Shown: positions 1 through 64,000 of the stretch, piece after piece
Layout of the letters: the number at the start of each line of letters is the position of its first letter
How positions within the stretch are numbered: the first letter of the stretch is position 1
IMG/VR virus record: IMGVR_UViG_3300030106_006270
Span: 17,828 to 81,827 of that record
Length of the DNA stretch: 64,000 nucleotides
Reading direction: 5' to 3' (one strand)
Origin: a virus
Position numbers and translations under genes: made by a program
Notes under the pieces: model-generated
Databases searched by the model: none
What the model saw: only the letters and a program-made list of their open reading frames with translations
Told to the model about the DNA's origin: nothing

Positions 1-40
1 CAGTAGCTGAATCTTTATTTAGTTGGGTTTCTAAGTTCAT
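1..40 (-). CDS. Partial CDS, N-terminus only (gene runs off the left edge)
   Basis: A minus-strand ATG at 38-40 opens a frame that stays open to the window edge and encodes MNLETQLNKDSAT. It is preceded by AAAGGAAAAACA, a good ribosome binding site, and lies about 20 bases downstream of the predicted start of a promoter at 67-95. The same AAAGGAAAAACAATGAAC leader occurs at the gene starting at 27577, which also follows a copy of that promoter. Nothing can be said of function. Confidence 0.6.
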   Translation of the reverse strand, partial: MNLETQLNKDSAT

Positions 41-66
41 TGTTTTTCCTTTATTTTTCATATATA

Positions 67-95
67 AAGCTACGGATAATTTTGCTAATATACAA
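67..95 (-). promoter_or_regulatory. Family A promoter, copy 1
   Basis: On the minus strand TTGTAT (90-95) is followed by exactly 17 bases and TAGCTT (67-72), with TTCG replaced by TCCG before the -10. It is one of seven copies in the window. A further 25 bases upstream are identical to copy 2 at 7952-7980. It would start transcription near base 60, just before the truncated gene at 1-40. Confidence 0.75.
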
Positions 96-114
96 GGAAA
101 AGATCAAATTATTT

Positions 115-1005
115 CTAGTTATTTCTTGTAAAAGAACCCTTCAACGATTTTTCACTATCACTATCATCATTTTCTTGATTGTCAAGTCTTTTATCTTGTT
201 TTATAATCTTTTTAAAGTTTTCGTGTATGTTCTTTTTATTTTTTTCTCCATACAATTCCCACCACGATTTATTTTTTCTTTTAGTGTTTGTTACTACTTT
301 ATCATTATTCATTAGTGTAACATTGTAACTTATCACAAAAATAACAGCCATTGGGTCAAAAACAAAAATAAGTATAAAGATAAAAAACTTAACCACTGTA
401 TCTACATCAGTACCAAAAACTTTTGCCAAATAAATTGCAGGTCCTACTTCCACACCAGTTTCTATTATCTGAACTTTTAAATCTCCGACTTCGCTTTTTA
501 AATTTATAATATCTTCATTTATTTTATTTATCTTTGGTTGATACTCTTCTCTGAGTTTTCTTTTTGCTGTACGGTAATTATCAGGCAATTCATTAACAGC
601 GGCTTCTAATTCTTCTTTTAGAAACATCTTATCATCTTTCAATTGTTCTAATCTATCTTCTTTGTATAACAGTGCTGTGGTTTCTTTTTCAAATGCCACA
701 GTTGCACCTTGATAAGCATTGGATAAAAAACCAAATATACCCGCTGACGTAATCAATACCAATATTATGGTGGCAATCGTCATGTATGTTTTATGTAGTA
801 AATTTATATCTTTCCAATATCTGTACAGAAATGAAGCAGCTACCAGCTTACCGAATTCTAATGAACCAGCCATTATAATTACTGCACTCTGTGCACCCGC
901 AAATAACTTTGACAATCCATAAACCGAAAAGAAAGCGGCACTTCCAGCTATTGATAGGGCTGAAAATCCTACTAACTTATTAAATGATTTAGTATTCTCA
1001 AACAC
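115..1005 (-). CDS. Multi-pass membrane protein with central coiled coil, unknown function
   Basis: A 296-residue protein not recognised as a named family. Hydrophobic segments lie at about residues 12-34, 39-60 and 72-96. A long charged, probably coiled-coil region rich in E, K and L follows at about 103-190, then another hydrophobic segment at about 205-232 (FIFILIFVFDPMAVIFVIS), and a hydrophilic, Lys/Asp-rich C-terminal tail. This layout would put the coiled coil on one side of the host inner membrane, held between membrane hairpins. The start has AGGAGAAACC in front of it, and a motif B element lies 21 bases upstream. A role in altering the host envelope or excluding other phages is only a guess. 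Confidence 0.75.
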   Translation of the reverse strand: MFENTKSFNKLVGFSALSIAGSAAFFSVYGLSKLFAGAQSAVIIMAGSLEFGKLVAASFLYRYWKDINLLHKTYMTIATIILVLITSAGIFGFLSNAYQGATVAFEKETTALLYKEDRLEQLKDDKMFLKEELEAAVNELPDNYRTAKRKLREEYQPKINKINEDIINLKSEVGDLKVQIIETGVEVGPAIYLAKVFGTDVDTVVKFFIFILIFVFDPMAVIFVISYNVTLMNNDKVVTNTKRKNKSWWELYGEKNKKNIHENFKKIIKQDKRLDNQENDDSDSEKSLKGSFTRNN

Positions 1006-1025
1006 AAGGTTTCTCCTATTTATCT

Positions 1026-1036
1026 ATAATAAATAT
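1026..1036 (-). promoter_or_regulatory. Motif B element (possible late promoter), copy 1
   Basis: The coding strand reads ATATTTATTAT, 21 bases upstream of the start at 1005. The same 11-mer recurs at 1776, 21086, 22453 and 23614, each in front of a gene start. Confidence 0.45.
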
Positions 1037-1043
1037 CTGAAAC

Positions 1044-1229
1044 CTATTTTAACTCTTCAAAATCTGCATCTATGGCTTTCATGCAGATATAGTAAACATC
1101 GCCGTTCCTAAGAACAGCATCGGCTAATATATATTTTCTCTTCAACAGTTGTGTATCTTTTGTAACCGAAGCCGAAGCTGTTCCAAGAACGATAAATACA
1201 TCGTCATTTACATAAATGAATTGTTTCAC
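1044..1229 (-). CDS. Small protein, unknown function
   Basis: 61 residues, mostly alternating hydrophobic and polar, with no signal peptide or motif that I recognise. It begins MKQFIYVNDDVFIVLG, consistent with a small beta-rich domain. It starts directly after the Hsp20 gene, so the two are probably cotranscribed and translationally coupled. Confidence 0.6.
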   Translation of the reverse strand: MKQFIYVNDDVFIVLGTASASVTKDTQLLKRKYILADAVLRNGDVYYICMKAIDADFEELK

Positions 1230-1703
1230 CTATGATATTTTGACGAACTTCTTCTTTGGTTTTTCTGGTTCTACTTTAGGAACTGATATCGAAAGGACAC
1301 CATCTTTGAAGTTAGCTGATATATTATCACCATCTAACAAATCACCAAGTTCAAACGAGCGCTTGAATGAAGAAGACTTTAACTCACGACGGATTACTTT
1401 GGCGCCATCATCTTCATGCACACCATGCTTATCACCGCTGACGGTTAATACACCATTCTCAACTTCTATATTAAGTTGCTTCTTATCCAAACCAGGAATC
1501 TCAGCAACAATACCAATTTTATCATCGTATTCATATACATTGACTTTTGGATATGCTGTTCCTTGAAATGGTTTTACGCCAACCGATTTTGTCACATCTG
1601 GAAATGATGATTCAACAATTTGGTCGAACATTTTGTCAAAAGGTGTTAAAAAAGAATCCCTATCGATTATAGGGAATGGATTGCGAACTACTACTTTAGT
1701 CAT
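1230..1703 (-). CDS. hsp20: Small heat shock protein, Hsp20/alpha-crystallin family
   Basis: 157 residues. The alpha-crystallin domain spans about residues 50-145, seen in the strands YPKVNVYEYDDKIGIVAEIP, LNIEVENGVLTVSG and the hallmark end motif FKDGVLSISVPK. A hydrophobic N-terminal arm (PFPIIDRDSF) and a basic C-terminal tail are typical of these ATP-independent holdases, which bind unfolding proteins and pass them to other chaperones. Hsp20 genes are a well-known feature of marine T4-like phages, where they are thought to help virion assembly or protect host proteins. A J-domain-like gene lies just upstream, suggesting a small chaperone block. Confidence 0.93.
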   Translation of the reverse strand: MTKVVVRNPFPIIDRDSFLTPFDKMFDQIVESSFPDVTKSVGVKPFQGTAYPKVNVYEYDDKIGIVAEIPGLDKKQLNIEVENGVLTVSGDKHGVHEDDGAKVIRRELKSSSFKRSFELGDLLDGDNISANFKDGVLSISVPKVEPEKPKKKFVKIS

Positions 1704-1775
1704 TTTATTTCTCCTATTTTGTTTACTTTGTAGTCAAACATCGATATCCTCATTTGAGCGATATCAATAACTTCT

Positions 1776-1786
1776 ATAATAAATAT
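1776..1786 (-). promoter_or_regulatory. Motif B element, copy 2
   Basis: ATATTTATTAT on the coding strand, 73 bases upstream of hsp20 and just downstream of the preceding gene's stop. Here the motif lies in the loop region of a weak hairpin with arms TTCTAT and ATAGAA. Confidence 0.4.
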
Positions 1787-1820
1787 ATAGAATTTTTTTA
1801 TTATACAATTTTTTTTGTAA

Positions 1821-2321
1821 TTATTTTCCAAGTGTATTCATAATTACATTTTCAAAATTTTCTTTTTCAGAATCATCAATTGTGTACCACTGCATTATCA
1901 AAGTTTTTCTAAAGTAATCTAATTTATTTTTAAGTCTTTCAATCTTACCTAACAGAACATCTTCTTGATTGACTTCTACAGCAATATCTATATCATATTC
2001 ATCTGCTAAATCCATCATCGTATCTATATCACTAGTATCTATGGATTTTTTTAATTTTCTGAAATCTTCAGTGTCGCCAGTTTTTTTATCAGGATGTATT
2101 TTTTGTGCTAATTTTTTGTAAACCTTATTTAAGCTTTTCTTTCTTAATGGTTTTTTTTCTTTTACCTTTTTTTCATTTGGTACATTCAAGTTAAGTAGAT
2201 TACTAAATCTTTTATCGAATTTCTTTTTAGCAGTTTGGAAAAGTTCAGCTTGATACTCTACTTCTACTTTTAAAAATTTGTATTCTGATTTAAGTTTTTT
2301 AAGATATAATTCATCATTCAT
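1821..2321 (-). CDS. J-domain-like (DnaJ-type) protein
   Basis: 166 residues. Residues about 66-95 (VYKKLAQKIHPDKKTGD followed by FRKLKKSI) match helix II, the HPD loop (residues 76-78) and helix III of a J domain, the part of DnaJ proteins that stimulates Hsp70 ATPase. Helix I is less clear, and the N-terminal 60 residues are Lys-rich and probably coiled coil. No G/F region or zinc centre is present, so it is a J-domain protein in the broad sense only. Its neighbours are an Hsp20 gene downstream and lysis genes upstream. It might recruit host DnaK to a phage substrate. Confidence 0.65.
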   Translation of the reverse strand: MNDELYLKKLKSEYKFLKVEVEYQAELFQTAKKKFDKRFSNLLNLNVPNEKKVKEKKPLRKKSLNKVYKKLAQKIHPDKKTGDTEDFRKLKKSIDTSDIDTMMDLADEYDIDIAVEVNQEDVLLGKIERLKNKLDYFRKTLIMQWYTIDDSEKENFENVIMNTLGK

Positions 2322-2527
2322 TTCAACTCATCGAATTGTTGTTGATTTTTTATTTGTCTTATTTCATCTTGTAGAGCTTGCATTTTATTTTGTTGTTCAA
2401 TCTTCATTTCTAACGCAGTAATGCGGCTCTCCATTTCCCACCAGCCCCAACCTACAGCACCAGCCAAAGAAATGATATTCAATACGAATTTTATATCTAC
2501 CGACTTATTTTTGTGTTGTATCCTCAT
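2318..2527 (-). CDS. Small single-pass membrane protein with coiled coil, holin-like or spanin-like
   Basis: 69 residues: a basic N-terminus, one hydrophobic segment at about 13-30 (FVLNIISLAGAVGWGWW), then a charged Gln/Glu-rich coiled coil. Its ATG overlaps the end of the endolysin gene, an arrangement often seen for phage lysis proteins. It could be a holin, an antiholin or a lysis regulator. The sequence alone does not decide between these. Confidence 0.6.
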   Translation of the reverse strand: MRIQHKNKSVDIKFVLNIISLAGAVGWGWWEMESRITALEMKIEQQNKMQALQDEIRQIKNQQQFDELK

Positions 2528-3000
2528 ACTTCCAATGCTCTACGGAACCAGCCAAAGTAAAACTTTTCTAAGTCTGGCTTACGTGTTACCAAATCAGCAT
2601 AGTATTTAACTCTATATGCTCTGACTCTTTGTAACTCTACACCTTCCATAGCAGCGATAGTTTTAGGACCCATACCACCATCTACGACTAAATCAGCACC
2701 TTTAGCATTAGCAGCTTTTTGTAATATCTTAACTGCTCTACCCCTACCTTGATTTACGCACATATCAAAATAAATGTGTCTTAAATCTTCGGATAGTGAT
2801 TCTACTTTATTTCTATCCCAATAATGTTCTTTGTAGATTTCTTTCGCACCCTCTTTAGTTAGGTTAGCAATATCTACATCAGGGTGACTACGTTTAGCTA
2901 TTCCAAAATTAGTCTCACCACCTGGATCATCAGGATCGTTTACATATCCACCTTCGTGGTGTAATACTACTTCTATGATATCATCAAAATTTACTAACAT
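2524..3000 (-). CDS. Endolysin, glycoside hydrolase family 108 muramidase
   Basis: 158 residues, the usual length for a single-domain GH108 lysozyme. The N-terminal block HHEGGYVNDPDDPGGETNFG (residues 14-33) carries the catalytic Glu of the EGGY motif (residue 16) and the conserved DPGG and TNFGI turns. Later blocks (YWDR, the helix around FDMCVNQG, and VDGGMGPKT) match the C-terminal peptidoglycan-binding half of the family. It would cut the MurNAc-GlcNAc bond in host peptidoglycan at lysis. There is no signal peptide, so a holin is needed for export. Candidates are the overlapping gene at 2318-2527 and the gene at 17652-17954. Confidence 0.92.
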   Translation of the reverse strand: MLVNFDDIIEVVLHHEGGYVNDPDDPGGETNFGIAKRSHPDVDIANLTKEGAKEIYKEHYWDRNKVESLSEDLRHIYFDMCVNQGRGRAVKILQKAANAKGADLVVDGGMGPKTIAAMEGVELQRVRAYRVKYYADLVTRKPDLEKFYFGWFRRALEV

Positions 3001-3013
3001 AATTTTTCTCCTA

Positions 3014-3598
3014 CTATAGTGTTACCTCTATACCTACTTTTGCTTGATAATTAGATTCACCTTTAAGTTGAGAAACTTCACCTAAATTATACAATCTAAT
3101 TTTATCTGTTAATTTCCAAGAAACTTTGAATTTGTTTTCAAACTCAAATGTTGTGTTTTCCCCACTTTCATCTGGTGGTAGATAACCATCAAAGGATAAT
3201 TCAACATCCACCTTATCACCATATTTTTTATTTTTATTCCAACCTACTGAAGCAAATGTTTCATAAGTTTTTAAATATTCATCTGTAGAACGAGTGGTAA
3301 ACCCCCAAGTTGCACCAAAGAGAGTTCTACGCCAGTCAAGTTTTAGGTATTTTACATTATCACTTTCTTTATCGAAATACTCTGGTTTGAAATATACTCC
3401 ATCTTCTACTTTTGCCCATATATGAATATCGTCATATTTAGAACCTAACTCTCTTTCCCATTGACGATTAATAAAGTAATTAGGATGACTTACCCCTATG
3501 CTTACTTCATAGTCATCAGGGTTAGGTTGTACGTTCGCATCTCTCATTGAGAATGAGCTAAACAACATAACACCAACTAACAAACTATCTATTAACAC
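3014..3598 (-). CDS. Secreted beta-rich protein, probable outer-membrane beta-barrel
   Basis: 194 residues. The first about 18 residues (LLVGVMLFSSFSM) form a weak signal peptide. The rest is full of alternating strands with aromatic girdle residues (VKYLKLDWRRTLFGATWGF, ASVGWNKNKKYGDKVDVEL, KFKVSWKLTDKIRLYNLGEV) and ends in a hydrophobic strand, VGIEVTL. This is the pattern of a small outer-membrane barrel. A larger barrel-like protein is at 19211-20500. It may modify the host surface. No family is recognised. Confidence 0.6.
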   Translation of the reverse strand: MLIDSLLVGVMLFSSFSMRDANVQPNPDDYEVSIGVSHPNYFINRQWERELGSKYDDIHIWAKVEDGVYFKPEYFDKESDNVKYLKLDWRRTLFGATWGFTTRSTDEYLKTYETFASVGWNKNKKYGDKVDVELSFDGYLPPDESGENTTFEFENKFKVSWKLTDKIRLYNLGEVSQLKGESNYQAKVGIEVTL

Positions 3599-3812
3599 TT
3601 AAATCTCCATCACGAAAATACTTTTTCAAATTTTTTATATTTTCTTCAGCCTCAGATAATTTACCAGTCCAAGAATTTATTTCATCAAGTATTTTGGAAT
3701 GTTCTCCAATACCAACTGAATTGTTAAAGTATAAATTTAATGTGGCAATAGCCTCTCTTTTCTGCGCCTCCCAATATGACACAGCTGCTTTGTAAAAAGG
3801 TTCTGAATTCAT
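3585..3812 (-). CDS. Small helical protein, unknown function
   Basis: 75 residues, predominantly helical, with a C-terminal coiled-coil-like stretch (LDEINSWTGKLSEAEENIKN). Its start overlaps the stop of the 44-residue gene upstream (TAATG), and its end overlaps the start of the barrel gene. No motif is recognised. Confidence 0.6.
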   Translation of the reverse strand: MNSEPFYKAAVSYWEAQKREAIATLNLYFNNSVGIGEHSKILDEINSWTGKLSEAEENIKNLKKYFRDGDLSVNR

Positions 3813-3946
3813 TACTTTCTCCGCTGAATTTTTCTTTTATTAGTTTTCTTTCTTCTACTTGGTTTTACCCTTCGTTCAATACCACTTCTCTTTTCGACAC
3901 CAATCCACTTCTTTAGTGTTTCAATTGCTTTCATAAAACTATTCAT
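3812..3946 (-). CDS. Small basic protein, unknown function
   Basis: 44 residues starting MNSFMKAIETLKKWIGVEK, with a strongly Arg/Lys-rich C-terminal half. GGAG lies 7 bases before the ATG. The gene overlaps its neighbours by TAATG at both ends, filling the gap exactly. The basic tail suggests nucleic acid or phospholipid contact. Confidence 0.6.
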   Translation of the reverse strand: MNSFMKAIETLKKWIGVEKRSGIERRVKPSRRKKTNKRKIQRRK

Positions 3947-4140
3947 TATTTACTCCTACTTAATTGAACAGGTGATTTGGTAAGTTTACTAGGATGTACA
4001 TACCATATACGACCCATATTATCTTTGACTCTTAAATCACCATCTGCTTCTTTATTTTCAAAAGTAACCACCTCATCTTTATACAGAGTTCCCTCTACGG
4101 TAGTTACTGTTTCTAATACTCTATGCTTTTTCTTTACCAT
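3946..4140 (-). CDS. Small SH3-like protein, unknown function
   Basis: The start is set at 4140 rather than further upstream: MVKKKHRVLETVTTVEG follows GGGATGGAC and the ATG sits against the stop of the preceding gene. The 64 residues read as short beta strands (VEGTLYKDEVVTFEN, RVKDNMGRIWYVHPSKL) resembling an SH3-like or KOW-like barrel. Function unknown. Confidence 0.6.
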   Translation of the reverse strand: MVKKKHRVLETVTTVEGTLYKDEVVTFENKEADGDLRVKDNMGRIWYVHPSKLTKSPVQLSRSK

Positions 4141-4256
4141 GTCCATCCCATTATTATAAAATGAAAATATAGATATCCAGCTATAAACCAAACAGCACCT
4201 TTTACATATTCCATTGTTACATCTGATTGACTAACTGCTTTTTTATTTCTATCCAT
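4134..4256 (-). CDS. Small single-pass membrane protein
   Basis: 40 residues with one hydrophobic segment at about 21-38 (AVWFIAGYLYFHFIIMGW) after a charged N-terminus (MDRNKKAVSQSD). It overlaps the stop of the preceding membrane gene and the start of the next one, which supports translation. Confidence 0.55.
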   Translation of the reverse strand: MDRNKKAVSQSDVTMEYVKGAVWFIAGYLYFHFIIMGWTW

Positions 4257-4374
4257 AGAAAAAACTCACTACTAATTTATACAAAAGAAACCAACTTAAT
4301 ACTGCACCAGTAGGTAGTAGAATAAAAAAAACAAACACACCAAGCCAATCTGCTTTTACTTTTGAGTCTCTCAC
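4249..4374 (-). CDS. Small single-pass membrane protein with GTG start
   Basis: 41 residues from a GTG overlapping the previous stop (GTGA), preceded by the strong GGGGGCAGGG. It begins MRDSKVKADW and has a hydrophobic segment at about 11-38 (LGVFVFFILLPTGAVLSWFL). Together with the next gene it makes a pair of tiny membrane proteins, a common arrangement for phage lysis or envelope modifiers. Confidence 0.5.
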   Translation of the reverse strand: MRDSKVKADWLGVFVFFILLPTGAVLSWFLLYKLVVSFFYG

Positions 4375-4517
4375 TTACCCTGCCCCCTATATCTTTTCTT
4401 AAATCTTTTTGAAGCCACTCGAGTACTAAATTTAGTTCCACGACCTAATCCTTGTCTTGTCTTTTTACGAGAACCAGTTTTATTTTCAATTGTCGATAAA
4501 CCTTTAGCCTTAGCCAT
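4371..4517 (-). CDS. Small very basic protein
   Basis: 48 residues, MAKAKGLSTIENKTGSRKKT followed by an Arg/Lys/Gly-rich tail. The high positive charge and lack of a hydrophobic core suggest nucleic acid binding or a structural peptide packaged with DNA. The ATG directly follows the stop of the gene at 4517-4705. Confidence 0.6.
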   Translation of the reverse strand: MAKAKGLSTIENKTGSRKKTRQGLGRGTKFSTRVASKRFKKRYRGQGK

Positions 4518-4705
4518 TAATTTTCCTCAACATCTAAAGTTGTATTGACATTCGGTAAGTGCCAAGGATACATTCCATCATTGACATTTTCTTTAGGAAC
4601 TTCTAACATCTTTTTAATATCAGCAACATCTTTTGATATTTCTTTTATAAGATTACGCAGTTCTTTTAGCGAAGATGTCATACCTGCATCACCCATTCTA
4701 CTCAT
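4517..4705 (-). CDS. Small helical protein, unknown function
   Basis: 62 residues with an amphipathic, probably coiled-coil helix (LKELRNLIKEISKDVADIKK) and an acidic C-terminus. It overlaps the end of the gene at 4698-4856. Confidence 0.55.
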   Translation of the reverse strand: MSRMGDAGMTSSLKELRNLIKEISKDVADIKKMLEVPKENVNDGMYPWHLPNVNTTLDVEEN

Positions 4706-4856
4706 CTGTAACCTCTTTTATCTTACCTAAATTTCCACCTGTAGTATGAACATAGGATTTAGCATCCTCAATATTCTCAGCTAAAAAAGTGTAACCTTCG
4801 TCAGTTGTCCATTTTTTATAATGGTCGAACTGACCTTTACTTTTCTTCTTCGGCAT
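4698..4856 (-). CDS. Small protein, unknown function
   Basis: 52 residues starting MPKKKSKGQFDHYKKWTTDE. The gene fits exactly between two neighbours with short overlaps at both ends. It has a mixed alpha/beta pattern and a basic N-terminus. No family is recognised. Confidence 0.55.
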   Translation of the reverse strand: MPKKKSKGQFDHYKKWTTDEGYTFLAENIEDAKSYVHTTGGNLGKIKEVTDE

Positions 4857-5019
4857 TCATAGCCTCCTTGTATAATTTGTTAATTGATTTCTCATTTTCA
4901 CCTTGTTTAATGAGAGATTTTTTTCTTGTCATAATAGTTAATGGAACGTCAGCTAATGATGGTGGTCTTCCCCATTCATCACACATAACTTTTTGTTCTA
5001 ACCATTTTTTCTTAGTCAT
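4837..5019 (-). CDS. Small charged protein, unknown function
   Basis: 60 residues, MTKKKWLEQKVMCDEWGRPP at the N-terminus and a Lys/Glu-rich helical C-terminus (INKLYKEAMNAEEEK). AGAGGTTACA precedes the ATG. Function unknown. Confidence 0.6.
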   Translation of the reverse strand: MTKKKWLEQKVMCDEWGRPPSLADVPLTIMTRKKSLIKQGENEKSINKLYKEAMNAEEEK

Positions 5020-5028
5020 TGTAACCTC

Positions 5029-5649
5029 TTAGTTTAATATGCTCATTATCTCTCTCATCCACTTTTCAGTAGATTCTCTTTTACGAATATCTACTTCACC
5101 TTTCTTTTCTAAAGACATTCCGTGAATATGATTTTGTGGTCTGTCAGCATATTTAAATCCTTCAAATGTAAATGGTTTACCTTTAAGGCTTGAGTAGAAT
5201 TGAGCAACCTTCATTGGATTAAATTTACTCATCTTCATATCAACCTTATTTACAGGCTTACCATCATCACTTGTTTGTATAAGTCTCGTACCTTTATCAG
5301 GATTATGCAAGACTATACCCCACTGTTTATATCTATGTGCTAATTTAACCATAAACTTTTCAAAGGCTTTGGTGTCCATTAGAGAATCACCACCAGCCTT
5401 AACATTCTTAACTAATAAAGATGGCTCTTTAACAGACCTAACTACACCTGACTCATCTTCTTCTTGTCCAACACCATCTATTCTAACATAACCAAACCCT
5501 GCACTACTAATAGCACTCTTTAGTTTCGATAGATTAGCTTTGTTATCAACATCTCCAACTCTCCAAGAAGTAATGATACCAAATTCATTTTCTTGAAAGT
5601 CTCTCCAAATGCGAGATAAACTAGCTTCTAAAATTTGATGTTTGTTCAT
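5029..5649 (-). CDS. Conserved-type phage protein of unknown function with possible processed N-terminus
   Basis: 206 residues. The N-terminus MNKHQILEASLSRIWRDF carries an ILE site like those of the head-associated proteins at 13.8-17.4 kb. The body (FGIITSWRVG, LKSAISSAGFGYVRIDGVGQ, SLLVKNVKAGG, YKQWGIVLHNP, GTRLIQTSDDG) reads as one alpha/beta domain reminiscent of the DUF3293 type, but I am not certain. No catalytic motif is evident. It is followed at 10 bases by the selenoprotein gene, so the two are cotranscribed. Confidence 0.65.
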   Translation of the reverse strand: MNKHQILEASLSRIWRDFQENEFGIITSWRVGDVDNKANLSKLKSAISSAGFGYVRIDGVGQEEDESGVVRSVKEPSLLVKNVKAGGDSLMDTKAFEKFMVKLAHRYKQWGIVLHNPDKGTRLIQTSDDGKPVNKVDMKMSKFNPMKVAQFYSSLKGKPFTFEGFKYADRPQNHIHGMSLEKKGEVDIRKRESTEKWMREIMSILN

Positions 5650-5658
5650 TATTAACTC

Positions 5659-5892
5659 CTAAGTTGCTGACTCATAATATTCTATTAAATCTTCCACTTC
5701 ATTTTCATTTGGAAATCTATTCAATTGTTTTTTACTGAATATCATTCTGTTGTTAAATTTGACTTCAAATACACCGCCCATACCTTTTATGAGTTCTGCC
5801 TTAATACCAAATTGTCTTTCTATTGATTCCCTCAAACTGAGAGCCTGATTCAAGTATCCTCAGGAAGTACAATACTCAATACTAACTTTCAT
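5659..5892 (-). CDS. Putative SelW/Rdx-family selenoprotein, in-frame UGA as selenocysteine
   Basis: The frame begins at an ATG (5890-5892) behind the strong site GAGGAAGAGG, overlapping the stop of the nuclease gene. It reads MKVSIEYCTS, UGA, then GYLNQALSLRES and continues 66 residues to TAG/TAA-type termination at 5659, 77 residues in all. The UGA sits at residue 11 in a C-x-x-U position exactly where SelW, SelT and Rdx proteins carry their CxxU/CxxC redox motif. The remainder shows the family core (KGMGGVFEVKFNNRMIFSKK, then RFPNENEVEDLI). A start after the UGA would need TTG and lose the active site. TGA is used as a normal stop by many neighbours, so global recoding is unlikely. Such proteins are thioredoxin-like oxidoreductases. 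Selenocysteine use would depend on host SelA, SelB, SelC and SelD. Confidence 0.75.
5829..5862 (-). promoter_or_regulatory. Putative bacterial SECIS element with the UGA codon
   Basis: On the minus strand the UGA (5860-5862) is followed 22 bases later by an apical loop. CTCTCA pairs with TGAGGG (5829-5843) around the tri-loop GTT, whose first base is G. A lower stem TTGA/TCAA brackets it with an asymmetric internal loop. Bacterial SECIS hairpins lie immediately 3' of the UGA, with an apical G about 16-37 bases away, so position and loop fit. Confidence 0.6.
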
Positions 5893-6337
5893 CCTCTTCC
5901 TCTGCAGGTTTATCAACTAAATCTTCTTTCTTAGCTGCTTTCTCAGTTTCTATCTCAGCTACAAATTTCTTTTTCTTACCACCATCGTACTCATAGGCAT
6001 GTCCTTCATCCATTAGAATTTGATTTACACTTTTCAAACCATCTTCTGTTTCAACAAAAACCTCACCTAAAACTCTACCGAACTTTCCAGTTCCATGTGA
6101 AATAATTTTAAAAGTACCTGCTTCCAATAATTCTTTATTACGGGCTTTAGCAGCAAGTCCTTTTTTCTTTTCTTCTAAATCACGAGTTCTACTCTCCCAA
6201 GTATCAATACCCATATATCTAATTCTTTTTTTGATTTTTAAATCGAAACCTAAATCGATGTACGCATCAATTGTATCTCCATCTAAAACTTTAACTAGTG
6301 TGCCATTATATTCAAATGACGCTGGTTTCTTAGCCAC
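5882..6337 (-). CDS. Thermonuclease-like (staphylococcal nuclease, TNase) protein
   Basis: 151 residues. The SNase fold is seen in LVKVLDGDTIDAYIDLGF (residues about 14-31, with the calcium-binding Asp), IRYMGIDTWESR (catalytic Arg and Glu region), and GKFGRVLGEVFVE with the second conserved Arg. It then has VNQILMDEGHAYEYDGGKKK near the end. SNases are calcium-dependent phosphodiesterases cutting DNA and RNA to 3'-phosphates. The acidic C-terminal tail (EEEDES) is extra. There is no signal peptide, so it would act in the host cytoplasm, perhaps on host DNA or in nucleotide scavenging. Its last codons overlap the selenoprotein start. Confidence 0.9.
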   Translation of the reverse strand: MAKKPASFEYNGTLVKVLDGDTIDAYIDLGFDLKIKKRIRYMGIDTWESRTRDLEEKKKGLAAKARNKELLEAGTFKIISHGTGKFGRVLGEVFVETEDGLKSVNQILMDEGHAYEYDGGKKKKFVAEIETEKAAKKEDLVDKPAEEEDES

Positions 6338-6347
6338 CTAATTTCTC

Positions 6348-6632
6348 CTACAATCTAATCTTCAATTGATTAGCTGCTTTTCTTAGTTCATGTATGTCGT
6401 AACATCTATTACTCATAAAACCATCCAACAACTTTCTAGCAGTACCAGATGTTATCTTCTTCTTATAAATAGTACCATTATGAAGAAAACTGTCTGCAGT
6501 TGTTGATGATATTTGATTTAGAAATTGTTTAACCTCTTTAAATTTCAGAAATGCTTCATAACCAAAATTTAACTCAGAACCATCTGCTAAAAGAGTATAT
6601 CTATCATAATCACTTAATCTATTTGACTTCAT
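6348..6632 (-). CDS. Small protein, unknown function
   Basis: 94 residues, MKSNRLSDYDRYTLLADG at the start, mainly helical, with a basic C-terminal part (ELRKAANQLKIRL). It sits 10 bases before the nuclease gene and about 110 bases downstream of the hairpins that end the AAA gene, so it may open a new transcript. No family is recognised. Confidence 0.6.
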   Translation of the reverse strand: MKSNRLSDYDRYTLLADGSELNFGYEAFLKFKEVKQFLNQISSTTADSFLHNGTIYKKKITSGTARKLLDGFMSNRCYDIHELRKAANQLKIRL

Positions 6633-6662
6633 TTTTCATCCTCATCCTTTCTGTTAATTAAC

Positions 6663-6696
6663 AAGGGCTGGGAGAAAGGAATAAAACCCAGCCCTT
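6663..6696 (-). terminator. Hairpin downstream of the AAA ATPase gene (second of two)
   Basis: AAGGGCTGGG and CCCAGCCCTT form a perfect 10-bp stem around a 14-base loop. There is no U-run after it on the minus strand, so it may act as a processing or 3'-end stabilising structure rather than a full intrinsic terminator. Confidence 0.55.
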
Positions 6697-6701
6697 TAAT
6701 C

Positions 6702-6730
6702 GAGTGGCGTCACATTGAACAACGCCACTC
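6702..6730 (-). terminator. Hairpin immediately downstream of the AAA ATPase gene (first of two)
   Basis: GAGTGGCGT and ACGCCACTC make a perfect 9-bp stem with an 11-base loop, starting 13 bases after the stop at 6743. Tandem with the hairpin at 6663-6696. Confidence 0.6.
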
Positions 6731-6742
6731 TCAGAGAAAAAC

Positions 6743-7897
6743 TTAGTTAGAGTTCTCTACTTCTTCTTCATTGAACAAGTCTTCAGAAGAACCATCAGAG
6801 ATATACTTCTGAACCAACTGTTTGACATAAGTCCTTTCAGACTCAAGTCCACCATCATCAGAAAACTGAGGATAGATAGTTACTTCAGCAGCTTCATCCA
6901 AACCGAAACCATCAAAGAGTAGTCCAGCAACTTCAACCGAAGTTCTGGTTGATATGCCGGTTGATAATCTACCGGCTTCAGACTTGGACTCTGTGCGACT
7001 CTGTGAAGAAATTTCGGCAACAGACTTCAGTAACTCACCATCAACATGTGGGAACATATACTGAAGTAAGTCATGCTCTTCTTCAGAGTTTAGAACATCC
7101 ATTTCAACAATGATAAATCTATCCATCAGCGCTTTATCCATAACTCTGGTAGAGGTGTACTCATTACCAATATTAGCGGTAGCAACGAAAGTCACGCCCT
7201 CAGCCACATTGATAGTTTCTTGACCTTCACCTTCGTCAAGTCTGAGGTATCTCTGACCACTATCTAAAACTGTCATCAGAATATTCCAAGCATCTGGATG
7301 AGCCCGACTCAACTCATCTAACAAAATAACAGCGTTAGGAGTTTGAATAGCTTTCACAAAAAGAGCCTCAGAGAAGTAAGTACCCTTCTTCTTATCGAAA
7401 TGAGTGTTACCAATTAAGGTAGCTCTTGGGTCTTGTGTGGCACCTAAGTTGAAGTAGAAATCAGGCCTATCAAGTGAGTTAACCAATGACTTAGCAGCCA
7501 TTGTCTTACCACATCCAGCAGGACCTGTCATTAAAATATTCTTACCACGTACAGCGGAACGAATCAGGTACTTCCACTTCAATTCTTTCATTTTCAAACC
7601 AGCAGGTTTTAGGTTGTAAGAACTATGAATGAAGTTAAGAACTTCAGCATGATCTGTAGGAACATCAACTGATGAAACATCGATTACAGGAGCAGCAGTA
7701 GCCTCAAACATATCCATTGGAACTTTCCACCAATAAACCCTACCATTTTTGCCAGTCCTTCTTTCTAAGGCCATACCAGCATTGTAAGCTTTCTTTCTGG
7801 TAGAAGTACCAATTTCTGATGTGTGTTTGTTACCATCAGCATCCCAAGCATTAAACCTATTGCCTGACTTTTCTATTTTTACGATTGTATTTGACAT
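6743..7897 (-). CDS. MoxR/CobS-type AAA+ ATPase
   Basis: 384 residues. An N-terminal domain of about 65 residues (FNAWDADGNKHTSEIG, GRVYWWKVP) precedes the AAA core. Walker A is GPAGCGKT (residues 125-132), Walker B is VILLDELSRAH (about 190-200), and sensor-1 is VTFVATANIGNEYTS. Arg-finger-like RVMDKALMDRFIIVEMD follows. MoxR-family ATPases work with VWA-domain partners to insert metals or remodel protein complexes. The very next gene upstream (8357-10381) is such a VWA protein. Family A promoter copy 2 lies about 48 bases upstream, and two hairpins follow the stop, so this is a single-gene transcript. Its substrate is unknown, but AAA/VWA pairs are frequent in large marine phages. Confidence 0.9.
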   Translation of the reverse strand: MSNTIVKIEKSGNRFNAWDADGNKHTSEIGTSTRKKAYNAGMALERRTGKNGRVYWWKVPMDMFEATAAPVIDVSSVDVPTDHAEVLNFIHSSYNLKPAGLKMKELKWKYLIRSAVRGKNILMTGPAGCGKTMAAKSLVNSLDRPDFYFNLGATQDPRATLIGNTHFDKKKGTYFSEALFVKAIQTPNAVILLDELSRAHPDAWNILMTVLDSGQRYLRLDEGEGQETINVAEGVTFVATANIGNEYTSTRVMDKALMDRFIIVEMDVLNSEEEHDLLQYMFPHVDGELLKSVAEISSQSRTESKSEAGRLSTGISTRTSVEVAGLLFDGFGLDEAAEVTIYPQFSDDGGLESERTYVKQLVQKYISDGSSEDLFNEEEVENSN

Positions 7898-7951
7898 AAC
7901 TTATTTTTTCCTTTTTTTAAGTTGTTTGTTTTTTCTCTAAAATCATATATA

Positions 7952-7980
7952 AAGCTACGAATAAATTTGCTAACATACAA
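7952..7980 (-). promoter_or_regulatory. Family A promoter, copy 2
   Basis: TTGTAT (7975-7980), 17 bases, TAGCTT (7952-7957) on the minus strand, with TTCG directly before the -10. It drives the AAA ATPase gene starting at 7897, whose leader contains AAAGGAAAAAA. Confidence 0.8.
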
Positions 7981-8009
7981 GGAAAAGATCAAATTATTTC
8001 TAGTTTTTT

Positions 8010-8189
8010 TTATGATTTCCAAAATCTAATCCTATAACTCGAAGTTGTGAAAGCTTCCCAAGTACAATTATCCCATATACATTTCCAATAATTATCAAAA
8101 CCACTTCTATCGGTTGGTATCATTCTACAACCGCATTGACATTCTGGCTCTCTTTTGTACTTTCTATTATGTAGCCACTTCCTTATCAT
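8010..8189 (-). CDS. Small Cys-containing protein, probable zinc ribbon
   Basis: The start is placed at the ATG of an ATGA overlap with the preceding gene (8189), giving 59 residues. A TTG start at 8231 would overlap that gene by 46 bases. Cys pairs in CQCGC and CIWDNC, about 20 residues apart, could bind zinc. The basic N-terminus (MIRKWLHNRKYKRE) fits nucleic acid contact. It lies downstream of the VWA gene. Confidence 0.6.
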   Translation of the reverse strand: MIRKWLHNRKYKREPECQCGCRMIPTDRSGFDNYWKCIWDNCTWEAFTTSSYRIRFWKS

Positions 8190-8356
8190 TTGGTAATTTC
8201 GTTTAATTTTACTTTGAGTTTGAAAGTCCAAGTCCCTTCTTTCTGTATAACCTCATAATTATCTCCATCTATTGAAGCGACTTCGAACATTCCAGTCATA
8301 CCTGTCTTTCTTACTCTAACTAAATCACCAACTTTTATTTCTTTTTTATCAGACAT
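8186..8356 (-). CDS. Small SH3/KOW-like protein
   Basis: 56 residues, MSDKKEIKVGDLVRVRKTGM at the N-terminus. The VKVGDLVRV...GMFEVASI pattern is that of a small beta-barrel (KOW/SH3-like). AGGAGAAATAA? spacing is slightly short but GGAGAAATAA precedes the ATG. It is coupled to the downstream zinc-ribbon gene by an ATGA overlap. Confidence 0.6.
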   Translation of the reverse strand: MSDKKEIKVGDLVRVRKTGMTGMFEVASIDGDNYEVIQKEGTWTFKLKVKLNEITK

Positions 8357-10381
8357 TTATTTCTCCAAGAATTTTTTGTTCATTGTTTTAGCGATTGGAA
8401 GAACCGAAGTTACATTGACAAACTCAGAATCAGTTCCATACATTTTTGTGAAAGTTGAATTAGCTCTATCTCTATCCCAACTATCTCCGATAAAGTAACT
8501 AAGAACCTTAACACCACGATTCTTTATCTCTTTAACCATCTTAGCAGTATGATTGATTGCCGTATCATAGTTATAATCGATATCATCATTATTAAACATT
8601 GGCATCCCATCTGAAAAGTTAAGAAAGTAAGAATCCTTATCATTAGAACCCATTTCGATTTCTTTCATTACAGCCTCAAAACACAAACCCTCTGGTGTAG
8701 TGCCTGATGGGCGAAGTAGATGAAACAAGTTTCTTACTTTAGAAATTTTATCAACTCTAGAGTCATAAGCAATCAACATCAATGGATTTACTTTACTACT
8801 TCTTCTACTCATTTGAGTTGATTGAGTGCTTCTGTAAGAAATAACCAAATCAACATTGTTAATCATTGAACAGGCCTTAGCAATCGCTGTTACGGCAGTT
8901 TGAGTATTTTTCCACTTATCTCCACTCATTGAACCACTTGCATCAACAGAAATGTGAAGAAAAGCATCTGAGTAAGCTTCAACAAAAGTAGTGTTAAAAA
9001 CTCTCTCATTACCAAACCCTAACTCAGCAATTAATCTTTTGTCGATTCTACCACTATCTAATCTAGTCCACTTAGTCTCACGCGACTCACCACGCACCTG
9101 AAGTTTCTTACCTAAGATAGTTCCCATAACCAAACCCTTAGCAATACACTCTTTATTCTCATCTGAATACCAAGTGTGGCTTGGGTTTGAAATCATACTG
9201 ATTGTATCAGACTCAGCCAGAGCTTTGTTAAATTTCTTAACCATCAAAACCTTAGTAGGAGTTTTTTTACCTGTCCATCTATCAGTAACACCAGCAACAT
9301 CAACATAACTCATTCCAGCAGACTCAACAGCATCCATAGCAGCCTTATCAGTTTTGGTAAGCTTTTTCTTAGTAATATCACCATCCATAAATTTCTTCTG
9401 TTTTGAAACTGCATTTTCAAGCTGTTTCTTTTGTCTATCACTAAGTTGTGGTTTATCACCACTATCTGAATCAGAACTACTAACACTTTCACCATTATCG
9501 GAACTTTCACTACCTTCGACATTTTCATCGCCATTACCCTCTTCAGATTCTTCAGTAGGATTCACTGTTTGAACATCTAAGTTGTCCAAAAGAATACTAA
9601 AGACTTTTAGTGTAATATCAAATGCTTCCTCAGTAGAGTTCAAAGATTTGACATTACTAAAAATAAGATTTCTGATTTTTTTGAGACCAGGTAAGGAATC
9701 CAAATCTGAGTTTTTATTTGTAAGATTGATAATTCTGAAAATATATGAATCCCAATCCAAAGAAGTGTATTCATCAGATTGAAGTGCTTTATCAATAATT
9801 TTAGAATGAAAATACTTATCGTACATTGAGTGGTAGTAACCTTTGTAGCCAGGTGAATTTGAAAACACAAAGTAATCAATTCGTCTATCTTCTACATAAT
9901 TAAGTAAATCCTTCAATTTAATTTTCACATCATCTCTATCGAAACCAAAGACTTCTGCTCTGTTGAAATATTCCTGAGGAATCTCATTCTCAAGATTTCT
10001 AAGAAAATCAAAATTAGAAAGTTTGATATGAGAACCTTCATGCAATGCCAAACCAACAGTTGGGTCGAATGTTTTGTCATCTAATTTAGAAGATATTACA
10101 ACAGCTTTACCATCTGTGTAACTATCTCCACGCGAATTGAAAGTAACTTTGATATCAGACTCACCAGTAACAATTGATACGAAATTACTGATAGCCCTAC
10201 GATAAGATGCCAGTGCAACTAAATCTACACCTTTCTTAGTTTCTTCCTCATCAAAAATTGATGTCCTACTGATATCATTGTCTAACCAAAAAGACGAATA
10301 ATTACTTGTACGATTCTTAGCAGAGTATTTTTCTCTAAGAGCCATAGGGTTGAAGTTTTTAAGTGTGTTTGAATCTTTCAT
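8357..10381 (-). CDS. VWA-domain protein with HExxH motif, partner of the AAA ATPase (CobT-like)
   Basis: 674 residues. The N-terminal part has LALHEGSHIK (HEGSH at 114-118), a zinc-metallopeptidase-like signature. A long acidic Ser/Glu/Asp-rich linker spans about 275-320. The C-terminal VWA domain has an intact MIDAS motif DASGS (480-484), plus SGTTPEG and FSDGMP, which supply the remaining metal ligands. CobT-type chelatase subunits and the VWA partners of MoxR ATPases share this acidic-linker-plus-VWA plan. The HExxH suggests a peptidase or metal-binding role, which is unproven. Promoter copy 3 lies immediately upstream and AAAGGAAAT precedes the ATG. It probably acts in the host cytoplasm with the ATPase at 6743-7897. 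Confidence 0.88.
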   Translation of the reverse strand: MKDSNTLKNFNPMALREKYSAKNRTSNYSSFWLDNDISRTSIFDEEETKKGVDLVALASYRRAISNFVSIVTGESDIKVTFNSRGDSYTDGKAVVISSKLDDKTFDPTVGLALHEGSHIKLSNFDFLRNLENEIPQEYFNRAEVFGFDRDDVKIKLKDLLNYVEDRRIDYFVFSNSPGYKGYYHSMYDKYFHSKIIDKALQSDEYTSLDWDSYIFRIINLTNKNSDLDSLPGLKKIRNLIFSNVKSLNSTEEAFDITLKVFSILLDNLDVQTVNPTEESEEGNGDENVEGSESSDNGESVSSSDSDSGDKPQLSDRQKKQLENAVSKQKKFMDGDITKKKLTKTDKAAMDAVESAGMSYVDVAGVTDRWTGKKTPTKVLMVKKFNKALAESDTISMISNPSHTWYSDENKECIAKGLVMGTILGKKLQVRGESRETKWTRLDSGRIDKRLIAELGFGNERVFNTTFVEAYSDAFLHISVDASGSMSGDKWKNTQTAVTAIAKACSMINNVDLVISYRSTQSTQMSRRSSKVNPLMLIAYDSRVDKISKVRNLFHLLRPSGTTPEGLCFEAVMKEIEMGSNDKDSYFLNFSDGMPMFNNDDIDYNYDTAINHTAKMVKEIKNRGVKVLSYFIGDSWDRDRANSTFTKMYGTDSEFVNVTSVLPIAKTMNKKFLEK

Positions 10382-10404
10382 ATATTTCCTTTATTATATA
10401 AACA

Positions 10405-10433
10405 AAGCTACGAAGAATTTTGCTAATATACAA
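10405..10433 (-). promoter_or_regulatory. Family A promoter, copy 3
   Basis: TTGTAT (10428-10433), 17 bases, TAGCTT (10405-10410) with TTCG before the -10. It is directly upstream of the VWA gene start at 10381. Confidence 0.8.
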
Positions 10434-10488
10434 GCATTATTTCTTGTTTTCTGGATATTTCTTTTATTGTTTGTCATATACTATATAT

Positions 10489-10505
10489 GGTACAAGAACT
10501 GTACC
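10489..10505. promoter_or_regulatory. Operator-like dyad, copy 1
   Basis: GGTACA-AGAAC-TGTACC is a perfect 6-bp inverted repeat with a 5-base spacer. The right half continues as ACTGTACCAAACT, a 13-mer found again at 13640-13652. It lies upstream of promoter copy 3. Confidence 0.4.
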
Positions 10506-10518
10506 AAACTCAAAAGTC

Positions 10519-10560
10519 TGTCATTTTGTCATCACTATCACACTATCACACATTTTGTCA
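10519..10560. promoter_or_regulatory. TGACA repeat sites, group 1
   Basis: The minus strand reads TGACAAAATGACA (10519-10531) and TGACAAAATG (10551-10560). Similar TGACA pairs with an 8-base period occur at 33198-33260 and 34513-34574, all in non-coding DNA. It may be a protein-binding site upstream of the VWA gene. Confidence 0.35.
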
Positions 10561-10568
10561 GAAGTAGA

Positions 10569-11040
10569 AACGGCTCCTAGCTTTTTTAAGTTTGGTAGAT
10601 AGTGGAAACTAAAAATTTAGGAGCCGTTATAAAAATTGAAAATCGGGGGATGTAGGATTAGCGAATACCTACAACTTCTAGCTCAGATTTTTTTTACTTT
10701 GTACCTAATACCTAAAAGTTACTTTAGTTCTCTTCAAAGTGGTTAGCTTCATTAGAGTGAGTACAACCTCTGTATTATTGCCTTATCTCTCTGAGTTTAG
10801 ATTAATTCAGCCATTAAGTGGGATTTGGTTTTATCCTACCCACAACAAAGTCAAAGAATCGTGTTCTTTAGTTATTCTAGAAGTACATTCCAAGTCGTAT
10901 GTCTACGAATCGCTTCAACCTACGATATTTAGCAGGTGGATATAGTCACCACAACTTCTTGGTAGATTCCCTTATGAGCTTCTATGTTTACTCATTATTC
11001 AGGCAATCCCATAAAGAGTTAATTACTCTCTTTACTTTCT
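10569..11040 (-). ncRNA. Putative structured non-coding RNA or regulatory region
   Basis: About 670 bases between the VWA gene and the gene ending at 11107 contain no convincing ORF on the minus strand, and the plus-strand frames there look like noise. The stretch ends (in the minus direction) with an 11-bp perfect stem, AACGGCTCCTA (10569-10579) with TAGGAGCCGTT (10618-10628), enclosing a smaller AGTTT/AAACT hairpin. A weak promoter, TTGACA (11051-11056), 16 bases, TAAAGA (11029-11034), could start a transcript near 11022. The base composition is less AT-biased than usual intergenic DNA. The boundaries are approximate and the strand is inferred from surrounding genes. Confidence 0.4.
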
Positions 11041-11106
11041 ATTTTCAAATTGTCAAAAAACTTATAAATATATATATATTCGAAAAATCCCAAACTGTCT
11101 TTTTTT

Positions 11107-11718
11107 TTAAACTTTTTTCAATTTAAGTTTTAACTGAGATATGTAACCATCTATTTTTTTAATGTCTTTATGGTCGTCTGGCATTTTTTCTCTTCTTAAA
11201 ATTAATTTACCTAATGCTTTTTGTATGTCTAATTTTGCTAAACCTTTCATACTTTTTCTGTAATATAAATGTTCTAATGCTTCGTCTTCTGCTTCTGCTC
11301 CACGAACACCAGCAACAGCCGTTATGTATTCTGTTTCATAAACTTCAGCATCAGCTATACTTTCTATTTCGTTCCAAACTGTATTTTCCCACATAGCATC
11401 TAAGTCTAAATCTTCAAGTGGTTCAGCTAATTCTTTTTCTTTAGCTAATCTTTCCTCTTCTTGTTTCTTTTTTCTTTTGATGGCGAACTCAGCATCATAG
11501 TATGTAGTTGATAAAGAATCACATTCACTTAACCATTGACCGTAATTCTTCCAATTAGGTCTACCATTAGAATTTCTATATTCGGTATCATCACATTCAG
11601 TTCCCATAAATGAAGATGTTTTAAATTCTGATACACGTGTTACATCTTGACTATAGCTTAGTTGGATGTTCAGACAAATAAAAAGTATTAGGGTTGTATT
11701 CAAAATACCAAATTTCAT
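11107..11718 (-). CDS. Secreted protein with charged helical C-terminal region
   Basis: 203 residues with a clear signal peptide (about 1-23, MKFGILNTTLILFICLN then SYS before QDV). A short region with two Cys (GTECDD, SECDS), perhaps a disulfide, is followed by a long helical, Glu/Lys-rich part. Its start overlaps the end of a prepilin-like gene by 68 bases, so it belongs to the same operon. It could be an accessory periplasmic or surface factor for the pilin-like proteins. No family is recognised. Confidence 0.6.
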   Translation of the reverse strand: MKFGILNTTLILFICLNIQLSYSQDVTRVSEFKTSSFMGTECDDTEYRNSNGRPNWKNYGQWLSECDSLSTTYYDAEFAIKRKKKQEEERLAKEKELAEPLEDLDLDAMWENTVWNEIESIADAEVYETEYITAVAGVRGAEAEDEALEHLYYRKSMKGLAKLDIQKALGKLILRREKMPDDHKDIKKIDGYISQLKLKLKKV

Positions 11719-12046
11719 TATTCATTCTCCTATGATATAGTTTAGTTCCATCAAATTGCCATTCATTATCTTCATCTGGTAATCCCAAATCAAAAGTAAC
11801 AATGACACCTCTCGTACGACCTAATACTAAAAGTGGATGTTCAGGCCAACTTTCAATACCTGTTAATTCTTTTTGTTTCTCAGAGTATATTTCTAACTCT
11901 TCCCAAATTTTGTATGTAAAATCTTTTTCGAATTTTAGCTCTTCTAATTCAATTCTTTTTTCAAATCTTGGTATAGATACAACACTCAAAATTCCAATCA
12001 ATAAAATCACTATAACTAATTCAATCATAGTGTAGCCTTTACTCAT
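11651..12046 (-). CDS. Prepilin-like protein 4
   Basis: 131 residues. The N-terminus MSKGYTMIELVIVILLIGIL has the class III prepilin signature: short basic leader, Gly just before the cleavage site, Glu at mature position 5, then a roughly 20-residue hydrophobic helix. Phe at +1 is replaced by Tyr. The rest is a small soluble domain (WPEHPLLVLGRTRG, DNEWQFDGTKLYH) related in pattern to that of the protein at 12504-12935 (SWPDHPFAALDQ, GEWTYNTTTNKITHQR), so the two are probably paralogues. Processing would require a host prepilin peptidase, PilD. Confidence 0.8.
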   Translation of the reverse strand: MSKGYTMIELVIVILLIGILSVVSIPRFEKRIELEELKFEKDFTYKIWEELEIYSEKQKELTGIESWPEHPLLVLGRTRGVIVTFDLGLPDEDNEWQFDGTKLYHRRMNNEIWYFEYNPNTFYLSEHPTKL

Positions 12047-12492
12047 TAGATTTCTCCGATTACATATTCCTCATATGATGGACTATCTTCATCCACATCA
12101 CTAATGATAAATAGTTTAGTTATATATCCTTGTGAAGAAGTATCAGATTTTATTTCATATTTAAATGGATTTCTGTTAGAGTTGAGCGGTAGATCTCCAC
12201 TAAACAAATGATTAGGAGTTCTACCATCAGAGAGTATTAACTCAAAATAATCTTCATCTAATAAATTGTTTTCTGGCTCAGTTGGAAGCTGTGGATTACC
12301 TTTCATATGAGTTTCTTGATAATATCTTAAAAATGAATCTTTTATGATTGACATATTAGCAAGGTTGATTTGCTTTTGGGTATCCATAGTTAAATTACTA
12401 AAAGTGGGAATAGCAAATGACATCACTACTCCCACCAAAGCAATACTAACTACTAACTCCGCCAATGTGAAACCAGCATTTGAGTTTCTCAT
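12046..12492 (-). CDS. Prepilin-like protein 3
   Basis: 148 residues, N-terminus NAGFTLAELVVSIALVGVV: Gly-Phe cleavage site, Glu at +5 and a hydrophobic alpha-1 helix. The soluble part (about 35-148) has no recognised family and ends in alternating strands (YITKLFIISDVDED). The stop is adjacent to the start of the next prepilin gene (both at 12046), typical of an operon. Confidence 0.82.
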   Translation of the reverse strand: MRNSNAGFTLAELVVSIALVGVVMSFAIPTFSNLTMDTQKQINLANMSIIKDSFLRYYQETHMKGNPQLPTEPENNLLDEDYFELILSDGRTPNHLFSGDLPLNSNRNPFKYEIKSDTSSQGYITKLFIISDVDEDSPSYEEYVIGEI

Positions 12493-12503
12493 TGGTTTCT
12501 CCT

Positions 12504-12935
12504 TTAATCTACGATAGCTTCTCTAGCACCAATTGAACCAACACCAGCATTATCGCCTGATTGAACTCCTTTGTCGTATGCCCAAGCATAACGAGAGTTA
12601 TCTTTTCGTTGGTGTGTGATTTTGTTAGTTGTGGTATTGTATGTCCACTCACCATCGGTATCAGCATTATCAACATCTGTTGAATCATATCCAACTGGCA
12701 CCTGATCTAAAGCAGCAAAAGGATGGTCAGGCCAACTCTTTCTACCGTTATCAAGAAGTTGTTCAACAGCGTAATTTTCTAAACCAGCTTTCACAGAAGA
12801 AATTATTGCATTTTCAGCAGCTTCTTCAGCTTTGTCTACCACACCAACATATCTTGGTATGGCTACGGCTGCAAGAATTCCTAAAATGATAGTAACCATT
12901 ATTAGTTCTATTAATGTGAATCCTTTGTTGTTCAT
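12504..12935 (-). CDS. Prepilin-like protein 2
   Basis: 143 residues. MNNKGFTLIELIMVTIILGI is a textbook type IV pilin/pseudopilin N-terminus (G|FTLIE). The mature helix runs into AAVAIPRYVGVVDKAEEAAE, as in major pilins and GspG-like pseudopilins. The globular domain has no Cys pair. It could form a thin filament or cap by itself or join a host pilus. Confidence 0.88.
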   Translation of the reverse strand: MNNKGFTLIELIMVTIILGILAAVAIPRYVGVVDKAEEAAENAIISSVKAGLENYAVEQLLDNGRKSWPDHPFAALDQVPVGYDSTDVDNADTDGEWTYNTTTNKITHQRKDNSRYAWAYDKGVQSGDNAGVGSIGAREAIVD

Positions 12936-12953
12936 TGTATTCTCCGTTAGATT

Positions 12954-13592
12954 CTAAGGTTGTAATTTCTTGTTAAAGTTCTTTGGACTTTCCAAATCTG
13001 CAATATAAAGAATTGGAGAATAGGATTGTTGTCCACTTCCACCACCAGCAATTACTGTGTAGATATAGTGACCATCCTGAAAAGGTGATTTGATAGCATT
13101 ACCACCAAACTCATTTAAGAACTCTTCAGCACCAGCTGAAACATCAAATGAACCATCAGCATCATCATCTTCTGATACATTTACAGAAGAACCTTGAGGT
13201 GCTGGTGACTCTAAATTGTCAGTTCCAAACACAGAAGCCCATTGTGATGCCTCTTCACTTTCATAAGTTTCGAATACATCGATACTTGAGAGAAGTAAAT
13301 CTTCGTTAGCATATCCACCATTATTATCAGGCACACTTTCGTTATACTTTACCTGACCAGGAAATCTACCACGACCTTCTGATGTTACTTTAGCGTTATA
13401 AAAATTGTTAGCTGATTTCATTATCTTATCGATATCAGCTAATGTTTTTTTCTCCTTTGCACCCTCTCCAACTCCTGAAAATTTAGGTGCGGCAGTTGTA
13501 GCAAGTGTAGCCATCATAGCAGTTGTTACTGCAAATTCGGCAAGTGACTGCCCACTTCTACCCTTTAGATGTTTTTTTATTGATTTGAACAT
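12954..13592 (-). CDS. Pilin-like protein 1, larger
   Basis: The start is set at MFKSIKKHLKGRSGQSLAEF (13592), with AAGGAGAACACA in front, giving 212 residues. The N-terminus has a basic leader, SGQS as a possible processing site, Glu at +5 and a short hydrophobic helix (AVTTAMMATLATTAAPKFSG). This resembles Flp/TadE-type or divergent prepilins more than classical ones. The rest is acidic, with a Gly/Ser/Asp-rich loop (VSEDDDADGSFDVSAG). It heads the four-gene pilin block, followed in order by 12504, 12046 and 11651. An operator-like dyad and a promoter region lie upstream. Confidence 0.68.
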   Translation of the reverse strand: MFKSIKKHLKGRSGQSLAEFAVTTAMMATLATTAAPKFSGVGEGAKEKKTLADIDKIMKSANNFYNAKVTSEGRGRFPGQVKYNESVPDNNGGYANEDLLLSSIDVFETYESEEASQWASVFGTDNLESPAPQGSSVNVSEDDDADGSFDVSAGAEEFLNEFGGNAIKSPFQDGHYIYTVIAGGGSGQQSYSPILYIADLESPKNFNKKLQP

Positions 13593-13632
13593 TGTGTTCT
13601 CCTTAATTAAGTTAATGTTTATACCTATATAA

Positions 13633-13645
13633 TACAATTACTGTA
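13633..13645. promoter_or_regulatory. Operator-like dyad, copy 2
   Basis: TACA-ATTAC-TGTA is the inner part of the dyad seen at 10489-10505, and it continues into the identical 13-mer ACTGTACCAAACT (13640-13652). It lies about 40 bases upstream of the first pilin-like gene, a position suited to a repressor. Confidence 0.4.
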
Positions 13646-13717
13646 CCAAACTTGCGTATATTGAAAACTTTTTCTTCTTAGTTTTTGTAAGTAGTTATTA
13701 TACAGGTATTTGCCTAT

Positions 13718-13749
13718 ATAAAAAGAAATCTCTGATAAAAATTAGAGAT
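13718..13749 (-). terminator. Intrinsic terminator after the 13.8-17.6 kb block
   Basis: ATCTCT and AGAGAT (13744-13749 and 13728-13733) pair around an AT-rich loop. TTCTTTTTAT follows directly on the minus strand. It lies downstream of the gene ending at 13811 and separates it from the pilin operon. Confidence 0.65.
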
Positions 13750-13810
13750 GTGAATTTGTAACATTTTGGTTTACTATGTTACAGATATGTAACATAAATT
13801 TACGATTAGA

Positions 13811-14143
13811 CTAAATACCACCTCTTATATTGTGTTGTGCTTTAGTATATCTTTTATCTCCGATAGTAGATGAATCCGCCATTACATTGATTTCATTTGG
13901 TGTTTGAAATCCTTTTTGAATACCAGCTTTTTTTAATCTATTACTCACCATATCGGTTAAATCACCCTTGCCTTCAGGATTCTTCTTTTCGAAATAATCT
14001 CTACCTAAAGCTATAGTTAATCTATCCTCATCATCCAAATGAATTGTAGCTCGAACTGGCACACCCTTTAAGGCTTTCACTACTTTATCAAATAGTTTCT
14101 TATCTGCTTTCTTTTCAACTATCAAATCTTTTAATTTAATCAT
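13811..14143 (-). CDS. Probable head-associated protein with targeting-like N-terminus
   Basis: 110 residues. It begins MIKLKDLIVEKKADKKLFDK. The first ten residues match a motif shared by at least five neighbouring proteins, and LIVE fits the [LI]-x-E cleavage rule of T4-type prohead proteases. The rest is a small, mostly basic domain. Its start overlaps the end of the next gene upstream by 8 bases. It is likely a small internal virion protein, inferred from the motif and context only. Confidence 0.6.
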   Translation of the reverse strand: MIKLKDLIVEKKADKKLFDKVVKALKGVPVRATIHLDDEDRLTIALGRDYFEKKNPEGKGDLTDMVSNRLKKAGIQKGFQTPNEINVMADSSTIGDKRYTKAQHNIRGGI

Positions 14144-14372
14144 TTCTCATACCCTTTATATCCTGATAAGACTTACTCTTAGAAACCATTCTCCTTACCA
14201 TCATAGATTGTTTTTCTAAAGTATTGGAAATTAGTCTTTCTTGTGGTGCATGTTTTTTAAACAAATCAGATAAGTCTTCCAACGAGTCTACAGCAGATTG
14301 ATATACATCTTCAATTGTATCAGACCTTTTTGATACATATCTTTCATTTAGTAATTCTTTCAACTTTATCAT
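14136..14372 (-). CDS. Probable head-associated protein with targeting-like N-terminus
   Basis: 78 residues starting MIKLKELLNERYVSKRSD, nearly the same N-terminus as the gene at 13811-14143, again with an L-x-E site (LLNE). The remainder is helical and charged. An ATGA overlap joins it to the upstream gene. Confidence 0.6.
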   Translation of the reverse strand: MIKLKELLNERYVSKRSDTIEDVYQSAVDSLEDLSDLFKKHAPQERLISNTLEKQSMMVRRMVSKSKSYQDIKGMRND

Positions 14373-14671
14373 TGTGATTTATCATCTAGTCCATCTTTTC
14401 CATCAAAGTAATTGTAAACACTTTGTAAGTAATCCATAGACTTAGTGAGTTTAGATTGAACCCAAGCCGGCATTTGAACCTCACCGCCATCACCAACATT
14501 GTCAACTATTTTATAAATCATTTTTGCGTATTTCATAGAACGCTCTAACTGTGACTTTGCCATTTGCCCTTCATGGTCACTAGCCTCATTGACTTTGAAC
14601 GGTGGTTTATCTTTATCAGTGTAGACTTTACCTAACTGTATATCTTTCAACATATCTGTGAGCTTTACCAT
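14369..14671 (-). CDS. Probable head-associated protein with targeting-like N-terminus
   Basis: The start is set at the ATG (14671) overlapping the stop of the preceding gene, in place of an upstream TTG. The 100-residue protein begins MVKLTDMLKDIQLGKVYTDK, a variant of the shared N-terminus, and has a VNEAS site near residue 33. The remainder is helical (MKYAKMIYKIVDNVGDGG). Virion location is an inference. Confidence 0.6.
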   Translation of the reverse strand: MVKLTDMLKDIQLGKVYTDKDKPPFKVNEASDHEGQMAKSQLERSMKYAKMIYKIVDNVGDGGEVQMPAWVQSKLTKSMDYLQSVYNYFDGKDGLDDKSQ

Positions 14672-16110
14672 TTTCTGCAACTCCAATATCTAGCCTTATG
14701 TCTTGGTCCTGGATTATCACAGTTGTGTCTAGCTCTAAATGATTTACGAGCTTTAGGATTTGATTTCCTAATTCTCATCGTTCCGCCTTTAGCATCACCG
14801 CCTTGTCCAAAGTTTACTTTCACGACATTACCTTTTGGATTCTTTACATATACTTTGAACTTCTTTGTGTCACCTTGCATTATCTTACCTAACTTTACTT
14901 TCCTACCTTGGTATTCTGCTTCATTGAGTTTTAGGTCTTTTATGTGTTCGAATGTGTAACCATGCCCTTCACCGTTTTGCTCATAATATATCTCAATAAT
15001 TTCTTTGACACAATTCGGAACCATCTTACCACCTTTTTTCTTCATACCTAACTGTTGATATCCTACCCAACAGGTTCCTCTGGCTTCATTTACGGATTCA
15101 AATACAATGGGCAAATAAACAGATCGTTTACCTACTTTTGTTAAGATATGGTCTACACCCTTTATGCGCTTTTTATCGTAATCTGGTCTTTTTTTGTATT
15201 GGGATTTTGTCATAACTACTCCACCTATCCCATACTTTTTTGTCTTATCTTTGGTTACTTTTATTGGCTTACCTTTTCTGTTTTTTCCTATAACAATATA
15301 GTCATTTTTCTTTTCACTCAAAGATTCTTTTACCATATCAAAAGGAAATGATGGTGTCTGTGACATCTTCAAACCTCTTCTCTTACGATAATAAGTTTTT
15401 CCTTTATCTGAATACCATATAACTTTTTTACCTTTATTAGAACCCGATACAAATCTTCCACTAACTCTTAAATCGTTTTTACTTAGTATCACATACCTAC
15501 CATATTTACCGAAATCAAGAGTTCCACTTTTCGGTACATCATTCCATTTCTTTATGGCTTCATTTACGGATTCCATTTTAGCAGATAAAGCAGATATAAT
15601 TTCAGCTTTTTTAGAATTTGATGCGTTCTTATACATCTTATTTACTTTGTTGTAAAGTTTTTCAACATCACTTTTCGCATCTTGTGGATTGTTGCCTCTT
15701 TTGATTAGAAGTTTTAGAACCTTTGCCTTATCTTCATTTATAGATTCTTCTCTGTTCTTCTTAATACTTTTCTTTAAGTCTTTTGGTAAGGCTTTCAAAT
15801 CATCCAAACCTTCTTTCTTAGATTTGTTTCCCCAATTTTTTGCACCAACTTTTCTACACTTTACCAAAGCACCACTGGCATAAGCTGATGGCCAGACATC
15901 GTAACGAGCTTTCACTTTATGATAGCAAGCATCTTTCTTACCTGCAGCTTCATCGAACTGTTCTTCTGTAAGTCTTTTACCAACTAACTCTTCTAACTTT
16001 GAACTCATTACGTTCTCCTTCTTCTTTCTTCCAGCACAATGTGCTTTTTGACTAAATCCTTTTGGGTTATTACAATCGATACTTCGTTTGTACTTCTTAC
16101 TCCAACCCAT
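14665..16110 (-). CDS. Large basic protein with repeated E-S-[VI]-N-E motifs, candidate processed head protein
   Basis: 481 residues, strongly Lys/Arg-rich. The N-terminus GWSKKYKRSIDCNNPKGFSQ and the C-terminus (SFRARHNCDNPGPRHKARYW, then SCRKW) are Cys/His-containing modules that I recall from hypothetical proteins of marine T4-like phages. Between them, separate small basic domains are punctuated by ESINED, ESVNEA, ESLSEK, ESVNEA and KLNEAE. These resemble the L/I/V-x-E sites of prohead protease substrates. A module KARYDVWPSAYASGALVKCR occurs near residue 68. The pattern suggests a polyprotein cut into DNA-binding internal head peptides. No enzyme motif is seen. Confidence 0.65.
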   Translation of the reverse strand: MGWSKKYKRSIDCNNPKGFSQKAHCAGRKKKENVMSSKLEELVGKRLTEEQFDEAAGKKDACYHKVKARYDVWPSAYASGALVKCRKVGAKNWGNKSKKEGLDDLKALPKDLKKSIKKNREESINEDKAKVLKLLIKRGNNPQDAKSDVEKLYNKVNKMYKNASNSKKAEIISALSAKMESVNEAIKKWNDVPKSGTLDFGKYGRYVILSKNDLRVSGRFVSGSNKGKKVIWYSDKGKTYYRKRRGLKMSQTPSFPFDMVKESLSEKKNDYIVIGKNRKGKPIKVTKDKTKKYGIGGVVMTKSQYKKRPDYDKKRIKGVDHILTKVGKRSVYLPIVFESVNEARGTCWVGYQQLGMKKKGGKMVPNCVKEIIEIYYEQNGEGHGYTFEHIKDLKLNEAEYQGRKVKLGKIMQGDTKKFKVYVKNPKGNVVKVNFGQGGDAKGGTMRIRKSNPKARKSFRARHNCDNPGPRHKARYWSCRKW

Positions 16111-16691
16111 TACTTTTTAGGTTTAGTAGAAACTCTTATTGGGGCTTTACCTTGTCCTGCAGATTGTTTACCCCCTCTACCAGCTTTATTCTGTGCTGCT
16201 CTCTTTCTACGAGTAGCACTTGCCTTCTGTTTCTTTGTCATACGAGCAGCTTTACTTGCTGGTACACATTTTGCATATCCTCTCTTCTTACCGCTCGTAC
16301 CACACGGTGGATGTCCACCACCTTTCTTTTTCTTTCCAATATTAACCCATCTATCTTTGAACCACTTTCTTAAATTTTCATTTGCAAAATCACCACAATT
16401 CTCACATATGTTATCCATAATTTTGCCAGCTTGTTCCAAAGTCATTGTAGTATCGACTCCTTCTTTCTTTACACAATTCCTATATCTCTTACCGAACATA
16501 ATCTTTGTCTTACGAGTAGGATGTGTCATATATCCTTTTTGACAAGCTTCGTCTAAATCAAATTTTTTCTTAGATTTCAACAACTCCTTTTTCTTCTTCA
16601 TAAGATTAGGACCTGCTGGCTCTTCACCTAGCTTACCATCTATACCATACCCACAGGTTCCCTCTTTTAATATTTCGTATAATACTTTCAT
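16110..16691 (-). CDS. Basic Cys-containing protein, candidate head-associated protein
   Basis: 193 residues. It starts MKVLYEILKEGTCGYGIDGK, where ILKE may be a processing site. The central NLRKWFKDRWVNIGKKKKGG and HPPCGTSGKKRGYAKCVPAS are, from memory, typical of a protein family common in marine myoviruses. The C-terminal 50 residues are nearly all Lys, Arg, Ala and Gly. It abuts the start of the 481-residue gene. Function unknown, with DNA condensation possible. Confidence 0.62.
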   Translation of the reverse strand: MKVLYEILKEGTCGYGIDGKLGEEPAGPNLMKKKKELLKSKKKFDLDEACQKGYMTHPTRKTKIMFGKRYRNCVKKEGVDTTMTLEQAGKIMDNICENCGDFANENLRKWFKDRWVNIGKKKKGGGHPPCGTSGKKRGYAKCVPASKAARMTKKQKASATRRKRAAQNKAGRGGKQSAGQGKAPIRVSTKPKK

Positions 16692-16694
16692 CTT

Positions 16695-17351
16695 TTATTT
16701 TGCAAGTTGTTTAGCCATATTTTGAAATTTAACTTTGAATTCGATTATATGTTTTTTGAATAAAGAAGCTAATTGTAATGATTCTTTTTTCAATCCATCT
16801 TTACCCAAATCCACAATCATCTGTTTTACATTTTTTTCCAATCTATCAGTATTATCATTTACATTTGATACATATCCTCTGAAATATCTTGGTATTTGTT
16901 CATTTACAGATTCAGGTATATTAGTTTTCATAATCTTCGCTATCTTCTTAGCAGCTTCAGGTGTAAGTTTTAAGAAATTAGTCTTACCTTTACTACTTTT
17001 AATCTGTAATGTTAAATCCTCACCTTTTAATTGATTCATAATTTGTTTTTCTTCGTATGAACCCTCATTTACAGATTCGTTCAAATCCTTTAACATATAC
17101 TTTAATTGTAATTGCATATAACTTGCAACCTCAAGAAAATCTTCTTCATTTTGTACCCGATGATATTTCTGTAGATTTTTTACTTCTCTAGCAAGAATCG
17201 AAATATACTTTTTAGACATATTCCAACCCTTTGGAGATACAGCTTCATCAACTTCTGTTTCTAAGTAAGACTGATACTTCTTCTTTCTACGCAAAAGGTC
17301 TATTTTGTTTATTTCTTGTAATGCTTTTGATTCTTTAATTACTTTCTTCAT
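16695..17351 (-). CDS. Protein with ESVNE sites, candidate processed head protein
   Basis: 218 residues. The N-terminus is MKKVIKESKALQEINKIDLL. Further sites are TEVDEAVS, ESVNEG and ESVNEQ, with the ESVNE parts encoded near 17060-17080 and 16895-16915. The DNA around these (TCATTTAC[AG]GATTC on the plus strand) is almost identical to the repeats in the 481-residue gene, pointing to shared origin or recombination. The segments between sites are helical and charged. Confidence 0.6.
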   Translation of the reverse strand: MKKVIKESKALQEINKIDLLRRKKKYQSYLETEVDEAVSPKGWNMSKKYISILAREVKNLQKYHRVQNEEDFLEVASYMQLQLKYMLKDLNESVNEGSYEEKQIMNQLKGEDLTLQIKSSKGKTNFLKLTPEAAKKIAKIMKTNIPESVNEQIPRYFRGYVSNVNDNTDRLEKNVKQMIVDLGKDGLKKESLQLASLFKKHIIEFKVKFQNMAKQLAK

Positions 17352-17361
17352 AGTATATTCC

Positions 17362-17649
17362 TTAGTATGCCTGATATATATCTTGGTAATTACTGTACTT
17401 TCTTTCCGCTGCAGTCATCAACATCTTATCTAATTTTTGTCTAGCTGCCATCATTTCATTCATTTGTCTAAACATATCGTGTAAAACCATAATAGCTTCA
17501 TACCCCTTTACCAAATTTTTTAAACCCATTTGTTTAGCTAAGACTAATCTGGCTTCATTATGATTATTGTAATCAGTAAGTTTGGCAATTTTATCCACCA
17601 CATTTTGTGGTAACTCTTGTTTTTCTAATAGTAAACTTTTTAACTTCAA
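17362..17649 (-). CDS. Probable head-associated protein with targeting-like N-terminus
   Basis: 95 residues starting MKLKSLLLEKQELPQNVVDK, with LLLE as possible cleavage site. The body is helical and Met-rich (MVLHDMFRQMNEMMAARQ). It lies between the ESVNE protein and the holin-like gene. Confidence 0.6.
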   Translation of the reverse strand: MKLKSLLLEKQELPQNVVDKIAKLTDYNNHNEARLVLAKQMGLKNLVKGYEAIMVLHDMFRQMNEMMAARQKLDKMLMTAAERKYSNYQDIYQAY

Positions 17650-17651
17650 AA

Positions 17652-17954
17652 TCAGTCTCCTTTCTTTTTGGAATGTCTAAACCAAAAATCAATTGTTTTA
17701 CCAAAGGTGGCTATGAACGTACCTAAGATAATATTTAATAAATCTCTATGGTTTGGGTCTAACTCTAATACTGGATGAAACAGTAAATATAGCACCCAAT
17801 ACAACACAACAAACATACCAAGTGTAATAGTAAATTGCATCCAATCTGGCAAACCATCCCCACCTAAATATAAATCAGGACCAGTAGGTAGTTCCTTTGG
17901 TTTACTCTTTACATTTCGTCTTTCGACTCCATCCCACTTTTTACTTTCTGCCAT
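17652..17954 (-). CDS. Holin-like two-segment membrane protein
   Basis: 100 residues. After a hydrophilic N-terminus (MAESKKWDGVERRNVKSK) come two hydrophobic segments, at about 40-60 (FTITLGMFVVLYWVLYLLF) and 70-88 (LLNIILGTFIATFGKTIDFW), then a basic tail FRHSKKKGD. A short TM hairpin ending in a tryptophan plus charged tail is typical of phage holins of the T4-like marine group. The gene is far from the endolysin but in the same orientation. Confidence 0.6.
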   Translation of the reverse strand: MAESKKWDGVERRNVKSKPKELPTGPDLYLGGDGLPDWMQFTITLGMFVVLYWVLYLLFHPVLELDPNHRDLLNIILGTFIATFGKTIDFWFRHSKKKGD

Positions 17955-17962
17955 AATAACAC

Positions 17963-18169
17963 CTATCCTGTTTTAGATAAACCCACCATCATATCTTGAA
18001 TATCACCAAACTGACTCAAACTAGGTGAGTTTGTTCTTGAAGTATACTGACTTCCTCTGTTCGGAGATACTCTTTGTATACCAACCGCGCCTCTTTCTCG
18101 AGCACCAGCAGGCGCAGACCTACTTGGTTTCTTTCTATTACTAACAGCATATCTGTTTAACAAACTCAT
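17963..18169 (-). CDS. Small disordered basic protein
   Basis: 68 residues, low in hydrophobics and rich in Arg, Ser, Gly and Pro (SRSAPAGARERGAVG). GAGGAGAATATG? lies close to the start and a motif B element is about 17 bases upstream, so this gene probably opens a transcript covering the holin-like and head-associated genes. Confidence 0.55.
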   Translation of the reverse strand: MSLLNRYAVSNRKKPSRSAPAGARERGAVGIQRVSPNRGSQYTSRTNSPSLSQFGDIQDMMVGLSKTG

Positions 18170-18184
18170 ATCATATTCTCCTCA

Positions 18185-18197
18185 GATATAAATATAT
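18185..18197 (-). promoter_or_regulatory. Motif B element, copy 3 (variant)
   Basis: The coding strand reads TATATTTATATC, 17 bases before the start at 18169, in the short gap between two genes. Confidence 0.4.
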
Positions 18198-18216
18198 AAT
18201 ATTCAAAAATATCTTT

Positions 18217-18591
18217 CTAATAAGAATCACTTGCTAAAGCATCTTCTATCGCACTTTTTATATCATCAGCAGAACAATCTATTTCACCATCCATATCCGC
18301 CTTCCAAGTATCAACTTTATCTCCATTATGAAATAAAGCAATAGATGGATAATTTCTTACTCTTAATTTTTTACAAACCTTTTTCAAATCAGCAGATTTA
18401 ACTGTTACTATTTGGGCATCCTCAAATCCATTTACTCCTTTTAGTATTGAATCATCTAAATCCCTTTCCTGCCATTCAGAGGTAAATACAACCACATAAA
18501 ATCCATCACCTATCTCACTTTTAAAATTTTTGTCATTTATCTGTGCAGTTGTAATTGTTAATAAAAGTAAAGATAAAAATAATTTTTTCAT
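18217..18591 (-). CDS. Secreted thioredoxin-fold protein lacking the CxxC motif
   Basis: The start is placed at MKKLFLSLLLLTITTAQIND (18591) because AGGAG lies 8 bases upstream and a signal peptide then sits at the N-terminus. 124 residues. The fold is visible in YVVVFTSEWQERDLDD, IVTVKSADLKKVCKKLRV and the cis-Pro loop RNYPSIALFHNGDKVD. The usual W-C-x-x-C is replaced by E-W-Q-E-R, so it cannot be a dithiol oxidoreductase. It may be a structural or redox-inactive periplasmic protein. Confidence 0.7.
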   Translation of the reverse strand: MKKLFLSLLLLTITTAQINDKNFKSEIGDGFYVVVFTSEWQERDLDDSILKGVNGFEDAQIVTVKSADLKKVCKKLRVRNYPSIALFHNGDKVDTWKADMDGEIDCSADDIKSAIEDALASDSY

Positions 18592-18601
18592 AACAAAGCT
18601 C

Positions 18602-19204
18602 CTACTTATCCCTTTTTCTACGTTCAAGGTCTTTAATATCTTTCTGTAATTCTTTTATGGTTTCTTCTAATTCATCCACCATATCTAAAACATCATCCAT
18701 ATCCTTTTGAAGACCACCAACTTGAGTTTTATATTGTTCAAAAGATCTTGGCCAATTATGCCCCTCAGGTTTAGATGGATACTCTGCTTCGTACAAACTC
18801 TCTAAACTTGGAAGTTGTTTTGCTTCCTCAATTTCTCCTTGTAATGTATACCACATACCAATTAAAGAAGCAAGACCAGTTCCTGCGGCTACCATAGTCT
18901 GTACTGATAAAGTAAATTTGGTATCTAATACTTTATCTTCACTCAATTCAATTGGCTCTTTTTTCTTAGATTTATTTTTCTCAACCTTCTCCTTAATTTC
19001 GTCTTGTTTTTCCTCATGTCCATTTCCGTGTTCTAATATAACATCAGTTATATCTTCAAGACTACAAAAGCCTTTGTCTACAAGTATTTCGCCAATAGTT
19101 CTCTTGTCACCTTTTACCTGAGCCTGTAAGACTTGATTGAGTTGTCTTCTAGTGATGATATCTTCATCACAAAGTAATCTTCCTATTTTGACATCACCGT
19201 TCAT
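18602..19204 (-). CDS. MshEN/GspE-N-domain-like protein with membrane segment and coiled coil
   Basis: 200 residues. Residues about 5-55 (KIGRLLCDEDIITRRQLNQV, then TIGEILVDKGFCSLEDITDV) follow the pattern of the N-terminal domain of type II secretion/type IV pilus ATPases (MshEN), which in some members binds cyclic di-GMP. The ATPase domain is absent. A Lys/Glu linker, a hydrophobic segment at about 102-122 and an acidic coiled coil ending ERRKRDK follow. In the same phage as four prepilin-like proteins, it might act on a host pilus machine. That is an inference. Confidence 0.6.
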   Translation of the reverse strand: MNGDVKIGRLLCDEDIITRRQLNQVLQAQVKGDKRTIGEILVDKGFCSLEDITDVILEHGNGHEEKQDEIKEKVEKNKSKKKEPIELSEDKVLDTKFTLSVQTMVAAGTGLASLIGMWYTLQGEIEEAKQLPSLESLYEAEYPSKPEGHNWPRSFEQYKTQVGGLQKDMDDVLDMVDELEETIKELQKDIKDLERRKRDK

Positions 19205-19210
19205 CTTTTA

Positions 19211-20500
19211 TTACCACCCTACAAATTGATAATTCAAACCTACTTTGAAATCATAAGCTGGTCTTTCCCAATAGTTCAGATACTTACCTTCAGCAAACAC
19301 ACCTAAATTATCTTGTATCTTTACACCAAAAATTGCACCTACATCATAATCGTTCCAACTATGCCACATCGGGTCTTTAAATTCAAACTCATGTGGTTTG
19401 CCACCATCATCTTTATGCATCTGATAATGTGAGGCGTTGTGATATGCATGTGAGTCATGACCATAGTGATATGGTAGCCAGTTACCCCAAGAATGTAACC
19501 ACCAATTTTCTGAATGATGGTAGTAGTCTAATCCTAAAACAATACTTGTTTCTTTCATAAATCCTAAATCTCTTTTGACATCCTCTATATAATCTTCTAA
19601 CATACCTGGAAAGTGATACAAGAAATACTCTCTATCTGTATATGCAAAAATCCTTCCATTCTCATCTCTCCATAACCAATCGACACCAACGAATCTTCCG
19701 TCATCATTCCAAAAAGGCCCTCCACCTTCAATCTCTCTAAGTTCACCAGTTTCAGGATCTATCTCATACAGCTGAATATCCTGATCACCATTTAGATGAT
19801 AATCTTCTGTGAACCAGGCATTATCGTCAATACCAAAAGCCCTTTCGGCAAACTTCCACCATTGTCCTCTATACCAAGTGGTATCTAGTATCATAGCATC
19901 AAAACCATAAACAGGATGTTGTCTATGTTTTGCACCAACGCTCACAGTTAGTTTGTTATCTAAAAATTCAGGTGACCATTTGATTCTTAAATCACCTTCA
20001 CCATATTGAATTTCCTCTAATCCAAGTTCAGTCCAACCTATTTTGACCATCCACCAATTAGCTGTGTACCTTAGCCAATATTCTTGATTGAGATAATCGT
20101 CACCCCATTGACGACCTTCTGAAAATTTAATCAAATATTCCCAACCTTCAACAGGTCCAAAAGTCGCGCTTTCGTTAGCATTTTGTTCTGAACCATCATA
20201 CCAAGTTCCACCTTTACCAGCATTTTTAACACCTCTTTTTGGTTCATATTTAAATCTTCCAATCTTTCTTAAACCAAAAGATTTTTGAAAATCAGGCTTC
20301 AGTTCTCTTTTATCTCTATCAACTACTAATTGTCCTGTGCTCAATCCACCAACAATACTGAATCTATCATCTTGATATCGTGGTGCGTTAAGACTGAAGC
20401 TAGCATAAGCAGTTGAATATTTAAAAAATTTCCAAAGTTCAGTTTCACCAAACAAAGATGAGACCGATAGTAGGCCTATTACAATAAGCTTCTTTAACAT
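19211..20500 (-). CDS. Secreted beta-barrel-like (porin-like) protein
   Basis: 429 residues with a signal peptide (MLKKLIVIGLLSVSSLFG before ETE). The rest is Trp/Tyr-rich with many amphipathic strands (WLRYTANWWMVKIGWTELG, LTVSVGAKHRQ, TSIVLGLDYYHHSENWWLHS) and ends VGLNYQFVGW. The final strand with a terminal aromatic fits the C-terminal signal of outer-membrane barrels. A His-rich stretch (HYGHDSHAYHNASHYQMH) at about 350 could bind metal. TAGGAGAAAAACAG precedes the ATG. It may replace or mask host porins or receptors. Confidence 0.65.
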   Translation of the reverse strand: MLKKLIVIGLLSVSSLFGETELWKFFKYSTAYASFSLNAPRYQDDRFSIVGGLSTGQLVVDRDKRELKPDFQKSFGLRKIGRFKYEPKRGVKNAGKGGTWYDGSEQNANESATFGPVEGWEYLIKFSEGRQWGDDYLNQEYWLRYTANWWMVKIGWTELGLEEIQYGEGDLRIKWSPEFLDNKLTVSVGAKHRQHPVYGFDAMILDTTWYRGQWWKFAERAFGIDDNAWFTEDYHLNGDQDIQLYEIDPETGELREIEGGGPFWNDDGRFVGVDWLWRDENGRIFAYTDREYFLYHFPGMLEDYIEDVKRDLGFMKETSIVLGLDYYHHSENWWLHSWGNWLPYHYGHDSHAYHNASHYQMHKDDGGKPHEFEFKDPMWHSWNDYDVGAIFGVKIQDNLGVFAEGKYLNYWERPAYDFKVGLNYQFVGW

Positions 20501-20519
20501 CTGTTTTTCTCCTAATTAA

Positions 20520-20564
20520 TTATTTACAACAACAATCGCAATTACAATTTTCACATGTACACAT
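20520..20564 (-). CDS. 14-residue cysteine-rich microprotein
   Basis: Between the porin-like gene and the gene ending at 20574 there is a minimal frame, MCTCENCNCDCCCK, with seven Cys in 14 residues. AGGAG lies 6 bases before the ATG, at the normal spacing. The Cys spacing (C-x-C, C-x-C, CCC) is metallothionein-like. It would be cotranscribed with both neighbours. The size is far below the usual annotation cut-off, so translation is unproven. Confidence 0.5.
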   Translation of the reverse strand: MCTCENCNCDCCCK

Positions 20565-20573
20565 TTTTTTCTC

Positions 20574-20864
20574 CTACCAAACCATCCAAGCAGCAGCCCC
20601 AACTTCTACTATAATGTCAGCAGCTGTGTTGTATGCCCATTTCTTTTTACTACCATAGACTCTCCAATCCTCTATGATATATTCAAATATTTCCCACGCA
20701 ATTCCAATTATAAGCACCCATAAAACTGCCCATAAATCAGAAGAACCCAACCATTGGGCTATCTTCGCAATAGCTAAACCGGCTGCTATGTGATAAGATG
20801 TCCAATGGTCAAGTTGTCCAGTTGAAAGTTGCCAATTTACAAATTTTGAAATTGGACTATTCAT
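20574..20864 (-). CDS. Small membrane protein
   Basis: 96 residues with hydrophobic segments at about 26-45 and 45-65 (LWAVLWVLIIGIAWEIFEYI) and a C-terminal one (ADIIVEVGAAAWMVW). The H-x-x-x-G and W-E-x-x-E-Y residues inside segments resemble VanZ-like or DUF2279-like small membrane proteins, with low certainty. Confidence 0.6.
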   Translation of the reverse strand: MNSPISKFVNWQLSTGQLDHWTSYHIAAGLAIAKIAQWLGSSDLWAVLWVLIIGIAWEIFEYIIEDWRVYGSKKKWAYNTAADIIVEVGAAAWMVW

Positions 20865-21059
20865 TTACTTACTACCAAAGATTTTTGAGAAGAAACCTTT
20901 TTTCTTCTTATTACTTTTTTTCATTTTCTTCTTTTTGATTTTTTTCTTCTTTTTGATTTCTTCCATACCTGCCATATTGCTCATATCCATAGCATTAATA
21001 GTCGGTGCTGCACCAAAAAGAATTACAGCAGAAAGAAGTAATTTAAGTATGTTTTTCAT
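20865..21059 (-). CDS. Secreted Lys-rich small protein
   Basis: The start is moved to MKNILKLLLSAVILFGAAPT (21059), preceded by GGAGGAATACAG. 64 residues: signal peptide, then a short Met-rich part (MDMSNMAGMEE), then about 35 residues nearly all Lys. It is likely a periplasmic cationic peptide that could bind lipopolysaccharide or nucleic acid. Confidence 0.6.
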   Translation of the reverse strand: MKNILKLLLSAVILFGAAPTINAMDMSNMAGMEEIKKKKKIKKKKMKKSNKKKKGFFSKIFGSK

Positions 21060-21085
21060 TCTGTATTCCTCCAGAGTTTTATTCA

Positions 21086-21096
21086 ATAATAAATAT
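21086..21096 (-). promoter_or_regulatory. Motif B element, copy 4
   Basis: ATATTTATTAT on the coding strand, 26 bases upstream of the start at 21059. Confidence 0.45.
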
Positions 21097-21110
21097 AAGA
21101 TACCAAAATT

Positions 21111-21359
21111 TTAATTATATTCAGGAGTCATTATAAAGTCTTCAGGACAAATCATAAACTTTAATATCCACTTTTTATCATCGCCCTCATCCCACTCCTC
21201 ATAGCCTGATAGGATGCAGGTATCAGTTTGCATTCTTTTAACAACTTTGTCCATTTGCTCTTCGGTGTTACAGATGACATTTATCTCATCACCATTAGTT
21301 TTAACCATAACTAAGTTGTCAGCACTATTGTAAACAGCATCAGATTTTAGTTTACCCAT
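21111..21359 (-). CDS. Small protein, unknown function
   Basis: The start is set at MGKLKSDAVYNSADNLVMVK (21359), behind GGAGAGCGAG and overlapping the end of the upstream gene. 82 residues of mixed alpha/beta (INVICNTEEQMDKVVKRM, KKWILKFMICPEDFIM). No family is recognised. Confidence 0.6.
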   Translation of the reverse strand: MGKLKSDAVYNSADNLVMVKTNGDEINVICNTEEQMDKVVKRMQTDTCILSGYEEWDEGDDKKWILKFMICPEDFIMTPEYN

Positions 21360-21576
21360 CTCGCTCTCCATATAAATCCCAAGTCTTAGGTGGTGGCTTA
21401 GGTGCTTCTTTACCATCATCAATAACGATTTCACCAACCGATGCATCTACTTCAAATTTAGAAACCCCCTCATTTAAAAATATTTGGTTTAGACATTCTG
21501 TAAGCGATTCGTATATATCATTATTTATTTGCCACCTATCACCTGGCGGAACTCTTTTAGCATATGTGACTTTCAT
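21352..21576 (-). CDS. Small protein, unknown function
   Basis: 74 residues, MKVTYAKRVPPGDRWQINND at the start, with a Pro-rich end (EAPKPPPKTWDLYG). It directly follows the PhoH gene (1-base gap). Function unknown. Confidence 0.6.
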   Translation of the reverse strand: MKVTYAKRVPPGDRWQINNDIYESLTECLNQIFLNEGVSKFEVDASVGEIVIDDGKEAPKPPPKTWDLYGERDG

Positions 21577-21577
21577 G

Positions 21578-22417
21578 TTAGTTCCTTATTTTATAAAAGT
21601 AATTATTACTTATAGTTGATTCATCATATGTTTGCTTTTCTATCCACATAGATAAAGTTTCTTCAGCAGACTCTGCTCCTAACTCATATCCATCTTGATA
21701 TCGTACAAGTAATTGAGCAACGATAGGATGTCTCACAACATCACTTAAATCAAATTGACTAAACCCAACCCTACGAATACCTGTAAACCTTTTTATAGCG
21801 TCTTCTAATCCATTTGACTTTCTTATATCAGATTGCATCAAGTCTCCACAAACTATGTATTTACTACCACTACCTATACGAGTTATAAAAGTCTTTATCT
21901 GAGCAGGTGTGGCATTCTGAGCCTCATCTAATATAACTATACTATCTGTTAAAGTTAATCCTCTCATATAAGCTAATGGAATAACCTGAATAGCACCAGC
22001 TTTCTTTAACACTTCTAATCTTTGTTTACCAATTATCTGTTCCATATTGTAATATAAAGACATCATATACGGCATTGTTTTTTCGTCAATGTCGCCTGGC
22101 AAATATCCCATCTTTTCACCATCCACTTCTACTAATGGTTTTGTGATTACCATCTTATCGTATTTACCTTTGGCTAGGTTTTTAAGAGCATAGTGCGTAG
22201 CTAAAAATGTCTTACCACATCCAGCAGGTCCTACAGAAAAGGTTACATCATTTCTACTAATGATATTGTAAAATGTTTTCTGATTTGGTGTTCTGAACTC
22301 TAAGGATTTCCAATCTATTCTTTTGATTTGTGATAAGGCTTGTCTTTTGTTCTCACAGGTTTGGTCGGACTTAATTCGGGTAACTGTTTTTACTTTATTT
22401 CTATCAGACATGATCAT
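21578..22417 (-). CDS. phoH: PhoH-like ATPase
   Basis: 279 residues. Walker A is GPAGCGKTFLA, Walker B is IVILDEAQNATP, and the family motifs KMVITKPLVEVDGEKMGYLP, LAYMRGLTLTDS, GSKYIVCGDLMQSD and VVRHPIVAQLL are all present. PhoH-like proteins are RNA-linked P-loop ATPases with an RNase/helicase relation, and one of the commonest genes in marine phages. Their role in infection is unsettled. The start may be the first ATG (22417) or MSDRNKVK two codons later. GGAGA lies just upstream, and a motif B element is 36 bases upstream. Confidence 0.93.
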   Translation of the reverse strand: MIMSDRNKVKTVTRIKSDQTCENKRQALSQIKRIDWKSLEFRTPNQKTFYNIISRNDVTFSVGPAGCGKTFLATHYALKNLAKGKYDKMVITKPLVEVDGEKMGYLPGDIDEKTMPYMMSLYYNMEQIIGKQRLEVLKKAGAIQVIPLAYMRGLTLTDSIVILDEAQNATPAQIKTFITRIGSGSKYIVCGDLMQSDIRKSNGLEDAIKRFTGIRRVGFSQFDLSDVVRHPIVAQLLVRYQDGYELGAESAEETLSMWIEKQTYDESTISNNYFYKIRN

Positions 22418-22452
22418 CTTCTCCTTTATTTTTAGAAGGTTGTTCCTTTCTG

Positions 22453-22463
22453 ATAATAAATAT
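22453..22463 (-). promoter_or_regulatory. Motif B element, copy 5
   Basis: ATATTTATTAT on the coding strand between the gene ending at 22474 and phoH. Confidence 0.45.
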
Positions 22464-22473
22464 AATATATAAA

Positions 22474-22728
22474 CTATTCTATTAATTCATTTTTGTTTAA
22501 AATTTCGATTAATTGACTGAGTAATATATTATATTCTGGATATTTAGACATAACTTTTAATAAATTATTCAGATATTCAGGCGGCATAGTTTCTAACTCA
22601 TATTCACCTATTATTATTGCCTGTTCTATAAAAGTTTGTATCGCAACTTTTAGGTCTTTAGGAACTCCATCTATTACTTTAAGATTTTTGATTCTTTGTA
22701 TATCTCTTTTTAAATCCTCAGGTAACAT
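22474..22728 (-). CDS. Small helical protein, unknown function
   Basis: The start is at MLPEDLKRDIQRIKNLKVID (22728), with GGAG 7 bases upstream and an overlap with the ASCH gene. 84 residues, all-helical (LKVAIQTFIEQAIIIGEYEL). No motif is recognised. Confidence 0.6.
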   Translation of the reverse strand: MLPEDLKRDIQRIKNLKVIDGVPKDLKVAIQTFIEQAIIIGEYELETMPPEYLNNLLKVMSKYPEYNILLSQLIEILNKNELIE

Positions 22729-22975
22729 TTTTAGACTCCAATATTTCACCTAATTGAATGGCATACTTACCATTATCAATATCAATACCTTTATATTCAA
22801 CAACCATTTCAGGTGCTACCTTAGCGTATCCATTACGAAATTTTATCACATCGTAATATCTACCCTCTAGTCTTTTAGACCAATATGGCGTGATATCTCT
22901 GTATTCAATTGTCTTAGTTCCTTTAAGAATTGCATCGAAATACTTTCGATATAAATTAAGATGTAAAACCCTCAT
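22718..22975 (-). CDS. ASCH-domain protein
   Basis: 85 residues. LHLNLYRKYFDAILKGTKTI followed by EYRDITPYW and YDVIKFRNGY match the start of the ASCH/PUA-like fold, where the basic and aromatic residues line a nucleic-acid cleft, and YAIQLGEIL closes it. ASCH proteins bind RNA or nucleosides, and some have ribonuclease or amidohydrolase activity. The gene overlaps the PAP2 gene. Confidence 0.78.
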   Translation of the reverse strand: MRVLHLNLYRKYFDAILKGTKTIEYRDITPYWSKRLEGRYYDVIKFRNGYAKVAPEMVVEYKGIDIDNGKYAIQLGEILESKNVT

Positions 22976-23594
22976 TTTTTCTTATACTAAATAAATACTC
23001 AGCAACAACTTTACCAAAACTTTTATCCGATGGATAATGTGCCTTAGCTAAAATTCTTGATTGGGCAATATCTTCTCCTAACTGATTAAATACTTTTCTA
23101 CTTTGTGGATACTTATCTGCAAAATACATACCTAATAAATATCCTTGTATGGCGTGTCCGCTTGGATAGGATGGAGTCTTCATCGTATCTAACTCAACAC
23201 CATTTAAATTTATACCATAGAACTCAGCAATCTGATGAGGTCTTGGTCTGTTGTACTTATATTTCAATTCCATGACAAACTTCGCCGATTGTTTTAAAAG
23301 AGAGTCTAACTCCTCTTCTATGTAAGGTAGTTCCAACTCTGCTAAAGTATTTTTAAATACTTCTTTTATGTCATCATGCATTTCGACAAACTTTTTATTT
23401 TGTCTGATACTTGCTAAATGCTTGATTTCACTCAAAGTTGTTGCACTACTATTTTCGGGAGGTAACTGATTCGGTAATGCGTACTCGTTCTCAAAGAGAG
23501 TGAGCGGCGTCATCATTCTTTTTTTATGTCTGCCCTTCGGACCCGAATTATAAGTCATCTTATTAAGCGCTAATAAGTCTGTTAGTTTAATCAA
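22956..23594 (-). CDS. PAP2-family acid phosphatase with phage targeting-like N-terminus
   Basis: 212 residues. All three catalytic motifs are present: KYKYNRPRP (KX6RP), PSYPSGH (PSGH) and SRILAKAHYPSD (SRX5HX3D). The protein has no obvious membrane segments, so it resembles a soluble class A nonspecific acid phosphatase. The N-terminus MIKLTDLLALNKMTYNSG matches the shared N-terminal motif of the head-associated proteins at 13.8-17.6 kb, so the enzyme may be packaged in the virion. Substrates could be nucleotides or lipid phosphates. Confidence 0.85.
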   Translation of the reverse strand: MIKLTDLLALNKMTYNSGPKGRHKKRMMTPLTLFENEYALPNQLPPENSSATTLSEIKHLASIRQNKKFVEMHDDIKEVFKNTLAELELPYIEEELDSLLKQSAKFVMELKYKYNRPRPHQIAEFYGINLNGVELDTMKTPSYPSGHAIQGYLLGMYFADKYPQSRKVFNQLGEDIAQSRILAKAHYPSDKSFGKVVAEYLFSIRKNEGFTS

Positions 23595-23613
23595 TCGATT
23601 TCTCCTCTAACTT

Positions 23614-23624
23614 ATAATAAATAT
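23614..23624 (-). promoter_or_regulatory. Motif B element, copy 6
   Basis: ATATTTATTAT on the coding strand, 20 bases upstream of the PAP2 gene start. Confidence 0.45.
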
Positions 23625-23653
23625 AAGGCAATATATAAAAAAAGAAAATTATT

Positions 23654-23797
23654 TTACCATTCTTCTCTTCTACCGAAATCGTTCTTTTCGATTCTTTTTT
23701 TCAAATGCCTTTTGTACATTTGTAGAAATATGAATTGTTTTATGACGCTAAGTAAATCATCAAAAAACCAATACACTTTCATTAACCAATAGGGCAT
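23654..23797 (-). CDS. Small Trp-rich, partly hydrophobic protein
   Basis: 47 residues, MPYWLMKVYWFFDDLLSVIK followed by a hydrophobic stretch and a basic end. It overlaps the uvsE stop (TAATG), filling the gap before motif B copy 6. It is probably membrane-associated. Confidence 0.55.
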   Translation of the reverse strand: MPYWLMKVYWFFDDLLSVIKQFIFLQMYKRHLKKRIEKNDFGRREEW

Positions 23798-24735
23798 TAT
23801 CCGTGCAATTCCAAATACTTTTTGACTGCTAATTCTTTGTGTTTAGCCTCTACCATGATATCAACATCATTACCATAAGTGTCAATATAATCGTAGACAT
23901 AATCAGAATGGGCTTGAGGTCTAATTGACTCGTCAAGTCGTTCTTTACTCCGACTCTCGCTATAGTGTACAACTGGTGTGATACCTTCCGGCCAAGTTGA
24001 TATAGCCAACTCCAAAGCCTCTTGTTCACTAAGCCCACCATCACAAAAGCGGTGGTGATGGTAGTCGAACACAATGGGCACGCCAATTCTACTGTATACT
24101 CCATGATATAACTCCTTAACTGAATACATATTTGCTTTATCATCATTCTCTACCGTCAAACGAGACTTAACTCTATCAGGTAGTCTTTCAAAATTTTTAC
24201 AAAATCTTTCCATAGACTTTGGTTTGTTACCATAAGCACCACCGATGTGAATATTGATTTTGTTGTACGGTGTTCTACTCAATCCCATCATATCGAAAGT
24301 ATCTCCATGATCTGTCAAATCACCAATACAGTTTTCTACAACGTGTTCGTGTGGTGATGTCAATACATTAAAAGGACCAGGATGAGATGTAATCCTTACT
24401 TTATGAGTATCACATTTTATACCAGCGGAACGTAGGTAGGTTCTGATTCTAAATATGTCTTTTAAATCATCCCATTCGTACTCCGATTTCCAAGGTGCAA
24501 GACCTGATGTGATACGAAAGAAATTATACCCATTGAGTATATTCCAATCAATTATTCTATCCAAGTCCATAGCATTAGCTAGTGTAAGTTCACTAGCATA
24601 ATCCAAACCTTTAGACTCGAAAGTTCGTTTAATCATACCACGACCAGTAGTAATTGGTTTCACACCTTTTTCTTTACCACCATATTTCTGTGGATAAGAA
24701 AGTTGCATATTGATACAAGCATAACCTATATTCAT
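23797..24735 (-). CDS. uvsE: UV damage endonuclease
   Basis: 312 residues from the ATG at 24735 (MNIGYACINMQL), which overlaps the stop of the small gene upstream. It shows the UVDE TIM-barrel: NILNGYNFFRITSGLAPW, ISSHPGPF-like RITSHPGPFNVLTSP, NIHIGGAYGNK, RLTVENDDKANMYSVKELY, VFDYHHHRFC and PVVHYSESRSKERL, with the His, Glu and Asp metal ligands in place. UVDE cuts 5' of pyrimidine dimers and other lesions in alternative excision repair. A phage copy would help repair sunlight damage to its DNA in surface waters. Confidence 0.93.
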   Translation of the reverse strand: MNIGYACINMQLSYPQKYGGKEKGVKPITTGRGMIKRTFESKGLDYASELTLANAMDLDRIIDWNILNGYNFFRITSGLAPWKSEYEWDDLKDIFRIRTYLRSAGIKCDTHKVRITSHPGPFNVLTSPHEHVVENCIGDLTDHGDTFDMMGLSRTPYNKINIHIGGAYGNKPKSMERFCKNFERLPDRVKSRLTVENDDKANMYSVKELYHGVYSRIGVPIVFDYHHHRFCDGGLSEQEALELAISTWPEGITPVVHYSESRSKERLDESIRPQAHSDYVYDYIDTYGNDVDIMVEAKHKELAVKKYLELHG

Positions 24736-24815
24736 TACCAATTCCTAAAATCGTCTCTGTACAACCAATATGTTAAAAATAATATAGCCGTAGCTATTCC
24801 TAATCCTAGTTCCAT
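24735..24815 (-). CDS. Very small membrane peptide
   Basis: 26 residues, MELGLGIATAILFLTYWLYR then DDFRNW, one hydrophobic segment. AGGAG lies 6 bases before the ATG and the stop overlaps the uvsE start (TAATG). Confidence 0.5.
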   Translation of the reverse strand: MELGLGIATAILFLTYWLYRDDFRNW

Positions 24816-24833
24816 AGTTAACTCCTATTTTGT

Positions 24834-25388
24834 TTAAACTTTAAGTTTTGTTTTTTCCTTATCACTAAAATTTTCAAAGTATTTAGTGTCCAATAATTTC
24901 TTGTGCGATTTACCGAAGTGTTCTCTAGTTGCAATATTAATTAAGAAGTAAGGTGCTTTCTTTCGAGTGGGTTCTCCAGCTGCAGTAAAATCTTCATATG
25001 GTGATAAACACAATGCTTTAAGTCCTGTTTTCTTAATTGCTTTTTGTAAGAACTTCTGATATTTTGTTCTCTCTACATCTTTCCATTCAATACTTTCGGT
25101 ATCCATACATATGAACAGCGCAGAATCTTTTTTTGAATTTCTAAAACTATTGAATAACTCATAGAAACTTTTTTTATCTGGTTTCCATATATCAATGTAA
25201 AGATTATCTTTTTCAATTTCTGCTTTAAGAAACGGACATACAGGCATATCAGAAAAAGATTTGTTTGGCTTTTGTAGATAATTGAAGTATTCTTTTGACT
25301 CCAAAAATATTTGCCAGTCATCCTTATCTAGCATTTCTAATTGCGTGTTTTGATTAAATAGTTCTAATTGCACTATTGCCATTTCCAT
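24834..25388 (-). CDS. Protein of unknown function
   Basis: 182-184 residues (start at 25388 or two codons on, MAIVQLELFNQN). A C-P-F-L-K-A-E block near residue 50 and YIDIWKPDKKSFYELFNSF, LFICMDTESIEWKD, then PYFLINIATREHFGKSH suggest one alpha/beta domain. I do not recognise the family. It is the last gene of a chain that contains five very small frames upstream. Confidence 0.6.
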   Translation of the reverse strand: MEMAIVQLELFNQNTQLEMLDKDDWQIFLESKEYFNYLQKPNKSFSDMPVCPFLKAEIEKDNLYIDIWKPDKKSFYELFNSFRNSKKDSALFICMDTESIEWKDVERTKYQKFLQKAIKKTGLKALCLSPYEDFTAAGEPTRKKAPYFLINIATREHFGKSHKKLLDTKYFENFSDKEKTKLKV

Positions 25389-25450
25389 CCGTTTCTAATT
25401 TGCATAATAAGTATCAATAATAATGCCAGTAATAAAAAATATTTAATCAT
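25373..25450 (-). CDS. Micro-ORF 5, membrane peptide
   Basis: 25 residues, MIKYFLLLALLLILIMQIRN then GWKWQ. The ATG overlaps the end of micro-ORF 4 and the stop overlaps the next gene. A hydrophobic N-terminal half and a basic aromatic tail look like a small membrane toxin or lysis peptide. Confidence 0.45.
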   Translation of the reverse strand: MIKYFLLLALLLILIMQIRNGWKWQ

Positions 25451-25529
25451 TAAAAATATCTCTCTCAAGTTCTTTCGATAAATTATAAACAACAACCACT
25501 GAAACTATATAAAATAATAATTCAATCAT
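25443..25529 (-). CDS. Micro-ORF 4, membrane peptide
   Basis: 28 residues, MIELLFYIVSVVVVYNLSKE followed by LERDIFND. One hydrophobic segment. An ATGA overlap joins it to micro-ORF 3. Confidence 0.45.
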   Translation of the reverse strand: MIELLFYIVSVVVVYNLSKELERDIFND

Positions 25530-25651
25530 TTCCATATTCCTACATCCCAAGGTTCTCTTGGTTTATAACCTTTTCTTTTTAGTTCTTTTGCAAACTTAGC
25601 TGATTGTCTAATAACCAACCACTCTTTAAATCTCTGCCATAATTTAATCAT
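25526..25651 (-). CDS. Micro-ORF 3, basic peptide
   Basis: 41 residues, MIKLWQRFKEWLVIRQSAKF and a Lys/Arg-rich remainder. It overlaps micro-ORF 2 by 8 bases and micro-ORF 4 by 4 bases. Amphipathic and basic. Confidence 0.45.
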   Translation of the reverse strand: MIKLWQRFKEWLVIRQSAKFAKELKRKGYKPREPWDVGIWK

Positions 25652-25745
25652 TCCAACTATCAACCACTCCTTTTATATATTTGAATATTATGAAGATTAT
25701 TGGCATCCAAACATACCATACATCCATTACTTCTTTATAATTCAT
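25644..25745 (-). CDS. Micro-ORF 2, membrane peptide
   Basis: 33 residues, MNYKEVMDVWYVWMPIIFII then FKYIKGVVDSWND. One hydrophobic segment. It overlaps both neighbours. Confidence 0.45.
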   Translation of the reverse strand: MNYKEVMDVWYVWMPIIFIIFKYIKGVVDSWND

Positions 25746-25911
25746 CTTTCTTTTTACTTAAATTTCTTGGTTTACCATTTGAGAATAGACTTTTGAATGT
25801 TGATGGTAAGAACTTATCCAAATAATTATCAACAATTATAAAGTGATAAAACAATACCGTTGGAATAAAAATACAAACAGCAATAATAATAGCTAGTAAC
25901 TCATTACTCAT
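25735..25911 (-). CDS. Micro-ORF 1, small membrane protein
   Basis: 58 residues, MSNELLAIIIAVCIFIPTVL with a hydrophobic segment at about 5-27, then a basic hydrophilic tail (SLFSNGKPRNLSKKKDEL). It is joined by an ATGA overlap to the gene ending at 25908. First of the chain of five. Confidence 0.55.
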   Translation of the reverse strand: MSNELLAIIIAVCIFIPTVLFYHFIIVDNYLDKFLPSTFKSLFSNGKPRNLSKKKDEL

Positions 25912-26222
25912 TTGACTTGCATCCTTTGTAAACTTTCTGGCACATTCTGTTGTATGTAATGTTGTATTACAAATGCTTCTACTATGTGAGTGAAGAACCA
26001 GAAGAATGTAAGCAACGGTACATATATTCTAAAATCTAATTCTAATATCGAAATTCCTAACCAAGTCAGAAAAATCATACCCATCGATTTAGTCAAAAAA
26101 CTGATGCCTGTAAATCCCAAAGAGAATACACTACCTCTTTGTGTAACTACATAAAGACCAACAATCAGATGTGACAAATTTAAGATTATTGGTGCGAGTA
26201 TACCTAATAAGATATATGCCAT
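25908..26222 (-). CDS. Multi-pass membrane protein
   Basis: 104 residues, almost wholly hydrophobic with about three or four segments (LLGILAPIILNLSHLIVGLY, GISFLTKSMGMIFLTWLGI, VPLLTFFWFFTHIVEAFVIQ). No motif is recognised. A small AtpI-like or holin-like protein is possible. Confidence 0.6.
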   Translation of the reverse strand: MAYILLGILAPIILNLSHLIVGLYVVTQRGSVFSLGFTGISFLTKSMGMIFLTWLGISILELDFRIYVPLLTFFWFFTHIVEAFVIQHYIQQNVPESLQRMQVK

Positions 26223-26566
26223 ATTTCTCCTGTATGTGGTAATCTTATTAAATAATAGTATCTTCCATCTATTGTGAAAAGTTCATTCTGAGAATATGGA
26301 TTCACAAGCTCATATACTATTCGTTCCAATAGAATCTCTTTCACTTCTTCGGAATGTGCTTCTACCATATTGTTGAAACTATATGGTTCTACTATATCAA
26401 TATCCAAATAACAAGCACCATCATATGTCGCTGATAATCTGTATGGCACCATCTCAACCTTTTGTCCAGCTTTTGGATATGATTGCGCTTCTGTAAGAGA
26501 TATACTGAGTATAAGTGTAGCAGCTGCTATAACAAAGTGTATTAGTGAAATTGATGTTCTTTTCAT
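26204..26566 (-). CDS. Secreted or periplasmic protein
   Basis: 120 residues with a signal peptide (SLIHFVIAAATLILSISLTE before AQS), then a small domain of alternating strands (VEMVPYRLSATYDGACYLDI, YYYLIRLPHTGEIWHISY). No family is recognised. It overlaps the membrane gene downstream. Confidence 0.62.
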   Translation of the reverse strand: MKRTSISLIHFVIAAATLILSISLTEAQSYPKAGQKVEMVPYRLSATYDGACYLDIDIVEPYSFNNMVEAHSEEVKEILLERIVYELVNPYSQNELFTIDGRYYYLIRLPHTGEIWHISY

Positions 26567-26583
26567 TGTATTTATCCTTTTAT

Positions 26584-26925
26584 TTATAAATTAGTTACTT
26601 GTATCAAAATAATTGCTAGAGCTAATAATAGACTAATAATTGTTTTTATAGTTGGAATCTCTCCAATCATAGCCCATGCCATAATACCGAATACGATTGT
26701 GCTAATACCAAAACCAGCTAACCTCATATTCCAAAAAGCACCAAAGTGTTCGTAAGACAATTTTGTACTCCAAAAAAACATCGGTGCGATAATAAGACTT
26801 GTGGCATACATCCACCATATAGATTGTAACCAAGGTTTATTCCACACTACCCATCCCTGTAACTGAAAGAATGCAACAACTGAACCAACTAACTGAGCTA
26901 TTATAGCCCACCATAATTTACTCAT
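26584..26925 (-). CDS. Four-segment membrane protein
   Basis: 113 residues with four hydrophobic segments, Trp-rich, ending ISLLLALAIILIQVTNL. Size and layout resemble small multidrug-resistance/EamA-type four-helix transporters, though conserved charges are not clear. It overlaps the SWIM gene start region. Confidence 0.6.
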   Translation of the reverse strand: MSKLWWAIIAQLVGSVVAFFQLQGWVVWNKPWLQSIWWMYATSLIIAPMFFWSTKLSYEHFGAFWNMRLAGFGISTIVFGIMAWAMIGEIPTIKTIISLLLALAIILIQVTNL

Positions 26926-27133
26926 ATAATTTCCTTCTAAAAGAATCGCTTAGCTCCTTTATATGTCTACATTTTTTTCTGAACATAAAACCTTTACAAT
27001 TACAACTATAGCTTTTGTCATAGGGATTCCACTCTACGACATATCTATTACCTTTTGAACCATCTACAACCCACTGATTATCTTCTATGATAACACCATC
27101 AAATTTTTCAATTAATGTTTCAAGTAAGTTCAC
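26918..27133 (-). CDS. SWIM-type zinc finger protein
   Basis: 71 residues. YSCNCKGFMFRKKCRHIKEL near the C-terminus is the SWIM motif C-x-C-xn-C-x-H. The upstream strands (YVVEWNPYDKS) fit the beta hairpin that precedes it. SWIM fingers bind nucleic acid or proteins. Confidence 0.78.
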   Translation of the reverse strand: MNLLETLIEKFDGVIIEDNQWVVDGSKGNRYVVEWNPYDKSYSCNCKGFMFRKKCRHIKELSDSFRRKLYE

Positions 27134-27348
27134 ACAGCACCTATACTAGCAAGATGGTCTAATTCGTCTTTATTACTATCTAATATAGCCCTCTCTATTT
27201 CATCTTTAAGATTGTACAATTCATATCTTGCACCATCAATTGAACCACGAGTATCTGTATTTGATTCATACTCAGGTAGTTGATTTACAGCGTCATCGAG
27301 CTCACCCTCAATGATTTGTAATGTTTCTAAAATTTTTTTATATTCCAT
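27130..27348 (-). CDS. Small acidic helical protein
   Basis: 72 residues, MEYKKILETLQIIEGELDDA at the start, helical and acidic. It may be a paralogue of the next gene upstream (both have DA-x-x-x-x-P/L patterns and helix-turn-helix hairpin spacing). The overlap with the SWIM gene is 4 bases (ATGA type). Confidence 0.55.
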   Translation of the reverse strand: MEYKKILETLQIIEGELDDAVNQLPEYESNTDTRGSIDGARYELYNLKDEIERAILDSNKDELDHLASIGAV

Positions 27349-27577
27349 AGTGTAACTCCGCTTTCATTTCAAGATGTTCTACTTCGTCATTACTCATCGG
27401 TACATTATCAAATTTACCATGCAAATTTTCAGCCAACTCATGCACCAATTCTTGCGCCGTACCCACAGCAGAATTAGCTTCTACTGTACTGTCTGTATCA
27501 GTAAGGTGATGAGCATCTGTTAGTTCATCAGCAATAGCTAGTAAGTAATTTAGTATCTGTTCTTTAGTTAAGTTCAT
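27338..27577 (-). CDS. Small acidic helical protein
   Basis: The start is corrected to 27577 (MNLTKEQILNYLLAIADELT): AAAGGAAAAACA precedes it, and the predicted transcription start at about 27596 makes any earlier start leaderless. 79 residues, His/Asp-rich centre (DAHHLTDTDS). First gene of a transcript driven by promoter copy 4. Confidence 0.65.
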   Translation of the reverse strand: MNLTKEQILNYLLAIADELTDAHHLTDTDSTVEANSAVGTAQELVHELAENLHGKFDNVPMSNDEVEHLEMKAELHYGI

Positions 27578-27602
27578 TGTTTTTCCTTTCATTTCTTAAC
27601 TA

Positions 27603-27631
27603 AAGCTACGAAGAATTTTGCTATAATACAA
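27603..27631 (-). promoter_or_regulatory. Family A promoter, copy 4
   Basis: TTGTAT (27626-27631), 17 bases, TAGCTT (27603-27608) with TTCG before the -10, just upstream of the gene starting at 27577. Confidence 0.8.
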
Positions 27632-27634
27632 GGA

Positions 27635-27940
27635 TTATTTCTTGTTTTTTTGATCTTTTTTGTACTTTATCTTTTCTATGATATTACCAAATGTATCGTG
27701 GTCATATATTGATTCTGAACCATCTCTATGTACAGTTCCATTTTTTATACTCTCATCTACGAATGCAATATGTGGTGGGTGTTCTGCTGGTAAAACTAAT
27801 GCTAAATCTACATTTTCAAATTCTAATAATGCCCAACTACTGTCTTGATACTTAACTTTACAATCTCTATTTTTAGTATACCAGTCTACTCCTCTATTTA
27901 TGTTATTAACCACTATCGCTATATGGTCAATTTTTTCCAT
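27635..27940 (-). CDS. Glyoxalase/VOC-family protein
   Basis: 101 residues from MEKIDHIAIVVNNINRGVDW (27940), with GGAG upstream. The HIAIVV-x-N-I-x-x-x-x-D-W-Y opening, ALLEFENVDLALVLP and HIAFVDESI are the two beta-alpha-beta-beta-beta modules of VOC enzymes. His6 and a Glu in the first module may be metal ligands, but the second half is short and it is cut to the minimum size. It might be a metal-dependent isomerase, dioxygenase or fosfomycin-type resistance relative. Substrate unknown. Confidence 0.75.
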   Translation of the reverse strand: MEKIDHIAIVVNNINRGVDWYTKNRDCKVKYQDSSWALLEFENVDLALVLPAEHPPHIAFVDESIKNGTVHRDGSESIYDHDTFGNIIEKIKYKKDQKNKK

Positions 27941-28229
27941 CACTATCACTCCACTTTCTGATATCTAAACTTTTCATAATCTCTTCTAACGTCAAACCAT
28001 CATTAGGATTTTTTTCTTTCTTACTCATATCTTGAATTCTTGTACTCATAATCATAGCATCTAACATCTCATCATATGAACGCATTTTTTTCAGTTTATC
28101 AATAAAATCACCTAACTCATCTACACTAGGATTTCTATCTGCTAACATCTGTAACATAGCGATTATCTGATTTATTTCTTTTCCGAATAACAAGTAACAC
28201 TCATTATCATTGTGAAAGTTCATTTCCAT
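27927..28229 (-). CDS. Small helical protein, unknown function
   Basis: 100 residues, helical, with CYLLFGKEINQIIAMLQMLA, a Leu-rich central part and an acidic end. No family is recognised. It lies between the VOC gene and the cNMP-binding gene. Confidence 0.58.
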   Translation of the reverse strand: MEMNFHNDNECYLLFGKEINQIIAMLQMLADRNPSVDELGDFIDKLKKMRSYDEMLDAMIMSTRIQDMSKKEKNPNDGLTLEEIMKSLDIRKWSDSDGKN

Positions 28230-28237
28230 TACAACTC

Positions 28238-28879
28238 CTATTTACTACTATAACTTACTAACTGATTACTTAACAAACTTTGTATTGAATAATATAAAGA
28301 TGGATTTCTCTTAAGCAGTTCTTTGAACTCATCTTGTTTCCAAACCAAACATTCAGTTGCGTGTTTTGTTATACAAGTTGCCGTTGCTGGTTTCTCTGTA
28401 AGAAAAGACATCTCCCCAACAAACTGCCCATCTCTAAGTTCAGCAACCTTACCTTTGTCTACAGCAACATCTACTGTACCATTGTATATCAACACTAAAT
28501 CTTTTACTGGCAAACCTTGTTTAATTATCTTCTGTCCTGACTTAAATTTTTTCCAACTAGCAATCTTACTAATCTTTAGATATTCTACAGGACTCAAATC
28601 TTTGAATAATGTTTCATATAATTCTTTATCTTTAGGATTCATATGTACTGGCCTTTTCTCATAAATGATTACGGATATATGATAAAAATTCAACACAATG
28701 AAAACTAAGTTCCAATGTATGGCAATCCACATCGGTTCTACTGGTATAACCCAATTATAAAAAATAGAAAATGCGCTTGCCAGTATAGATACTATTCTAA
28801 GCCATAGTATGTCTTTTACTAAAAAAGAAAATGCGATTAATCCAAAGGCTAGATGCCCAGCTATAGTTGCTATATTCAT
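28238..28879 (-). CDS. Membrane-anchored cyclic-nucleotide-binding (Popeye-like) protein
   Basis: 213 residues. Three hydrophobic segments at about 5-20, 22-45 and 50-72 (WIAIHWNLVFIVLNFYHISV) precede a cNMP-binding domain at about 95-205: FKSGQKIIKQGLPVKDLVLI, GTVDVAVDKGKVAELRDGQF and the phosphate-binding cassette VGEMSFLTEKPATATC. The Arg of the usual R-A motif is replaced by Ala, so nucleotide binding may differ. The plan (N-terminal three-TM plus CNB) is that of Popeye-domain proteins. A phage-encoded sensor of host cAMP or cGMP is unusual. Confidence 0.8.
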   Translation of the reverse strand: MNIATIAGHLAFGLIAFSFLVKDILWLRIVSILASAFSIFYNWVIPVEPMWIAIHWNLVFIVLNFYHISVIIYEKRPVHMNPKDKELYETLFKDLSPVEYLKISKIASWKKFKSGQKIIKQGLPVKDLVLIYNGTVDVAVDKGKVAELRDGQFVGEMSFLTEKPATATCITKHATECLVWKQDEFKELLKRNPSLYYSIQSLLSNQLVSYSSK

Positions 28880-28894
28880 ATAAATAAGTATTAT

Positions 28895-29152
28895 TCAATC
28901 TTCTTTTCCATCGGGCTCATCCCAATATCTTTCCTCACCAACTTCATTTATTTGATACTCTACAAAGTCTTCCGAACTCATATTATCGTCTCCCATATAG
29001 TCAATGCCAAAAGTAAGGTAATCTTCTATATATCTTTGAATGTCTTTTGGCTGTATGTATAATCCATAAATACTCATGGGTCTCTTCTTAGCCATTCTCT
29101 TTTGGTCTTTACATATTCTCTTATGTATATAATGACCTAATTTATTCAACAT
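28895..29152 (-). CDS. Small protein, unknown function
   Basis: 85 residues, basic N-terminus (MLNKLGHYIHKRICKDQKRM) and acidic C-terminus (YWDEPDGKED). It overlaps the MazG gene by 11 bases. No family is recognised. Confidence 0.58.
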   Translation of the reverse strand: MLNKLGHYIHKRICKDQKRMAKKRPMSIYGLYIQPKDIQRYIEDYLTFGIDYMGDDNMSSEDFVEYQINEVGEERYWDEPDGKED

Positions 29153-29399
29153 CCAAGCTACTCCACCTTTTCAACTTTTTCTTTTTGACTTTTACTCTTT
29201 CTTCAATATCACTCCAACTGATAAGGTCATACTCATGCATCAATTCAATCATACAATACAAATCACCAACCTCTTCTGTTAGTTTTTCTCTAGTGCGACT
29301 TTCATAGTAATCATCGCACCTGATTGCTTTACTGCATGCTTGTATCAACTCACCACACTCTTCCATTGTAATGGTTAGTAACTCTTGTAATTTATCCAT
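29142..29399 (-). CDS. mazG: MazG-like nucleotide pyrophosphohydrolase
   Basis: 85 residues. MEECGELIQACSKAIRC and EKLTEEVGDLYCMIELM carry the E-x-x-E and E-x-x-D metal-binding quartet of the all-alpha NTP-PPase superfamily, giving a single-domain enzyme of usual size. It would hydrolyse NTPs or dNTPs to monophosphates, or perhaps (p)ppGpp-like signals as proposed for cyanophage MazG. It is cotranscribed with the next gene. Confidence 0.82.
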   Translation of the reverse strand: MDKLQELLTITMEECGELIQACSKAIRCDDYYESRTREKLTEEVGDLYCMIELMHEYDLISWSDIEERVKVKKKKLKRWSSLDVE

Positions 29400-29400
29400 A

Positions 29401-29931
29401 TCACAATCTCCTCATAAACTTCCTCTGCTTTGTTGTCATCATTTGTTGTGACGCTAACTCATTCATAATAGTAGATTTATTCATAAGAGTAATCTTATCG
29501 TCACTGTACAATGATTGTGTGTAGTTACAAGCAGCTTGATAACCTCTACTGTCAAACTCTGTCATAACCAACTTAGTTGCTTTTTGTATTGAGAGCAGGG
29601 TGGGAGTCGAACCCACTAACTTCGGGTTTGCAATCCGAGCCCTTTTCCGATTGGGTACCTGCTCATTGTATTTCTTTAACCATCTATCCCAGCTGTTGTC
29701 AGCAAAGATACCTTTGGCTCTCTTATTACCACCAACACCTCTTCTGTCTAATCTCTTCAGTTCATCAGACTTCTCACTAGATACTGGCTGAATGTAACCA
29801 CCTGTTTTATGTGGGTATACTGTATGTGACGAATACTTTTGAGTATCACTACATTCAACACATACATCATAACCCAACTTAATACGCTCATCAGTTAACT
29901 GATGTTCACATTGTTTACATTTCTGGCACAT
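29401..29931 (-). CDS. Zinc-ribbon protein whose reading frame runs through a tRNA gene
   Basis: 176 residues. The N-terminus has C-x-x-C-x-x-C and later C-x-x-C (MCQKCKQCEHQL, VCVECSDTQK), a zinc ribbon, then YPHKTGGYIQPV, a block I recall from short hypothetical proteins of marine phages. At about residues 90-114 the frame is the tRNA-Cys gene read as protein, yet stays open. A Met-rich helical C-terminus follows (MNELASQQMMTTKQRKFMRR). The tRNA may have been inserted in frame. Ending before the tRNA may be the ancestral form. Function unknown. Confidence 0.55.
   Translation of the reverse strand: MCQKCKQCEHQLTDERIKLGYDVCVECSDTQKYSSHTVYPHKTGGYIQPVSSEKSDELKRLDRRGVGGNKRAKGIFADNSWDRWLKKYNEQVPNRKRARIANPKLVGSTPTLLSIQKATKLVMTEFDSRGYQAACNYTQSLYSDDKITLMNKSTIMNELASQQMMTTKQRKFMRRL
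29592..29664 (-). tRNA. tRNA-Cys(GCA)
   Basis: 73 bases on the minus strand. Acceptor GAGCAGG pairs with CCTGCTC (7 of 7), D-arm CCC/GGG, anticodon stem TCGG/CCGA with loop TTGCAAA (anticodon GCA), T-arm GTGGG/CCCAC with loop TTCGACT, and discriminator U, as Cys-tRNA requires. The anticodon stem has an A-C mismatch at its last pair. CCA is not encoded (CAA follows). The gene lies within an ORF on the same strand. Confidence 0.93.
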
Positions 29932-30148
29932 CTCTGTCCAAATCTATTTCGGTTTCAAAGCCTGTAGTTTGTAGACTATCTAAGTAACTGACATCCTCAT
30001 CATTGTAACCATAAGAGTCATAAGGAGGACCTGGCAATTCAGGTTCGTCAGGGTCTATGATATCGATAGAATGGTCATAAACTTCGTTATCCATTTCTTC
30101 GAAAAAGTCATCCATATCTTTTTGTATTTCCGATAGTGTTGTATTCAT
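29915..30148 (-). CDS. Small acidic protein, unknown function
   Basis: 77 residues, 30 percent Asp and Glu (MDDFFEEMDNEVYDHSIDII), Pro-rich centre (DEPELPGPPYDSYG). AAAGGATATATA precedes the ATG, and promoter copy 5 starts a transcript about 20 bases upstream. A highly acidic early phage protein might mimic DNA or inhibit a host enzyme, which is speculation. Confidence 0.65.
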   Translation of the reverse strand: MNTTLSEIQKDMDDFFEEMDNEVYDHSIDIIDPDEPELPGPPYDSYGYNDEDVSYLDSLQTTGFETEIDLDRDVPEM

Positions 30149-30174
30149 TATATATCCTTTATTTTTTACATCTA

Positions 30175-30203
30175 AAGCTACGAATAAATACGCTAAAAGT
30201 CAA
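30175..30203 (-). promoter_or_regulatory. Family A promoter, copy 5 (strong -35)
   Basis: TTGACT (30198-30203), 17 bases, TAGCTT (30175-30180) with TTCG before the -10. This copy and copy 7 show a near-consensus TTGAC -35, which confirms the sigma-70-type reading of the family. Confidence 0.85.
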
Positions 30204-30221
30204 GCACTTTTTCCTGTTTTT

Positions 30222-31973
30222 TTACAATAAATGTGACACCTCAATATGTTCTGCATTGAACTGTTTTTTCTTTATACCACAGCCCTCTACGAATGTCCAC
30301 TGTTTTCCACCTTTGAAAATTCTTTTATCTATAATTAAATCTATATATCTATCATTACTCACACCTATGCTCATAAGTATTAGTTTCTTCTTAAATCTGT
30401 ATATAGCTCTACTGTTTGCCACAACTCCACTGAAGTAAGTAACTCCTTCGGATTCTTCACAACCAAAGTCGTTTGATAGAAAATCAGAACCATCCCACCA
30501 ACCTGTTTTTTCAAACTGAAACATTGGTGGGCCTTGCTTTCTATTATATAAGTAATTACCGGCTAATATACTTTGTCTTCTATGCACCCATCTACGATAA
30601 GATGAGTTACAATTCTTAATAGTGGCTTTCCAAAACTTCTGTGGTTCTCTGGCTTTCCAATAAGCCAATGCCCATACTAATTGTCCATAGGATAAAGCGT
30701 GTCCTCTGCAGTAACTATACTTCGGTGAGTGTCTTAGTTCAGTAATAATATTTGATTGGTCAGCGTCTTTCTTTTTACCTTGCAATCTATTGAGAAACTC
30801 ATCCATCACATCAGGTTGTTGTTTGCTCCAACCTCTACGGTATCTATCGGCAAAATCCATAGAACATCCTAAACTATCAGAGATATATTCTATGGCATCT
30901 TCATCAGTTATTATCTGTCTCTTACCCTTACCACCACTACGGAAGTAAGCTGCTTTCCTACCACCATCGGCAGCGGCTGGTCTTATCAAAGCCAGAGCCA
31001 ACGCCACATCATACACATTCTTTGGTTGCAAAGCCAGTATAGTCTTTCTCATAGTACGGCTTTCACTTTGAGTTAAACCTATGACTTCTCCTCTGCATAG
31101 TAATTCAGAAGCTAACTTATCATCCTGCGGATACTCTGCTACAGGTTTGGAACTAAGTTGCCACAATTGAGATAATCCTCTATTACATAGTAAATCTATT
31201 TTGATTAAGTTCTGCTCCTCAACATCGTACTTGTCTAATATGATTTGCTTCCTCTGTTCTTTCAACCAAAGTTCATTCGGTACATTGTCGTTAAAAACAA
31301 TCAACCCACCACAATGTAGAGACCACTGTCGTTGCTTACCCAAAAGAGATTTCGCATAGTGTTGAACGTCTTTACGAACATAAGGGTCGGGAAAGATGTC
31401 GGAGAGTTTGTACCTTCGTGGAAGAAACTTACGATAACCAAATTTTCGAATTGCTTCCCTCATAGCAGACTTAGGCTTGTACATAACTTTATTACTTATC
31501 CTAGCAACTTTGTTAGGGTGTATCTCGTGGAACTGCTCTATCAAATCATCCCTAATAAAGTGAGGTACATCTAAGTCGATATCGGGTTGGGTATCCCTAC
31601 ACCAGTTCATAAATCTAGTTAATGGAATCTTTTCTCGGATAGGGTCGATATCACTAATTCCTAATTGATAACAGATTAACGAACTAGCCGCTGAACCTCT
31701 GAGGACATGCGGTATGTTTTGATTTTTAATCAACTGTAGTAAATCACTTACTCTGTGAAATGTAGAGACAAAACCTTTTTGCTCAATAATCTTATACTCT
31801 TTGTCTAATCTTCTGATATACTCCATACCAGTGGGATAAGGGCGTCTGAATCTTTTAATCAATGCCCCTATGGGCTGGGAATACTTTTTATCAACTAAAC
31901 CTATGTGTAAATCTGAATTACTTATATAACCTTCCATGCAGTAATAAATAGTTTCGGAAGGATGGAATATCAA
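30222..31973 (-). CDS. Minimal C-family DNA polymerase (DNA polymerase III alpha-like)
   Basis: Up to 583 residues (TTG start at 31973 or ATG at 31937). Palm motifs: VLRGSAASSLICYQLGISDI (the GRGSAAGS-type block) and PDIDLDVPH (catalytic Asp triplet PDxDxD). Fingers: ALALIRPAAADGGRKAAYF and the C-terminal SYCRGHALSYGQLVWALAYW. Host PolIIIα is about 1,160 residues. Here the PHP exonuclease, the beta-clamp-binding tail and the OB domain are absent. A motif B-like TATTTATTA lies between the two possible starts. Such stand-alone polymerases replace host enzyme in some large phages. Confidence 0.85.
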   Translation of the reverse strand: MIFHPSETIYYCMEGYISNSDLHIGLVDKKYSQPIGALIKRFRRPYPTGMEYIRRLDKEYKIIEQKGFVSTFHRVSDLLQLIKNQNIPHVLRGSAASSLICYQLGISDIDPIREKIPLTRFMNWCRDTQPDIDLDVPHFIRDDLIEQFHEIHPNKVARISNKVMYKPKSAMREAIRKFGYRKFLPRRYKLSDIFPDPYVRKDVQHYAKSLLGKQRQWSLHCGGLIVFNDNVPNELWLKEQRKQIILDKYDVEEQNLIKIDLLCNRGLSQLWQLSSKPVAEYPQDDKLASELLCRGEVIGLTQSESRTMRKTILALQPKNVYDVALALALIRPAAADGGRKAAYFRSGGKGKRQIITDEDAIEYISDSLGCSMDFADRYRRGWSKQQPDVMDEFLNRLQGKKKDADQSNIITELRHSPKYSYCRGHALSYGQLVWALAYWKAREPQKFWKATIKNCNSSYRRWVHRRQSILAGNYLYNRKQGPPMFQFEKTGWWDGSDFLSNDFGCEESEGVTYFSGVVANSRAIYRFKKKLILMSIGVSNDRYIDLIIDKRIFKGGKQWTFVEGCGIKKKQFNAEHIEVSHLL

Positions 31974-31981
31974 TTATTTTT

Positions 31982-32677
31982 TCAAAAACTACCTGTTATT
32001 GTCTTTCTCGGTGTATCTTTATAATAATTCCAATCTGTATAAATAGAGTGTATGAGATTAGACCTATAGCTTACCAACCTATTGAACTTCATCGGTATCA
32101 TATAATACTGTTCCCATTGATTGCTATCATAATTCCAAACATCCTCTGAGTTTATAAGAGTTTTATTATCAACCAATACCTTAGTCCACTCATCATAATT
32201 TTCAGTGGTTTCGTACTTCTTATCTAAATCTACTCGTCTGATGAATTGAGTTCCTCCGTGTATATGTTGTTCATTCATATAGATGACTGCAGCATACCAG
32301 GGGTCGATGTTTCTCTGACTATCTACGTGTGGTATAACTGAATCCACATCTATTGCATCGCCCCTATCATAATACTTATCGAATGACCAAACCAGATGTG
32401 ATAAGGTTTGTATATTATACTTTTCAAAGTGTTGGGCAAATATCTCACGTGTTAAATCTCTGATTGGAAAGCCCATAGTGCACCTAAGAGCTGGAGTTAG
32501 ATTTCTTATATCTCGGTTATCCGTATAGTAAAGGTCTTCCATAAACAAAGATATGTCCTGTGGATACCTGAATACATCATCTATTACTACGAGTTGATGC
32601 CCACCCTCTCCGATTGAAATAGTATTAAGAGTTCTTTTTTCGTTGAGTTGAAATAGTTCTGGTGGTAAGAACTTCAT
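31982..32677 (-). CDS. 2OG-Fe(II) oxygenase-like protein (DUF6445 type)
   Basis: 231 residues. The fold shows LVVIDDVFRYPQDI, then IPHVDSQRNIDPWYAAVIYM (H-x-D iron ligands), GGTQFIRRVDLDKKY, and RLVSYRSNLIHSIYTDWNYY with the distal His, and PRKTITG with Arg for 2-oxoglutarate. The pattern fits DUF6445-like oxygenases found in marine bacteria and viruses. The substrate is unknown, perhaps a DNA base, glycan or peptide. It sits upstream of the polymerase gene, 9 bases away. Confidence 0.72.
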   Translation of the reverse strand: MKFLPPELFQLNEKRTLNTISIGEGGHQLVVIDDVFRYPQDISLFMEDLYYTDNRDIRNLTPALRCTMGFPIRDLTREIFAQHFEKYNIQTLSHLVWSFDKYYDRGDAIDVDSVIPHVDSQRNIDPWYAAVIYMNEQHIHGGTQFIRRVDLDKKYETTENYDEWTKVLVDNKTLINSEDVWNYDSNQWEQYYMIPMKFNRLVSYRSNLIHSIYTDWNYYKDTPRKTITGSF

Positions 32678-32959
32678 TTAGGCATCTACTTTAACCATTG
32701 TCCATTTATAAGGCCCACCATCTTCATCCAGTTTATTCGTATCTGCACTATAGATATCGCGAGTCTCCTCTATCACTTCTATGGTAATCTTTCTCACATC
32801 CTTATACCACATAGGAGAGAGAGCTGATACAACTAAACCAGTAAACATTTGCTTAGGGTCGTGATGCTCATCCTCTTCAGCGGTATCATAAATAATTTCA
32901 TCCTCTATGGTGTTGGGGTTCCACTGCATAGGCTTATCTGTTTTAATTCTTATCTTCAT
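32678..32959 (-). CDS. Small protein, unknown function
   Basis: 93 residues, MKIRIKTDKPMQWNPNTIED at the start, with mixed strands and KITIEVIEETRDIYSADTNK. It abuts the oxygenase start. No family is recognised. Confidence 0.58.
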   Translation of the reverse strand: MKIRIKTDKPMQWNPNTIEDEIIYDTAEEDEHHDPKQMFTGLVVSALSPMWYKDVRKITIEVIEETRDIYSADTNKLDEDGGPYKWTMVKVDA

Positions 32960-33125
32960 CTTTGTTCAACTCCTTACTGGCATAATTGGTTAATACATTG
33001 GGTAGGAAGGCGTGTATCAATAGAGCCAGAGCTATACGAATAGCCCTAAACATATGAGAGAGGTAACTGATTTGCCCATCCTCTAAGTGTTGGAAGAGAT
33101 AGATACGCTTTTTATTTTTTATCAT
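32943..33125 (-). CDS. Small membrane-associated protein
   Basis: 60 residues, MIKNKKRIYLFQHLEDGQIS then a hydrophobic helix (IRIALALLIHAFLPNVLTNY) and an acidic tail. It overlaps the downstream gene by 17 bases. Confidence 0.5.
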   Translation of the reverse strand: MIKNKKRIYLFQHLEDGQISYLSHMFRAIRIALALLIHAFLPNVLTNYASKELNKDEDKN

Positions 33126-33197
33126 TATGATACCCTTTTTATATCAAATCCCATAGGGTTTAAAACCTGCCTGTATATGAAAATCAGTATGAGCGCC

Positions 33198-33260
33198 TGA
33201 CATTTTGTCATACTGCTGCCGATTCCCTAGCAATTGCCTCAGGTGGCGTCAATTTGTCAG
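33198..33260. promoter_or_regulatory. TGACA repeat sites, group 2
   Basis: TGACATTTTGTCA (33198-33210, an inverted TGACA pair) and GTCAATTTGTCA (about 33248-33259) flank about 40 bases between genes. See the groups at 10519 and 34513. Confidence 0.35.
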
Positions 33261-33442
33261 GCTTCTCCGATAATCATGCCTAAGGCTTCATAGTGAGTTC
33301 TATCAGAGTGTACTGCTACCAGTATTGTTTCGATGAACTCTGAGTCATTTTCGAGCACATACTTTGCCTCTCCTAATGACCACATCCTTACCATCTCATC
33401 TTCTAGCCTAGCTATTATCTCATATACTTGTTCCATATCCAT
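33257..33442 (-). CDS. Small helical protein, unknown function
   Basis: 61 residues, MDMEQVYEIIARLEDEMVRM at the start, acidic and amphipathic. A CTATTTATAG motif (variant of motif B) lies 10 bases before the ATG, so the message may have almost no leader. It lies downstream of the non-coding RNA region. Confidence 0.55.
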   Translation of the reverse strand: MDMEQVYEIIARLEDEMVRMWSLGEAKYVLENDSEFIETILVAVHSDRTHYEALGMIIGEA

Positions 33443-33492
33443 ACCTATAAATAGTGTAGTGTGTTAGCAAAAATCTTTTTATCTTACCGCTC

Positions 33493-33893
33493 AAAAAATA
33501 GACGGTGCCAAAGGGTAGTTAACTCTATCGCCAGGAAAACTATCCTTCCAACAGCACCGCCTACATAACAACAAACAATAAGGTAAATCTTTGAGTTGGT
33601 CTGTTTCTGTCTTTTAGTTCGAACACTCAGACATAATACGAGCTATCTTACGAATTACACTTTAAGGGAACTCACCCCACCATAAGCCTACTCTTGCATT
33701 TCGAACCTATGGCCAACAAATTCTTTGTCGGTATTTATCTATGAGTTCCGACTTCTCAGCTGCCTCACCATTCTTGACTCTACTGAGGACTTTAGCAGAG
33801 CCCCACACTCTTCTTACTCTATCCCGTCTTTACCCAATGTGGTAGGTGGGATTACGAGCTTTCTCTAATTCATCGGTATTATCTCATTTCTCA
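33493..33893 (-). ncRNA. Putative structured non-coding RNA with its own promoter
   Basis: About 400 bases with no ORF in any frame of useful length, lying directly downstream of promoter copy 6 (predicted start near 33893), without a ribosome binding site after it. Base composition is clearly more G+C rich than other non-coding DNA here. The 3' end has a 9-bp stem AGGCGGTGC (33554-33562) with GCACCGTCT (33500-33508), followed by a U-run (33493-33498), an intrinsic terminator layout. Inside are a GGAA/TTCC hairpin (33534-33549), two TTCGAA-containing segments near 33625 and 33700, and repeated AGCTCGTA. It does not show tmRNA, RNase P or 6S features. It might be a new member of the large ornate RNAs (GOLLD/ROOL-like) seen in phages. 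Confidence 0.6.
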
Positions 33894-33899
33894 TATATA

Positions 33900-33928
33900 A
33901 AGCTACGAAGAAATCCGCTAAAATACAA
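33900..33928 (-). promoter_or_regulatory. Family A promoter, copy 6
   Basis: TTGTAT (33923-33928), 17 bases, TAGCTT (33900-33905) with TTCG before the -10. It is the only copy followed by non-coding DNA rather than a ribosome binding site and ATG. Confidence 0.8.
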
Positions 33929-33961
33929 GGAAAAAGTCCAGAAATATTGATCTTTTTTTAC

Positions 33962-33991
33962 TTGACATATATGGGATTTATTCAGTATACT
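33962..33991 (+). promoter_or_regulatory. Consensus-like promoter on the plus strand
   Basis: TTGACA (33962-33967), 18 bases, TATACT (33986-33991). It faces into the 3' end of the minus-strand gene at 34006, so would give an antisense transcript from about 33998. No plus-strand gene follows. This could be chance in AT-rich DNA. Confidence 0.35.
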
Positions 33992-34005
33992 CTGGCGCTG
34001 CAGAA

Positions 34006-34497
34006 TTAGGATGGCTTACTGAAGGCAGAGTAGACAGCCTTTTGAAATGACTTAACTGACTTCGGTATATCTACGCTCACTCTGTCGAGCTTCAACAGAT
34101 AGAAACAGTTGTAGCATAACACCCTTAGATTCGCTAAGTCTTTGTTAGTTGGGTCGTCATCCAAATAGTCCAGCATTAGCGGCTTAGACATATCCTGTGG
34201 TCTATACTCATCATATCCACAGTTACCACACTCCTCCGCTAAATAACCTTCGCGGTGTAGTCGATGCTGTAATTTCGTGGTACTGTAATTAGGATTCTCA
34301 CCCGCTAGTATCTTATCCAACTCTATTGGTCTACCCTTAGAGTCTCTCGACACTCCCGCATTACTGGCGGGCTCCCATAAGTCGTATAGCTTAGCATACT
34401 TCTTAAAGGTATTATAACTTACGCTAAGTATTTTGGCTGCTCTACGCATAGATGTGGTTTCGTTGATTGCCCAAGCTATTTTACTTTTTGCTAACAT
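34006..34497 (-). CDS. Degenerate HNH-like protein with helix-turn-helix
   Basis: 163 residues. The N-terminal part (SMRRAAKILSVSYNTFKKYA) is a Fis-type helix-turn-helix. The C-terminal domain has CGNCGYDEYRPQ and NLRVLCYNCFY with four Cys for a structural zinc, as in HNH endonucleases. The catalytic His of the first H motif is Tyr (LDYLDDDPTN) and the last His is Phe. It is probably a DNA-binding protein derived from an HNH nuclease, without cutting activity, and may act as a regulator. Two TGACA pair sites lie 15-75 bases upstream. Confidence 0.7.
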   Translation of the reverse strand: MLAKSKIAWAINETTSMRRAAKILSVSYNTFKKYAKLYDLWEPASNAGVSRDSKGRPIELDKILAGENPNYSTTKLQHRLHREGYLAEECGNCGYDEYRPQDMSKPLMLDYLDDDPTNKDLANLRVLCYNCFYLLKLDRVSVDIPKSVKSFQKAVYSAFSKPS

Positions 34498-34512
34498 AAT
34501 ACTCTCCCAATA

Positions 34513-34574
34513 TGACAGAATGACACAGCTGGTATATCAAGCCGCTGCTATAAAAAAGTCTGACACGATGACAC
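34513..34574. promoter_or_regulatory. TGACA repeat sites, group 3
   Basis: TGACAGAATGACAC (34513-34526) and TGACACGATGACAC (34561-34574) are near-identical 14-mers 48 bases apart, upstream of the HNH-like gene. They are plausible operators for it. Confidence 0.4.
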
Positions 34575-34654
34575 ACACGAATTATATTCCTGTATATGTG
34601 ACACCGTTGTGGTCAATAAGTAGGTAAGGGTGGTAAAAAGTGGTTAGAAGTGGG

Positions 34655-34909
34655 TTATGTCTTGGTGAGTTGCTTAATCAAATAGTTTAATCCGTCTATT
34701 CTACCGTTCAACCGTTTGATTTTCTCTTCTGCTTGTTCTAATCGTTGTTCTAAGTCATCAACTCTATCGCGAGACGATATGTTGGCACCCCATGGCTCAG
34801 GGTTCTTGATAACTTTGGTTATGTCATTGATACGCTTCTCCAATTTAGTGTGTCTATCGAGTTCTCTTGGAGCGCTCATCTTATTCAATTCTTTGTAATT
34901 GTCTTTCAT
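34655..34909 (-). CDS. Coiled-coil protein, unknown function
   Basis: 84 residues, with a long amphipathic heptad region (VDDLEQRLEQAEEKIKRLNG, RIDGLNYLIKQL). The N-terminal part is charged (APRELDRHTKLEKRIND). It could be a small oligomerising adaptor. Confidence 0.6.
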   Translation of the reverse strand: MKDNYKELNKMSAPRELDRHTKLEKRINDITKVIKNPEPWGANISSRDRVDDLEQRLEQAEEKIKRLNGRIDGLNYLIKQLTKT

Positions 34910-34941
34910 ACAGGTAAGTATAGGGTTGGTGGGAAAACGAT

Positions 34942-34969
34942 TGAAGGGGAGCGGTTTATCTCCCCTTCA
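34942..34969 (-). terminator. Intrinsic terminator after the TonB-like gene
   Basis: TGAAGGGGAG and CTCCCCTTCA make a perfect 10-bp stem with an 8-base loop, followed on the minus strand by ATCGTTTTCC. It lies 12 bases past the stop at 34981. Confidence 0.7.
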
Positions 34970-34980
34970 GCTTCATCTAC

Positions 34981-35313
34981 TTACTTAAACAAGATAGGTA
35001 ATTGGTAATCCACAGCGATAGCTTTGCCATTTTGCACAGCCGGTTCAAACTCTATGGCTAAAACCTTATCCAGAATAGTATCATTCAGATATGGATTAAA
35101 ACTATTTATTATTTCTGGTCTCGTAACCTTTCCTTCTTTATTCACTCTAAACCGAACCAATACACTACCCCTGAGATTCAAATGTCTGTAATTCTCTATA
35201 TCTTCATAATGTAATTGGAAAGGAGTTTTAGTCTTAGGTGGTTGACTCAAACCCGTTGGTAAGTTTTGGGCCATCAACGAGCCCATTAAGGATAAACACA
35301 AAAGTGCTCTCAT
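34981..35313 (-). CDS. Secreted TonB C-terminal-domain protein
   Basis: The start is placed at MRALLCLSLMGSLMAQNLPT (35313), with GGGAGAGAAAGAG upstream. 110 residues: a signal peptide, then about 65 residues of the TonB C-terminal fold (GSVLVRFRVNKEGKVTRPEI, LDKVLAIEFEPAVQNGKAIA, VDYQLPILFK). No membrane anchor or Pro-rich linker is left, so it is a free periplasmic domain. It might block or hijack TonB-dependent receptors, which many phages use for entry. Confidence 0.8.
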   Translation of the reverse strand: MRALLCLSLMGSLMAQNLPTGLSQPPKTKTPFQLHYEDIENYRHLNLRGSVLVRFRVNKEGKVTRPEIINSFNPYLNDTILDKVLAIEFEPAVQNGKAIAVDYQLPILFK

Positions 35314-35461
35314 CTCTTTCTCTCCCTGCCTGCTCACGCAAGTCTTTTCTTTTCTTTAACTATTTTAAGGATGGATAAAGTATGAAGGAATAAACTTTAC
35401 TCATCTACTATAAATACTTAAAGATTGAAAAATATCTTCAGGTATTTTGTAAAATCTTTTC

Positions 35462-35641
35462 CTAAACCCGTCTTAGTTGATTTAGCGTATCATCCAATTC
35501 CTGATGGCTTAACTTCATATCCATCTCAATGCATAGTGCAAATCTTTTCATCACTCTACGCCAGGCTTTGGATGACCATCCGCTTCTCCCAACAATCAAA
35601 AGGGCCTTTTCTCTTAATTTACTTTCCTGTGACTCATTCAT
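35462..35641 (-). CDS. Small basic protein with Trp-Arg motif
   Basis: 59 residues, MNESQESKLREKALLIVGRS then GWSSKAWRRVMKRFALCIEM. The frame extends upstream without ATG through a similar block, LSIAWKRVMNE, so A-W-[KR]-R-V-M occurs twice about 35 residues apart. A non-ATG start further upstream is possible. The opposite strand also has an open frame, which I take as a shadow. Function unknown. Confidence 0.4.
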   Translation of the reverse strand: MNESQESKLREKALLIVGRSGWSSKAWRRVMKRFALCIEMDMKLSHQELDDTLNQLRRV

Positions 35642-35729
35642 AACTCTTTTCCAAGCTATGGATAACCAAACTCCGATGAAGTATCTTCTTAACGGAGAGC
35701 CGCTATCCGTTATTTAAGTATTACTATAT

Positions 35730-35755
35730 GGTGAAATCTCGTAAGAGATTTTACC
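35730..35755. terminator. Strong hairpin with GTAA tetraloop
   Basis: GGTGAAATCTC and GAGATTTTACC form an 11-bp stem (one G-T pair) closed by GTAA. It lies in a non-coding stretch between the genes at 35641 and 35821. A second smaller dyad, ACGCGT-ATTCGTC-ACGCGT, lies at about 35787-35805. Function as a terminator for the gene ending at 35821 is the simplest reading. Confidence 0.5.
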
Positions 35756-35820
35756 CTTTGACAGAGTGTTAAAAGATTCAAGCGACACGCGTATTCGTCA
35801 CGCGTCTTCGTTCCACACCC

Positions 35821-36102
35821 CTAACTGAAAAAGTCGTAGATTTGTTTGAAAAATAACCCTACAAAACCGGCACCAATAGTTGTTCTCCACCTATTGGCAT
35901 TTTCTCTAAACTGAGTATTTTGTTTGGTTTCAGCCCACAAACCCTTATGTGGATTGAATAGGTTTTCTTTGATGAATTTTAGATTCTCTTCTGTTCTCTG
36001 ATGAGCAACATCCATCTCAGCTTTTAAATCATCGATGGATTGTGTTATGTTGTCTATCTTATTATGTATTAAATCAAATTCTTTTCTGTCCGCCTGATTC
36101 AA
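35821..36102 (-). CDS. Coiled-coil protein with C-terminal membrane segment
   Basis: 93 residues from a TTG start (36102) with AGGAG 7 bases upstream. A coiled coil (LIHNKIDNITQSIDDLKAEM) is followed by WRTTIGAGFVGLFFKQIYDF, a short hydrophobic C-terminal segment. The layout resembles XhlA-type (hemolysin XhlA) lysis-associated proteins. Unproven. Confidence 0.55.
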   Translation of the reverse strand: MNQADRKEFDLIHNKIDNITQSIDDLKAEMDVAHQRTEENLKFIKENLFNPHKGLWAETKQNTQFRENANRWRTTIGAGFVGLFFKQIYDFFS

Positions 36103-36120
36103 TTTATTTCTCCTATCATT

Positions 36121-36132
36121 ACATATAAATAT
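36121..36132 (-). promoter_or_regulatory. Motif B element, copy 7 (variant)
   Basis: The coding strand reads TTATATTTATATG, about 20 bases before the start at 36102. Confidence 0.4.
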
Positions 36133-36141
36133 AACACAATA

Positions 36142-36357
36142 TTATTTTCCACGTCGTTTTGAACGAGGTTTTGGTTTTACTTGGTTATCTAATCTAAATA
36201 TTTCGTCTTTAAGTGATTCTCTGACAAATTTTAAGTGATGAATCTCAGCCTCTAAGTCTGCTTGTTTACCACTGTTCAATATTCCACTTACTACTATACC
36301 AGCTATTGCTCCAATAACTATTCCCATCCATACCCAGCCTATTGTTGTTATAATCAT
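36142..36357 (-). CDS. Small single-pass membrane protein
   Basis: 71 residues: MIITTIGWVWMGIVIGAIAG then VVSGIL forms a membrane anchor, followed by a coiled coil (ADLEAEIHHLKFVRESLKDE) and a very basic tail (PKPRSKRRGK). It overlaps the HNH gene by 4 bases. Candidate spanin-like or lysis protein. Confidence 0.6.
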   Translation of the reverse strand: MIITTIGWVWMGIVIGAIAGIVVSGILNSGKQADLEAEIHHLKFVRESLKDEIFRLDNQVKPKPRSKRRGK

Positions 36358-36815
36358 TTTACTCTCCTAAGATTTTTCATATCTATTTTTGTTTTCTTCT
36401 TATGACACTCACGACATAAGGTTTGTAAATTCTTTTCATCCCAATACGACCAATCAACCTCATGCGGTTGTTTGTGCTTTTGTTCATATAGTGGTTTGAT
36501 GTGGTCTATTTGAAATCTTGGGTCGTATTCACCACATTCAGCACACTCACAGTAATCTCTTTGCCTGATATACTTTCTAATGTGTTTGGAATTATAATAC
36601 ATTAGAAACTCTTCACTACAATCGGGATGCCAACTGGCACGCATATTTCTCTCACCCCTTTCGTTATTTATAATACCATCACACCATCTACACACGCCCT
36701 TTTCTTTCACATCATAGTATGAGTCAGGCTTAGGTGGAAATCTGAAGTTATTTTCGAAAGTCTGTTCATCAAACTTTCTTGTCTTAATTCCTAATGTTCT
36801 TCTTATTCTTGGCAT
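36354..36815 (-). CDS. HNH endonuclease
   Basis: 153 residues. The C-terminal domain has CECAECGEYD, FQIDHIKPLYE (HNH His plus metal ligand), then LQTLCRECHKKKTKID (N-equivalent and final His), so all catalytic residues look intact. An N-terminal C-x-x-C, H, C module (VCRWCDGI, ASWHPDCSEEF) adds a second zinc site, common in phage and mobile HNH proteins. It may be a homing-type nuclease, or one linked to DNA packaging. Confidence 0.85.
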   Translation of the reverse strand: MPRIRRTLGIKTRKFDEQTFENNFRFPPKPDSYYDVKEKGVCRWCDGIINNERGERNMRASWHPDCSEEFLMYYNSKHIRKYIRQRDYCECAECGEYDPRFQIDHIKPLYEQKHKQPHEVDWSYWDEKNLQTLCRECHKKKTKIDMKNLRRVK

Positions 36816-36824
36816 TAAACAGTG

Positions 36825-36995
36825 TTATTCTTCTTCTAAAATCTCCGCATTTTGATGTACATATATCACACTACCGCTTTCTTCTGACGGTGTTGGATTA
36901 TTTTCATAATCCAATTTCATTTGGATAGCCTCAGCTTCTATCTCTAATGCGAGTTGTTCTAACTCTTTCTGTTGTTCTTTTGTTAAATCTTTCAT
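36825..36995 (-). CDS. Small acidic protein
   Basis: 56 residues, MKDLTKEQQKELEQLALEIE at the start, acidic and helical, with VIYVHQNAEILEEE at the end. An ATGA overlap joins it to the gene at 36992-37243. No family is recognised. Confidence 0.55.
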   Translation of the reverse strand: MKDLTKEQQKELEQLALEIEAEAIQMKLDYENNPTPSEESGSVIYVHQNAEILEEE

Positions 36996-37243
36996 GGTTT
37001 ATCTATATCTAACCAACCCTCATCATCTTTCCACCACTCATATTGCTTTCCTTCACGATTAGCTAAATCCTTTTGTGTGTTATAGTATTGTTCGCTCATT
37101 ACCTTCCATAACTTATCAAACTCTTTTTCTTCCATTTGTTTGACACCCATAAAATATGTTTTAGCACCAGAGATACCAACACCACTTCCTATCTCACATT
37201 TACCAACTATCTCATCTGCTTTATTAACTAATAGCCATTTCAT
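36992..37243 (-). CDS. Small protein, unknown function
   Basis: 83 residues, MKWLLVNKADEIVGKCEIGS at the start, then a Trp-rich, acidic C-terminus (YEWWKDDEGWLDIDKP). No family is recognised. Confidence 0.57.
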   Translation of the reverse strand: MKWLLVNKADEIVGKCEIGSGVGISGAKTYFMGVKQMEEKEFDKLWKVMSEQYYNTQKDLANREGKQYEWWKDDEGWLDIDKP

Positions 37244-37253
37244 CTATCCTCTC

Positions 37254-37784
37254 CTAATCAAATATTATATTAAAACTCCCATATGTATCTTCATATCTCC
37301 AATTGTCATAGTAAGTAAAATATATTGTGGCAGTATCCCCAATCATAGTTTTCACAGGTGCTAACATAGTATTTACATATCCATCGAAATCACTGTAAGA
37401 AGCACCGTTCACTATAGGAACTTCGAATCCATTGAACCAAGTAACATAAGTGGTGTCGTATCCAATATACAGTAATTCATCTGATGTGTTCTGTATAGCA
37501 TAACCAAGCGTATCACCAACAAACCACATCAAATCACTACTCCAACCAAATTTTATTACATTAACTCCATCATTATTACGAAGAACTCTTCCCTCTATGC
37601 GATGTAAAGTTTGCCACCTATTTCTGTCAATGGTTAATCTGTAGTAACCATTTTCGTCTTGTGGTAACTTAGTGTTAAGTTTAAAGACAATTTCTTCTAT
37701 CTGATGATTGTCCTCACATCCTATGAATAAACTAGATACGCTTAGGGTTATTACTCCAAGTATTCTTCTTATCACGTTTGACAT
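37254..37784 (-). CDS. Predicted lipoprotein with beta-rich domain
   Basis: 176 residues. A signal peptide ends in the lipobox SSLFIGC (Cys at about residue 23), so it should be lipidated in the host envelope. The mature part is a beta-sandwich-like domain (YYRLTIDRNRWQTLHRIEGR, GASYSDFDGYVNTML, ATIYFTYYDNWRYEDTYGSF). The gene overlaps the 3' end of the upstream gene. It may be a superinfection-exclusion lipoprotein, like several phage lipoproteins. Untested. Confidence 0.65.
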   Translation of the reverse strand: MSNVIRRILGVITLSVSSLFIGCEDNHQIEEIVFKLNTKLPQDENGYYRLTIDRNRWQTLHRIEGRVLRNNDGVNVIKFGWSSDLMWFVGDTLGYAIQNTSDELLYIGYDTTYVTWFNGFEVPIVNGASYSDFDGYVNTMLAPVKTMIGDTATIYFTYYDNWRYEDTYGSFNIIFD

Positions 37785-37899
37785 TTTTTATCTCTTCCTT
37801 TTTATATGATTTTTTTTGTTTCTTTGGTTTCTTTTTTCTACTAATTCTATCAGCAAAAGCCTGTTCTTCAAGCTCTTCATAGTAATCGTAATTAGCCAT
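37732..37899 (-). CDS. Small basic protein
   Basis: The start is at MANYDYYEELEEQAFADRIS (37899), with GGAG 7 bases upstream and the predicted transcription start only about 7 bases before that. A longer frame would begin inside the promoter. 55 residues, acidic N-terminal half and Lys-rich C-terminal half. First gene of the transcript driven by promoter copy 7. Confidence 0.6.
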   Translation of the reverse strand: MANYDYYEELEEQAFADRISRKKKPKKQKKSYKKEEIKNVKRDKKNTWSNNPKRI

Positions 37900-37912
37900 T
37901 TTTCTACTCCTA

Positions 37913-37941
37913 AAGCTACGAATAATTTTGTTAATTGTCAA
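37913..37941 (-). promoter_or_regulatory. Family A promoter, copy 7 (consensus -35)
   Basis: TTGACA (37936-37941), 17 bases, TAGCTT (37913-37918) with TTCG before the -10. It overlaps the 3' end of the gene at 37931-38167. Confidence 0.85.
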
Positions 37942-38167
37942 GCATTATTTTAAACTTTTTTATTGTATCTAAGAACTCTGTGATACTATACTTAGAACCC
38001 CTTTCATCAACTATCTTCACATCACCAAGTGCCTCAGGTTCTTTTTGTATCATGTTGTTTAATGCTATAAATCCATTACCGGTATAAAACTTACCAAAGG
38101 ATTCCTCACCCAAAATGTTCTCATCCCATAAGTCTTCGTTGTCATTTAATAATATATAGTAGGTCAT
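37931..38167 (-). CDS. Small protein, unknown function
   Basis: 78 residues, MTYYILLNDNEDLWDENILG at the start. The C-terminal stop lies inside promoter copy 7. It is the last gene of the 26 kb glycan transcript and is joined to the epimerase gene by a 4-base overlap. Confidence 0.58.
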   Translation of the reverse strand: MTYYILLNDNEDLWDENILGEESFGKFYTGNGFIALNNMIQKEPEALGDVKIVDERGSKYSITEFLDTIKKFKIMLDN

Positions 38168-39036
38168 TTATCTAAAACATAATTTTCTTTTATAAAGTCT
38201 AATACATCTAAACTTGGATTCCACCCCAACAATTCATTGGCATTTTCATCCTCACACAAAGTTTCTCTCATTTCACCCTGCTTTCCATCTATATGTATTG
38301 TTGGATAGTTTTCACCAAAGGCTTCAGCTATTTCATTTACTGAATAGTTTTTACCTCTACCTAACTCAAACAACTCTCCGCTAACCTCATGTATTGACTC
38401 TCCACACCTGATTAATCCATCTACAATATCATCCACGTGTGTAAAATCTCTCCTCTGTTCTCCATCATCTGTAATAGTTAATGGTCTACCCTCTTTATAA
38501 AGAGTCTGAAATATACCTATCAGAGTGCAATACTCACCCTCTGTAAGTTGATGTGGTCCGTACACATTATAAAATCTACATATAGCTGTTGGTAAATCAT
38601 ATACTTTATTGTACAATTCTACTAACTGCTCACTAAGAGACTTACTTAAAGTATATGGATTAGCAAACTTATCCCCATTAGATGATGATGAGCCTGCAAA
38701 TACAATAGGACAACCAATACCTCTAGCCCACTCTAATACATTTAGTGTTGCTGTAACATTTGCGTGGTGTGTATACACAGGATGTTTAAATGAAGGTTGT
38801 ATTCTAGCGATTGCCGCTAAATGAAATATCAAATCAGGTTTTGATATAAAGAAGTCGTAGTTTACAGTTTCAGTCAAATCTACATCAAAGTATTGAACAC
38901 CCTTTTGTTCTATCTCATTTTCTTTCAAACCAGTAGAGTAATTATCTAATGAAACGACTTTGTGTCCTTCACTTAACAATCTTTTGATTAAATTAGTACC
39001 TACAAATCCTGCACCGCCTGTTACTAAGACTCGCAT
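38164..39036 (-). CDS. NAD-dependent sugar epimerase/dehydratase (extended SDR)
   Basis: 290 residues. Rossmann motif GGAGFVG at residues 7-13, YxxxK in NPYTLSKSLSEQ with a preceding SSSS (catalytic Ser), FYNVYGPHQ and RRDFTHVDD match GalE/WbpP-type sugar-nucleotide epimerases. It would use NAD to epimerise or dehydrate a nucleotide sugar in the cytoplasm. The exact substrate is not decided by sequence. It overlaps the glycosyltransferase gene upstream. Confidence 0.88.
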   Translation of the reverse strand: MRVLVTGGAGFVGTNLIKRLLSEGHKVVSLDNYSTGLKENEIEQKGVQYFDVDLTETVNYDFFISKPDLIFHLAAIARIQPSFKHPVYTHHANVTATLNVLEWARGIGCPIVFAGSSSSNGDKFANPYTLSKSLSEQLVELYNKVYDLPTAICRFYNVYGPHQLTEGEYCTLIGIFQTLYKEGRPLTITDDGEQRRDFTHVDDIVDGLIRCGESIHEVSGELFELGRGKNYSVNEIAEAFGENYPTIHIDGKQGEMRETLCEDENANELLGWNPSLDVLDFIKENYVLDK

Positions 39037-40256
39037 ACAATCAAATCCTTTTCATATGTTTTTAATGATTTAATATAAAATTTAAATATACTGTACTCCA
39101 TCTCACCTATCTCCCCACTGTCTTGTAACATCTGTGATAGATTCACAATTACTTGAAAGTTTTGTGGTGTAAGTTTTTGACAATCAAACTCAATACAAAT
39201 ATCGTGCAACTCTGATATCTTACTGTTTCCATACAATTTTATTCTTTCACCCAAGTTAAAATCTGTGTTTGGCTGTTCTTTTTTAACATACTCATTTATA
39301 CATTCCGAATCACTTAAATCTAAGTATATTTTGTTACACCAAGGTTCTAATTCTGCTAACACATGAGAATCACAGTTGTAAGCGACAAATGCCACATCAT
39401 ACTTTGGTGGTACAATTGGTTTAAGATATTCATCATGATTAACCATATGGCCCCACTTACGGATGAAGTTACGAGTAGACCTAAGATTTTGCGCTAACCA
39501 TTCTGATGATTCTCTACCTTTCATAAACACCTGTCCAGCGGGATTTCTCAAAGCACCATCTTTGAATCTACTACCTCTACAAGTCATATGGTATACAAAC
39601 CCTTGCCAAGTCTGTATCGTTTCGTATCCGGCCAATACAAACCTATTGAATATATCAGAGTCCTCTTTTGATTGTGGAGCATATAAAGGATCATGTCCAC
39701 CTATTGCAAGAAAGTCATCTTTGTATATAGCCCAAGGTGCAAAGATACCATTTGTGGTATCATGCTCATCATCTTTATTTTCATCTAAATATTGATTAAT
39801 CCAACTCAGTAGTTTATCTTCTTCAAATTCTTCTGGTTCTATACCACAATCCATTAATATCTTCTCAGGACCATCAGGATGAAGTGGTGGTTCTATACGA
39901 GTAGCAGATACAACCTTACCTCGCTCTAAATGTTTAAGTATCTCTGTATCTAAATTAGGACAAGCGTACATATCTGCGTGATATATCATAACAATATCGT
40001 TTGTTGCCATATCTACTAATGTATCATATAAAATGGTGTGTCCAAGTCTCGTAGGTCCTTCATTCCTATGTATCTTTACATTCTCATCCTTTTCAGCAAT
40101 CTCCTGCATCCACTCCCAAGTTCCGTCATCAGAGAAATCATCAGCCCAACATATTTCGTGGTCAGGTGAGAGATTTTTACGGATACTCTCATAAGACCAC
40201 TGTAGGTATTTAAGATTATTTCTACTTGGTTGGATAAAACTTATAACTTTATTCAT
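39024..40256 (-). CDS. GT2-family glycosyltransferase
   Basis: 410 residues. VISFIQPSRNNLKYLQWSYE, then ICWADDFSDDGTWEWMQEIA, and NDIVMIYHADMYACPN (acidic DxD-like H-A-D) are the GT-A nucleotide-binding core. The region around residues 155-210 (NGIFAPWAIYKDDFLAIGGH) is the acceptor and base region. The C-terminal 130 residues form an extra domain with no recognised family. It transfers a sugar from a nucleotide donor. Acceptor unknown. Confidence 0.85.
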   Translation of the reverse strand: MNKVISFIQPSRNNLKYLQWSYESIRKNLSPDHEICWADDFSDDGTWEWMQEIAEKDENVKIHRNEGPTRLGHTILYDTLVDMATNDIVMIYHADMYACPNLDTEILKHLERGKVVSATRIEPPLHPDGPEKILMDCGIEPEEFEEDKLLSWINQYLDENKDDEHDTTNGIFAPWAIYKDDFLAIGGHDPLYAPQSKEDSDIFNRFVLAGYETIQTWQGFVYHMTCRGSRFKDGALRNPAGQVFMKGRESSEWLAQNLRSTRNFIRKWGHMVNHDEYLKPIVPPKYDVAFVAYNCDSHVLAELEPWCNKIYLDLSDSECINEYVKKEQPNTDFNLGERIKLYGNSKISELHDICIEFDCQKLTPQNFQVIVNLSQMLQDSGEIGEMEYSIFKFYIKSLKTYEKDLIVCES

Positions 40257-41274
40257 CGATTAACCCCTCGAATATCATTTCTAAATAACTTCTACATCTC
40301 TTTTCATTATACATTGATTTTTTATAATTCTCTCTACACATAGAACTACACTCCTCATAAAAATCATCATCTTTTAATTTATCGGCAAGCTCAATTGCAC
40401 CACATAAATCACCATCGTCTACGGACAACAATGGATGTAAATCTTCTTGCGTATCTAATCCTTTATATCCAATACAAGGTATCCCATGAAATGCACAATT
40501 CAATGTGAATGTTCCAGCTGCGTGTGTTGGCATCATATGAACGCCTACATAGTATTGACTCAAAGTATTAATCCATTCTACCCAAGTCATATAGGGCAAG
40601 TGTTGTATATCCATCTCATCTTCTCTATCTATCTTTCTACCCATTGATGGTGCTGATATAGGCATTTCAAATTCTCTAGCAACAATCATCGAATCGAATC
40701 CACCATACCATCTAACCATATTACCGCCAATCATAACTTTTTTCTCTCTGTAGGAAGATGGACTTGGTAAGTCACCATATTTATCTATCAAATTATCTCT
40801 TTTCGATGTTATATTTAATTTTTCAGCTAACATTAGTGTTGGCATTTTTACAACAGATTTATTTGTGATACCTTTGTAGTAATTTACATCCTTCCAATTG
40901 TGGGCGAACAACATATCAAACTCTGTAAGGGAGTTGTACCACCAAATCTGTTGTTCCATACTGTAATCTTGAAAATACCAATGAGGGCCTTCCTGCATTG
41001 ATATAGTTTTTTTACACAACTTCTTCAAATCACCAACCATATCAAACTTTAGTAACTGCTCTATGTTTGTTTTAGGTAAAGTTACTATACCAATGTCGAA
41101 ATGATTCTCACCAAAATGTTGTAGTACCTGTGGTAATTGAAAGATAGGATAATGTTCAGCCCCTATCAACCATTTAGTAGAAACATCATTTCTCATATTT
41201 GGATTATCTAAGGAAACCGTACCTTGCCATCCACCCTCTGTGAACCAAGCTATTTTAAGATCTAATAACCCCAT
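40249..41274 (-). CDS. Glycosyltransferase-like protein, GT-B fold
   Basis: 341 residues, LKIAWFTEGGWQGTVSLDNP near the start, then MLFAHNWKDVNYYKGITNKS and, in the C-terminal half, GVHMMPTHAAGTFTLNCAFH, where an H-A-A-G-T-F block resembles the donor site of GT4-type enzymes. The match is weaker than for its neighbours. The gene overlaps on both sides. Confidence 0.7.
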   Translation of the reverse strand: MGLLDLKIAWFTEGGWQGTVSLDNPNMRNDVSTKWLIGAEHYPIFQLPQVLQHFGENHFDIGIVTLPKTNIEQLLKFDMVGDLKKLCKKTISMQEGPHWYFQDYSMEQQIWWYNSLTEFDMLFAHNWKDVNYYKGITNKSVVKMPTLMLAEKLNITSKRDNLIDKYGDLPSPSSYREKKVMIGGNMVRWYGGFDSMIVAREFEMPISAPSMGRKIDREDEMDIQHLPYMTWVEWINTLSQYYVGVHMMPTHAAGTFTLNCAFHGIPCIGYKGLDTQEDLHPLLSVDDGDLCGAIELADKLKDDDFYEECSSMCRENYKKSMYNEKRCRSYLEMIFEGLIDE

Positions 41275-42167
41275 ACTAATTTTTCTATCTCCTCAGTTGT
41301 CATTTTTTCTGCACTAGCAGAGTTGTAAGGTTCACTCAATTTGTTCTCCTCTTCATTTTTTTCTGTTCTGATATGGATGTCATCTCCATAAATAAAAGTG
41401 CGAGATATTTCTCTTTCCGATATCAAATCCTCATCTGTTTTCTCGCCTGGTCTTTTACCAACTATTTCTATGTCATCAGAAATAACTTTAGCTAAATCAA
41501 ACATATTCACACATTTCATCTTATAGGACTTTACAAATCCACCACCACTTTCTTTAGTAAAATCAATTGTTCTGTTTATTAGACTAGCAGCATCCTCTTT
41601 TGTGAATATCAATCTATTCATATTTGGGTCTGTAAGTTTAAGTGGATTACCCTCTTTTTTTAACTTCAACCAAAATGGTAGTACCGAACCAGCACTGTGT
41701 GCCACATTAGCAAATCTGGTAAGTGAAAATCTGTTGTCATCTGTATTGGTATTCATAAACACTCTTTCCATTAAATACTTCGAAGCACCGTATACGCTTT
41801 CTGATAAACAGGCTTTGTCTGTACTAATACCAATTGTAATTGGAATGTCATTTATTATGCTAGCTTCTACGACATTCAAACTACCCATCACATTTACATT
41901 ACATCCAGCTATTGGATTTAGTTCCATCAAATCAATATGTTTCATAGCGGCTGAATGAACCACCACATCTGGCTTTACCTCTTTGAACACTCTGAGTAAT
42001 AAAGATTTATCTTCTATATTACCAACATAACATTTAACATTTGGATAATCTCTTTTTAGGTTAGCTATATTCTCTTCATTTCTGCTGATACTGATATATT
42101 CATTATCGTTTTGTGCGATAAGAGCCTTACCTACAGTACCTGTTCCACCTGTTATTAATACTTTCAC
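41262..42167 (-). CDS. UDP-GlcNAc 4,6-dehydratase/5-epimerase-like (PseB/CapD family SDR)
   Basis: 301 residues. GGTGTVG nucleotide motif, VVVHSAAMKHIDLMELNP (the AA-x-K-H motif characteristic of PseB/FlaA1/CapD), STDKACLSESVYGASKYLME with the YxxxK catalytic pair, and a C-terminal GEKTDEDLIS. It would remove water at C4-C6 of a UDP-amino sugar, giving a 4-keto-6-deoxy intermediate, the entry point of bacillosamine or pseudaminic acid-type sugars. It fits with the DegT aminotransferase at 44326. Confidence 0.87.
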   Translation of the reverse strand: MKVLITGGTGTVGKALIAQNDNEYISISRNEENIANLKRDYPNVKCYVGNIEDKSLLLRVFKEVKPDVVVHSAAMKHIDLMELNPIAGCNVNVMGSLNVVEASIINDIPITIGISTDKACLSESVYGASKYLMERVFMNTNTDDNRFSLTRFANVAHSAGSVLPFWLKLKKEGNPLKLTDPNMNRLIFTKEDAASLINRTIDFTKESGGGFVKSYKMKCVNMFDLAKVISDDIEIVGKRPGEKTDEDLISEREISRTFIYGDDIHIRTEKNEEENKLSEPYNSASAEKMTTEEIEKLVWGY

Positions 42168-42168
42168 A

Positions 42169-42894
42169 TCAACTCCTAAATGCCATTTCGTTATTGTAAT
42201 CTACTTTCATTCTTGGATAGAACTTTTTCTCTATGTATCTAAATATATCTTGGTCTTGTGAACCTTTTGGGTAATCATCAGGTTGACTACCTAAGTAATC
42301 TCTATATTCATCCATAGTTACACCATGTGGTACAGCATATTTCATTCCTTCTTCTATCATTTCTTTAACAAAAGAAGTTCTTCCGATATAAACACCGCTG
42401 TTCAAATATCTATCCTTTTTATTGATGGTATCCACCCATTCTTTTACTTCTGGCATACAATTATATCCATCTGTGGAATTAGTGGACATAAATAAAGCAT
42501 CACAATCAAAAGATTCGAACATATCTATTACTCTCTGTGGTTTATCTCTCCATATAACATCAATGGCATCTAAACACATAAAGTATTCTGTTGTGCATTC
42601 ACCTGAATTAAAATAGTTATGTAGCATCTCAAACTTAAATGTATTTCTCCAAGGTAATCTATCATCTCTGAGGACAACTAAATCCAAACCTAAGTATCTC
42701 ATATTACTCTCTAAAATCGACTCTTCTTCATAGCCTGACAAATGTGGTATTATTCTATCTTCTAACGTACCCTCATTTCGACAAGTCACAATCGTTAGAT
42801 TTTCAGGCATATCGAATTGTTTTAATTGATTGTTTACCAAATTTTGGAATTCTTTCTTAACTATGTGTCGGTCATGCACAAGTGGTTGATTCAT
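42169..42894 (-). CDS. Glycosyltransferase, PLOD-type
   Basis: 241 residues from MNQPLVHDRHIVKKEFQNLV (42894, ATGA overlap). LTIVTCRNEGTLEDRIIPHL opens it. YFMCLDAIDVIW is the metal/nucleotide site, and KDRYLNSGVYIGRTSFVKEM with SQDQDIFRYIEKKF match the procollagen galactosyltransferase/PLOD-like family, widespread in marine viruses. Confidence 0.75.
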   Translation of the reverse strand: MNQPLVHDRHIVKKEFQNLVNNQLKQFDMPENLTIVTCRNEGTLEDRIIPHLSGYEEESILESNMRYLGLDLVVLRDDRLPWRNTFKFEMLHNYFNSGECTTEYFMCLDAIDVIWRDKPQRVIDMFESFDCDALFMSTNSTDGYNCMPEVKEWVDTINKKDRYLNSGVYIGRTSFVKEMIEEGMKYAVPHGVTMDEYRDYLGSQPDDYPKGSQDQDIFRYIEKKFYPRMKVDYNNEMAFRS

Positions 42895-43772
42895 AACCAC
42901 CCCATTTTTTCTAATACAGATTCTAAGTTTCTCAAATACTGATTACCATCGGCTCTGTGATTTTTGATAAATCCTCTTTCACCCTCTACACAATATTTAC
43001 TAACTCTTTTAGTATTAGATAACCATCTTGTATTTTCAACTAAATTTGAATCGTACAAAAAGTTTCTAAAAGTACCAGCGTGCGTATTCCAAGCTGAAAT
43101 ACCATTATGTCCTACGCTATCTGTTTTTCCAACTCTATTTACTACCCCCTCTCCACCAGACTGATACATATCGAATTTGTTATTAGGTAACATATCTATT
43201 AATTCTTTTTTGTAGAAACTAAAAGAACCTCTTGGTTCGAAAGCCTTTGGTATCTGTTCTGTATATCCATTATCTAAAAACAACCAATTATCTAATTTTA
43301 CAACCTCTGTTGGAAATTGATGTGCACTATATCTTTCTTCAACGATAGGTTTATGTACATCTACTCCACTGACAATATCTACAAATAGCTGATTCGATAA
43401 TATCAGATTGTCATCATGCGTAACCAAAACAAAGTCATACTCTGTGTAGTCATAATGCTCTGACCATTGATTGAAACACTCCATATCACCAACAGTGTTA
43501 TCTTCAATCATAAAGTTCCAACCTAAGTCTTCTATTTGTTTAGTTGTTATAGGATACTCATACAACATTTTGTCTAATTCATCTAAGTAATTGTCGCTCT
43601 TTGAATTTCTGGCACTTTCTTTCTCTGATATTGTGTTATCATCCTCTGGCATTCTGTGGGCAACACAATAGTAATCAATCTTCCAACCTTTTGGAACCTC
43701 TTGTTTTATCATTTCCTCATAAAAGTGAGAACTAAAATGCCAGCCTGTGGCAACTACTAATATTTTCCTCAT
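42891..43772 (-). CDS. Probable glycosyltransferase, unclassified
   Basis: 293 residues. ILVVATGWHFSSHFYEEMIK, DYTEYDFVLVTHDDNLILSN (acidic donor-site-like block) and PRGSFSFYKKELIDMLPNNK suggest a GT-A glycosyltransferase. I do not recognise the exact family. It overlaps both neighbours. Confidence 0.62.
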   Translation of the reverse strand: MRKILVVATGWHFSSHFYEEMIKQEVPKGWKIDYYCVAHRMPEDDNTISEKESARNSKSDNYLDELDKMLYEYPITTKQIEDLGWNFMIEDNTVGDMECFNQWSEHYDYTEYDFVLVTHDDNLILSNQLFVDIVSGVDVHKPIVEERYSAHQFPTEVVKLDNWLFLDNGYTEQIPKAFEPRGSFSFYKKELIDMLPNNKFDMYQSGGEGVVNRVGKTDSVGHNGISAWNTHAGTFRNFLYDSNLVENTRWLSNTKRVSKYCVEGERGFIKNHRADGNQYLRNLESVLEKMGWL

Positions 43773-44326
43773 GAAAAATCCAAATTATACATATCGGAAT
43801 TGTAAATAGCGGAAGCAGAATATTTAACATTTCCAGTTAGTATTTTATATCCAATTTTCTCTTTGATATCATACATACCACCACCATTATGTCCGTGTGA
43901 ATCCCTTTCTTTAGAACCACCTTCAAAAAACACAACAGAACCATTTTCTATCTGTTCTTTTACTCCATCATAGAGTGTAAGTAATTTTTCAGATGTATTA
44001 TTAATGTCGAAATACATAAAGTCAAACTCTGTTGGGTTTTTTATCCAATCAAAGAAATCAAGTTTTTCCAATGTTATATATCTGGAAACACCCCAAGCAT
44101 CATATTCTATCTGAGTAAGAGTTTTTTTACCCCAATACTTATCATCCCAAATATCATAAGAGTTTATGTATCCATCTATATCATTTTCATCTAAAGCCTT
44201 AGCCATAGTTACTGTGGTGTATCCTGCGCCAGGACCAAACTCTATTATCTTCTTAGGTTTTAGGGTGACTATAAAATCATATAAGATAGGCATCCATTCA
44301 TACTTACCATGTGTAGGTATATTCAT
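43769..44326 (-). CDS. Class I SAM-dependent methyltransferase-like protein
   Basis: 185 residues. KIIEFGPGAGYTTVTMAKAL is motif I (SAM-binding), GYINSYDIWDD and EFDFMYFDINNTSEKLLTLY are motifs II and IV, and VVFFEGGSKERDS near the end is the last strand. The domain is short but complete. It may methylate a sugar in the glycan. Substrate unknown. Confidence 0.78.
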   Translation of the reverse strand: MNIPTHGKYEWMPILYDFIVTLKPKKIIEFGPGAGYTTVTMAKALDENDIDGYINSYDIWDDKYWGKKTLTQIEYDAWGVSRYITLEKLDFFDWIKNPTEFDFMYFDINNTSEKLLTLYDGVKEQIENGSVVFFEGGSKERDSHGHNGGGMYDIKEKIGYKILTGNVKYSASAIYNSDMYNLDFS

Positions 44327-45258
44327 TACAAATTCTCCTTTACTTTATCTATAATGTATTCAGTTTCTAAAAAGGATAAGGTTTCATTCATTGGAAGACT
44401 AACAGTTCTTTTTTCTAACTTCTCTGATTTGGGGCAATCAGGTTGATTTCCATCATTGTATATTGGATTTAAATGTAACGCAGGATAATGAATACCACAT
44501 ATTATTCCAGCATTTTTCATACTCTGAATGAACTTTTCATTATTTAAAACCTCTATTGTGTACAAGTGTTTACTTTTATTTTCGTAACCAAGCTCTCTAT
44601 TATATATATCAACCAAATTTCCCAACACCTTCATTTTTTTATCTAAATGTTCAAAATTTCTCATCAAAACCTCAGCTTGTATTGAATTCATGTACATTTT
44701 GTAACCTGGAAAAGATATCCCACGCTCCCAATTATTTTGGGCAAAAGTCATTCCATTTAAAACTGCTTCTTTGAACCACTTATAAGCTTTATAATCATCT
44801 GTAACAATAGTTCCACCATCTATCCCACCTAAAGGTTTAGTCGGATAATGACTAAATATCATTATATCATTTGGGTTACACTCTTTTCTAAATTGATTCT
44901 TTTCTAGTTTTTGAGCAGAGTCAACCAATTTGTATGTTCTAAACTTATGTAAAATATATGAATCACCAATCCACTTAACATTATCTGTAAACTTAACTTT
45001 GTTATGACTTGTAATAATAGCGTTAGCAACTACAGGCGGAATCATACTTGGTACTTTAACTGTGCGTGGTTTCAGAAAGTAATCCATAGTAAATGTTAAG
45101 AAAATAGCATTTGTCGCACTATTAACAGCACAAGCATATTTAGCACCTACATATTTTGCAATTTTTTTCTCAAATTTCAAAACCACATCATCATGTAGTA
45201 TGTGGGAAAACTTGGAAGTATCTATTATGTGATTGTTTAGATTAAATAATTGAATCAT
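44326..45258 (-). CDS. DegT/DnrJ/EryC1/StrS-family sugar aminotransferase
   Basis: 310 residues, somewhat short for a family of about 370. YVGAKYACAVNSATNAIFLT binds PLP phosphate. FSHYPTKPLGGIDGGTIVTD holds the catalytic Lys. IHYPALHLNPIYNDGN is the C-terminal substrate region. PLP-dependent transfer of an amino group to a 4-keto sugar would follow the PseB-like enzyme at 41262. The first part of the large domain seems trimmed. Confidence 0.87.
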   Translation of the reverse strand: MIQLFNLNNHIIDTSKFSHILHDDVVLKFEKKIAKYVGAKYACAVNSATNAIFLTFTMDYFLKPRTVKVPSMIPPVVANAIITSHNKVKFTDNVKWIGDSYILHKFRTYKLVDSAQKLEKNQFRKECNPNDIMIFSHYPTKPLGGIDGGTIVTDDYKAYKWFKEAVLNGMTFAQNNWERGISFPGYKMYMNSIQAEVLMRNFEHLDKKMKVLGNLVDIYNRELGYENKSKHLYTIEVLNNEKFIQSMKNAGIICGIHYPALHLNPIYNDGNQPDCPKSEKLEKRTVSLPMNETLSFLETEYIIDKVKENL

Positions 45259-45967
45259 CGATAACCTTTTTCATTTTTGTTACATCAAGCGAACAATCAG
45301 TTGCCATATTAACATCTGATATATCTCTTAAATAAATAGGTTCTATGTTAGGATTTTCTTCTTTTACAAAGTCATAGACAGATTTCGACTCACCACCAAC
45401 ATTAATTATACCATTTTCACCCAATAACTTTAGAGTAATCTTAGCAGCATCCTCAATCCACATCAAACTCTTTTTCATATCTTTAATAGCTTTCGGATGT
45501 GGAAATGGTTTTCTGTTCATAGCCATTCTTAATATCAAATGGTTGTCATACATTTGAACTGCACACTCACCACCTAATTTAGACCATCCATACTTTGTAA
45601 ATGGTTTCATAGCATCAGTTTCTTTATAGTTTCCATCCTTACCTTCATAAACATAATCAGTAGATATATAAATTATTTTCTTATTATATCTTTCACACAT
45701 TAATACCACATTAGAAGTTCCAATTATGTTTGTTTGTATACTTAACGATGGATTATCTTCGTGTATAACCATAGGTCTTGTAATAGCACCAGCATGTATT
45801 ACATAATCAAAGTCATTTTGAGATTGATAAAAGTACCTATCTAGTTTCCAATAGTCTCTTATATCGGCTTGTTTTTTTGTTGGTGTTAAAAATGAGTGTT
45901 CGTATTTTCCATACTCAACCAAATGTTTACAAAACTCCCCATCACCTCCTGTAACTAATATTCTCAA
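45242..45967 (-). CDS. RmlD-like dTDP-sugar reductase (SDR)
   Basis: 241 residues. TGGDGEF Rossmann motif (last Gly altered), YVIHAGAITRPMVIHEDNPS, IIYISTDYVYEGKDGNYKET and FTKYGWSKLGGECAV (YxxxK) match dTDP-4-dehydrorhamnose reductase. LRMAMN follows the active site. It probably reduces a 4-keto sugar using NAD(P)H. Confidence 0.83.
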   Translation of the reverse strand: MRILVTGGDGEFCKHLVEYGKYEHSFLTPTKKQADIRDYWKLDRYFYQSQNDFDYVIHAGAITRPMVIHEDNPSLSIQTNIIGTSNVVLMCERYNKKIIYISTDYVYEGKDGNYKETDAMKPFTKYGWSKLGGECAVQMYDNHLILRMAMNRKPFPHPKAIKDMKKSLMWIEDAAKITLKLLGENGIINVGGESKSVYDFVKEENPNIEPIYLRDISDVNMATDCSLDVTKMKKVIDDSII

Positions 45968-46605
45968 TCAAACTCCAAATTATTGTTAAACTTAGCTTTA
46001 ATTTGTTCACCTTCTTTGTCCTTAGACCAGAACATAACTCCTAATGTTTTTCTATCCATACCCTTCGTAATCTCAGGTAATCCATGCCAAGAGTTTTCAG
46101 AACATTTAAATATATTTAATTGATTGAATTTGTAAGGTATAGTTCCATGCTCATCTCCATTATGTATCTTTAAATCGAAAGATGAATCATATTCTTCTGA
46201 TAAACAAAGTATAGCACTAAATTCTCTTTTCCAATCTCTGTGTAATCCATGATGACTAGCATCAACATGCATACCCAAATAACCACCTTCTCCATTTTTG
46301 TTGGGTGTAACCATCATACCACCACCATAATGAGACATATCAGGAAAACACTTAGTATCGAATCCCATTAGTAAATCAGGATTACAATGTGTTGCTATGT
46401 AGTCTAATAAAAGTAAGGCAGGTGCTGGAACATTATCACGTCCCAATTTAGAGCAATATTGAATTTGTCCAGCATCATCTCCACCATACTTTACCCAATC
46501 TTCAACCTCATCAAAACTCTCAGCGGCTGCCCTTACCAATGGTTCTGACGGATGAAAGTTTTCTATTGTCATAGCTGGATATGGTTTTTCAATTTTAGTT
46601 TTCAT
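45964..46605 (-). CDS. 2-oxoglutarate/Fe(II)-dependent oxygenase
   Basis: 213 residues. YLGMHVDASHHGLHRDWKRE has the H-x-D ligands, ENSWHGLPEITKGMDRKTLG the distal His and the 2-oxoglutarate Arg. Strands between (FSAILCLSEEYD, FDLKIHNGDEHGTIPYKFNQ) complete the double-stranded beta helix. It could hydroxylate a sugar, lipid or peptide. Location inside the glycan operon favours a sugar. Confidence 0.85.
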   Translation of the reverse strand: MKTKIEKPYPAMTIENFHPSEPLVRAAAESFDEVEDWVKYGGDDAGQIQYCSKLGRDNVPAPALLLLDYIATHCNPDLLMGFDTKCFPDMSHYGGGMMVTPNKNGEGGYLGMHVDASHHGLHRDWKREFSAILCLSEEYDSSFDLKIHNGDEHGTIPYKFNQLNIFKCSENSWHGLPEITKGMDRKTLGVMFWSKDKEGEQIKAKFNNNLEFD

Positions 46606-47008
46606 TCTTTAACCTTTTAAATTCATCATAGTCTTCAATGTAATCACTAGTATCATAATTTGTATTTGATAAAACTAACAATACTGAACTTTCATTGTGA
46701 TATACCTGTTCATCCCAAATCATCTCTGGAATGTATAATGCTTTGTTTGGTTCGTTCAAAATGTAGTTTCTTCTTTTCTTACCATCGTCACATATAACAG
46801 TCACCCCACCATTTACGGCAATTAAAATCTGCTTAGTTTTATGATGACTGTGCTTTCCTCTATCATTTTGGTCGTGCACATCGTATACATAAAACATTCT
46901 TTTAACTTCAAATGGTATGTCCTTATCTAATTCAATTGGTGTCAACTTACCATCTGGTTCTGTAAATGTTTTTAATGTAAATTTTTTTACATCATCCAAT
47001 GTTGTCAT
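46595..47008 (-). CDS. FdtA/WxcM-like dTDP-sugar 3,4-ketoisomerase
   Basis: 137 residues, cupin fold. RGKHSHHKTKQILIAVNGGV is the FdtA hallmark (R-G-x-H-x-H-x-x-x-x-Q). FEVKRMFYVYDV opens the barrel and LYIPEMIWDEQVYH closes it. FdtA-type enzymes turn dTDP-4-keto-6-deoxyglucose into the 3-keto isomer, a step to 3-aminosugars such as Fuc3NAc. No rmlA/rmlB homologue lies in the window, so the substrate would come from the host. Confidence 0.88.
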   Translation of the reverse strand: MTTLDDVKKFTLKTFTEPDGKLTPIELDKDIPFEVKRMFYVYDVHDQNDRGKHSHHKTKQILIAVNGGVTVICDDGKKRRNYILNEPNKALYIPEMIWDEQVYHNESSVLLVLSNTNYDTSDYIEDYDEFKRLKNEN

Positions 47009-47388
47009 TTATTTTCTGTTCCCCATTCTTCTCCAAAATGCCCAACAGCCACTCTGAACTCATCTTTTGGATTATACTTCTCTGTCAAATAGTATAGTAA
47101 AATAGAATTTGGTTCTAATGCTTTATATCCGTGATAGACACCTGGTTTCATTTCTATTACTCTTGGATTCTTATCTGATAGATAAACAAACTCACAACCA
47201 TCTTCCTCTGTAGCCATTCCAACTTTGAATGAACCTTTTAGACAAGTCCAATAATCAGATTGTATATCATGTTTATGCCAAGCCACAATATGTTCCGTAC
47301 TGTTAACATAAGATACATTTATCTGTCCATCAATAACTTCAAAGACATCTAATAACCTCTGTGCTCTATCGTCTTCATTATAATACAT
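47005..47388 (-). CDS. RmlC-like cupin sugar epimerase
   Basis: 127 residues. IVAWHKHDIQSDYWTCLKGS, PRVIEMKPGVYHGYKALEPN and LLYYLTEKYNPKDEFRVAVG follow dTDP-4-dehydrorhamnose 3,5-epimerase, with the active-site His in the H-x-H/ D-x-W region. The N-terminal third of RmlC is missing, so it is a short version. Activity uncertain. Confidence 0.75.
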   Translation of the reverse strand: MYYNEDDRAQRLLDVFEVIDGQINVSYVNSTEHIVAWHKHDIQSDYWTCLKGSFKVGMATEEDGCEFVYLSDKNPRVIEMKPGVYHGYKALEPNSILLYYLTEKYNPKDEFRVAVGHFGEEWGTENK

Positions 47389-47399
47389 ATCAATCTCCT

Positions 47400-48584
47400 T
47401 TACGAAAATGTCATTATTTTTGGAACATGAGTTATAAATTGTCCACCACTTTCTACGAACTCTCTCTCCGCATTAGCTATTAAACTTTTAAAGTTCCAAG
47501 CACCCAAAAAAGCGTAGTCGTAATCCAAAAGGTTTACTGAATCACGACTTACAACAGGTATAGAAGAGCCTGGTGCGATAGTTCCTTGTTTATCAGGCGT
47601 TGTATCAGTAATACATTCAATCAAATCGGGACCAATTTCACAGTAATTAAATACGGTTGTAGATTTCGATGTGGCACCAATACTTACAACTCTCTTTCCA
47701 TTAAATTTCAAGCCTCTTAGTAACTCAATTAACTCTCTTTTTGATTCCTCAACTCTTTCAGCAAACTCCACATAAGTAGAGAATTCATTGATACCAAAAA
47801 GTTTTTCGTTGAGTATATTATCACTCACGCTTTGCTTTATGGTATTATCTGATGGAATATCTGGTTTCTTAGCATATATTCTGTTTGAACCGCCATGCAC
47901 TGATAGATTATCTACATCAAAAATAATCAAACCATTTTTTCTCAGAATATTATCTAATGCTGTGACTGAGAATACATGCGCGTGTTCATCATATATTTGG
48001 TCATATGAACCTCTCTCTAACATTCTGAGTAAAGATGGGTCTTCGAATACAAACACCCCTTTATCACTTAACAATTCAGAAACTGCGCTGAAACAATCAT
48101 CTAAATCTTGAATGTGGCAAATACAATTAGCAGAGTAAATTAAATCCATTTCCCCAACTGATTCTTTAATTTTGTTAGCTAAGTCAGTTGTCCAAAATTC
48201 TGTCCAAGTTCTGTATCCCATTTCTCCTGTCATTTCTGCAAAGTTATCACAAGGTTCAACACAAAAGGCATCTTCTTTTTTAAAGTTCGATATGAAAGGC
48301 CCGTCATTTGAACCAATCTCTAACACACTTTTTGGTTTGAATTCAGATGCTAACATTTCGGCAGTGCTTTTGAAATGATTAACCATAGGTGTAGATAAAG
48401 ATGTGTTGTATTTGTAATCCTCATTGAACATCATTTCTGGCTTTACGAAGTCTTTCATAGACACAAGTTTCGTTTCTTCATCAAAAACTACTTTCAAATC
48501 GTAAAAAAACTCTGACTCTTTCTCATCACTTCTAAAATTATTTGCTATAGGTTGTTTGCCCAAATTTAAAAACTCTTTCTTCAT
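47400..48584 (-). CDS. Sugar C-methyltransferase (NovU/TylC3-like)
   Basis: 394 residues. The SAM domain is seen in PKSVLEIGSNDGPFISNFKK, CICHIQDLDDCFSAVSELLS and FVFEDPSLLRMLERGSYDQI. YDEHAHVFSVTALDNILRKN and DVDNLSVHGGSNRIYAKKP are signatures of the TDP-sugar C-methyltransferases. The Cys-rich zinc N-terminus of the family is absent (it begins MKKEFLNLGKQPIANNF), a notable shortening. The C-terminal half (KRVVSIGATSKSTTVFNYCE) is complete. It would add a branched methyl group to a deoxysugar. Confidence 0.88.
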   Translation of the reverse strand: MKKEFLNLGKQPIANNFRSDEKESEFFYDLKVVFDEETKLVSMKDFVKPEMMFNEDYKYNTSLSTPMVNHFKSTAEMLASEFKPKSVLEIGSNDGPFISNFKKEDAFCVEPCDNFAEMTGEMGYRTWTEFWTTDLANKIKESVGEMDLIYSANCICHIQDLDDCFSAVSELLSDKGVFVFEDPSLLRMLERGSYDQIYDEHAHVFSVTALDNILRKNGLIIFDVDNLSVHGGSNRIYAKKPDIPSDNTIKQSVSDNILNEKLFGINEFSTYVEFAERVEESKRELIELLRGLKFNGKRVVSIGATSKSTTVFNYCEIGPDLIECITDTTPDKQGTIAPGSSIPVVSRDSVNLLDYDYAFLGAWNFKSLIANAEREFVESGGQFITHVPKIMTFS

Positions 48585-49219
48585 TTTAACTCCTTGTTTA
48601 AAAATAGTAAATCTTTCTGAGATATTTCATCACCTTCATAGTGCTCACCTACGCTCATAGCCTCTTCAAAACCAATACTATTCATATATTTGATAACTTC
48701 ATCACTTGTTGGCGCACCTAAATTATATTCCATATACGCTACTTCTAATATTACAGCAGTTGTTCTGCTAACCAAATTTTCACCACCTTTTAAAATATCT
48801 AACTCAGAACCCTGAGTGTCCATCTTAATCAATTCAAATACTTTTTCATCACTAAATATATCATCTAATCTTTGTAAGGTTACAGTTTCTTCTTGAACAA
48901 GCTGTGGTATATCCCAATAATTAGCTTCTTTATAGTATGAATTACCCTCTGTATGTGGTTTGTCACTTCGAGTGTAGAAAGTAACCTCTCTTTCTACATC
49001 ACCTAAAGCAGCTATCATATATTCATCGTTACTATTAGATGTCAGGTTTAGTAATGTGCTTTCGTGTATTTGATTAGCTTCTATCATAAAAACATTACAG
49101 TAAGGCCAAACTGATTTAGCCCATTTACAGAACTGTCCGGTGTGTGCACCAATATCTAAAACATCTTTTGGCATTAATTGGATATCTCTTAATCTCATAC
49201 CCTCACCATCTCTATACAT
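48581..49219 (-). CDS. FkbM-family methyltransferase
   Basis: 212 residues. PKDVLDIGAHTGQFCKWAKS (SAM motif I), VFMIEANQIHESTLLN, ETVTLQRLDDIFSDEKVFEL then IKMDTQGSELDILKGG (the FkbM K-x-D-x-x-G-x-E block) define the family. FkbM enzymes O-methylate sugars and other hydroxyl groups. Confidence 0.9.
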   Translation of the reverse strand: MYRDGEGMRLRDIQLMPKDVLDIGAHTGQFCKWAKSVWPYCNVFMIEANQIHESTLLNLTSNSNDEYMIAALGDVEREVTFYTRSDKPHTEGNSYYKEANYWDIPQLVQEETVTLQRLDDIFSDEKVFELIKMDTQGSELDILKGGENLVSRTTAVILEVAYMEYNLGAPTSDEVIKYMNSIGFEEAMSVGEHYEGDEISQKDLLFLNKELK

Positions 49220-49946
49220 TATTCAACTCCTCTAAGATTTCAACATCATCACAGACTCTTTTTATCTGTGTATAGTATTGTCCACTATTTTCTTTGCCAG
49301 GCACACCCCAAGGTTTGTGTATTCCAAATGGAGCGTTGTCATCTAACGGATACATATAACTACTGTCTATAGAAAAACTTAAAACCTCTTTTACCTTTGG
49401 TCTATCAGTAACGCAAGCAGAAACAAAATAGTCTTCACAAGGATTACCCCCATTAGCTAAATATGATTCTAACTTATTTTCTATTATATCTAACATAAAT
49501 TCTTTCTTTCTAAACGACACCCCGCCATTCATAACTCTGTCATATGTTTGTTCCAAAGATGATATATCAAATGGAAACCCCCACCAGCCACCAATGTAGT
49601 TATGGTGCATGTAATCATCTATTTTGTATTTCGAATTAGTACATAACATTGTATCACACTCAAAGTACAAAACATTATCTGCTACAACTTGGTTCCAAAA
49701 TTTGCTGGTTAACATTATATCTAAACTTGACTCATCTGCTGTGATTGATTTTATGTTGAGATTAGTAAAGGTAGTTTTTTCAAAATATTTTTCATTTGAG
49801 ATAAATTCATTTATGTATTCAAAATTATCAGTGCCATAAAATATTTGTAGTTGCCAATCATCTGGCAAAACTGACATTACATTATTTATTACGAATGGTA
49901 GAGCTTTATGTTTTCTAGTCTCTACTATTATCGCTACTTTCTCCAT
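49212..49946 (-). CDS. DUF5672-type putative glycosyltransferase
   Basis: 244 residues. VAIIVETRKHKALPFVINNV, DNVLYFECDTMLC (D-x-D-like), YIGGWWGFPFDISSL, RVMNGGVSFRKKEFMLDIIE and FGIHKPWGVPG are the features of DUF5672 proteins, which belong to the GT-A superfamily. Substrate unknown. Confidence 0.78.
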   Translation of the reverse strand: MEKVAIIVETRKHKALPFVINNVMSVLPDDWQLQIFYGTDNFEYINEFISNEKYFEKTTFTNLNIKSITADESSLDIMLTSKFWNQVVADNVLYFECDTMLCTNSKYKIDDYMHHNYIGGWWGFPFDISSLEQTYDRVMNGGVSFRKKEFMLDIIENKLESYLANGGNPCEDYFVSACVTDRPKVKEVLSFSIDSSYMYPLDDNAPFGIHKPWGVPGKENSGQYYTQIKRVCDDVEILEELNNV

Positions 49947-51556
49947 AACTTACTTACCAATATACCGTAATCTCTGAAATACAAATGGTCTATATTAGTT
50001 CTTAGAAAACAATCTAATCCATGCTCTGGCGTTTCAACTATTGGTTCTCTATCATTGAAGCTGGTATTTAATACTATGGGAACACCAGTCTTTTTCCTAA
50101 ACTTATCGATAAAATTATAGTACCATTCATTATCTTCTTTTTTCACAGTCTGAAGTCTAGCAGTATAATCATGATGTAAAACCGCTGGAACTTTTTCACC
50201 CATTCCCTCTTTGAACTTAAGCGCAATGCTCATATATGGACTGTCAACATCATGTACAAACCAATCTTTGACATAATCTCTGAGTATTGATGGTGCGAAT
50301 GGTCGAAACCACTGTCTATGTTTTACCTTTTCATTTACTATATCTTTGTTTTCTTCTGACCTCGGGTCTGCTAAAATACTTCTATTACCTAACGCTCTCC
50401 TACCTGACTCAGAGCCACCACCGAAAACTGAAATGATTTTCTTTTGAGTCATTAACTCAATCACATAATCATCGTCACAACCGATAGTTTCAATTTCATC
50501 TGCTCTATCTAATATGGCAGATTCAACCTGTTCTTCGCTGTAAGTATATCCCAAATAAGGACTCCAATTCTTTGGATTGTCATATACTCTTGGTTTATCT
50601 AAGATTTGATGCCAGACATATCGAGAAGAACCTAATGATAATCCCGCATCATATGGTATTGGGTCACAGAATATGTTGATACCAGGAAACCAATCAAACA
50701 TCTTACCAACTGAAACACAATTCAAACTGACACCACCTGATAAACACAAATTCTTTGGTTTATACTTTTCGATGTAAGGAGTTAAATATGCTTTCATAAT
50801 CTCCTCAGTTTCAGCCTGTAGTGCAGCAGCTACGTGAAAACCTTCTCTTTCGTCTCTTCTAGTCTCTTTTGCCAAAAGTCCGTGATTTTTTGGTGTTACA
50901 TAGCCATCTTTCATATTTTTGAAATGTCCTCGATATTTCTCAGGATCTCCAAGTGCAGCCATACCCATAACTGTGCCTGCTTGGTCGCCTCTTGGGTCTC
51001 CCCAAGTACCAAGTCCAAATATTTCTCTCGTAACATTAGCCCAATAGAACCCTATATTTATCTTTGTATTAGGTATCATTTTCAGTGGTTCAATTTTATT
51101 ATCCTTCCCCAACCAAAAAGTTGTACAGGTATTTACTGCACTTTTACTAGTGTCTATCTCATCTTTATGGTGTAAGGAACCATCTTGATTGTCTACACCA
51201 CCACCATCAATAGTCATTATTAGTGCTTCTTTGAAGTTACTACTGAAGAAAGCATTTGCTGCATGTGCTTGATGGTGTCCTGTAACATATAATCTACCAC
51301 CATTCTTCTTTACTACTTCTTCACACATCTCAAGGTCATCCATATATTTATTATCTCTAGGCCCGCCTGTTCTGTGTGTAGTCATAGAATCTATGTTGTT
51401 GACATCTTCATCATTATCTATAAAGAATTTTATCGAATTAGCAACGCAATTTTTTATTCTGTTAAATCTTTCTATTTCATTATGTACCTTTGGAACACCA
51501 TCTTCTAAAACTGAGTATGAAGCATCGTGTGCACTGTGAAAACCTACTATTTTCAT
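49934..51556 (-). CDS. NodU/CmcH-family carbamoyltransferase
   Basis: 540 residues, normal length. The N-terminal ASKHA domain has GFHSAHDASYSVLEDG and GHHQAHAANAFFSSNFKEAL with ALIMTIDGGGVDN, the His/Asp metal and carbamoyl-adenylate site. The C-terminal YrdC-like part has VFGGGSESGRRALGNRSILA, LADPRSEENKDIVNEKVKHR and VPIVLNTSFNDREPIVETPE. The enzyme makes carbamoyl-AMP from carbamoyl phosphate and ATP and carbamoylates a sugar hydroxyl. It sits directly downstream of the phosphonate module. Confidence 0.93.
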   Translation of the reverse strand: MKIVGFHSAHDASYSVLEDGVPKVHNEIERFNRIKNCVANSIKFFIDNDEDVNNIDSMTTHRTGGPRDNKYMDDLEMCEEVVKKNGGRLYVTGHHQAHAANAFFSSNFKEALIMTIDGGGVDNQDGSLHHKDEIDTSKSAVNTCTTFWLGKDNKIEPLKMIPNTKINIGFYWANVTREIFGLGTWGDPRGDQAGTVMGMAALGDPEKYRGHFKNMKDGYVTPKNHGLLAKETRRDEREGFHVAAALQAETEEIMKAYLTPYIEKYKPKNLCLSGGVSLNCVSVGKMFDWFPGINIFCDPIPYDAGLSLGSSRYVWHQILDKPRVYDNPKNWSPYLGYTYSEEQVESAILDRADEIETIGCDDDYVIELMTQKKIISVFGGGSESGRRALGNRSILADPRSEENKDIVNEKVKHRQWFRPFAPSILRDYVKDWFVHDVDSPYMSIALKFKEGMGEKVPAVLHHDYTARLQTVKKEDNEWYYNFIDKFRKKTGVPIVLNTSFNDREPIVETPEHGLDCFLRTNIDHLYFRDYGILVSKLWRK

Positions 51557-52311
51557 TTTAAAACCTCCTGTAAAGTCTTTCTATCTATAAATATATCACA
51601 TTCTTGAATCTTGTCATATTTTAATGCTTCATCAATTATCAAATCAATATCTACTGCGAAGAAAAAAACCTCTTTTGTTATATCACTCACATCCACTCCC
51701 ATAAATTTTGAAATCTTTGGTAAAAAGTATCCCAAAGCTCTACCGTGGGATACTCCGTAAATGCCTGTCATTGGGTAAGATAAAGAATGTAGTAAGTTAG
51801 TGCCTGTTATCTCTATAGCCTTTCCACCTAACCTACCAGCTCTTATTAAATCTACCACACTACCCTTTTTTCTAAGAATATCAAGTCCTTCAATGCAATA
51901 TTTTTTACTAACCTTTGTTTTGTTTTTCGAAAACATACTGTCCAAAAAATGACTAACAACATCACAGGTTGTATCTTCTATAACCCTTTCTGGCAGATTC
52001 AAAAACTCTGAATTAATTATAACCTCTTTTGGTTTCTGTCTTTTTAAACTTTTTTTATCAGTTCCATCCCAATATACAGACCAAGAGGTTTCTGTAGCAC
52101 CTGATGCTGTAGTGGGATAACAAACTATAGGTTTACTACTTAATATTTTTGCAGTATCAACAACTGCACCACCACCAATTGCAGTCACCTTTTCATAAGA
52201 ACCTACCTCTGATAATATACTGACATCAGGCGCTCCTTTAACCACTCTAACTTCATCAAAATCGCTAAGAAAATCTTTTGTAGATTCTGAACATACTAAA
52301 AGTTTACTCAA
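51553..52311 (-). CDS. Iron-type alcohol dehydrogenase, candidate phosphonoacetaldehyde reductase
   Basis: 252 residues, against about 380 for the family. TAIGGGAVVDTAKILSSKPI (nucleotide GGG motif), CYPTTASGATETSWSVYWDG, and the metal ligands D in TTCDVVSHFLDS and His in GVSHGRALG remain. The N-terminal and C-terminal parts are trimmed. With PEP mutase and phosphonopyruvate decarboxylase next door, it probably reduces phosphonoacetaldehyde to 2-hydroxyethylphosphonate, as PhpC does. That substrate is an inference from context. Confidence 0.82.
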   Translation of the reverse strand: MSKLLVCSESTKDFLSDFDEVRVVKGAPDVSILSEVGSYEKVTAIGGGAVVDTAKILSSKPIVCYPTTASGATETSWSVYWDGTDKKSLKRQKPKEVIINSEFLNLPERVIEDTTCDVVSHFLDSMFSKNKTKVSKKYCIEGLDILRKKGSVVDLIRAGRLGGKAIEITGTNLLHSLSYPMTGIYGVSHGRALGYFLPKISKFMGVDVSDITKEVFFFAVDIDLIIDEALKYDKIQECDIFIDRKTLQEVLK

Positions 52312-52763
52312 AATAACTCCTTAATTTGTTTGGTATTTTTTTGACAATCCAACTTAACTCTACCTGTTTTGCCATCGTTAGTAATTTTGAATATCTTAGT
52401 AATTCCCAATAGATTCGTACCTAATGATACACACTCAAATCCACCAACGGATTCATGACACTCATTGTCTAAGACATATACAAACAGATTTTTCAAATCC
52501 CGTTCAACTATAGTGTGTGTTATACCTAAGTGCATTAGAAGAGCGGCATCACCACTTATAACAACTATGTCTTTATCCGTATTAGCAGCCATACCTAACC
52601 CAATACAAGGAGCTAATCCCATACTACCCTGCATATAGAATATGTTTTTGTTTTCAGGAAATATATTGTACATAGCTCGAGAAATGTAACCAGTGCTTGT
52701 AATAAATACAGCATCTTCATGATATGATACAATCGTATCTAATACAAATTCTCTACTGTTCAT
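52308..52763 (-). CDS. Phosphonopyruvate decarboxylase, TPP-binding (PP) subunit
   Basis: 151 residues. FYMQGSMGLAPCIGLGMAAN and IVVISGDAALLMHLGITHTI (GDA...; TPP-Mg site) with YVLDNECHESVGGFECVSLG (N of the GDG-x25-N-type motif) match the C-terminal half of phosphonopyruvate and sulfopyruvate decarboxylases. The Pyr-domain half is a separate gene (52760-53125), so the enzyme is split, as in ComD/ComE. The genes overlap by 4 bases, giving equal subunits. Confidence 0.86.
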   Translation of the reverse strand: MNSREFVLDTIVSYHEDAVFITSTGYISRAMYNIFPENKNIFYMQGSMGLAPCIGLGMAANTDKDIVVISGDAALLMHLGITHTIVERDLKNLFVYVLDNECHESVGGFECVSLGTNLLGITKIFKITNDGKTGRVKLDCQKNTKQIKELF

Positions 52764-53125
52764 ACTATAATAAAATTTTCATATCCGATTAATTCCAACA
52801 TTTCTTTATCAACCCTACCCATAACCTCATGTTGTGGTAAGGTGTGTCTGTGACCAATAACTAAAAATGGATGTATATTATGTGGTATACACAAACTTGT
52901 CAAAGCATTTATACAATTACCAAGACCTGAGTTTTGTAGGTAAACACAACTTTTCGAACCAGCTAATTCTGCACCAACTGCGATACCAATAGCTTGCCCT
53001 TCATTAAGAGCTGGTATGTGATTGAAGCCTGAGTTTTCAATTTGTCTTATGAAAAATTTCAGTCTACTATCTGGCACACCAGTGAAAAAATCGTATCCGT
53101 CTGGTAAATCTGACATATCAAACAT
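52760..53125 (-). CDS. Phosphonopyruvate decarboxylase, Pyr subunit
   Basis: 121 residues. YDFFTGVPDSRLKFFIRQIE, HIPALNEGQAIGIAVGAELA (Glu that activates TPP in NEG) and YLQNSGLGNCINALTSL are the Pyr-domain motifs of PPD. With the PP subunit it converts phosphonopyruvate to phosphonoacetaldehyde and CO2, the step that pulls the unfavourable PEP mutase reaction forward. The start overlaps the end of the PEP mutase gene. Confidence 0.88.
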   Translation of the reverse strand: MFDMSDLPDGYDFFTGVPDSRLKFFIRQIENSGFNHIPALNEGQAIGIAVGAELAGSKSCVYLQNSGLGNCINALTSLCIPHNIHPFLVIGHRHTLPQHEVMGRVDKEMLELIGYENFIIV

Positions 53126-55487
53126 CTGGTATTAACTCCAATATGTCTTTGATTGGTAAGCACTTAGAATCACACTCATAAGACCTTTTGTTTTTTAGAA
53201 TTGTTTTAGCTGTAGAAACCATAGCTGGGTAAGAACTCCTCAGTAAATGATTAGCATAGATAACAACATCAACACCTGCCTCTATTAATTCCTGTTCTGT
53301 TATCTGGTTATAAGTAGTTGGTACAACCACCAAAGGAACTTTTTTGTCAAACTTTCTATACATTATACAGAAAGTAATTACTTCTTTTATATCTCTATCC
53401 TTACTGTGAATCATTATACCATCTGCACCATTATCTATGTAAATTCTAGCTCTGTCAAGTGCATCATTGAAACCTTTTCCTAAAATCAAACTCTCTATCC
53501 TAGCAATTATCATAAAGTCTTTTGTAACTAAAGATTTTTTACCTTCTGATATTTTTTCTGCAAAATCATCAGCTTCGTCTTGTTTTTGATTTGACGTATC
53601 TTCAAATAATGAGTTTCTTTTACTACCTATTTTATCTTCAATAATTACAGCGGACACGCCCATTCTTTCTAAAGTTCTAACTGTGTATTTAAAATGCTCA
53701 ATCATCCCACCATTGTCTAAATCCACAATCATTGGTTTGGTAGTTACATCAAATATTTCACTAAGAGTTTGACTTACTGTTGTTATATCAACGTATTGAT
53801 TATCTCTTTTTCCTTTAGATGTGGAATGTGTTAGACTACTCAACCACATAGCATCAAATTCATCGTTTCCTACTTTTGTTTTCTCTACTATCAAACCAGT
53901 TAAGCCGTTATGTGTTTCTAAAACTCTAACTATAGGTTTAACTTCTAATAACCTTAACAACATCGTTCTTCTCACATCAGGTGTAGTTCCGATTTCTTTT
54001 AAATGATTATTTATTTTTGTAGATGATATACCTTGTGTATAAGGAACATCAACAATTTCACCATCCCACTCCTTCAACTTTTCCGAAACTTTTTGTCGTA
54101 CTTGCTTTTGAACTCCTTCCAGCCAATCATCACCATGCACAACAAATTTCGGTTTGTACTTCTCCAAGTTAGGAATGTAATCTAATGTTTCTTGTGGAAC
54201 AACTGTATGAACCCCAACAATACTTTTGACTATTTCATACCTCTGATTATAAGTTAATGTAGGCAATCTTTTGTAACTTGCAATTGCAGAATCAGTTAGT
54301 AATCCTACCATAACATTACCATGCTTTTTCGCTTCCCTTATTATATTTAAATGTCCGTGATGTATTATATCAGCACACATCCCAACATAAGAAATCAATT
54401 CAGAACCATCTTCTGGCATTATACCATAATACCAGCACCAATGTCGTGAGTGCTTTAAGTGTTTTGATAAATCAGCAGCCACATTTTTTATCTTACTACC
54501 AGCTAACACATTCCTACGAACTGTGGTGTTATAACCGACATATTTTTCCTCATTTTTTGGTTTATGATAAGACAACTGAACATATAAATCATCTTCAATT
54601 CTTTTTATAGCTGAAACGGTTGTTGAGTTGTCACTATCTTCTTTACTTCTCCCATCCTCACATACATAGATTCTCTCTGTATCAACCTCATCTAAAACAT
54701 CATTTGGCAACCTTTCGTCTCTTACTCTATTCAGAATTGTATTTTTGAAGTCGCACATATAAATCAAATCTTTCTTAACAGTTTTGTTAGTTATATTATC
54801 AGTAACACTACACCAACTCAACCAAGAATCTGGCGGAGACATATGGACATCAATATGATTAGGTAGTCCGTGGTCTGAAAATAACCAAAACAAGGAATTT
54901 TCTTCGGTAAAGTCTATTTTTTTAATGATATTCTTATAACTTTCAACCCAACGCTCTCTTTCATTATCAAATTTAGCATCGTGATAATGATTATATTTCA
55001 AAAAAATAAAGTGATTCTCATCTTTGGGAAGTTCTTGCATTTTTTCAATAAAATTATACTCATCTCCCCTTTTTTTGTATTGTGGTAAGCCACCAACAAC
55101 TTTATCTTCGATGTAAGGATATATAATATAATCTCTGTTTATAGAACATATCTCATCCGGCACAAATCTGAAATTTTCATTATCACCTCTTGTAGGACCC
55201 ATAGAGTGTATGTGTATCTTCCAATCATCAGGCAGCATATTAAATATCATTTTTTTGTCTGCAATTTGCTTTTCAAACTCTCCTTTAGATTTGTAAGTAT
55301 CCTCATAAGCAATCCCCTTCATTGGATACAACTCAGAGGGTGACAAACCAGAAAACATAGAGGATAGGGTAGTAGCAGTCCAACTGTTAGTTATAAAATC
55401 AGAACAGTGTAATCCCTTTGATTTTATAATGTCTTCCATACCGACATTTTTTCTAACCATATCAAACAGTATAGCATATATCTTCAT
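53118..55487 (-). CDS. pepM: Three-domain enzyme: phosphatase/sulfatase-like, cytidylyltransferase, PEP mutase
   Basis: The start is at MKIYAILFDMVRKNVGMEDI (55487), overlapping the previous stop (TAATG), with AAGGAAAC upstream. 789 residues. Domain 1 (about 1-300): alkaline phosphatase/sulfatase superfamily pattern (ITNSWTATTLSSMFSGLSPS, then FWLFSDHGLPNH). Domain 2 (about 365-495): cytidylyltransferase, YVGMCADIIHHGHLN with HxGH at 376-379 and GISSTK near its end. Domain 3 (about 510-780): PEP mutase with EDK and NS at 617-626 (EDKIGSKRNS, the EDKX5NS signature), then ADGIMIHSKD. PEP mutase rearranges PEP to phosphonopyruvate. A fused cytidylyltransferase (as in PntC-type fusions) would make CMP-phosphonate for transfer. 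Confidence 0.93.
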   Translation of the reverse strand: MKIYAILFDMVRKNVGMEDIIKSKGLHCSDFITNSWTATTLSSMFSGLSPSELYPMKGIAYEDTYKSKGEFEKQIADKKMIFNMLPDDWKIHIHSMGPTRGDNENFRFVPDEICSINRDYIIYPYIEDKVVGGLPQYKKRGDEYNFIEKMQELPKDENHFIFLKYNHYHDAKFDNERERWVESYKNIIKKIDFTEENSLFWLFSDHGLPNHIDVHMSPPDSWLSWCSVTDNITNKTVKKDLIYMCDFKNTILNRVRDERLPNDVLDEVDTERIYVCEDGRSKEDSDNSTTVSAIKRIEDDLYVQLSYHKPKNEEKYVGYNTTVRRNVLAGSKIKNVAADLSKHLKHSRHWCWYYGIMPEDGSELISYVGMCADIIHHGHLNIIREAKKHGNVMVGLLTDSAIASYKRLPTLTYNQRYEIVKSIVGVHTVVPQETLDYIPNLEKYKPKFVVHGDDWLEGVQKQVRQKVSEKLKEWDGEIVDVPYTQGISSTKINNHLKEIGTTPDVRRTMLLRLLEVKPIVRVLETHNGLTGLIVEKTKVGNDEFDAMWLSSLTHSTSKGKRDNQYVDITTVSQTLSEIFDVTTKPMIVDLDNGGMIEHFKYTVRTLERMGVSAVIIEDKIGSKRNSLFEDTSNQKQDEADDFAEKISEGKKSLVTKDFMIIARIESLILGKGFNDALDRARIYIDNGADGIMIHSKDRDIKEVITFCIMYRKFDKKVPLVVVPTTYNQITEQELIEAGVDVVIYANHLLRSSYPAMVSTAKTILKNKRSYECDSKCLPIKDILELIPDV

Positions 55488-56191
55488 TATAGTTTCCTTA
55501 TAAAAGCCAACATAGTTGGCCATTTGTAAGTGTAACCTTTAGGATTAGTATAAGAGTCCACTCCTATTTTAGTTCTACACCACTTGACTTGACTCTTAAT
55601 GTCGGACAGTCTTTCTTTAGATATATAATTAGTTTCGGTTATAGTCTCATCGTTATTTTCCATACTATAAAGTAAATCAGTTGTCAATGTATCACCAGAT
55701 TTTATAACTTCGTAACCATATAAATGAGACCATTCACCACTACAACTATGTAAATCTTCAATCACATATAACCCACCTGACTTTACTTCATCCCATAAAT
55801 AATTCAAAGACACCTGCATTTGTTCCATAGTGTGTCCACCATCATCTATTATCATATCAAACTCACCACCATTCTCTGATATGAACCTTTTTAAATCATC
55901 GGTATTTGACTGATCTCCTTTAAACATTACAGACCTATCTAAGTAAGGATTACCCTCTTGCAATTTATTAAACTCATCAACACCATACTCAAAAATATCA
56001 TAACCATAAACAGTAGCATTTTCAAAATACTCTAACCACATTCTATGAGACCTGCCTGTTTCCACACCTATCTCAAGAACTTTACCAATATTATATCTAT
56101 CTTCCTCTAATATATCGTGATAATGTTTTGTGTAACCCAACTCTAAAGCATCGACATCATATTTTCTAGTTAAATCTTCTAATGTAGCCAT
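55487..56191 (-). CDS. Class I methyltransferase (macrocin O-methyltransferase type)
   Basis: 234 residues. GKVLEIGVETGRSHRMWLEY (SAM motif I), ATVYGYDIFEYGVDE (motif II), EFDMIIDDGGHTMEQMQVSL (D-D-G-x-H, metal and catalysis) and GGLYVIEDLHSCSG are the features of this O-methyltransferase subgroup. It would methylate a sugar hydroxyl. Confidence 0.85.
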   Translation of the reverse strand: MATLEDLTRKYDVDALELGYTKHYHDILEEDRYNIGKVLEIGVETGRSHRMWLEYFENATVYGYDIFEYGVDEFNKLQEGNPYLDRSVMFKGDQSNTDDLKRFISENGGEFDMIIDDGGHTMEQMQVSLNYLWDEVKSGGLYVIEDLHSCSGEWSHLYGYEVIKSGDTLTTDLLYSMENNDETITETNYISKERLSDIKSQVKWCRTKIGVDSYTNPKGYTYKWPTMLAFIRKL

Positions 56192-56943
56192 TATATTCTC
56201 TTTTCCAAATAATGGTCTTGAACATTGGTATGTCCAACATGTAATATAATTTCATTACCACATCCTATGTAACCACTACCAACTCCCCACTGCTGTGGCA
56301 TTGAATAAGGATGTATACCAGTATTCCAACTAGCTCTACTCATTTGAAGTGGTGCTCTTTTTGGATTTGTCTCCATCAACCTACAGAATTCACTTAACCA
56401 AGCCCTACCTCTGTTATCACTCACATCGAAACTACACCACCATAAATCATAGGTTAATAAATTACCTTTACTTTCATCCTCATCTAAATGGTAATCTCCA
56501 TCGTTACCTCTAGTGTAAATACCATCTACTTTTACCATTTGTCTTTCATTAGTTGGAACACAAACTCCAAATTTCTTTGTTATTGGCAAAATAGTCCTTA
56601 CATCTGATGATATGAACATAAGGTCTGAATCAACAGATATAGCGACATCAGCAGTTGATTCTAATAAACCTTTAGCTTCGTAGTAATCACAACAATGCCA
56701 ACCCCATCTATGATTAGCCTTTGTGAAAGGACTCTTATCTATATCAATCAATCTCACTTCAACATCAGGATAATTCTTACCTAACTCTTTGATATCAGTA
56801 TACAATGTTAACTTGGCTTCTGGAAAGAATTTCTTTACAGAAGAATATGTTGGGTCTAATCTATACTCATCAGTAAAACTATCTGGCTGATTAGCAGTAG
56901 ACCTCAAACCAAACTCTGAAAATATAAACTCTATATTCATCAA
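56191..56943 (-). CDS. Glycosyltransferase-like protein
   Basis: 250 residues. KLTLYTDIKELGKNYPDVEV, STADVAISVDSDLMFISSDV (D-S-D metal site), DLWWCSFDVSDNRGRAWL, and WNTGIHPYSMPQQWGVGSGY show a GT-A fold. No exact family is recognised. It overlaps the methyltransferase gene. Confidence 0.7.
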   Translation of the reverse strand: MMNIEFIFSEFGLRSTANQPDSFTDEYRLDPTYSSVKKFFPEAKLTLYTDIKELGKNYPDVEVRLIDIDKSPFTKANHRWGWHCCDYYEAKGLLESTADVAISVDSDLMFISSDVRTILPITKKFGVCVPTNERQMVKVDGIYTRGNDGDYHLDEDESKGNLLTYDLWWCSFDVSDNRGRAWLSEFCRLMETNPKRAPLQMSRASWNTGIHPYSMPQQWGVGSGYIGCGNEIILHVGHTNVQDHYLEKRI

Positions 56944-57362
56944 CTCCTCTCCTTTACAATCTTAGCTATAGTATTAGTAGTGCTGTAGTCATGATCTCTA
57001 CTATTGAATACTATATCGATTGGCAAATCATCGCCTGTAAATGGTTTTCCTTTATGGTCTGCTCCTAATATACGAACATTAATAAAGTCTACATTTTTAG
57101 ATAGATACTCATATAGTGCTGGTTCACCATCGTACAGAAAAGCAGTATCTACATACTTATTTGATTTTACCATCAACAACCTCTCTTCAGGTGTCCATAT
57201 AGGTTCACTTTTAACTCTACCATCTGGTTGACTAACTTTAGTTTTGTATTCATTAACTGCTACTATTAAATGGTCACAGTATTGTGTACATTCTTTTAAC
57301 ATCATAACATGACCAGGATGCATGATATCGAAGTATCCGCTAGTAAATCCTATCACTTGCAT
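56940..57362 (-). CDS. TagD-like cytidylyltransferase
   Basis: 140 residues. GFTSGYFDIMHPGHVMMLKE contains HxGH, KSEPIWTPEERLLMVKSNKY the second motif, and NVRILGADHKGKPFTG and DYSTTNT the third. It is close to glycerol-3-phosphate cytidylyltransferases. It might activate glycerol phosphate or another small phosphate or phosphonate for attachment. With domain 2 of the PEP mutase protein, the operon has two such activating enzymes. Confidence 0.88.
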   Translation of the reverse strand: MQVIGFTSGYFDIMHPGHVMMLKECTQYCDHLIVAVNEYKTKVSQPDGRVKSEPIWTPEERLLMVKSNKYVDTAFLYDGEPALYEYLSKNVDFINVRILGADHKGKPFTGDDLPIDIVFNSRDHDYSTTNTIAKIVKERS

Positions 57363-58120
57363 ATTTCTGTAAATGTCCTTTTAATCCAATAATTAGCATC
57401 TCTATTCATAGGGTTAGGTGGTATAGAATTGAAGTGATATACCCAACCTGCATCTAAATAGTGTAACTCATCAGTCCAATACTCTTTACCAGTCAATACC
57501 AATAAATTTTTTCTATACAAATCTTGTAGGTTATAACAACTTGGTAAATATTTTACATCTACTTTTTCTTTGTGTAACATATAATTTACTATGGTTTGGT
57601 CAGTACCACATTTCAACTCATCAATAGTCTGAATAATTTTATCGCTGTTCTCTTTGTAGTAAGACTTCATAGCGTCAAAGAATGACTTATGATTACTATT
57701 AACAATCTGAAATCCACCGTTAATATAATTCCAAGGATGTATCCTGATACCATCGAATAACTTATCACCAAATCCTCTGATACTCCGCAGTACCCACTCA
57801 TAACAACCATCAACCCTCACACCACAGTATCTATTGTCTGTTTCATCAAAAAAATTAGGACAATTTGGATGAACTATAGTATCAGCATCTACCATCAGTA
57901 TTTGATTATATTCGATTTGATTAGCTTCAAGTATATCAAAAAGATAATACCTTTGCCAGGTAATTTTCATATAATCCACAGGATATAATAAATCTTCCCA
58001 CACTAATAATTCACAGCTATTTTTTTCACACCAATTCTTCCAACTGTTGACAGAGTATAAGTAGGAATCACTCCTACCATTACCTAAATCTATATTTGGA
58101 ATAAATACTACATTTTTCAT
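57353..58120 (-). CDS. Glycosyltransferase, GT8/GT34-like
   Basis: 255 residues. VDYMKITWQRYYLFDILEAN, QILMVDADTIVHPN (D-x-D), WNYINGGFQIVNSNHKSFFD and CGTDQTIVNYMLHKEKVDVK are typical of retaining GT-A transferases. The exact family is uncertain. Confidence 0.75.
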   Translation of the reverse strand: MKNVVFIPNIDLGNGRSDSYLYSVNSWKNWCEKNSCELLVWEDLLYPVDYMKITWQRYYLFDILEANQIEYNQILMVDADTIVHPNCPNFFDETDNRYCGVRVDGCYEWVLRSIRGFGDKLFDGIRIHPWNYINGGFQIVNSNHKSFFDAMKSYYKENSDKIIQTIDELKCGTDQTIVNYMLHKEKVDVKYLPSCYNLQDLYRKNLLVLTGKEYWTDELHYLDAGWVYHFNSIPPNPMNRDANYWIKRTFTEICK

Positions 58121-58806
58121 TTTTTTCCTACGTGGGGATTTGTATCTCTTTTGAAATATTTGTTGTCTCTTGAGTCACCATCAATGTAATTAAACTTTAA
58201 ATTATTCTTCCAAGCAACATAGTTAAAACTCAATTGGTCTCTCCTGCTACCATACTTTATTTCTGTCCACCAATCTTCCATAGTTTGTATACAATCTTTT
58301 TCATTGTGTCTTCTTAGGATAACCATACCTGTAATCAAACCATTATTTGCAGGATAGCTCAGTATTCTGTATGTCTCTAACTGATTCTGTATAACAAATG
58401 GATTGTCTTTATAATTCAACACACCCCTTTCTGGTGTGGCATTCATATTTTTTTCACCTAACTGAAATATAGTTCTAGCTTCTTCATAAGCACAGTTTCT
58501 TGAATCCAATCCATTATTATTATGACTAAAAAATGCCACATTAGCGTCACCCAAATACTTATCAATCAACTCATTAAGATTCTTATCATTCACATACATA
58601 TTACCATCAATAAAAATACTATACTCATAGTCTTTGAGATACCGATGTGGTAGAATCTTAAATCTCTTAGCATTTCTTGTATTATCTTGGTAGATAGGTA
58701 GACTATTCTCCTCACTGAAACATTTCCAATCCCAACCTTCAATTTTCTGTGGATTGACATTATCGTATCCACCAAATATAGATGTGTAAATTATACTGTT
58801 TGACAT
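58117..58806 (-). CDS. DUF616-type glycosyltransferase
   Basis: 229 residues. IIYTSIFGGYDNVNPQKIEG at the N-terminus, RFKILPHRYLKDYEYSIFID, then GNMYV (D-x-N-type metal site) and EDWWTEIKYGSRRDQLSFNY match DUF616/TOD1-like transferases. Confidence 0.78.
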   Translation of the reverse strand: MSNSIIYTSIFGGYDNVNPQKIEGWDWKCFSEENSLPIYQDNTRNAKRFKILPHRYLKDYEYSIFIDGNMYVNDKNLNELIDKYLGDANVAFFSHNNNGLDSRNCAYEEARTIFQLGEKNMNATPERGVLNYKDNPFVIQNQLETYRILSYPANNGLITGMVILRRHNEKDCIQTMEDWWTEIKYGSRRDQLSFNYVAWKNNLKFNYIDGDSRDNKYFKRDTNPHVGKK

Positions 58807-60233
58807 ATTATCCCCTCATAATCTCGTAGTATTTTATGTGCCGTTTTGGGAATAACGACATCTTTTTTGTGTCCTATATACTTAACAACCTTTATCAATC
58901 CAGCCTCTATGAATTCATCAACAGCCTTCATCACACTGTTTGGAAATAATCCATAGTCATCGAAAATAAGTAATGGTTTGTAAAAGTAATTTATAGCATT
59001 TTCTATGTCTCTTCTAACATATGGATAATCATGCACACAATCTATAAAAACCACTTGATGATTTTTATCGAAATCCCAAACTGTTCCATAAACATCTTTT
59101 ACTACAAAATCTATATTTGTTTTATTCTGACTAAATTGTCTAGCAGAGTGTATTCTGGCAGGATCGAAGTCAACGGCAGTAACCTTATTGAAGTAACCAC
59201 TGAGGACATGAGATGTGTATCCTAAAGAACATCCTATTTCTACTACATTTTTGTCTCTAAAATTATCTCCTAAGAAATCTATCAAGTCTGCTTTAAATTT
59301 TAATGTAGTGGTTGTTTTAGATTCAAACTTATCTGGTGAACGCATAAGGTGTTGTCTTTTGTACTCATCATCCATATAAACTTCACCACGAACAAAGTTA
59401 TGAGCAATTGGAAATTGTCTCTGTACGGTGTAAACATCTGAATACCTAGTCACTATTTGTGTTGTTCCGCATTGATTACCTACGTTATACTTAGCTTTAG
59501 ACTTTATGTAAAGTTGAACCCTAATAGGCATATGTCTCATATCTAATGCTTTGTCAATATAATCAAACTCTGTCTGTTCAATCGGTTTTTCTGTCCAATA
59601 AAAGTGTTTCAATTCTTTATCTATTTTTTCGATTATAAGCTTATCCATAGTATAATCATATCTGTCTGATATTAATAAACAACCAAATTCATTTTCACCA
59701 ATATATTCTTTTATTATATCATCACCTAATTTCTTTTCTTCATCAGACCAATACATCTCAGGCTGAGAGTCTTCATAGTCTTTTTCATCGAACTGCCAGA
59801 ACTTTAACATTTGTTCTACAAGAGGAACATTCAAATCATCATTGTCATAAATTCTGTAGTGGTCATGGAATATTTCACCATCATATTCGTCTACAAAATC
59901 ATCGACAAAAGGATTGTTTTTGAATACAGTTTCGACATTATGAAACTTACTGTTCCAAGGATTTAAATCGGGATGGTATTTAGTAAATAATTTTTCTAAA
60001 AGATTAACTGATGGAACATATACTTTACAATCAGGATACTTTTCTTTCAATAATCTTGGCATTGATGATATAATTCCCCAATCACCAATACCATGCGCTG
60101 TTCTCATAACCATAAACTCTTTTCTTTCTAAATATTCATCAGGTATAACAAGACCATCAGACTTTTCAAAACCAAGAGTATCTGTTTCCTCAACATCATA
60201 AACATTATTATCGACTATTCTCCAAAATATCAT
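58791..60233 (-). CDS. Two-domain protein: GT9-like N-terminal part and C-terminal methyltransferase
   Basis: 480 residues. N-terminal (about 40-300): RTAHGIGDWGIISSMPRLLK and DCKVYVPSVNLLEKLF resemble the start of heptosyltransferase-type GT-B enzymes. C-terminal (about 320-470): KNVVEIGCSLGYTSHVLSGY, VTAVDFDPARIHSARQFSQN and FIDCVHDYPYVRRDIENAIN is a class I SAM methyltransferase. The linker is rich in Asp and Tyr. It couples glycosyl transfer and methylation in one chain. Confidence 0.75.
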   Translation of the reverse strand: MIFWRIVDNNVYDVEETDTLGFEKSDGLVIPDEYLERKEFMVMRTAHGIGDWGIISSMPRLLKEKYPDCKVYVPSVNLLEKLFTKYHPDLNPWNSKFHNVETVFKNNPFVDDFVDEYDGEIFHDHYRIYDNDDLNVPLVEQMLKFWQFDEKDYEDSQPEMYWSDEEKKLGDDIIKEYIGENEFGCLLISDRYDYTMDKLIIEKIDKELKHFYWTEKPIEQTEFDYIDKALDMRHMPIRVQLYIKSKAKYNVGNQCGTTQIVTRYSDVYTVQRQFPIAHNFVRGEVYMDDEYKRQHLMRSPDKFESKTTTTLKFKADLIDFLGDNFRDKNVVEIGCSLGYTSHVLSGYFNKVTAVDFDPARIHSARQFSQNKTNIDFVVKDVYGTVWDFDKNHQVVFIDCVHDYPYVRRDIENAINYFYKPLLIFDDYGLFPNSVMKAVDEFIEAGLIKVVKYIGHKKDVVIPKTAHKILRDYEGIICQTV

Positions 60234-60892
60234 AATCCCCTCCGAACATTCATTTCTCTACTAAAATTTTGATTATAAAACATATTCTGTTCTTCCTGCC
60301 TTTCTATAGTTTTTGGATGATACAAACTTAACTCCTCATGAGGTGGCAAATGTGAGTAAGTTTTGTAACCTCTAATCACTTCATGTAATGGTCTTTCCCA
60401 TCTAATTTTCTCATCATTTTTAAATACACGAGCTTGATAGTCGGGGTAATTAACCCATCCCTTTTCTGTAACTTTCCAACCCCACTTTTTAATATGTTCA
60501 TCTTTCATGCCATCAATTGTATTTACCCTCGGTATCCAAACCAAATCAACATCATTAATAGTTAGTATTTGTTTGAGTTGATTTATTAATATTTCATTTG
60601 GATACTCATCCGCATCAATGTGAAAAACATAATCACCTATGGAGTTTTCTATGACTGAATTCTTTTGAGAAGCAAAGTCTTTATTGAGTTCTCTCTGATA
60701 AACTTTCATAACTCTAGAGTCATCGTAAAACTTTTTGGAGTATATATCTAGCTCAAATCTTACAGCATCATCTTCACCATCAACACAAACTACAATCTCA
60801 TCATTGTCATCTATGTTTTTATACAATACATCTAATAGCCTCTTCAGTTCTTCAGCCTCTTTGTGGACTGTGATACCATAACTAATTATCAT
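60230..60892 (-). CDS. GT2-family glycosyltransferase
   Basis: 220 residues. ISYGITVHKEAEELKRLLDV, DEIVVCVDGEDDAVRF and NSIGDYVFHIDADEYPNEIL (D-A-D metal site) are the GT2 core. A compact single-domain enzyme of the WaaE/KdtX-like type. Overlaps the small gene at 60882. Confidence 0.87.
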   Translation of the reverse strand: MIISYGITVHKEAEELKRLLDVLYKNIDDNDEIVVCVDGEDDAVRFELDIYSKKFYDDSRVMKVYQRELNKDFASQKNSVIENSIGDYVFHIDADEYPNEILINQLKQILTINDVDLVWIPRVNTIDGMKDEHIKKWGWKVTEKGWVNYPDYQARVFKNDEKIRWERPLHEVIRGYKTYSHLPPHEELSLYHPKTIERQEEQNMFYNQNFSREMNVRRGL

Positions 60893-61325
60893 CTAATAAC
60901 ATCTCTTTATATTTTTCTGGCAATCGTAAATCCTCTAAAAAAACTCCACTACGACTGGCCTTTTCATAAGCAAAACTTCTATACATTCCAAACTTTTTAA
61001 TAAAAGACCTAAGTCTTTTATATATTTCTTGACTCTTATCTTGAAGTTCAACTCTATATATATTTTTATCTTTATTAACAGATTCCACTACACCTGAATC
61101 GGTAAGTATTTCAGTGATTACTCGAGAAGACACTACTGATACATTTGATACTTCTAGCTGAATACCATGCAGTAAGAATTTGCTTTTGGCATTTTTGGAC
61201 TTATTGGCTAGTTTAGGTTCTAATACTAATATCGTTCTTCTTAATCTTCTACCTTCTTTACTCTTATAGACAAATGAGATAATATCACCACGCTTTACTT
61301 TACTCCACGCGTAACCTATTTTCAT
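60882..61325 (-). CDS. SH3-like phage protein, unknown function
   Basis: 147 residues. VKRGDIISFVYKSKEGRRLR followed by RTILVLEPKLANKS is a beta-rich block that I recall from hypothetical proteins in marine T4-like phages. The C-terminal half is helical and basic. No catalytic motif. This and the next gene look like phage core genes embedded in the glycan operon. Confidence 0.62.
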   Translation of the reverse strand: MKIGYAWSKVKRGDIISFVYKSKEGRRLRRTILVLEPKLANKSKNAKSKFLLHGIQLEVSNVSVVSSRVITEILTDSGVVESVNKDKNIYRVELQDKSQEIYKRLRSFIKKFGMYRSFAYEKASRSGVFLEDLRLPEKYKEMLLDDN

Positions 61326-61792
61326 CAGAGAATAACCTTAGTATCGTCATCAACCATTATTCCCATAGCCTTACAAGCATCTAAAAACTCAAACTGGCCA
61401 AATACTTCAGGATTTTCTATGTCCAACCTTTTGTCATGTCCTTCGAATTGTTCACGTTCTTCTTCTGGCACTTCAACGACTTTAGCATAGTTCCAATACC
61501 AATCATTTGCTTTACCGTCAGGATATATTATACCTCTTTCACCCATATTAAGAACTGATGGAAACCACACAAGACCTCTCTCCTCATCTACTATTTTTAA
61601 ATCGTTCATCAGTTGTGTATTATTTTCTGTAGCTTTTTCTAAATGTTCACTGTCAACAGCCATATAGGAATTACTAGTCATTCCACAACTGAAACACATA
61701 TATGACTCAAATGGTTTTTTCTCTATCTCTGTTTTTTCAACAAAACAAATATTTGAATCTAAATTACAAGGACAATTAGTTTTCTGTTCCAT
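61325..61792 (-). CDS. Zinc-ribbon-containing phage protein, unknown function
   Basis: 155 residues. Cys in NCPCNLDSNICFVE and YMCFSCGMTSNSYMAVDSEH could bind zinc. DEERGLVWFPSVLNMGERGI and FEFLDACKAMGIMVDDDTK are memorable blocks of a protein present in many marine myoviruses, of unknown role. It overlaps the GT4 gene. Confidence 0.68.
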   Translation of the reverse strand: MEQKTNCPCNLDSNICFVEKTEIEKKPFESYMCFSCGMTSNSYMAVDSEHLEKATENNTQLMNDLKIVDEERGLVWFPSVLNMGERGIIYPDGKANDWYWNYAKVVEVPEEEREQFEGHDKRLDIENPEVFGQFEFLDACKAMGIMVDDDTKVIL

Positions 61793-63126
61793 TATTTCAC
61801 CTTTTTAAGTTTAGGTAATTCCATTTTCTTTGGAGTAGTGCTCGAAACTTTCTTCAACTTAGGAAGTTTTAGCTCAACGGGTTGTGGCATACTCTCAAAC
61901 TTTGGTAGGTAATTATCTAATATTTTTTCAAATTTATTATTCATACCTTTAAGTGAAAAATTACCTCTGTTCGATATACCTAATCGTTTTGCTGGTAAGG
62001 TGTACTGTTTGTAATTCTTAAACACTCGAGTCATCATTTGGGATGCATATTGATAATTTACGGCAAACCACTTAGCACCTTCTTGTAACATTTCTTTTGG
62101 TATTGCAGATGAATGTACATCTATTAAAGTACCTGGTAAGAGGATAGCGTTTTTAGAATTCAAAAAATCTCTCTGCCCACTCCAATCAGGTGCAATAATT
62201 GGTTTTTCACTCAAAGATGCTTCAAGTAAAGGACGACCAAAACCCTCTCCATGTGTAAAAGTTATGTGTGCCTTAACTTTTGGATGATTATATAGTTCAT
62301 TTATCTCATCATCTGTCATATCACCATGTAATAAATAAACATTAGGTAAATCTCCTTTTATAGTTTCTTTAATTTCTTTAATTTTTCCAAGTATAGTTCT
62401 TCTATCAATAACAGAGAAAGTAGCACCACTTGTTTTCATAAGTAATGCTGGTTTATTTTTCTTATTTTTAAATGTTTCTAAAAATGTTTTCACTAACATA
62501 CCAGTGTCTTTTCTGTCCTGACCTAAATTTCCTTGTAACCAATGACCCGTATATAAAAACACAAACTTTTCAGGTATGTTTTCCATCTCATCTACAAGTT
62601 CTTTTGAAAACTCCTTTGTTTTTTTATAGATGTCTGTATCAGCACCCTCAAACAATACTTCCATAGGTTTATTCATTTTTACAATTCCTACGCTCTGTCC
62701 TTTATCATCCACTTGGTCATAGACAACACCAGAAAAAACATCTTTTACAAATTCAGAAACTGCTATGTTTAAATCCATCCTATTCAAACCATCAACCCAT
62801 TCTGGTTTTGGAGCGGTATTTTCAATACCAGCTGTCACTCCAATATTGTACTTACCTATTGGTGTGAATTCATTTGGAACTGATACTTGAATATGAACAT
62901 CAGGTTGTCTTGGTAAACTGTTTTCTTTAAGTAATCTGTCAATGATTAACTTATCCTTTGGATTTTGTATGTTTAGAGCATTCATTGGTGTATTACCCCA
63001 CCTTAAAGAATTAATATGAATGTCAAATCTATCCATAGCTATCAAAGCCCAAATTAAATCTCTAGTGTGTGCTCCGTAACCACTTCTTGTTGCTGGTGGT
63101 CCTGTAACTAATAGTAATGGTTTCAT
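61792..63126 (-). CDS. GT4-family glycosyltransferase
   Basis: 444 residues. LLLVTGPPATRSGYGAHTRD at the N-terminus (GT-B acceptor domain with G-x-G-x-H), FVFLYTGHWLQGNLGQDRKD, and in the donor domain ITFTHGEGFGRPLLEASLSE then KPIIAPDWSGQRDFL (E-x7-E motif). Retaining GT-B transferase. A basic Lys/Leu/Pro-rich tail (KLPKLKKVSSTTPKKMELPK) is extra. Confidence 0.9.
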   Translation of the reverse strand: MKPLLLVTGPPATRSGYGAHTRDLIWALIAMDRFDIHINSLRWGNTPMNALNIQNPKDKLIIDRLLKENSLPRQPDVHIQVSVPNEFTPIGKYNIGVTAGIENTAPKPEWVDGLNRMDLNIAVSEFVKDVFSGVVYDQVDDKGQSVGIVKMNKPMEVLFEGADTDIYKKTKEFSKELVDEMENIPEKFVFLYTGHWLQGNLGQDRKDTGMLVKTFLETFKNKKNKPALLMKTSGATFSVIDRRTILGKIKEIKETIKGDLPNVYLLHGDMTDDEINELYNHPKVKAHITFTHGEGFGRPLLEASLSEKPIIAPDWSGQRDFLNSKNAILLPGTLIDVHSSAIPKEMLQEGAKWFAVNYQYASQMMTRVFKNYKQYTLPAKRLGISNRGNFSLKGMNNKFEKILDNYLPKFESMPQPVELKLPKLKKVSSTTPKKMELPKLKKVK

Positions 63127-63134
63127 TCTATCTC

Positions 63135-64000
63135 CTATCCTTCAAAAATTGTGTATCGTTTTCTTGGTTCCCACTTTTCAAAAGCAGTATCCATATGGTT
63201 AATGAAATTCTGACACATAGCTTTAGCAGACATCATGGCATCATCACCCATTACAAATTCATGCCCTAACATTCCACATCTATCTCTTTCTTCTTTACCC
63301 ATATCATACCACTCTTTTAGAACATCAGCAAAATCTTCGAATCTTGGTCTATCATCAAAGATATATGGTGTTGGTATTGAACCTTGTAAACTACGATTAG
63401 ATGGCCAAACAGGTTTACACCACTCACCCCAAGTCAAATCGGAATTGTTTTTCCACTTTTTCTCATCGTGCAGTGAGTGAACCCAACTGTAATCATCGGC
63501 AGTAAGTAACTTATCCTTATACCTAAACCCACATTGGTCTTGTAATCCACCTGTAACATTCACTGATACTGGCGTGCCACACATTAGTGCTTCACAAGTC
63601 CCTAATCCAAACCCCTCATTGGAAGCCATATTGATTTGTACATCAGCCATATTGTACAGATAATTAAGATGTTTAGGTGCTAATTTCTTATGTGAAAATA
63701 TTACATCATAATCAGGACAGACAGCCTCAACTACTGCTGGTAAGTCTGTTCCATTAGTATCTTTTGGTTGAGTGTGCATTACCAATGCACATCTTTTTGC
63801 TTTATCTTTAGGTAGCATATCGCAAAATGTTTTGTATGCCATTATAACATCACCGGGCAGTTTTCTTCTAATATTTCTATTGTTCCAAAATACTATGAAA
63901 TCGTAATCTTCTCTTTCTTGAGTCACAGTTCTTTTGAATTGAAGTAAATCACCCCATTCTTTATCAGATTTTTTAATAGGATAAAAGGAATTCTCATCTA
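63135..64000 (-). CDS. Glycosyltransferase, GT-B fold, 5' end beyond the window
   Basis: The frame is open to the window edge. A GTG at 63924-63926 is only an internal codon, because in-frame coding upstream (…KEWGDLLQFKRTV) continues the domain. Visible part about 288 residues: YDFIVFWNNRNIRRKLPGDV, ALVMHTQPKDTNGTDLPAVV and NMASNEGFGLGTCEALMCGT (donor site, G-E-x2-G-x-x-x-E-A) followed by GGLQDQCG. GT4-type enzyme, probably a partner or paralogue of the gene at 61792. Confidence 0.85.
   Translation of the reverse strand, partial: DENSFYPIKKSDKEWGDLLQFKRTVTQEREDYDFIVFWNNRNIRRKLPGDVIMAYKTFCDMLPKDKAKRCALVMHTQPKDTNGTDLPAVVEAVCPDYDVIFSHKKLAPKHLNYLYNMADVQINMASNEGFGLGTCEALMCGTPVSVNVTGGLQDQCGFRYKDKLLTADDYSWVHSLHDEKKWKNNSDLTWGEWCKPVWPSNRSLQGSIPTPYIFDDRPRFEDFADVLKEWYDMGKEERDRCGMLGHEFVMGDDAMMSAKAMCQNFINHMDTAFEKWEPRKRYTIFEG

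What the first reader, a model, noticed from the sequence alone, without database searches (positions are those of the whole stretch)
33493..33893. Promoter-driven 400-base non-coding RNA with its own terminator
A family A promoter faces a stretch with no ORF, no ribosome binding site and higher G+C than surrounding spacers. A 9-bp stem plus U-run ends it. Such large orphan RNAs (GOLLD, ROOL and similar) are known in phages and are of unknown function. This one matches none of the standard RNAs that I can test by eye.
Basis: partly seen in the sequence, partly recalled or inferred. Interest (0 to 1): 0.75.

Follow-up and report, generated by a model that had tools for sequence, protein, structure and literature searches.

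The report
Modular phage RNA gene without protein
A marine virus of bacteria carries a gene whose product looks like a folded RNA, not a protein; its relatives keep an RNA gene in the same place but build it from a shuffled set of RNA parts that match no catalogued RNA family, which points to an undescribed, swappable RNA tool of viruses.

Summary
A phage promoter (33928-33899) present 11 times in the 95.9-kb genome stands before an ORF ten times; only this copy faces none. About 400 nt follow (33893-33493), ending in a 9-bp stem plus U6. Nothing in Rfam 15 or the phage collection matches. Fourteen related contigs keep the order HNH gene - spacer with the promoter - 61-aa gene. In most of them the spacer holds structured RNA modules in changing combinations. 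The window RNA has an unassigned 5' domain, hairpin D (also in five relatives), domain C (also in three other phages; 21 pairs, 11 with changes on both sides, 95% of cells paired, 0/500 shuffles as good) and a terminator hairpin whose 13-nt loop recurs in two other phages inside module A. Modules A (12 copies), B and E also covary. The short form of B has tRNA-like topology: 7-bp closing stem, two-base linker, T-arm. Modules also occur at other sites, for example before cobS-like genes. So this is very likely a real, independent, trans-acting structured RNA, variably assembled from interchangeable domains. Function is inferred: RNA decoys or scaffolds for host or defence factors. No transcript has been seen.

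The parts
33899..33928 (-). Family-A promoter, Bacteroidota sigma-A-like (TTG ... TAGCTTT); predicted start of transcription near 33893
   Evidence: 11 copies in the genome, 10 of them in front of an ORF. The TAnnTTT box resembles the flavobacterial -7 box TAnnTTTG (PMC9723704). The start site is predicted, not measured.
33493..33893 (-). Whole predicted non-coding RNA, about 400 nt
33757..33893 (-). 5' domain (W1), phage-specific so far; stable hairpin CUCUGCU/AGUAGAG
   Evidence: Fold. No match to module A or B models. It holds the position that module B holds before hairpin D in relatives.
33719..33756 (-). Hairpin module D (GUCGG ... CCGAC followed by AAAGA)
   Evidence: Also in L015, L016, L024, L070 and L072; window E 3e-7 (the profile includes the window copy). 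Seen without a profile.
33595..33717 (-). Module C: outer stem GUUGG/CCAAC, hairpins C1 (8 bp), C2 (3 bp) and C3 (5 bp)
   Evidence: Homologues L015, L082 and L044. Covariation: 21 pairs, 11 with changes on both sides, 95% of cells paired, 0/500 shuffles.
33500..33563 (-). Terminator hairpin carrying loop module H (CCUGGCGAUAGAG at 33535-33523)
   Evidence: 9-bp base stem. The identical 13-nt loop occurs only in the window, L018 and L020 among the fetched loci, closed by three different stems.
33493..33499 (-). U-run of the terminator (AUUUUUU)
33443..33492 (-). Spacer to the next gene: GAGCGGUAAGAUAAAAAGAUUUUUGCUAA element, then TATTTATA (33453-33446), possibly a late promoter of the 61-aa gene
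   Evidence: Element kept in relatives. TATTTATA occurs 15 times on the gene strand against 6 on the other. Promoter role inferred.
33257..33442 (-). 61-aa acidic helical protein ending in GEA; flanking marker of the locus, not part of the RNA
   Evidence: Found in the window, L015-L027 and L083; no Pfam or PHROGs match; predicted all-helical, pLDDT 85, pTM 0.49
34006..34497 (-). 163-aa HNH-type protein; upstream flanking marker
   Evidence: PHROGs HNH endonuclease, E 8.5e-10; no Pfam match; 51 related loci

Best explanation
The interval encodes an independent, phage-made, structured non-coding RNA of about 400 nt. It is read from a host-type promoter and ended by an intrinsic terminator before the next gene, which seems to have its own late-type promoter. 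It is one example of a modular RNA locus: a fixed position (and, in other phages, other positions) filled with a variable set of separately folding RNA modules joined by short AAAGAAUUU-like spacers. Most likely it acts in trans during infection: each module is a compact fold that binds a host or anti-phage component (translation or tRNA-handling proteins, nucleases, sensors) as a decoy or scaffold, and exchange of modules adapts the phage to different hosts or defences. Shown by comparison: non-coding nature, modules, covarying folds, tRNA-like topology of the short form of module B in relatives, independence of any one downstream gene across loci. Inferred: transcription, processing, trans action and decoy role.
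For: The promoter faces no ORF. Terminator at the end of the RNA; terminator-like hairpins with U-runs also end arrays in L018, L021 and L027 (read from sequence). Fourteen contigs besides the window (L015-L027 and L083) keep HNH - spacer - 61-aa gene. Array contents differ: L015 B-D-G-C; L016 and L024 A-B-D-E; L018 B-E-A; L019 B-E; L020 B-A; L022 and L027 A-A; L083 A; window D-C. The same modules lie elsewhere in other phages: A-B-D before a cobS-like ATPase in L070 and L072, B in L010, C-E-G in L082, C in L044. Covariation: A, B, C, E, all with 0/500 shuffles reaching the observed pairing percentage and covariation score. Short-form module B has an exactly 7-bp closing stem directly joined to a T-arm (loop UUCRAnU) with a two-base AA linker in all five copies, each stem of different sequence. 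Module A was not found in 395 genomes of the order around the Flavobacteriales MAG except on that MAG's phage contig, and B in none.
Against: No RNA-seq exists here, so transcription is only predicted. The window's 5' domain has no homologue. No binding partner is known, and decoy action rests only on modularity, variability and the tRNA likeness of a module that the window itself lacks. Array variation could also be neutral drift or recombination at a permissive site.
Confidence: 0.5

Rival explanations
1. It is a cis-acting 5' leader (riboswitch-like or an attenuator) of the downstream 61-aa gene.
For: It lies immediately upstream, on the same strand, and the 61-aa gene follows the spacer in all 15 loci with the HNH flank.
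Against: A terminator stands between the two, and TATTTATA follows it. The same modules occur in front of other genes or with a second promoter between them and the gene (L070, L072, L010, L082, L044). Array content changes while the gene stays.
Confidence: 0.15
2. It is a GOLLD/ROOL-like RNA that assembles with copies of itself into large RNA particles.
For: Similar size class, phage origin, unknown function. [quoted passage not shown]
Against: No Rfam match at any threshold tried. Modules are exchanged, and several arrays are shorter than about 350 nt (my reading), unlike a fixed ornate fold.
Confidence: 0.12
3. The modules are remnants of tRNA or other genes decaying in a permissive spacer, with no present function.
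For: T-arm-like hairpins without full tRNAs; contents vary and some relatives have short ORFs in the spacer instead (L017, L025, L026).
Against: Pairing is kept through changes on both sides in A, B, C and E, and the promoter and terminators are kept.
Confidence: 0.08
4. It is an antisense or base-pairing sRNA that regulates host or phage mRNAs.
For: Own promoter and terminator, and conserved single-stranded loops such as loop H.
Against: Conservation lies in covarying folds spread over 400 nt rather than in one seed. Targets were not searched.
Confidence: 0.15

Closest known systems
GOLLD RNA and ROOL RNA
   Same: Large structured phage or prophage RNA of unknown function
   Different: No covariance-model match. 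Here separate modules are exchanged between phages, arrays are shorter, and there is no tRNA island around it in the window (one tRNA-Cys at 29591-29664).
manA RNA (RF01745)
   Same: Structured RNA of marine T4-like phages; the same genome has one at 10647-10844(-), in front of a cobT-like gene. Its 3' hairpin next to a closing stem is reminiscent of module B (inference).
   Different: Not the finding: 33150-34050 gives no manA match. manA is described as lying in potential 5' UTRs (PMC2864571).
tmRNA and tRNA (tRNA-like domain)
   Same: Short-form module B of relatives has a 7-bp acceptor-like stem, two-base linker and T-arm with a UUCRAnU loop in the order found in tRNA
   Different: No anticodon arm, no tag ORF, no encoded CCA end; ARAGORN finds no tRNA there. 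The window RNA lacks this module.

Membership tests
Any Rfam 15 family | Score at or above the family's gathering threshold | tested here: not met
   No match at this place in the whole-window scan, none at E <= 5 in 33150-34050; none over the arrays of the relatives searched except sub-threshold T-arm pieces of tmRNA in L020
GOLLD / ROOL | Match to the family covariance model | tested here: not met
GOLLD / ROOL | Homo-oligomeric RNA cage | not testable with these tools
   Needs biochemistry or cryo-EM
tRNA / tmRNA | Complete cloverleaf, or tmRNA with tag ORF | tested here: not met
   ARAGORN: none at the window array or in the relatives' arrays
tRNA-like RNA (as a fold, module B of relatives only) | 7-bp acceptor-type stem joined directly to a T-arm | tested here: met
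   Five of five short-form copies, five different stem sequences; not met in the long form of B and module absent from the window
Independent non-coding RNA gene | Own promoter, no conserved ORF, own terminator, conserved structure | tested here: met
Independent non-coding RNA gene | Detected transcript | not testable with these tools
   No expression data at hand
HNH-associated guide RNA (HEARO/omega-RNA type) | Match to the HEARO family, and an effector of IscB size beside it | tested here: not met
   No HEARO match; the neighbour is a 163-aa HNH protein

The most novel reading that the evidence does not exclude
Marine Bacteroidota phages carry cassette-like arrays of unrelated structured RNA modules, at least seven types including a tRNA-like one. 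Phages mix and match them as they do anti-defence protein genes: an RNA counterpart of an anti-defence island, with each module a separate RNA inhibitor or decoy.
Probability: 0.3. Interest if true: 0.88.

Novelty: new variant of a known kind. Interest (0 to 1): 0.72.

Why it matters
Orphan phage RNAs are usually described as single conserved families. Here several covarying modules absent from Rfam are recombined at one locus, so presence or absence of each module in natural phages can be set against host range and defence, and each module can be tested alone. The tRNA-like module gives a concrete first target. It also shows that a sizeable set of structured phage RNAs in marine data is still uncatalogued.

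Tried and rejected
Rfam at gathering and permissive thresholds: nothing at this place. blastn against 50,697 phage records: only chance matches of 26-37 bases; the 61-aa protein has no match there either. Module A and B models on the window: no real match, so the 5' domain was not assigned to B although the order resembles it. Pattern hits L078 and L079 for module E lie in what appear to be unrelated coding stretches and were dropped as chance. The B-model match in the MAG (G020 C16) is what looks like an ordinary tRNA gene, scoring through its T-arm. B-model match L091 lies in coding-like sequence and was set aside. L069, a different high-G+C phage, has a weak module A match (22.8 bits, E 0.002) right after a promoter-like site and is left open. 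Resemblance of some modules to 5S rRNA and RNase P pieces was considered by eye; cmscan gave no support and it was dropped.

Full report
Setting. The window is part of a 95,890-base phage record from a public virus collection. Nearly all genes lie on the minus strand. The promoters are of Bacteroidota type: TAGCTTT resembles the TAnnTTTG box of flavobacterial sigma-A promoters (PMC9723704). A closely similar stretch (contig L083, with the same HNH gene, 61-aa gene and neighbours) sits in a Flavobacteriales MAG. A host among the Flavobacteriales is therefore likely, by inference.

Observation. The finding did not state a strand; the RNA is on the minus strand. The family-A promoter is recurrent: 11 copies on the gene strand, ten in front of an ORF, the eleventh (33928-33899) in front of none. 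The 563-base gap 33443-34005 is the second longest ORF-free stretch of the record and has the highest G+C of the five gaps of at least 180 bases (0.39 against 0.30-0.36). The 9-bp stem and U6 at 33563-33493 are read from the sequence and paired in the minimum-energy fold. Folding energy is only mildly better than shuffles (z -2.0), so energy alone would not establish an RNA.

Comparison. The HNH gene upstream found 51 loci. Thirteen of these (L015-L027) and the MAG contig L083 also carry the 61-aa gene downstream; L022 and L023 are identical over the spacer, so the number of independent loci is a little lower. The spacer, about 400 to 1315 bases, starts with one or more promoters and holds modules in different combinations: A (12 distinct copies), B (about 110-nt core with T-arm), C, D, E and G, with short AAAGAAUUU-like spacers. 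A few relatives have short ORFs there instead (L017, L025, L026). The window carries D and C, an unassigned 5' domain and loop H in the terminator hairpin. The same modules occur away from the HNH/61-aa site: L070, L072 and L010 in front of a cobS-like ATPase with another promoter in between, L082 and L044 beside other genes. A further module J, with G, makes up arrays in L033/L089 (one contig), and J recurs in L090.

Module C is the part of the window with the strongest case. A profile made only from L015 and L082 finds it at E 1.9e-17 as the only hit in the genome. A fourth copy, L044, was found later by profile and keeps all eight pairs of C1 and all five of C3, most of them with different bases. 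On the four-sequence alignment 95.2% of cells pair, 11 of 21 pairs change on both sides, no shuffle of 500 does as well, and sliding the partners by 1-3 bases drops pairing to 34-57%. The fold of the isolated window domain gives the same outer stem and main hairpins. The structure was derived from three of the four sequences, so the test is independent only for L044. Indels of 1, 2 and 12-14 bases between homologues and stops in nearly all frames exclude a conserved ORF (one frame of L082 is open).

Other modules. A: 93.3% of cells paired, eight pairs changed on both sides, conserved internal loop AAGGUUAAGAGCCACUG/UCUGG. B: 95.0%, eight pairs. E: 93.7%, fourteen pairs. Loop H (CCUGGCGAUAGAG) occurs three times in the fetched loci, each time in such an array: in L018 and L020 as the tip of module A's variable hairpin, in the window in the terminator hairpin. 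In the short form of B (L010, L018, L019, L020, L042) a stem of exactly seven pairs ends just before AAGG, and its 3' strand follows the T-arm directly; it is the best such stem of any upstream position and has five different sequences. That is the topology of the acceptor/T half of tRNA and of the tRNA-like domain of tmRNA; there is no encoded CCA and no tRNA call. The long form of B (L015, L016, L024, L070) does not show it.

Spread. Covariance-model searches of 22 records found A strongly in 12 (two more weakly), B strongly in 10 and C in 3. In 395 genomes of the order around the MAG, A was found only on its phage contig and B nowhere at E <= 0.001 (strict filters, so weak copies could be missed). 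So far these modules are phage elements.

Mechanism. Position independence, own promoters and terminators and conserved folds argue for trans-acting RNA rather than a leader of one gene. Exchange of modules at a fixed site between related phages is the pattern of accessory, often counter-defence, loci (general knowledge). My best reading is a multi-domain RNA whose modules bind host or defence components as decoys or scaffolds. This last step is inferred; self-assembly as in GOLLD/ROOL (PMC12286853), base-pairing regulation, and leader function remain possible.

Novelty. No family in Rfam 15 and no record of the phage collection matches. The literature library gave nothing on such arrays, but it lacks most subscription papers. 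I file it as a new variant of a known kind, large orphan structured phage RNA, because function is unknown; the array organisation may prove to be a kind of its own.

Noticed in passing
10647-10844 (-), gap 10382-11106: manA RNA (RF01745, 66.9 bits) in the longest ORF-free gap, in front of a cobT-like gene (8357-10381) and a cobS-like ATPase (6743-7897). In relatives L070, L072 and L010 the array modules stand in front of the cobS-like gene instead.
   Followed up: partly
33443-33492 and equivalents in L015-L025: A conserved element AGCGGUACGCUAAAUAAUAUUUAGCU lies before the 61-aa gene in relatives, with or without RNA modules; a similar CGGTACGCT element stands before another small gene in L088.
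   Followed up: partly
L033 11012-11235, L089 and L090: Module J, a short hairpin with CUACCnAUUUG in its loop region, is repeated two or three times in arrays, in one contig together with module G.
   Followed up: partly
L069 2073-2480: A different, G+C-rich phage has a module A-like sequence (AUAGGGUUAAGAGCCACUGC) just after a sigma-70-like promoter and a T-arm-like 3' end; possibly a distant large RNA.
   Followed up: partly
33257-33442 (-): 61-aa acidic all-helical protein ending in GEA, in no Pfam or PHROGs family, found next to this RNA locus in the relatives.
   Followed up: partly
genome-wide, e.g. 33453-33446 (-): TATTTATA is found 15 times on the gene strand and TATAAATA 6 times; several copies lie some 20-35 bases before start codons and may be a T4-like late promoter variant.
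   Followed up: partly
30222-31973 (-): 583-aa ORF with DNA polymerase III alpha (NTPase and finger) domains; relatives at 77-81% identity lie in contigs that lack the HNH/61-aa locus in the fetched stretch.
   Followed up: no
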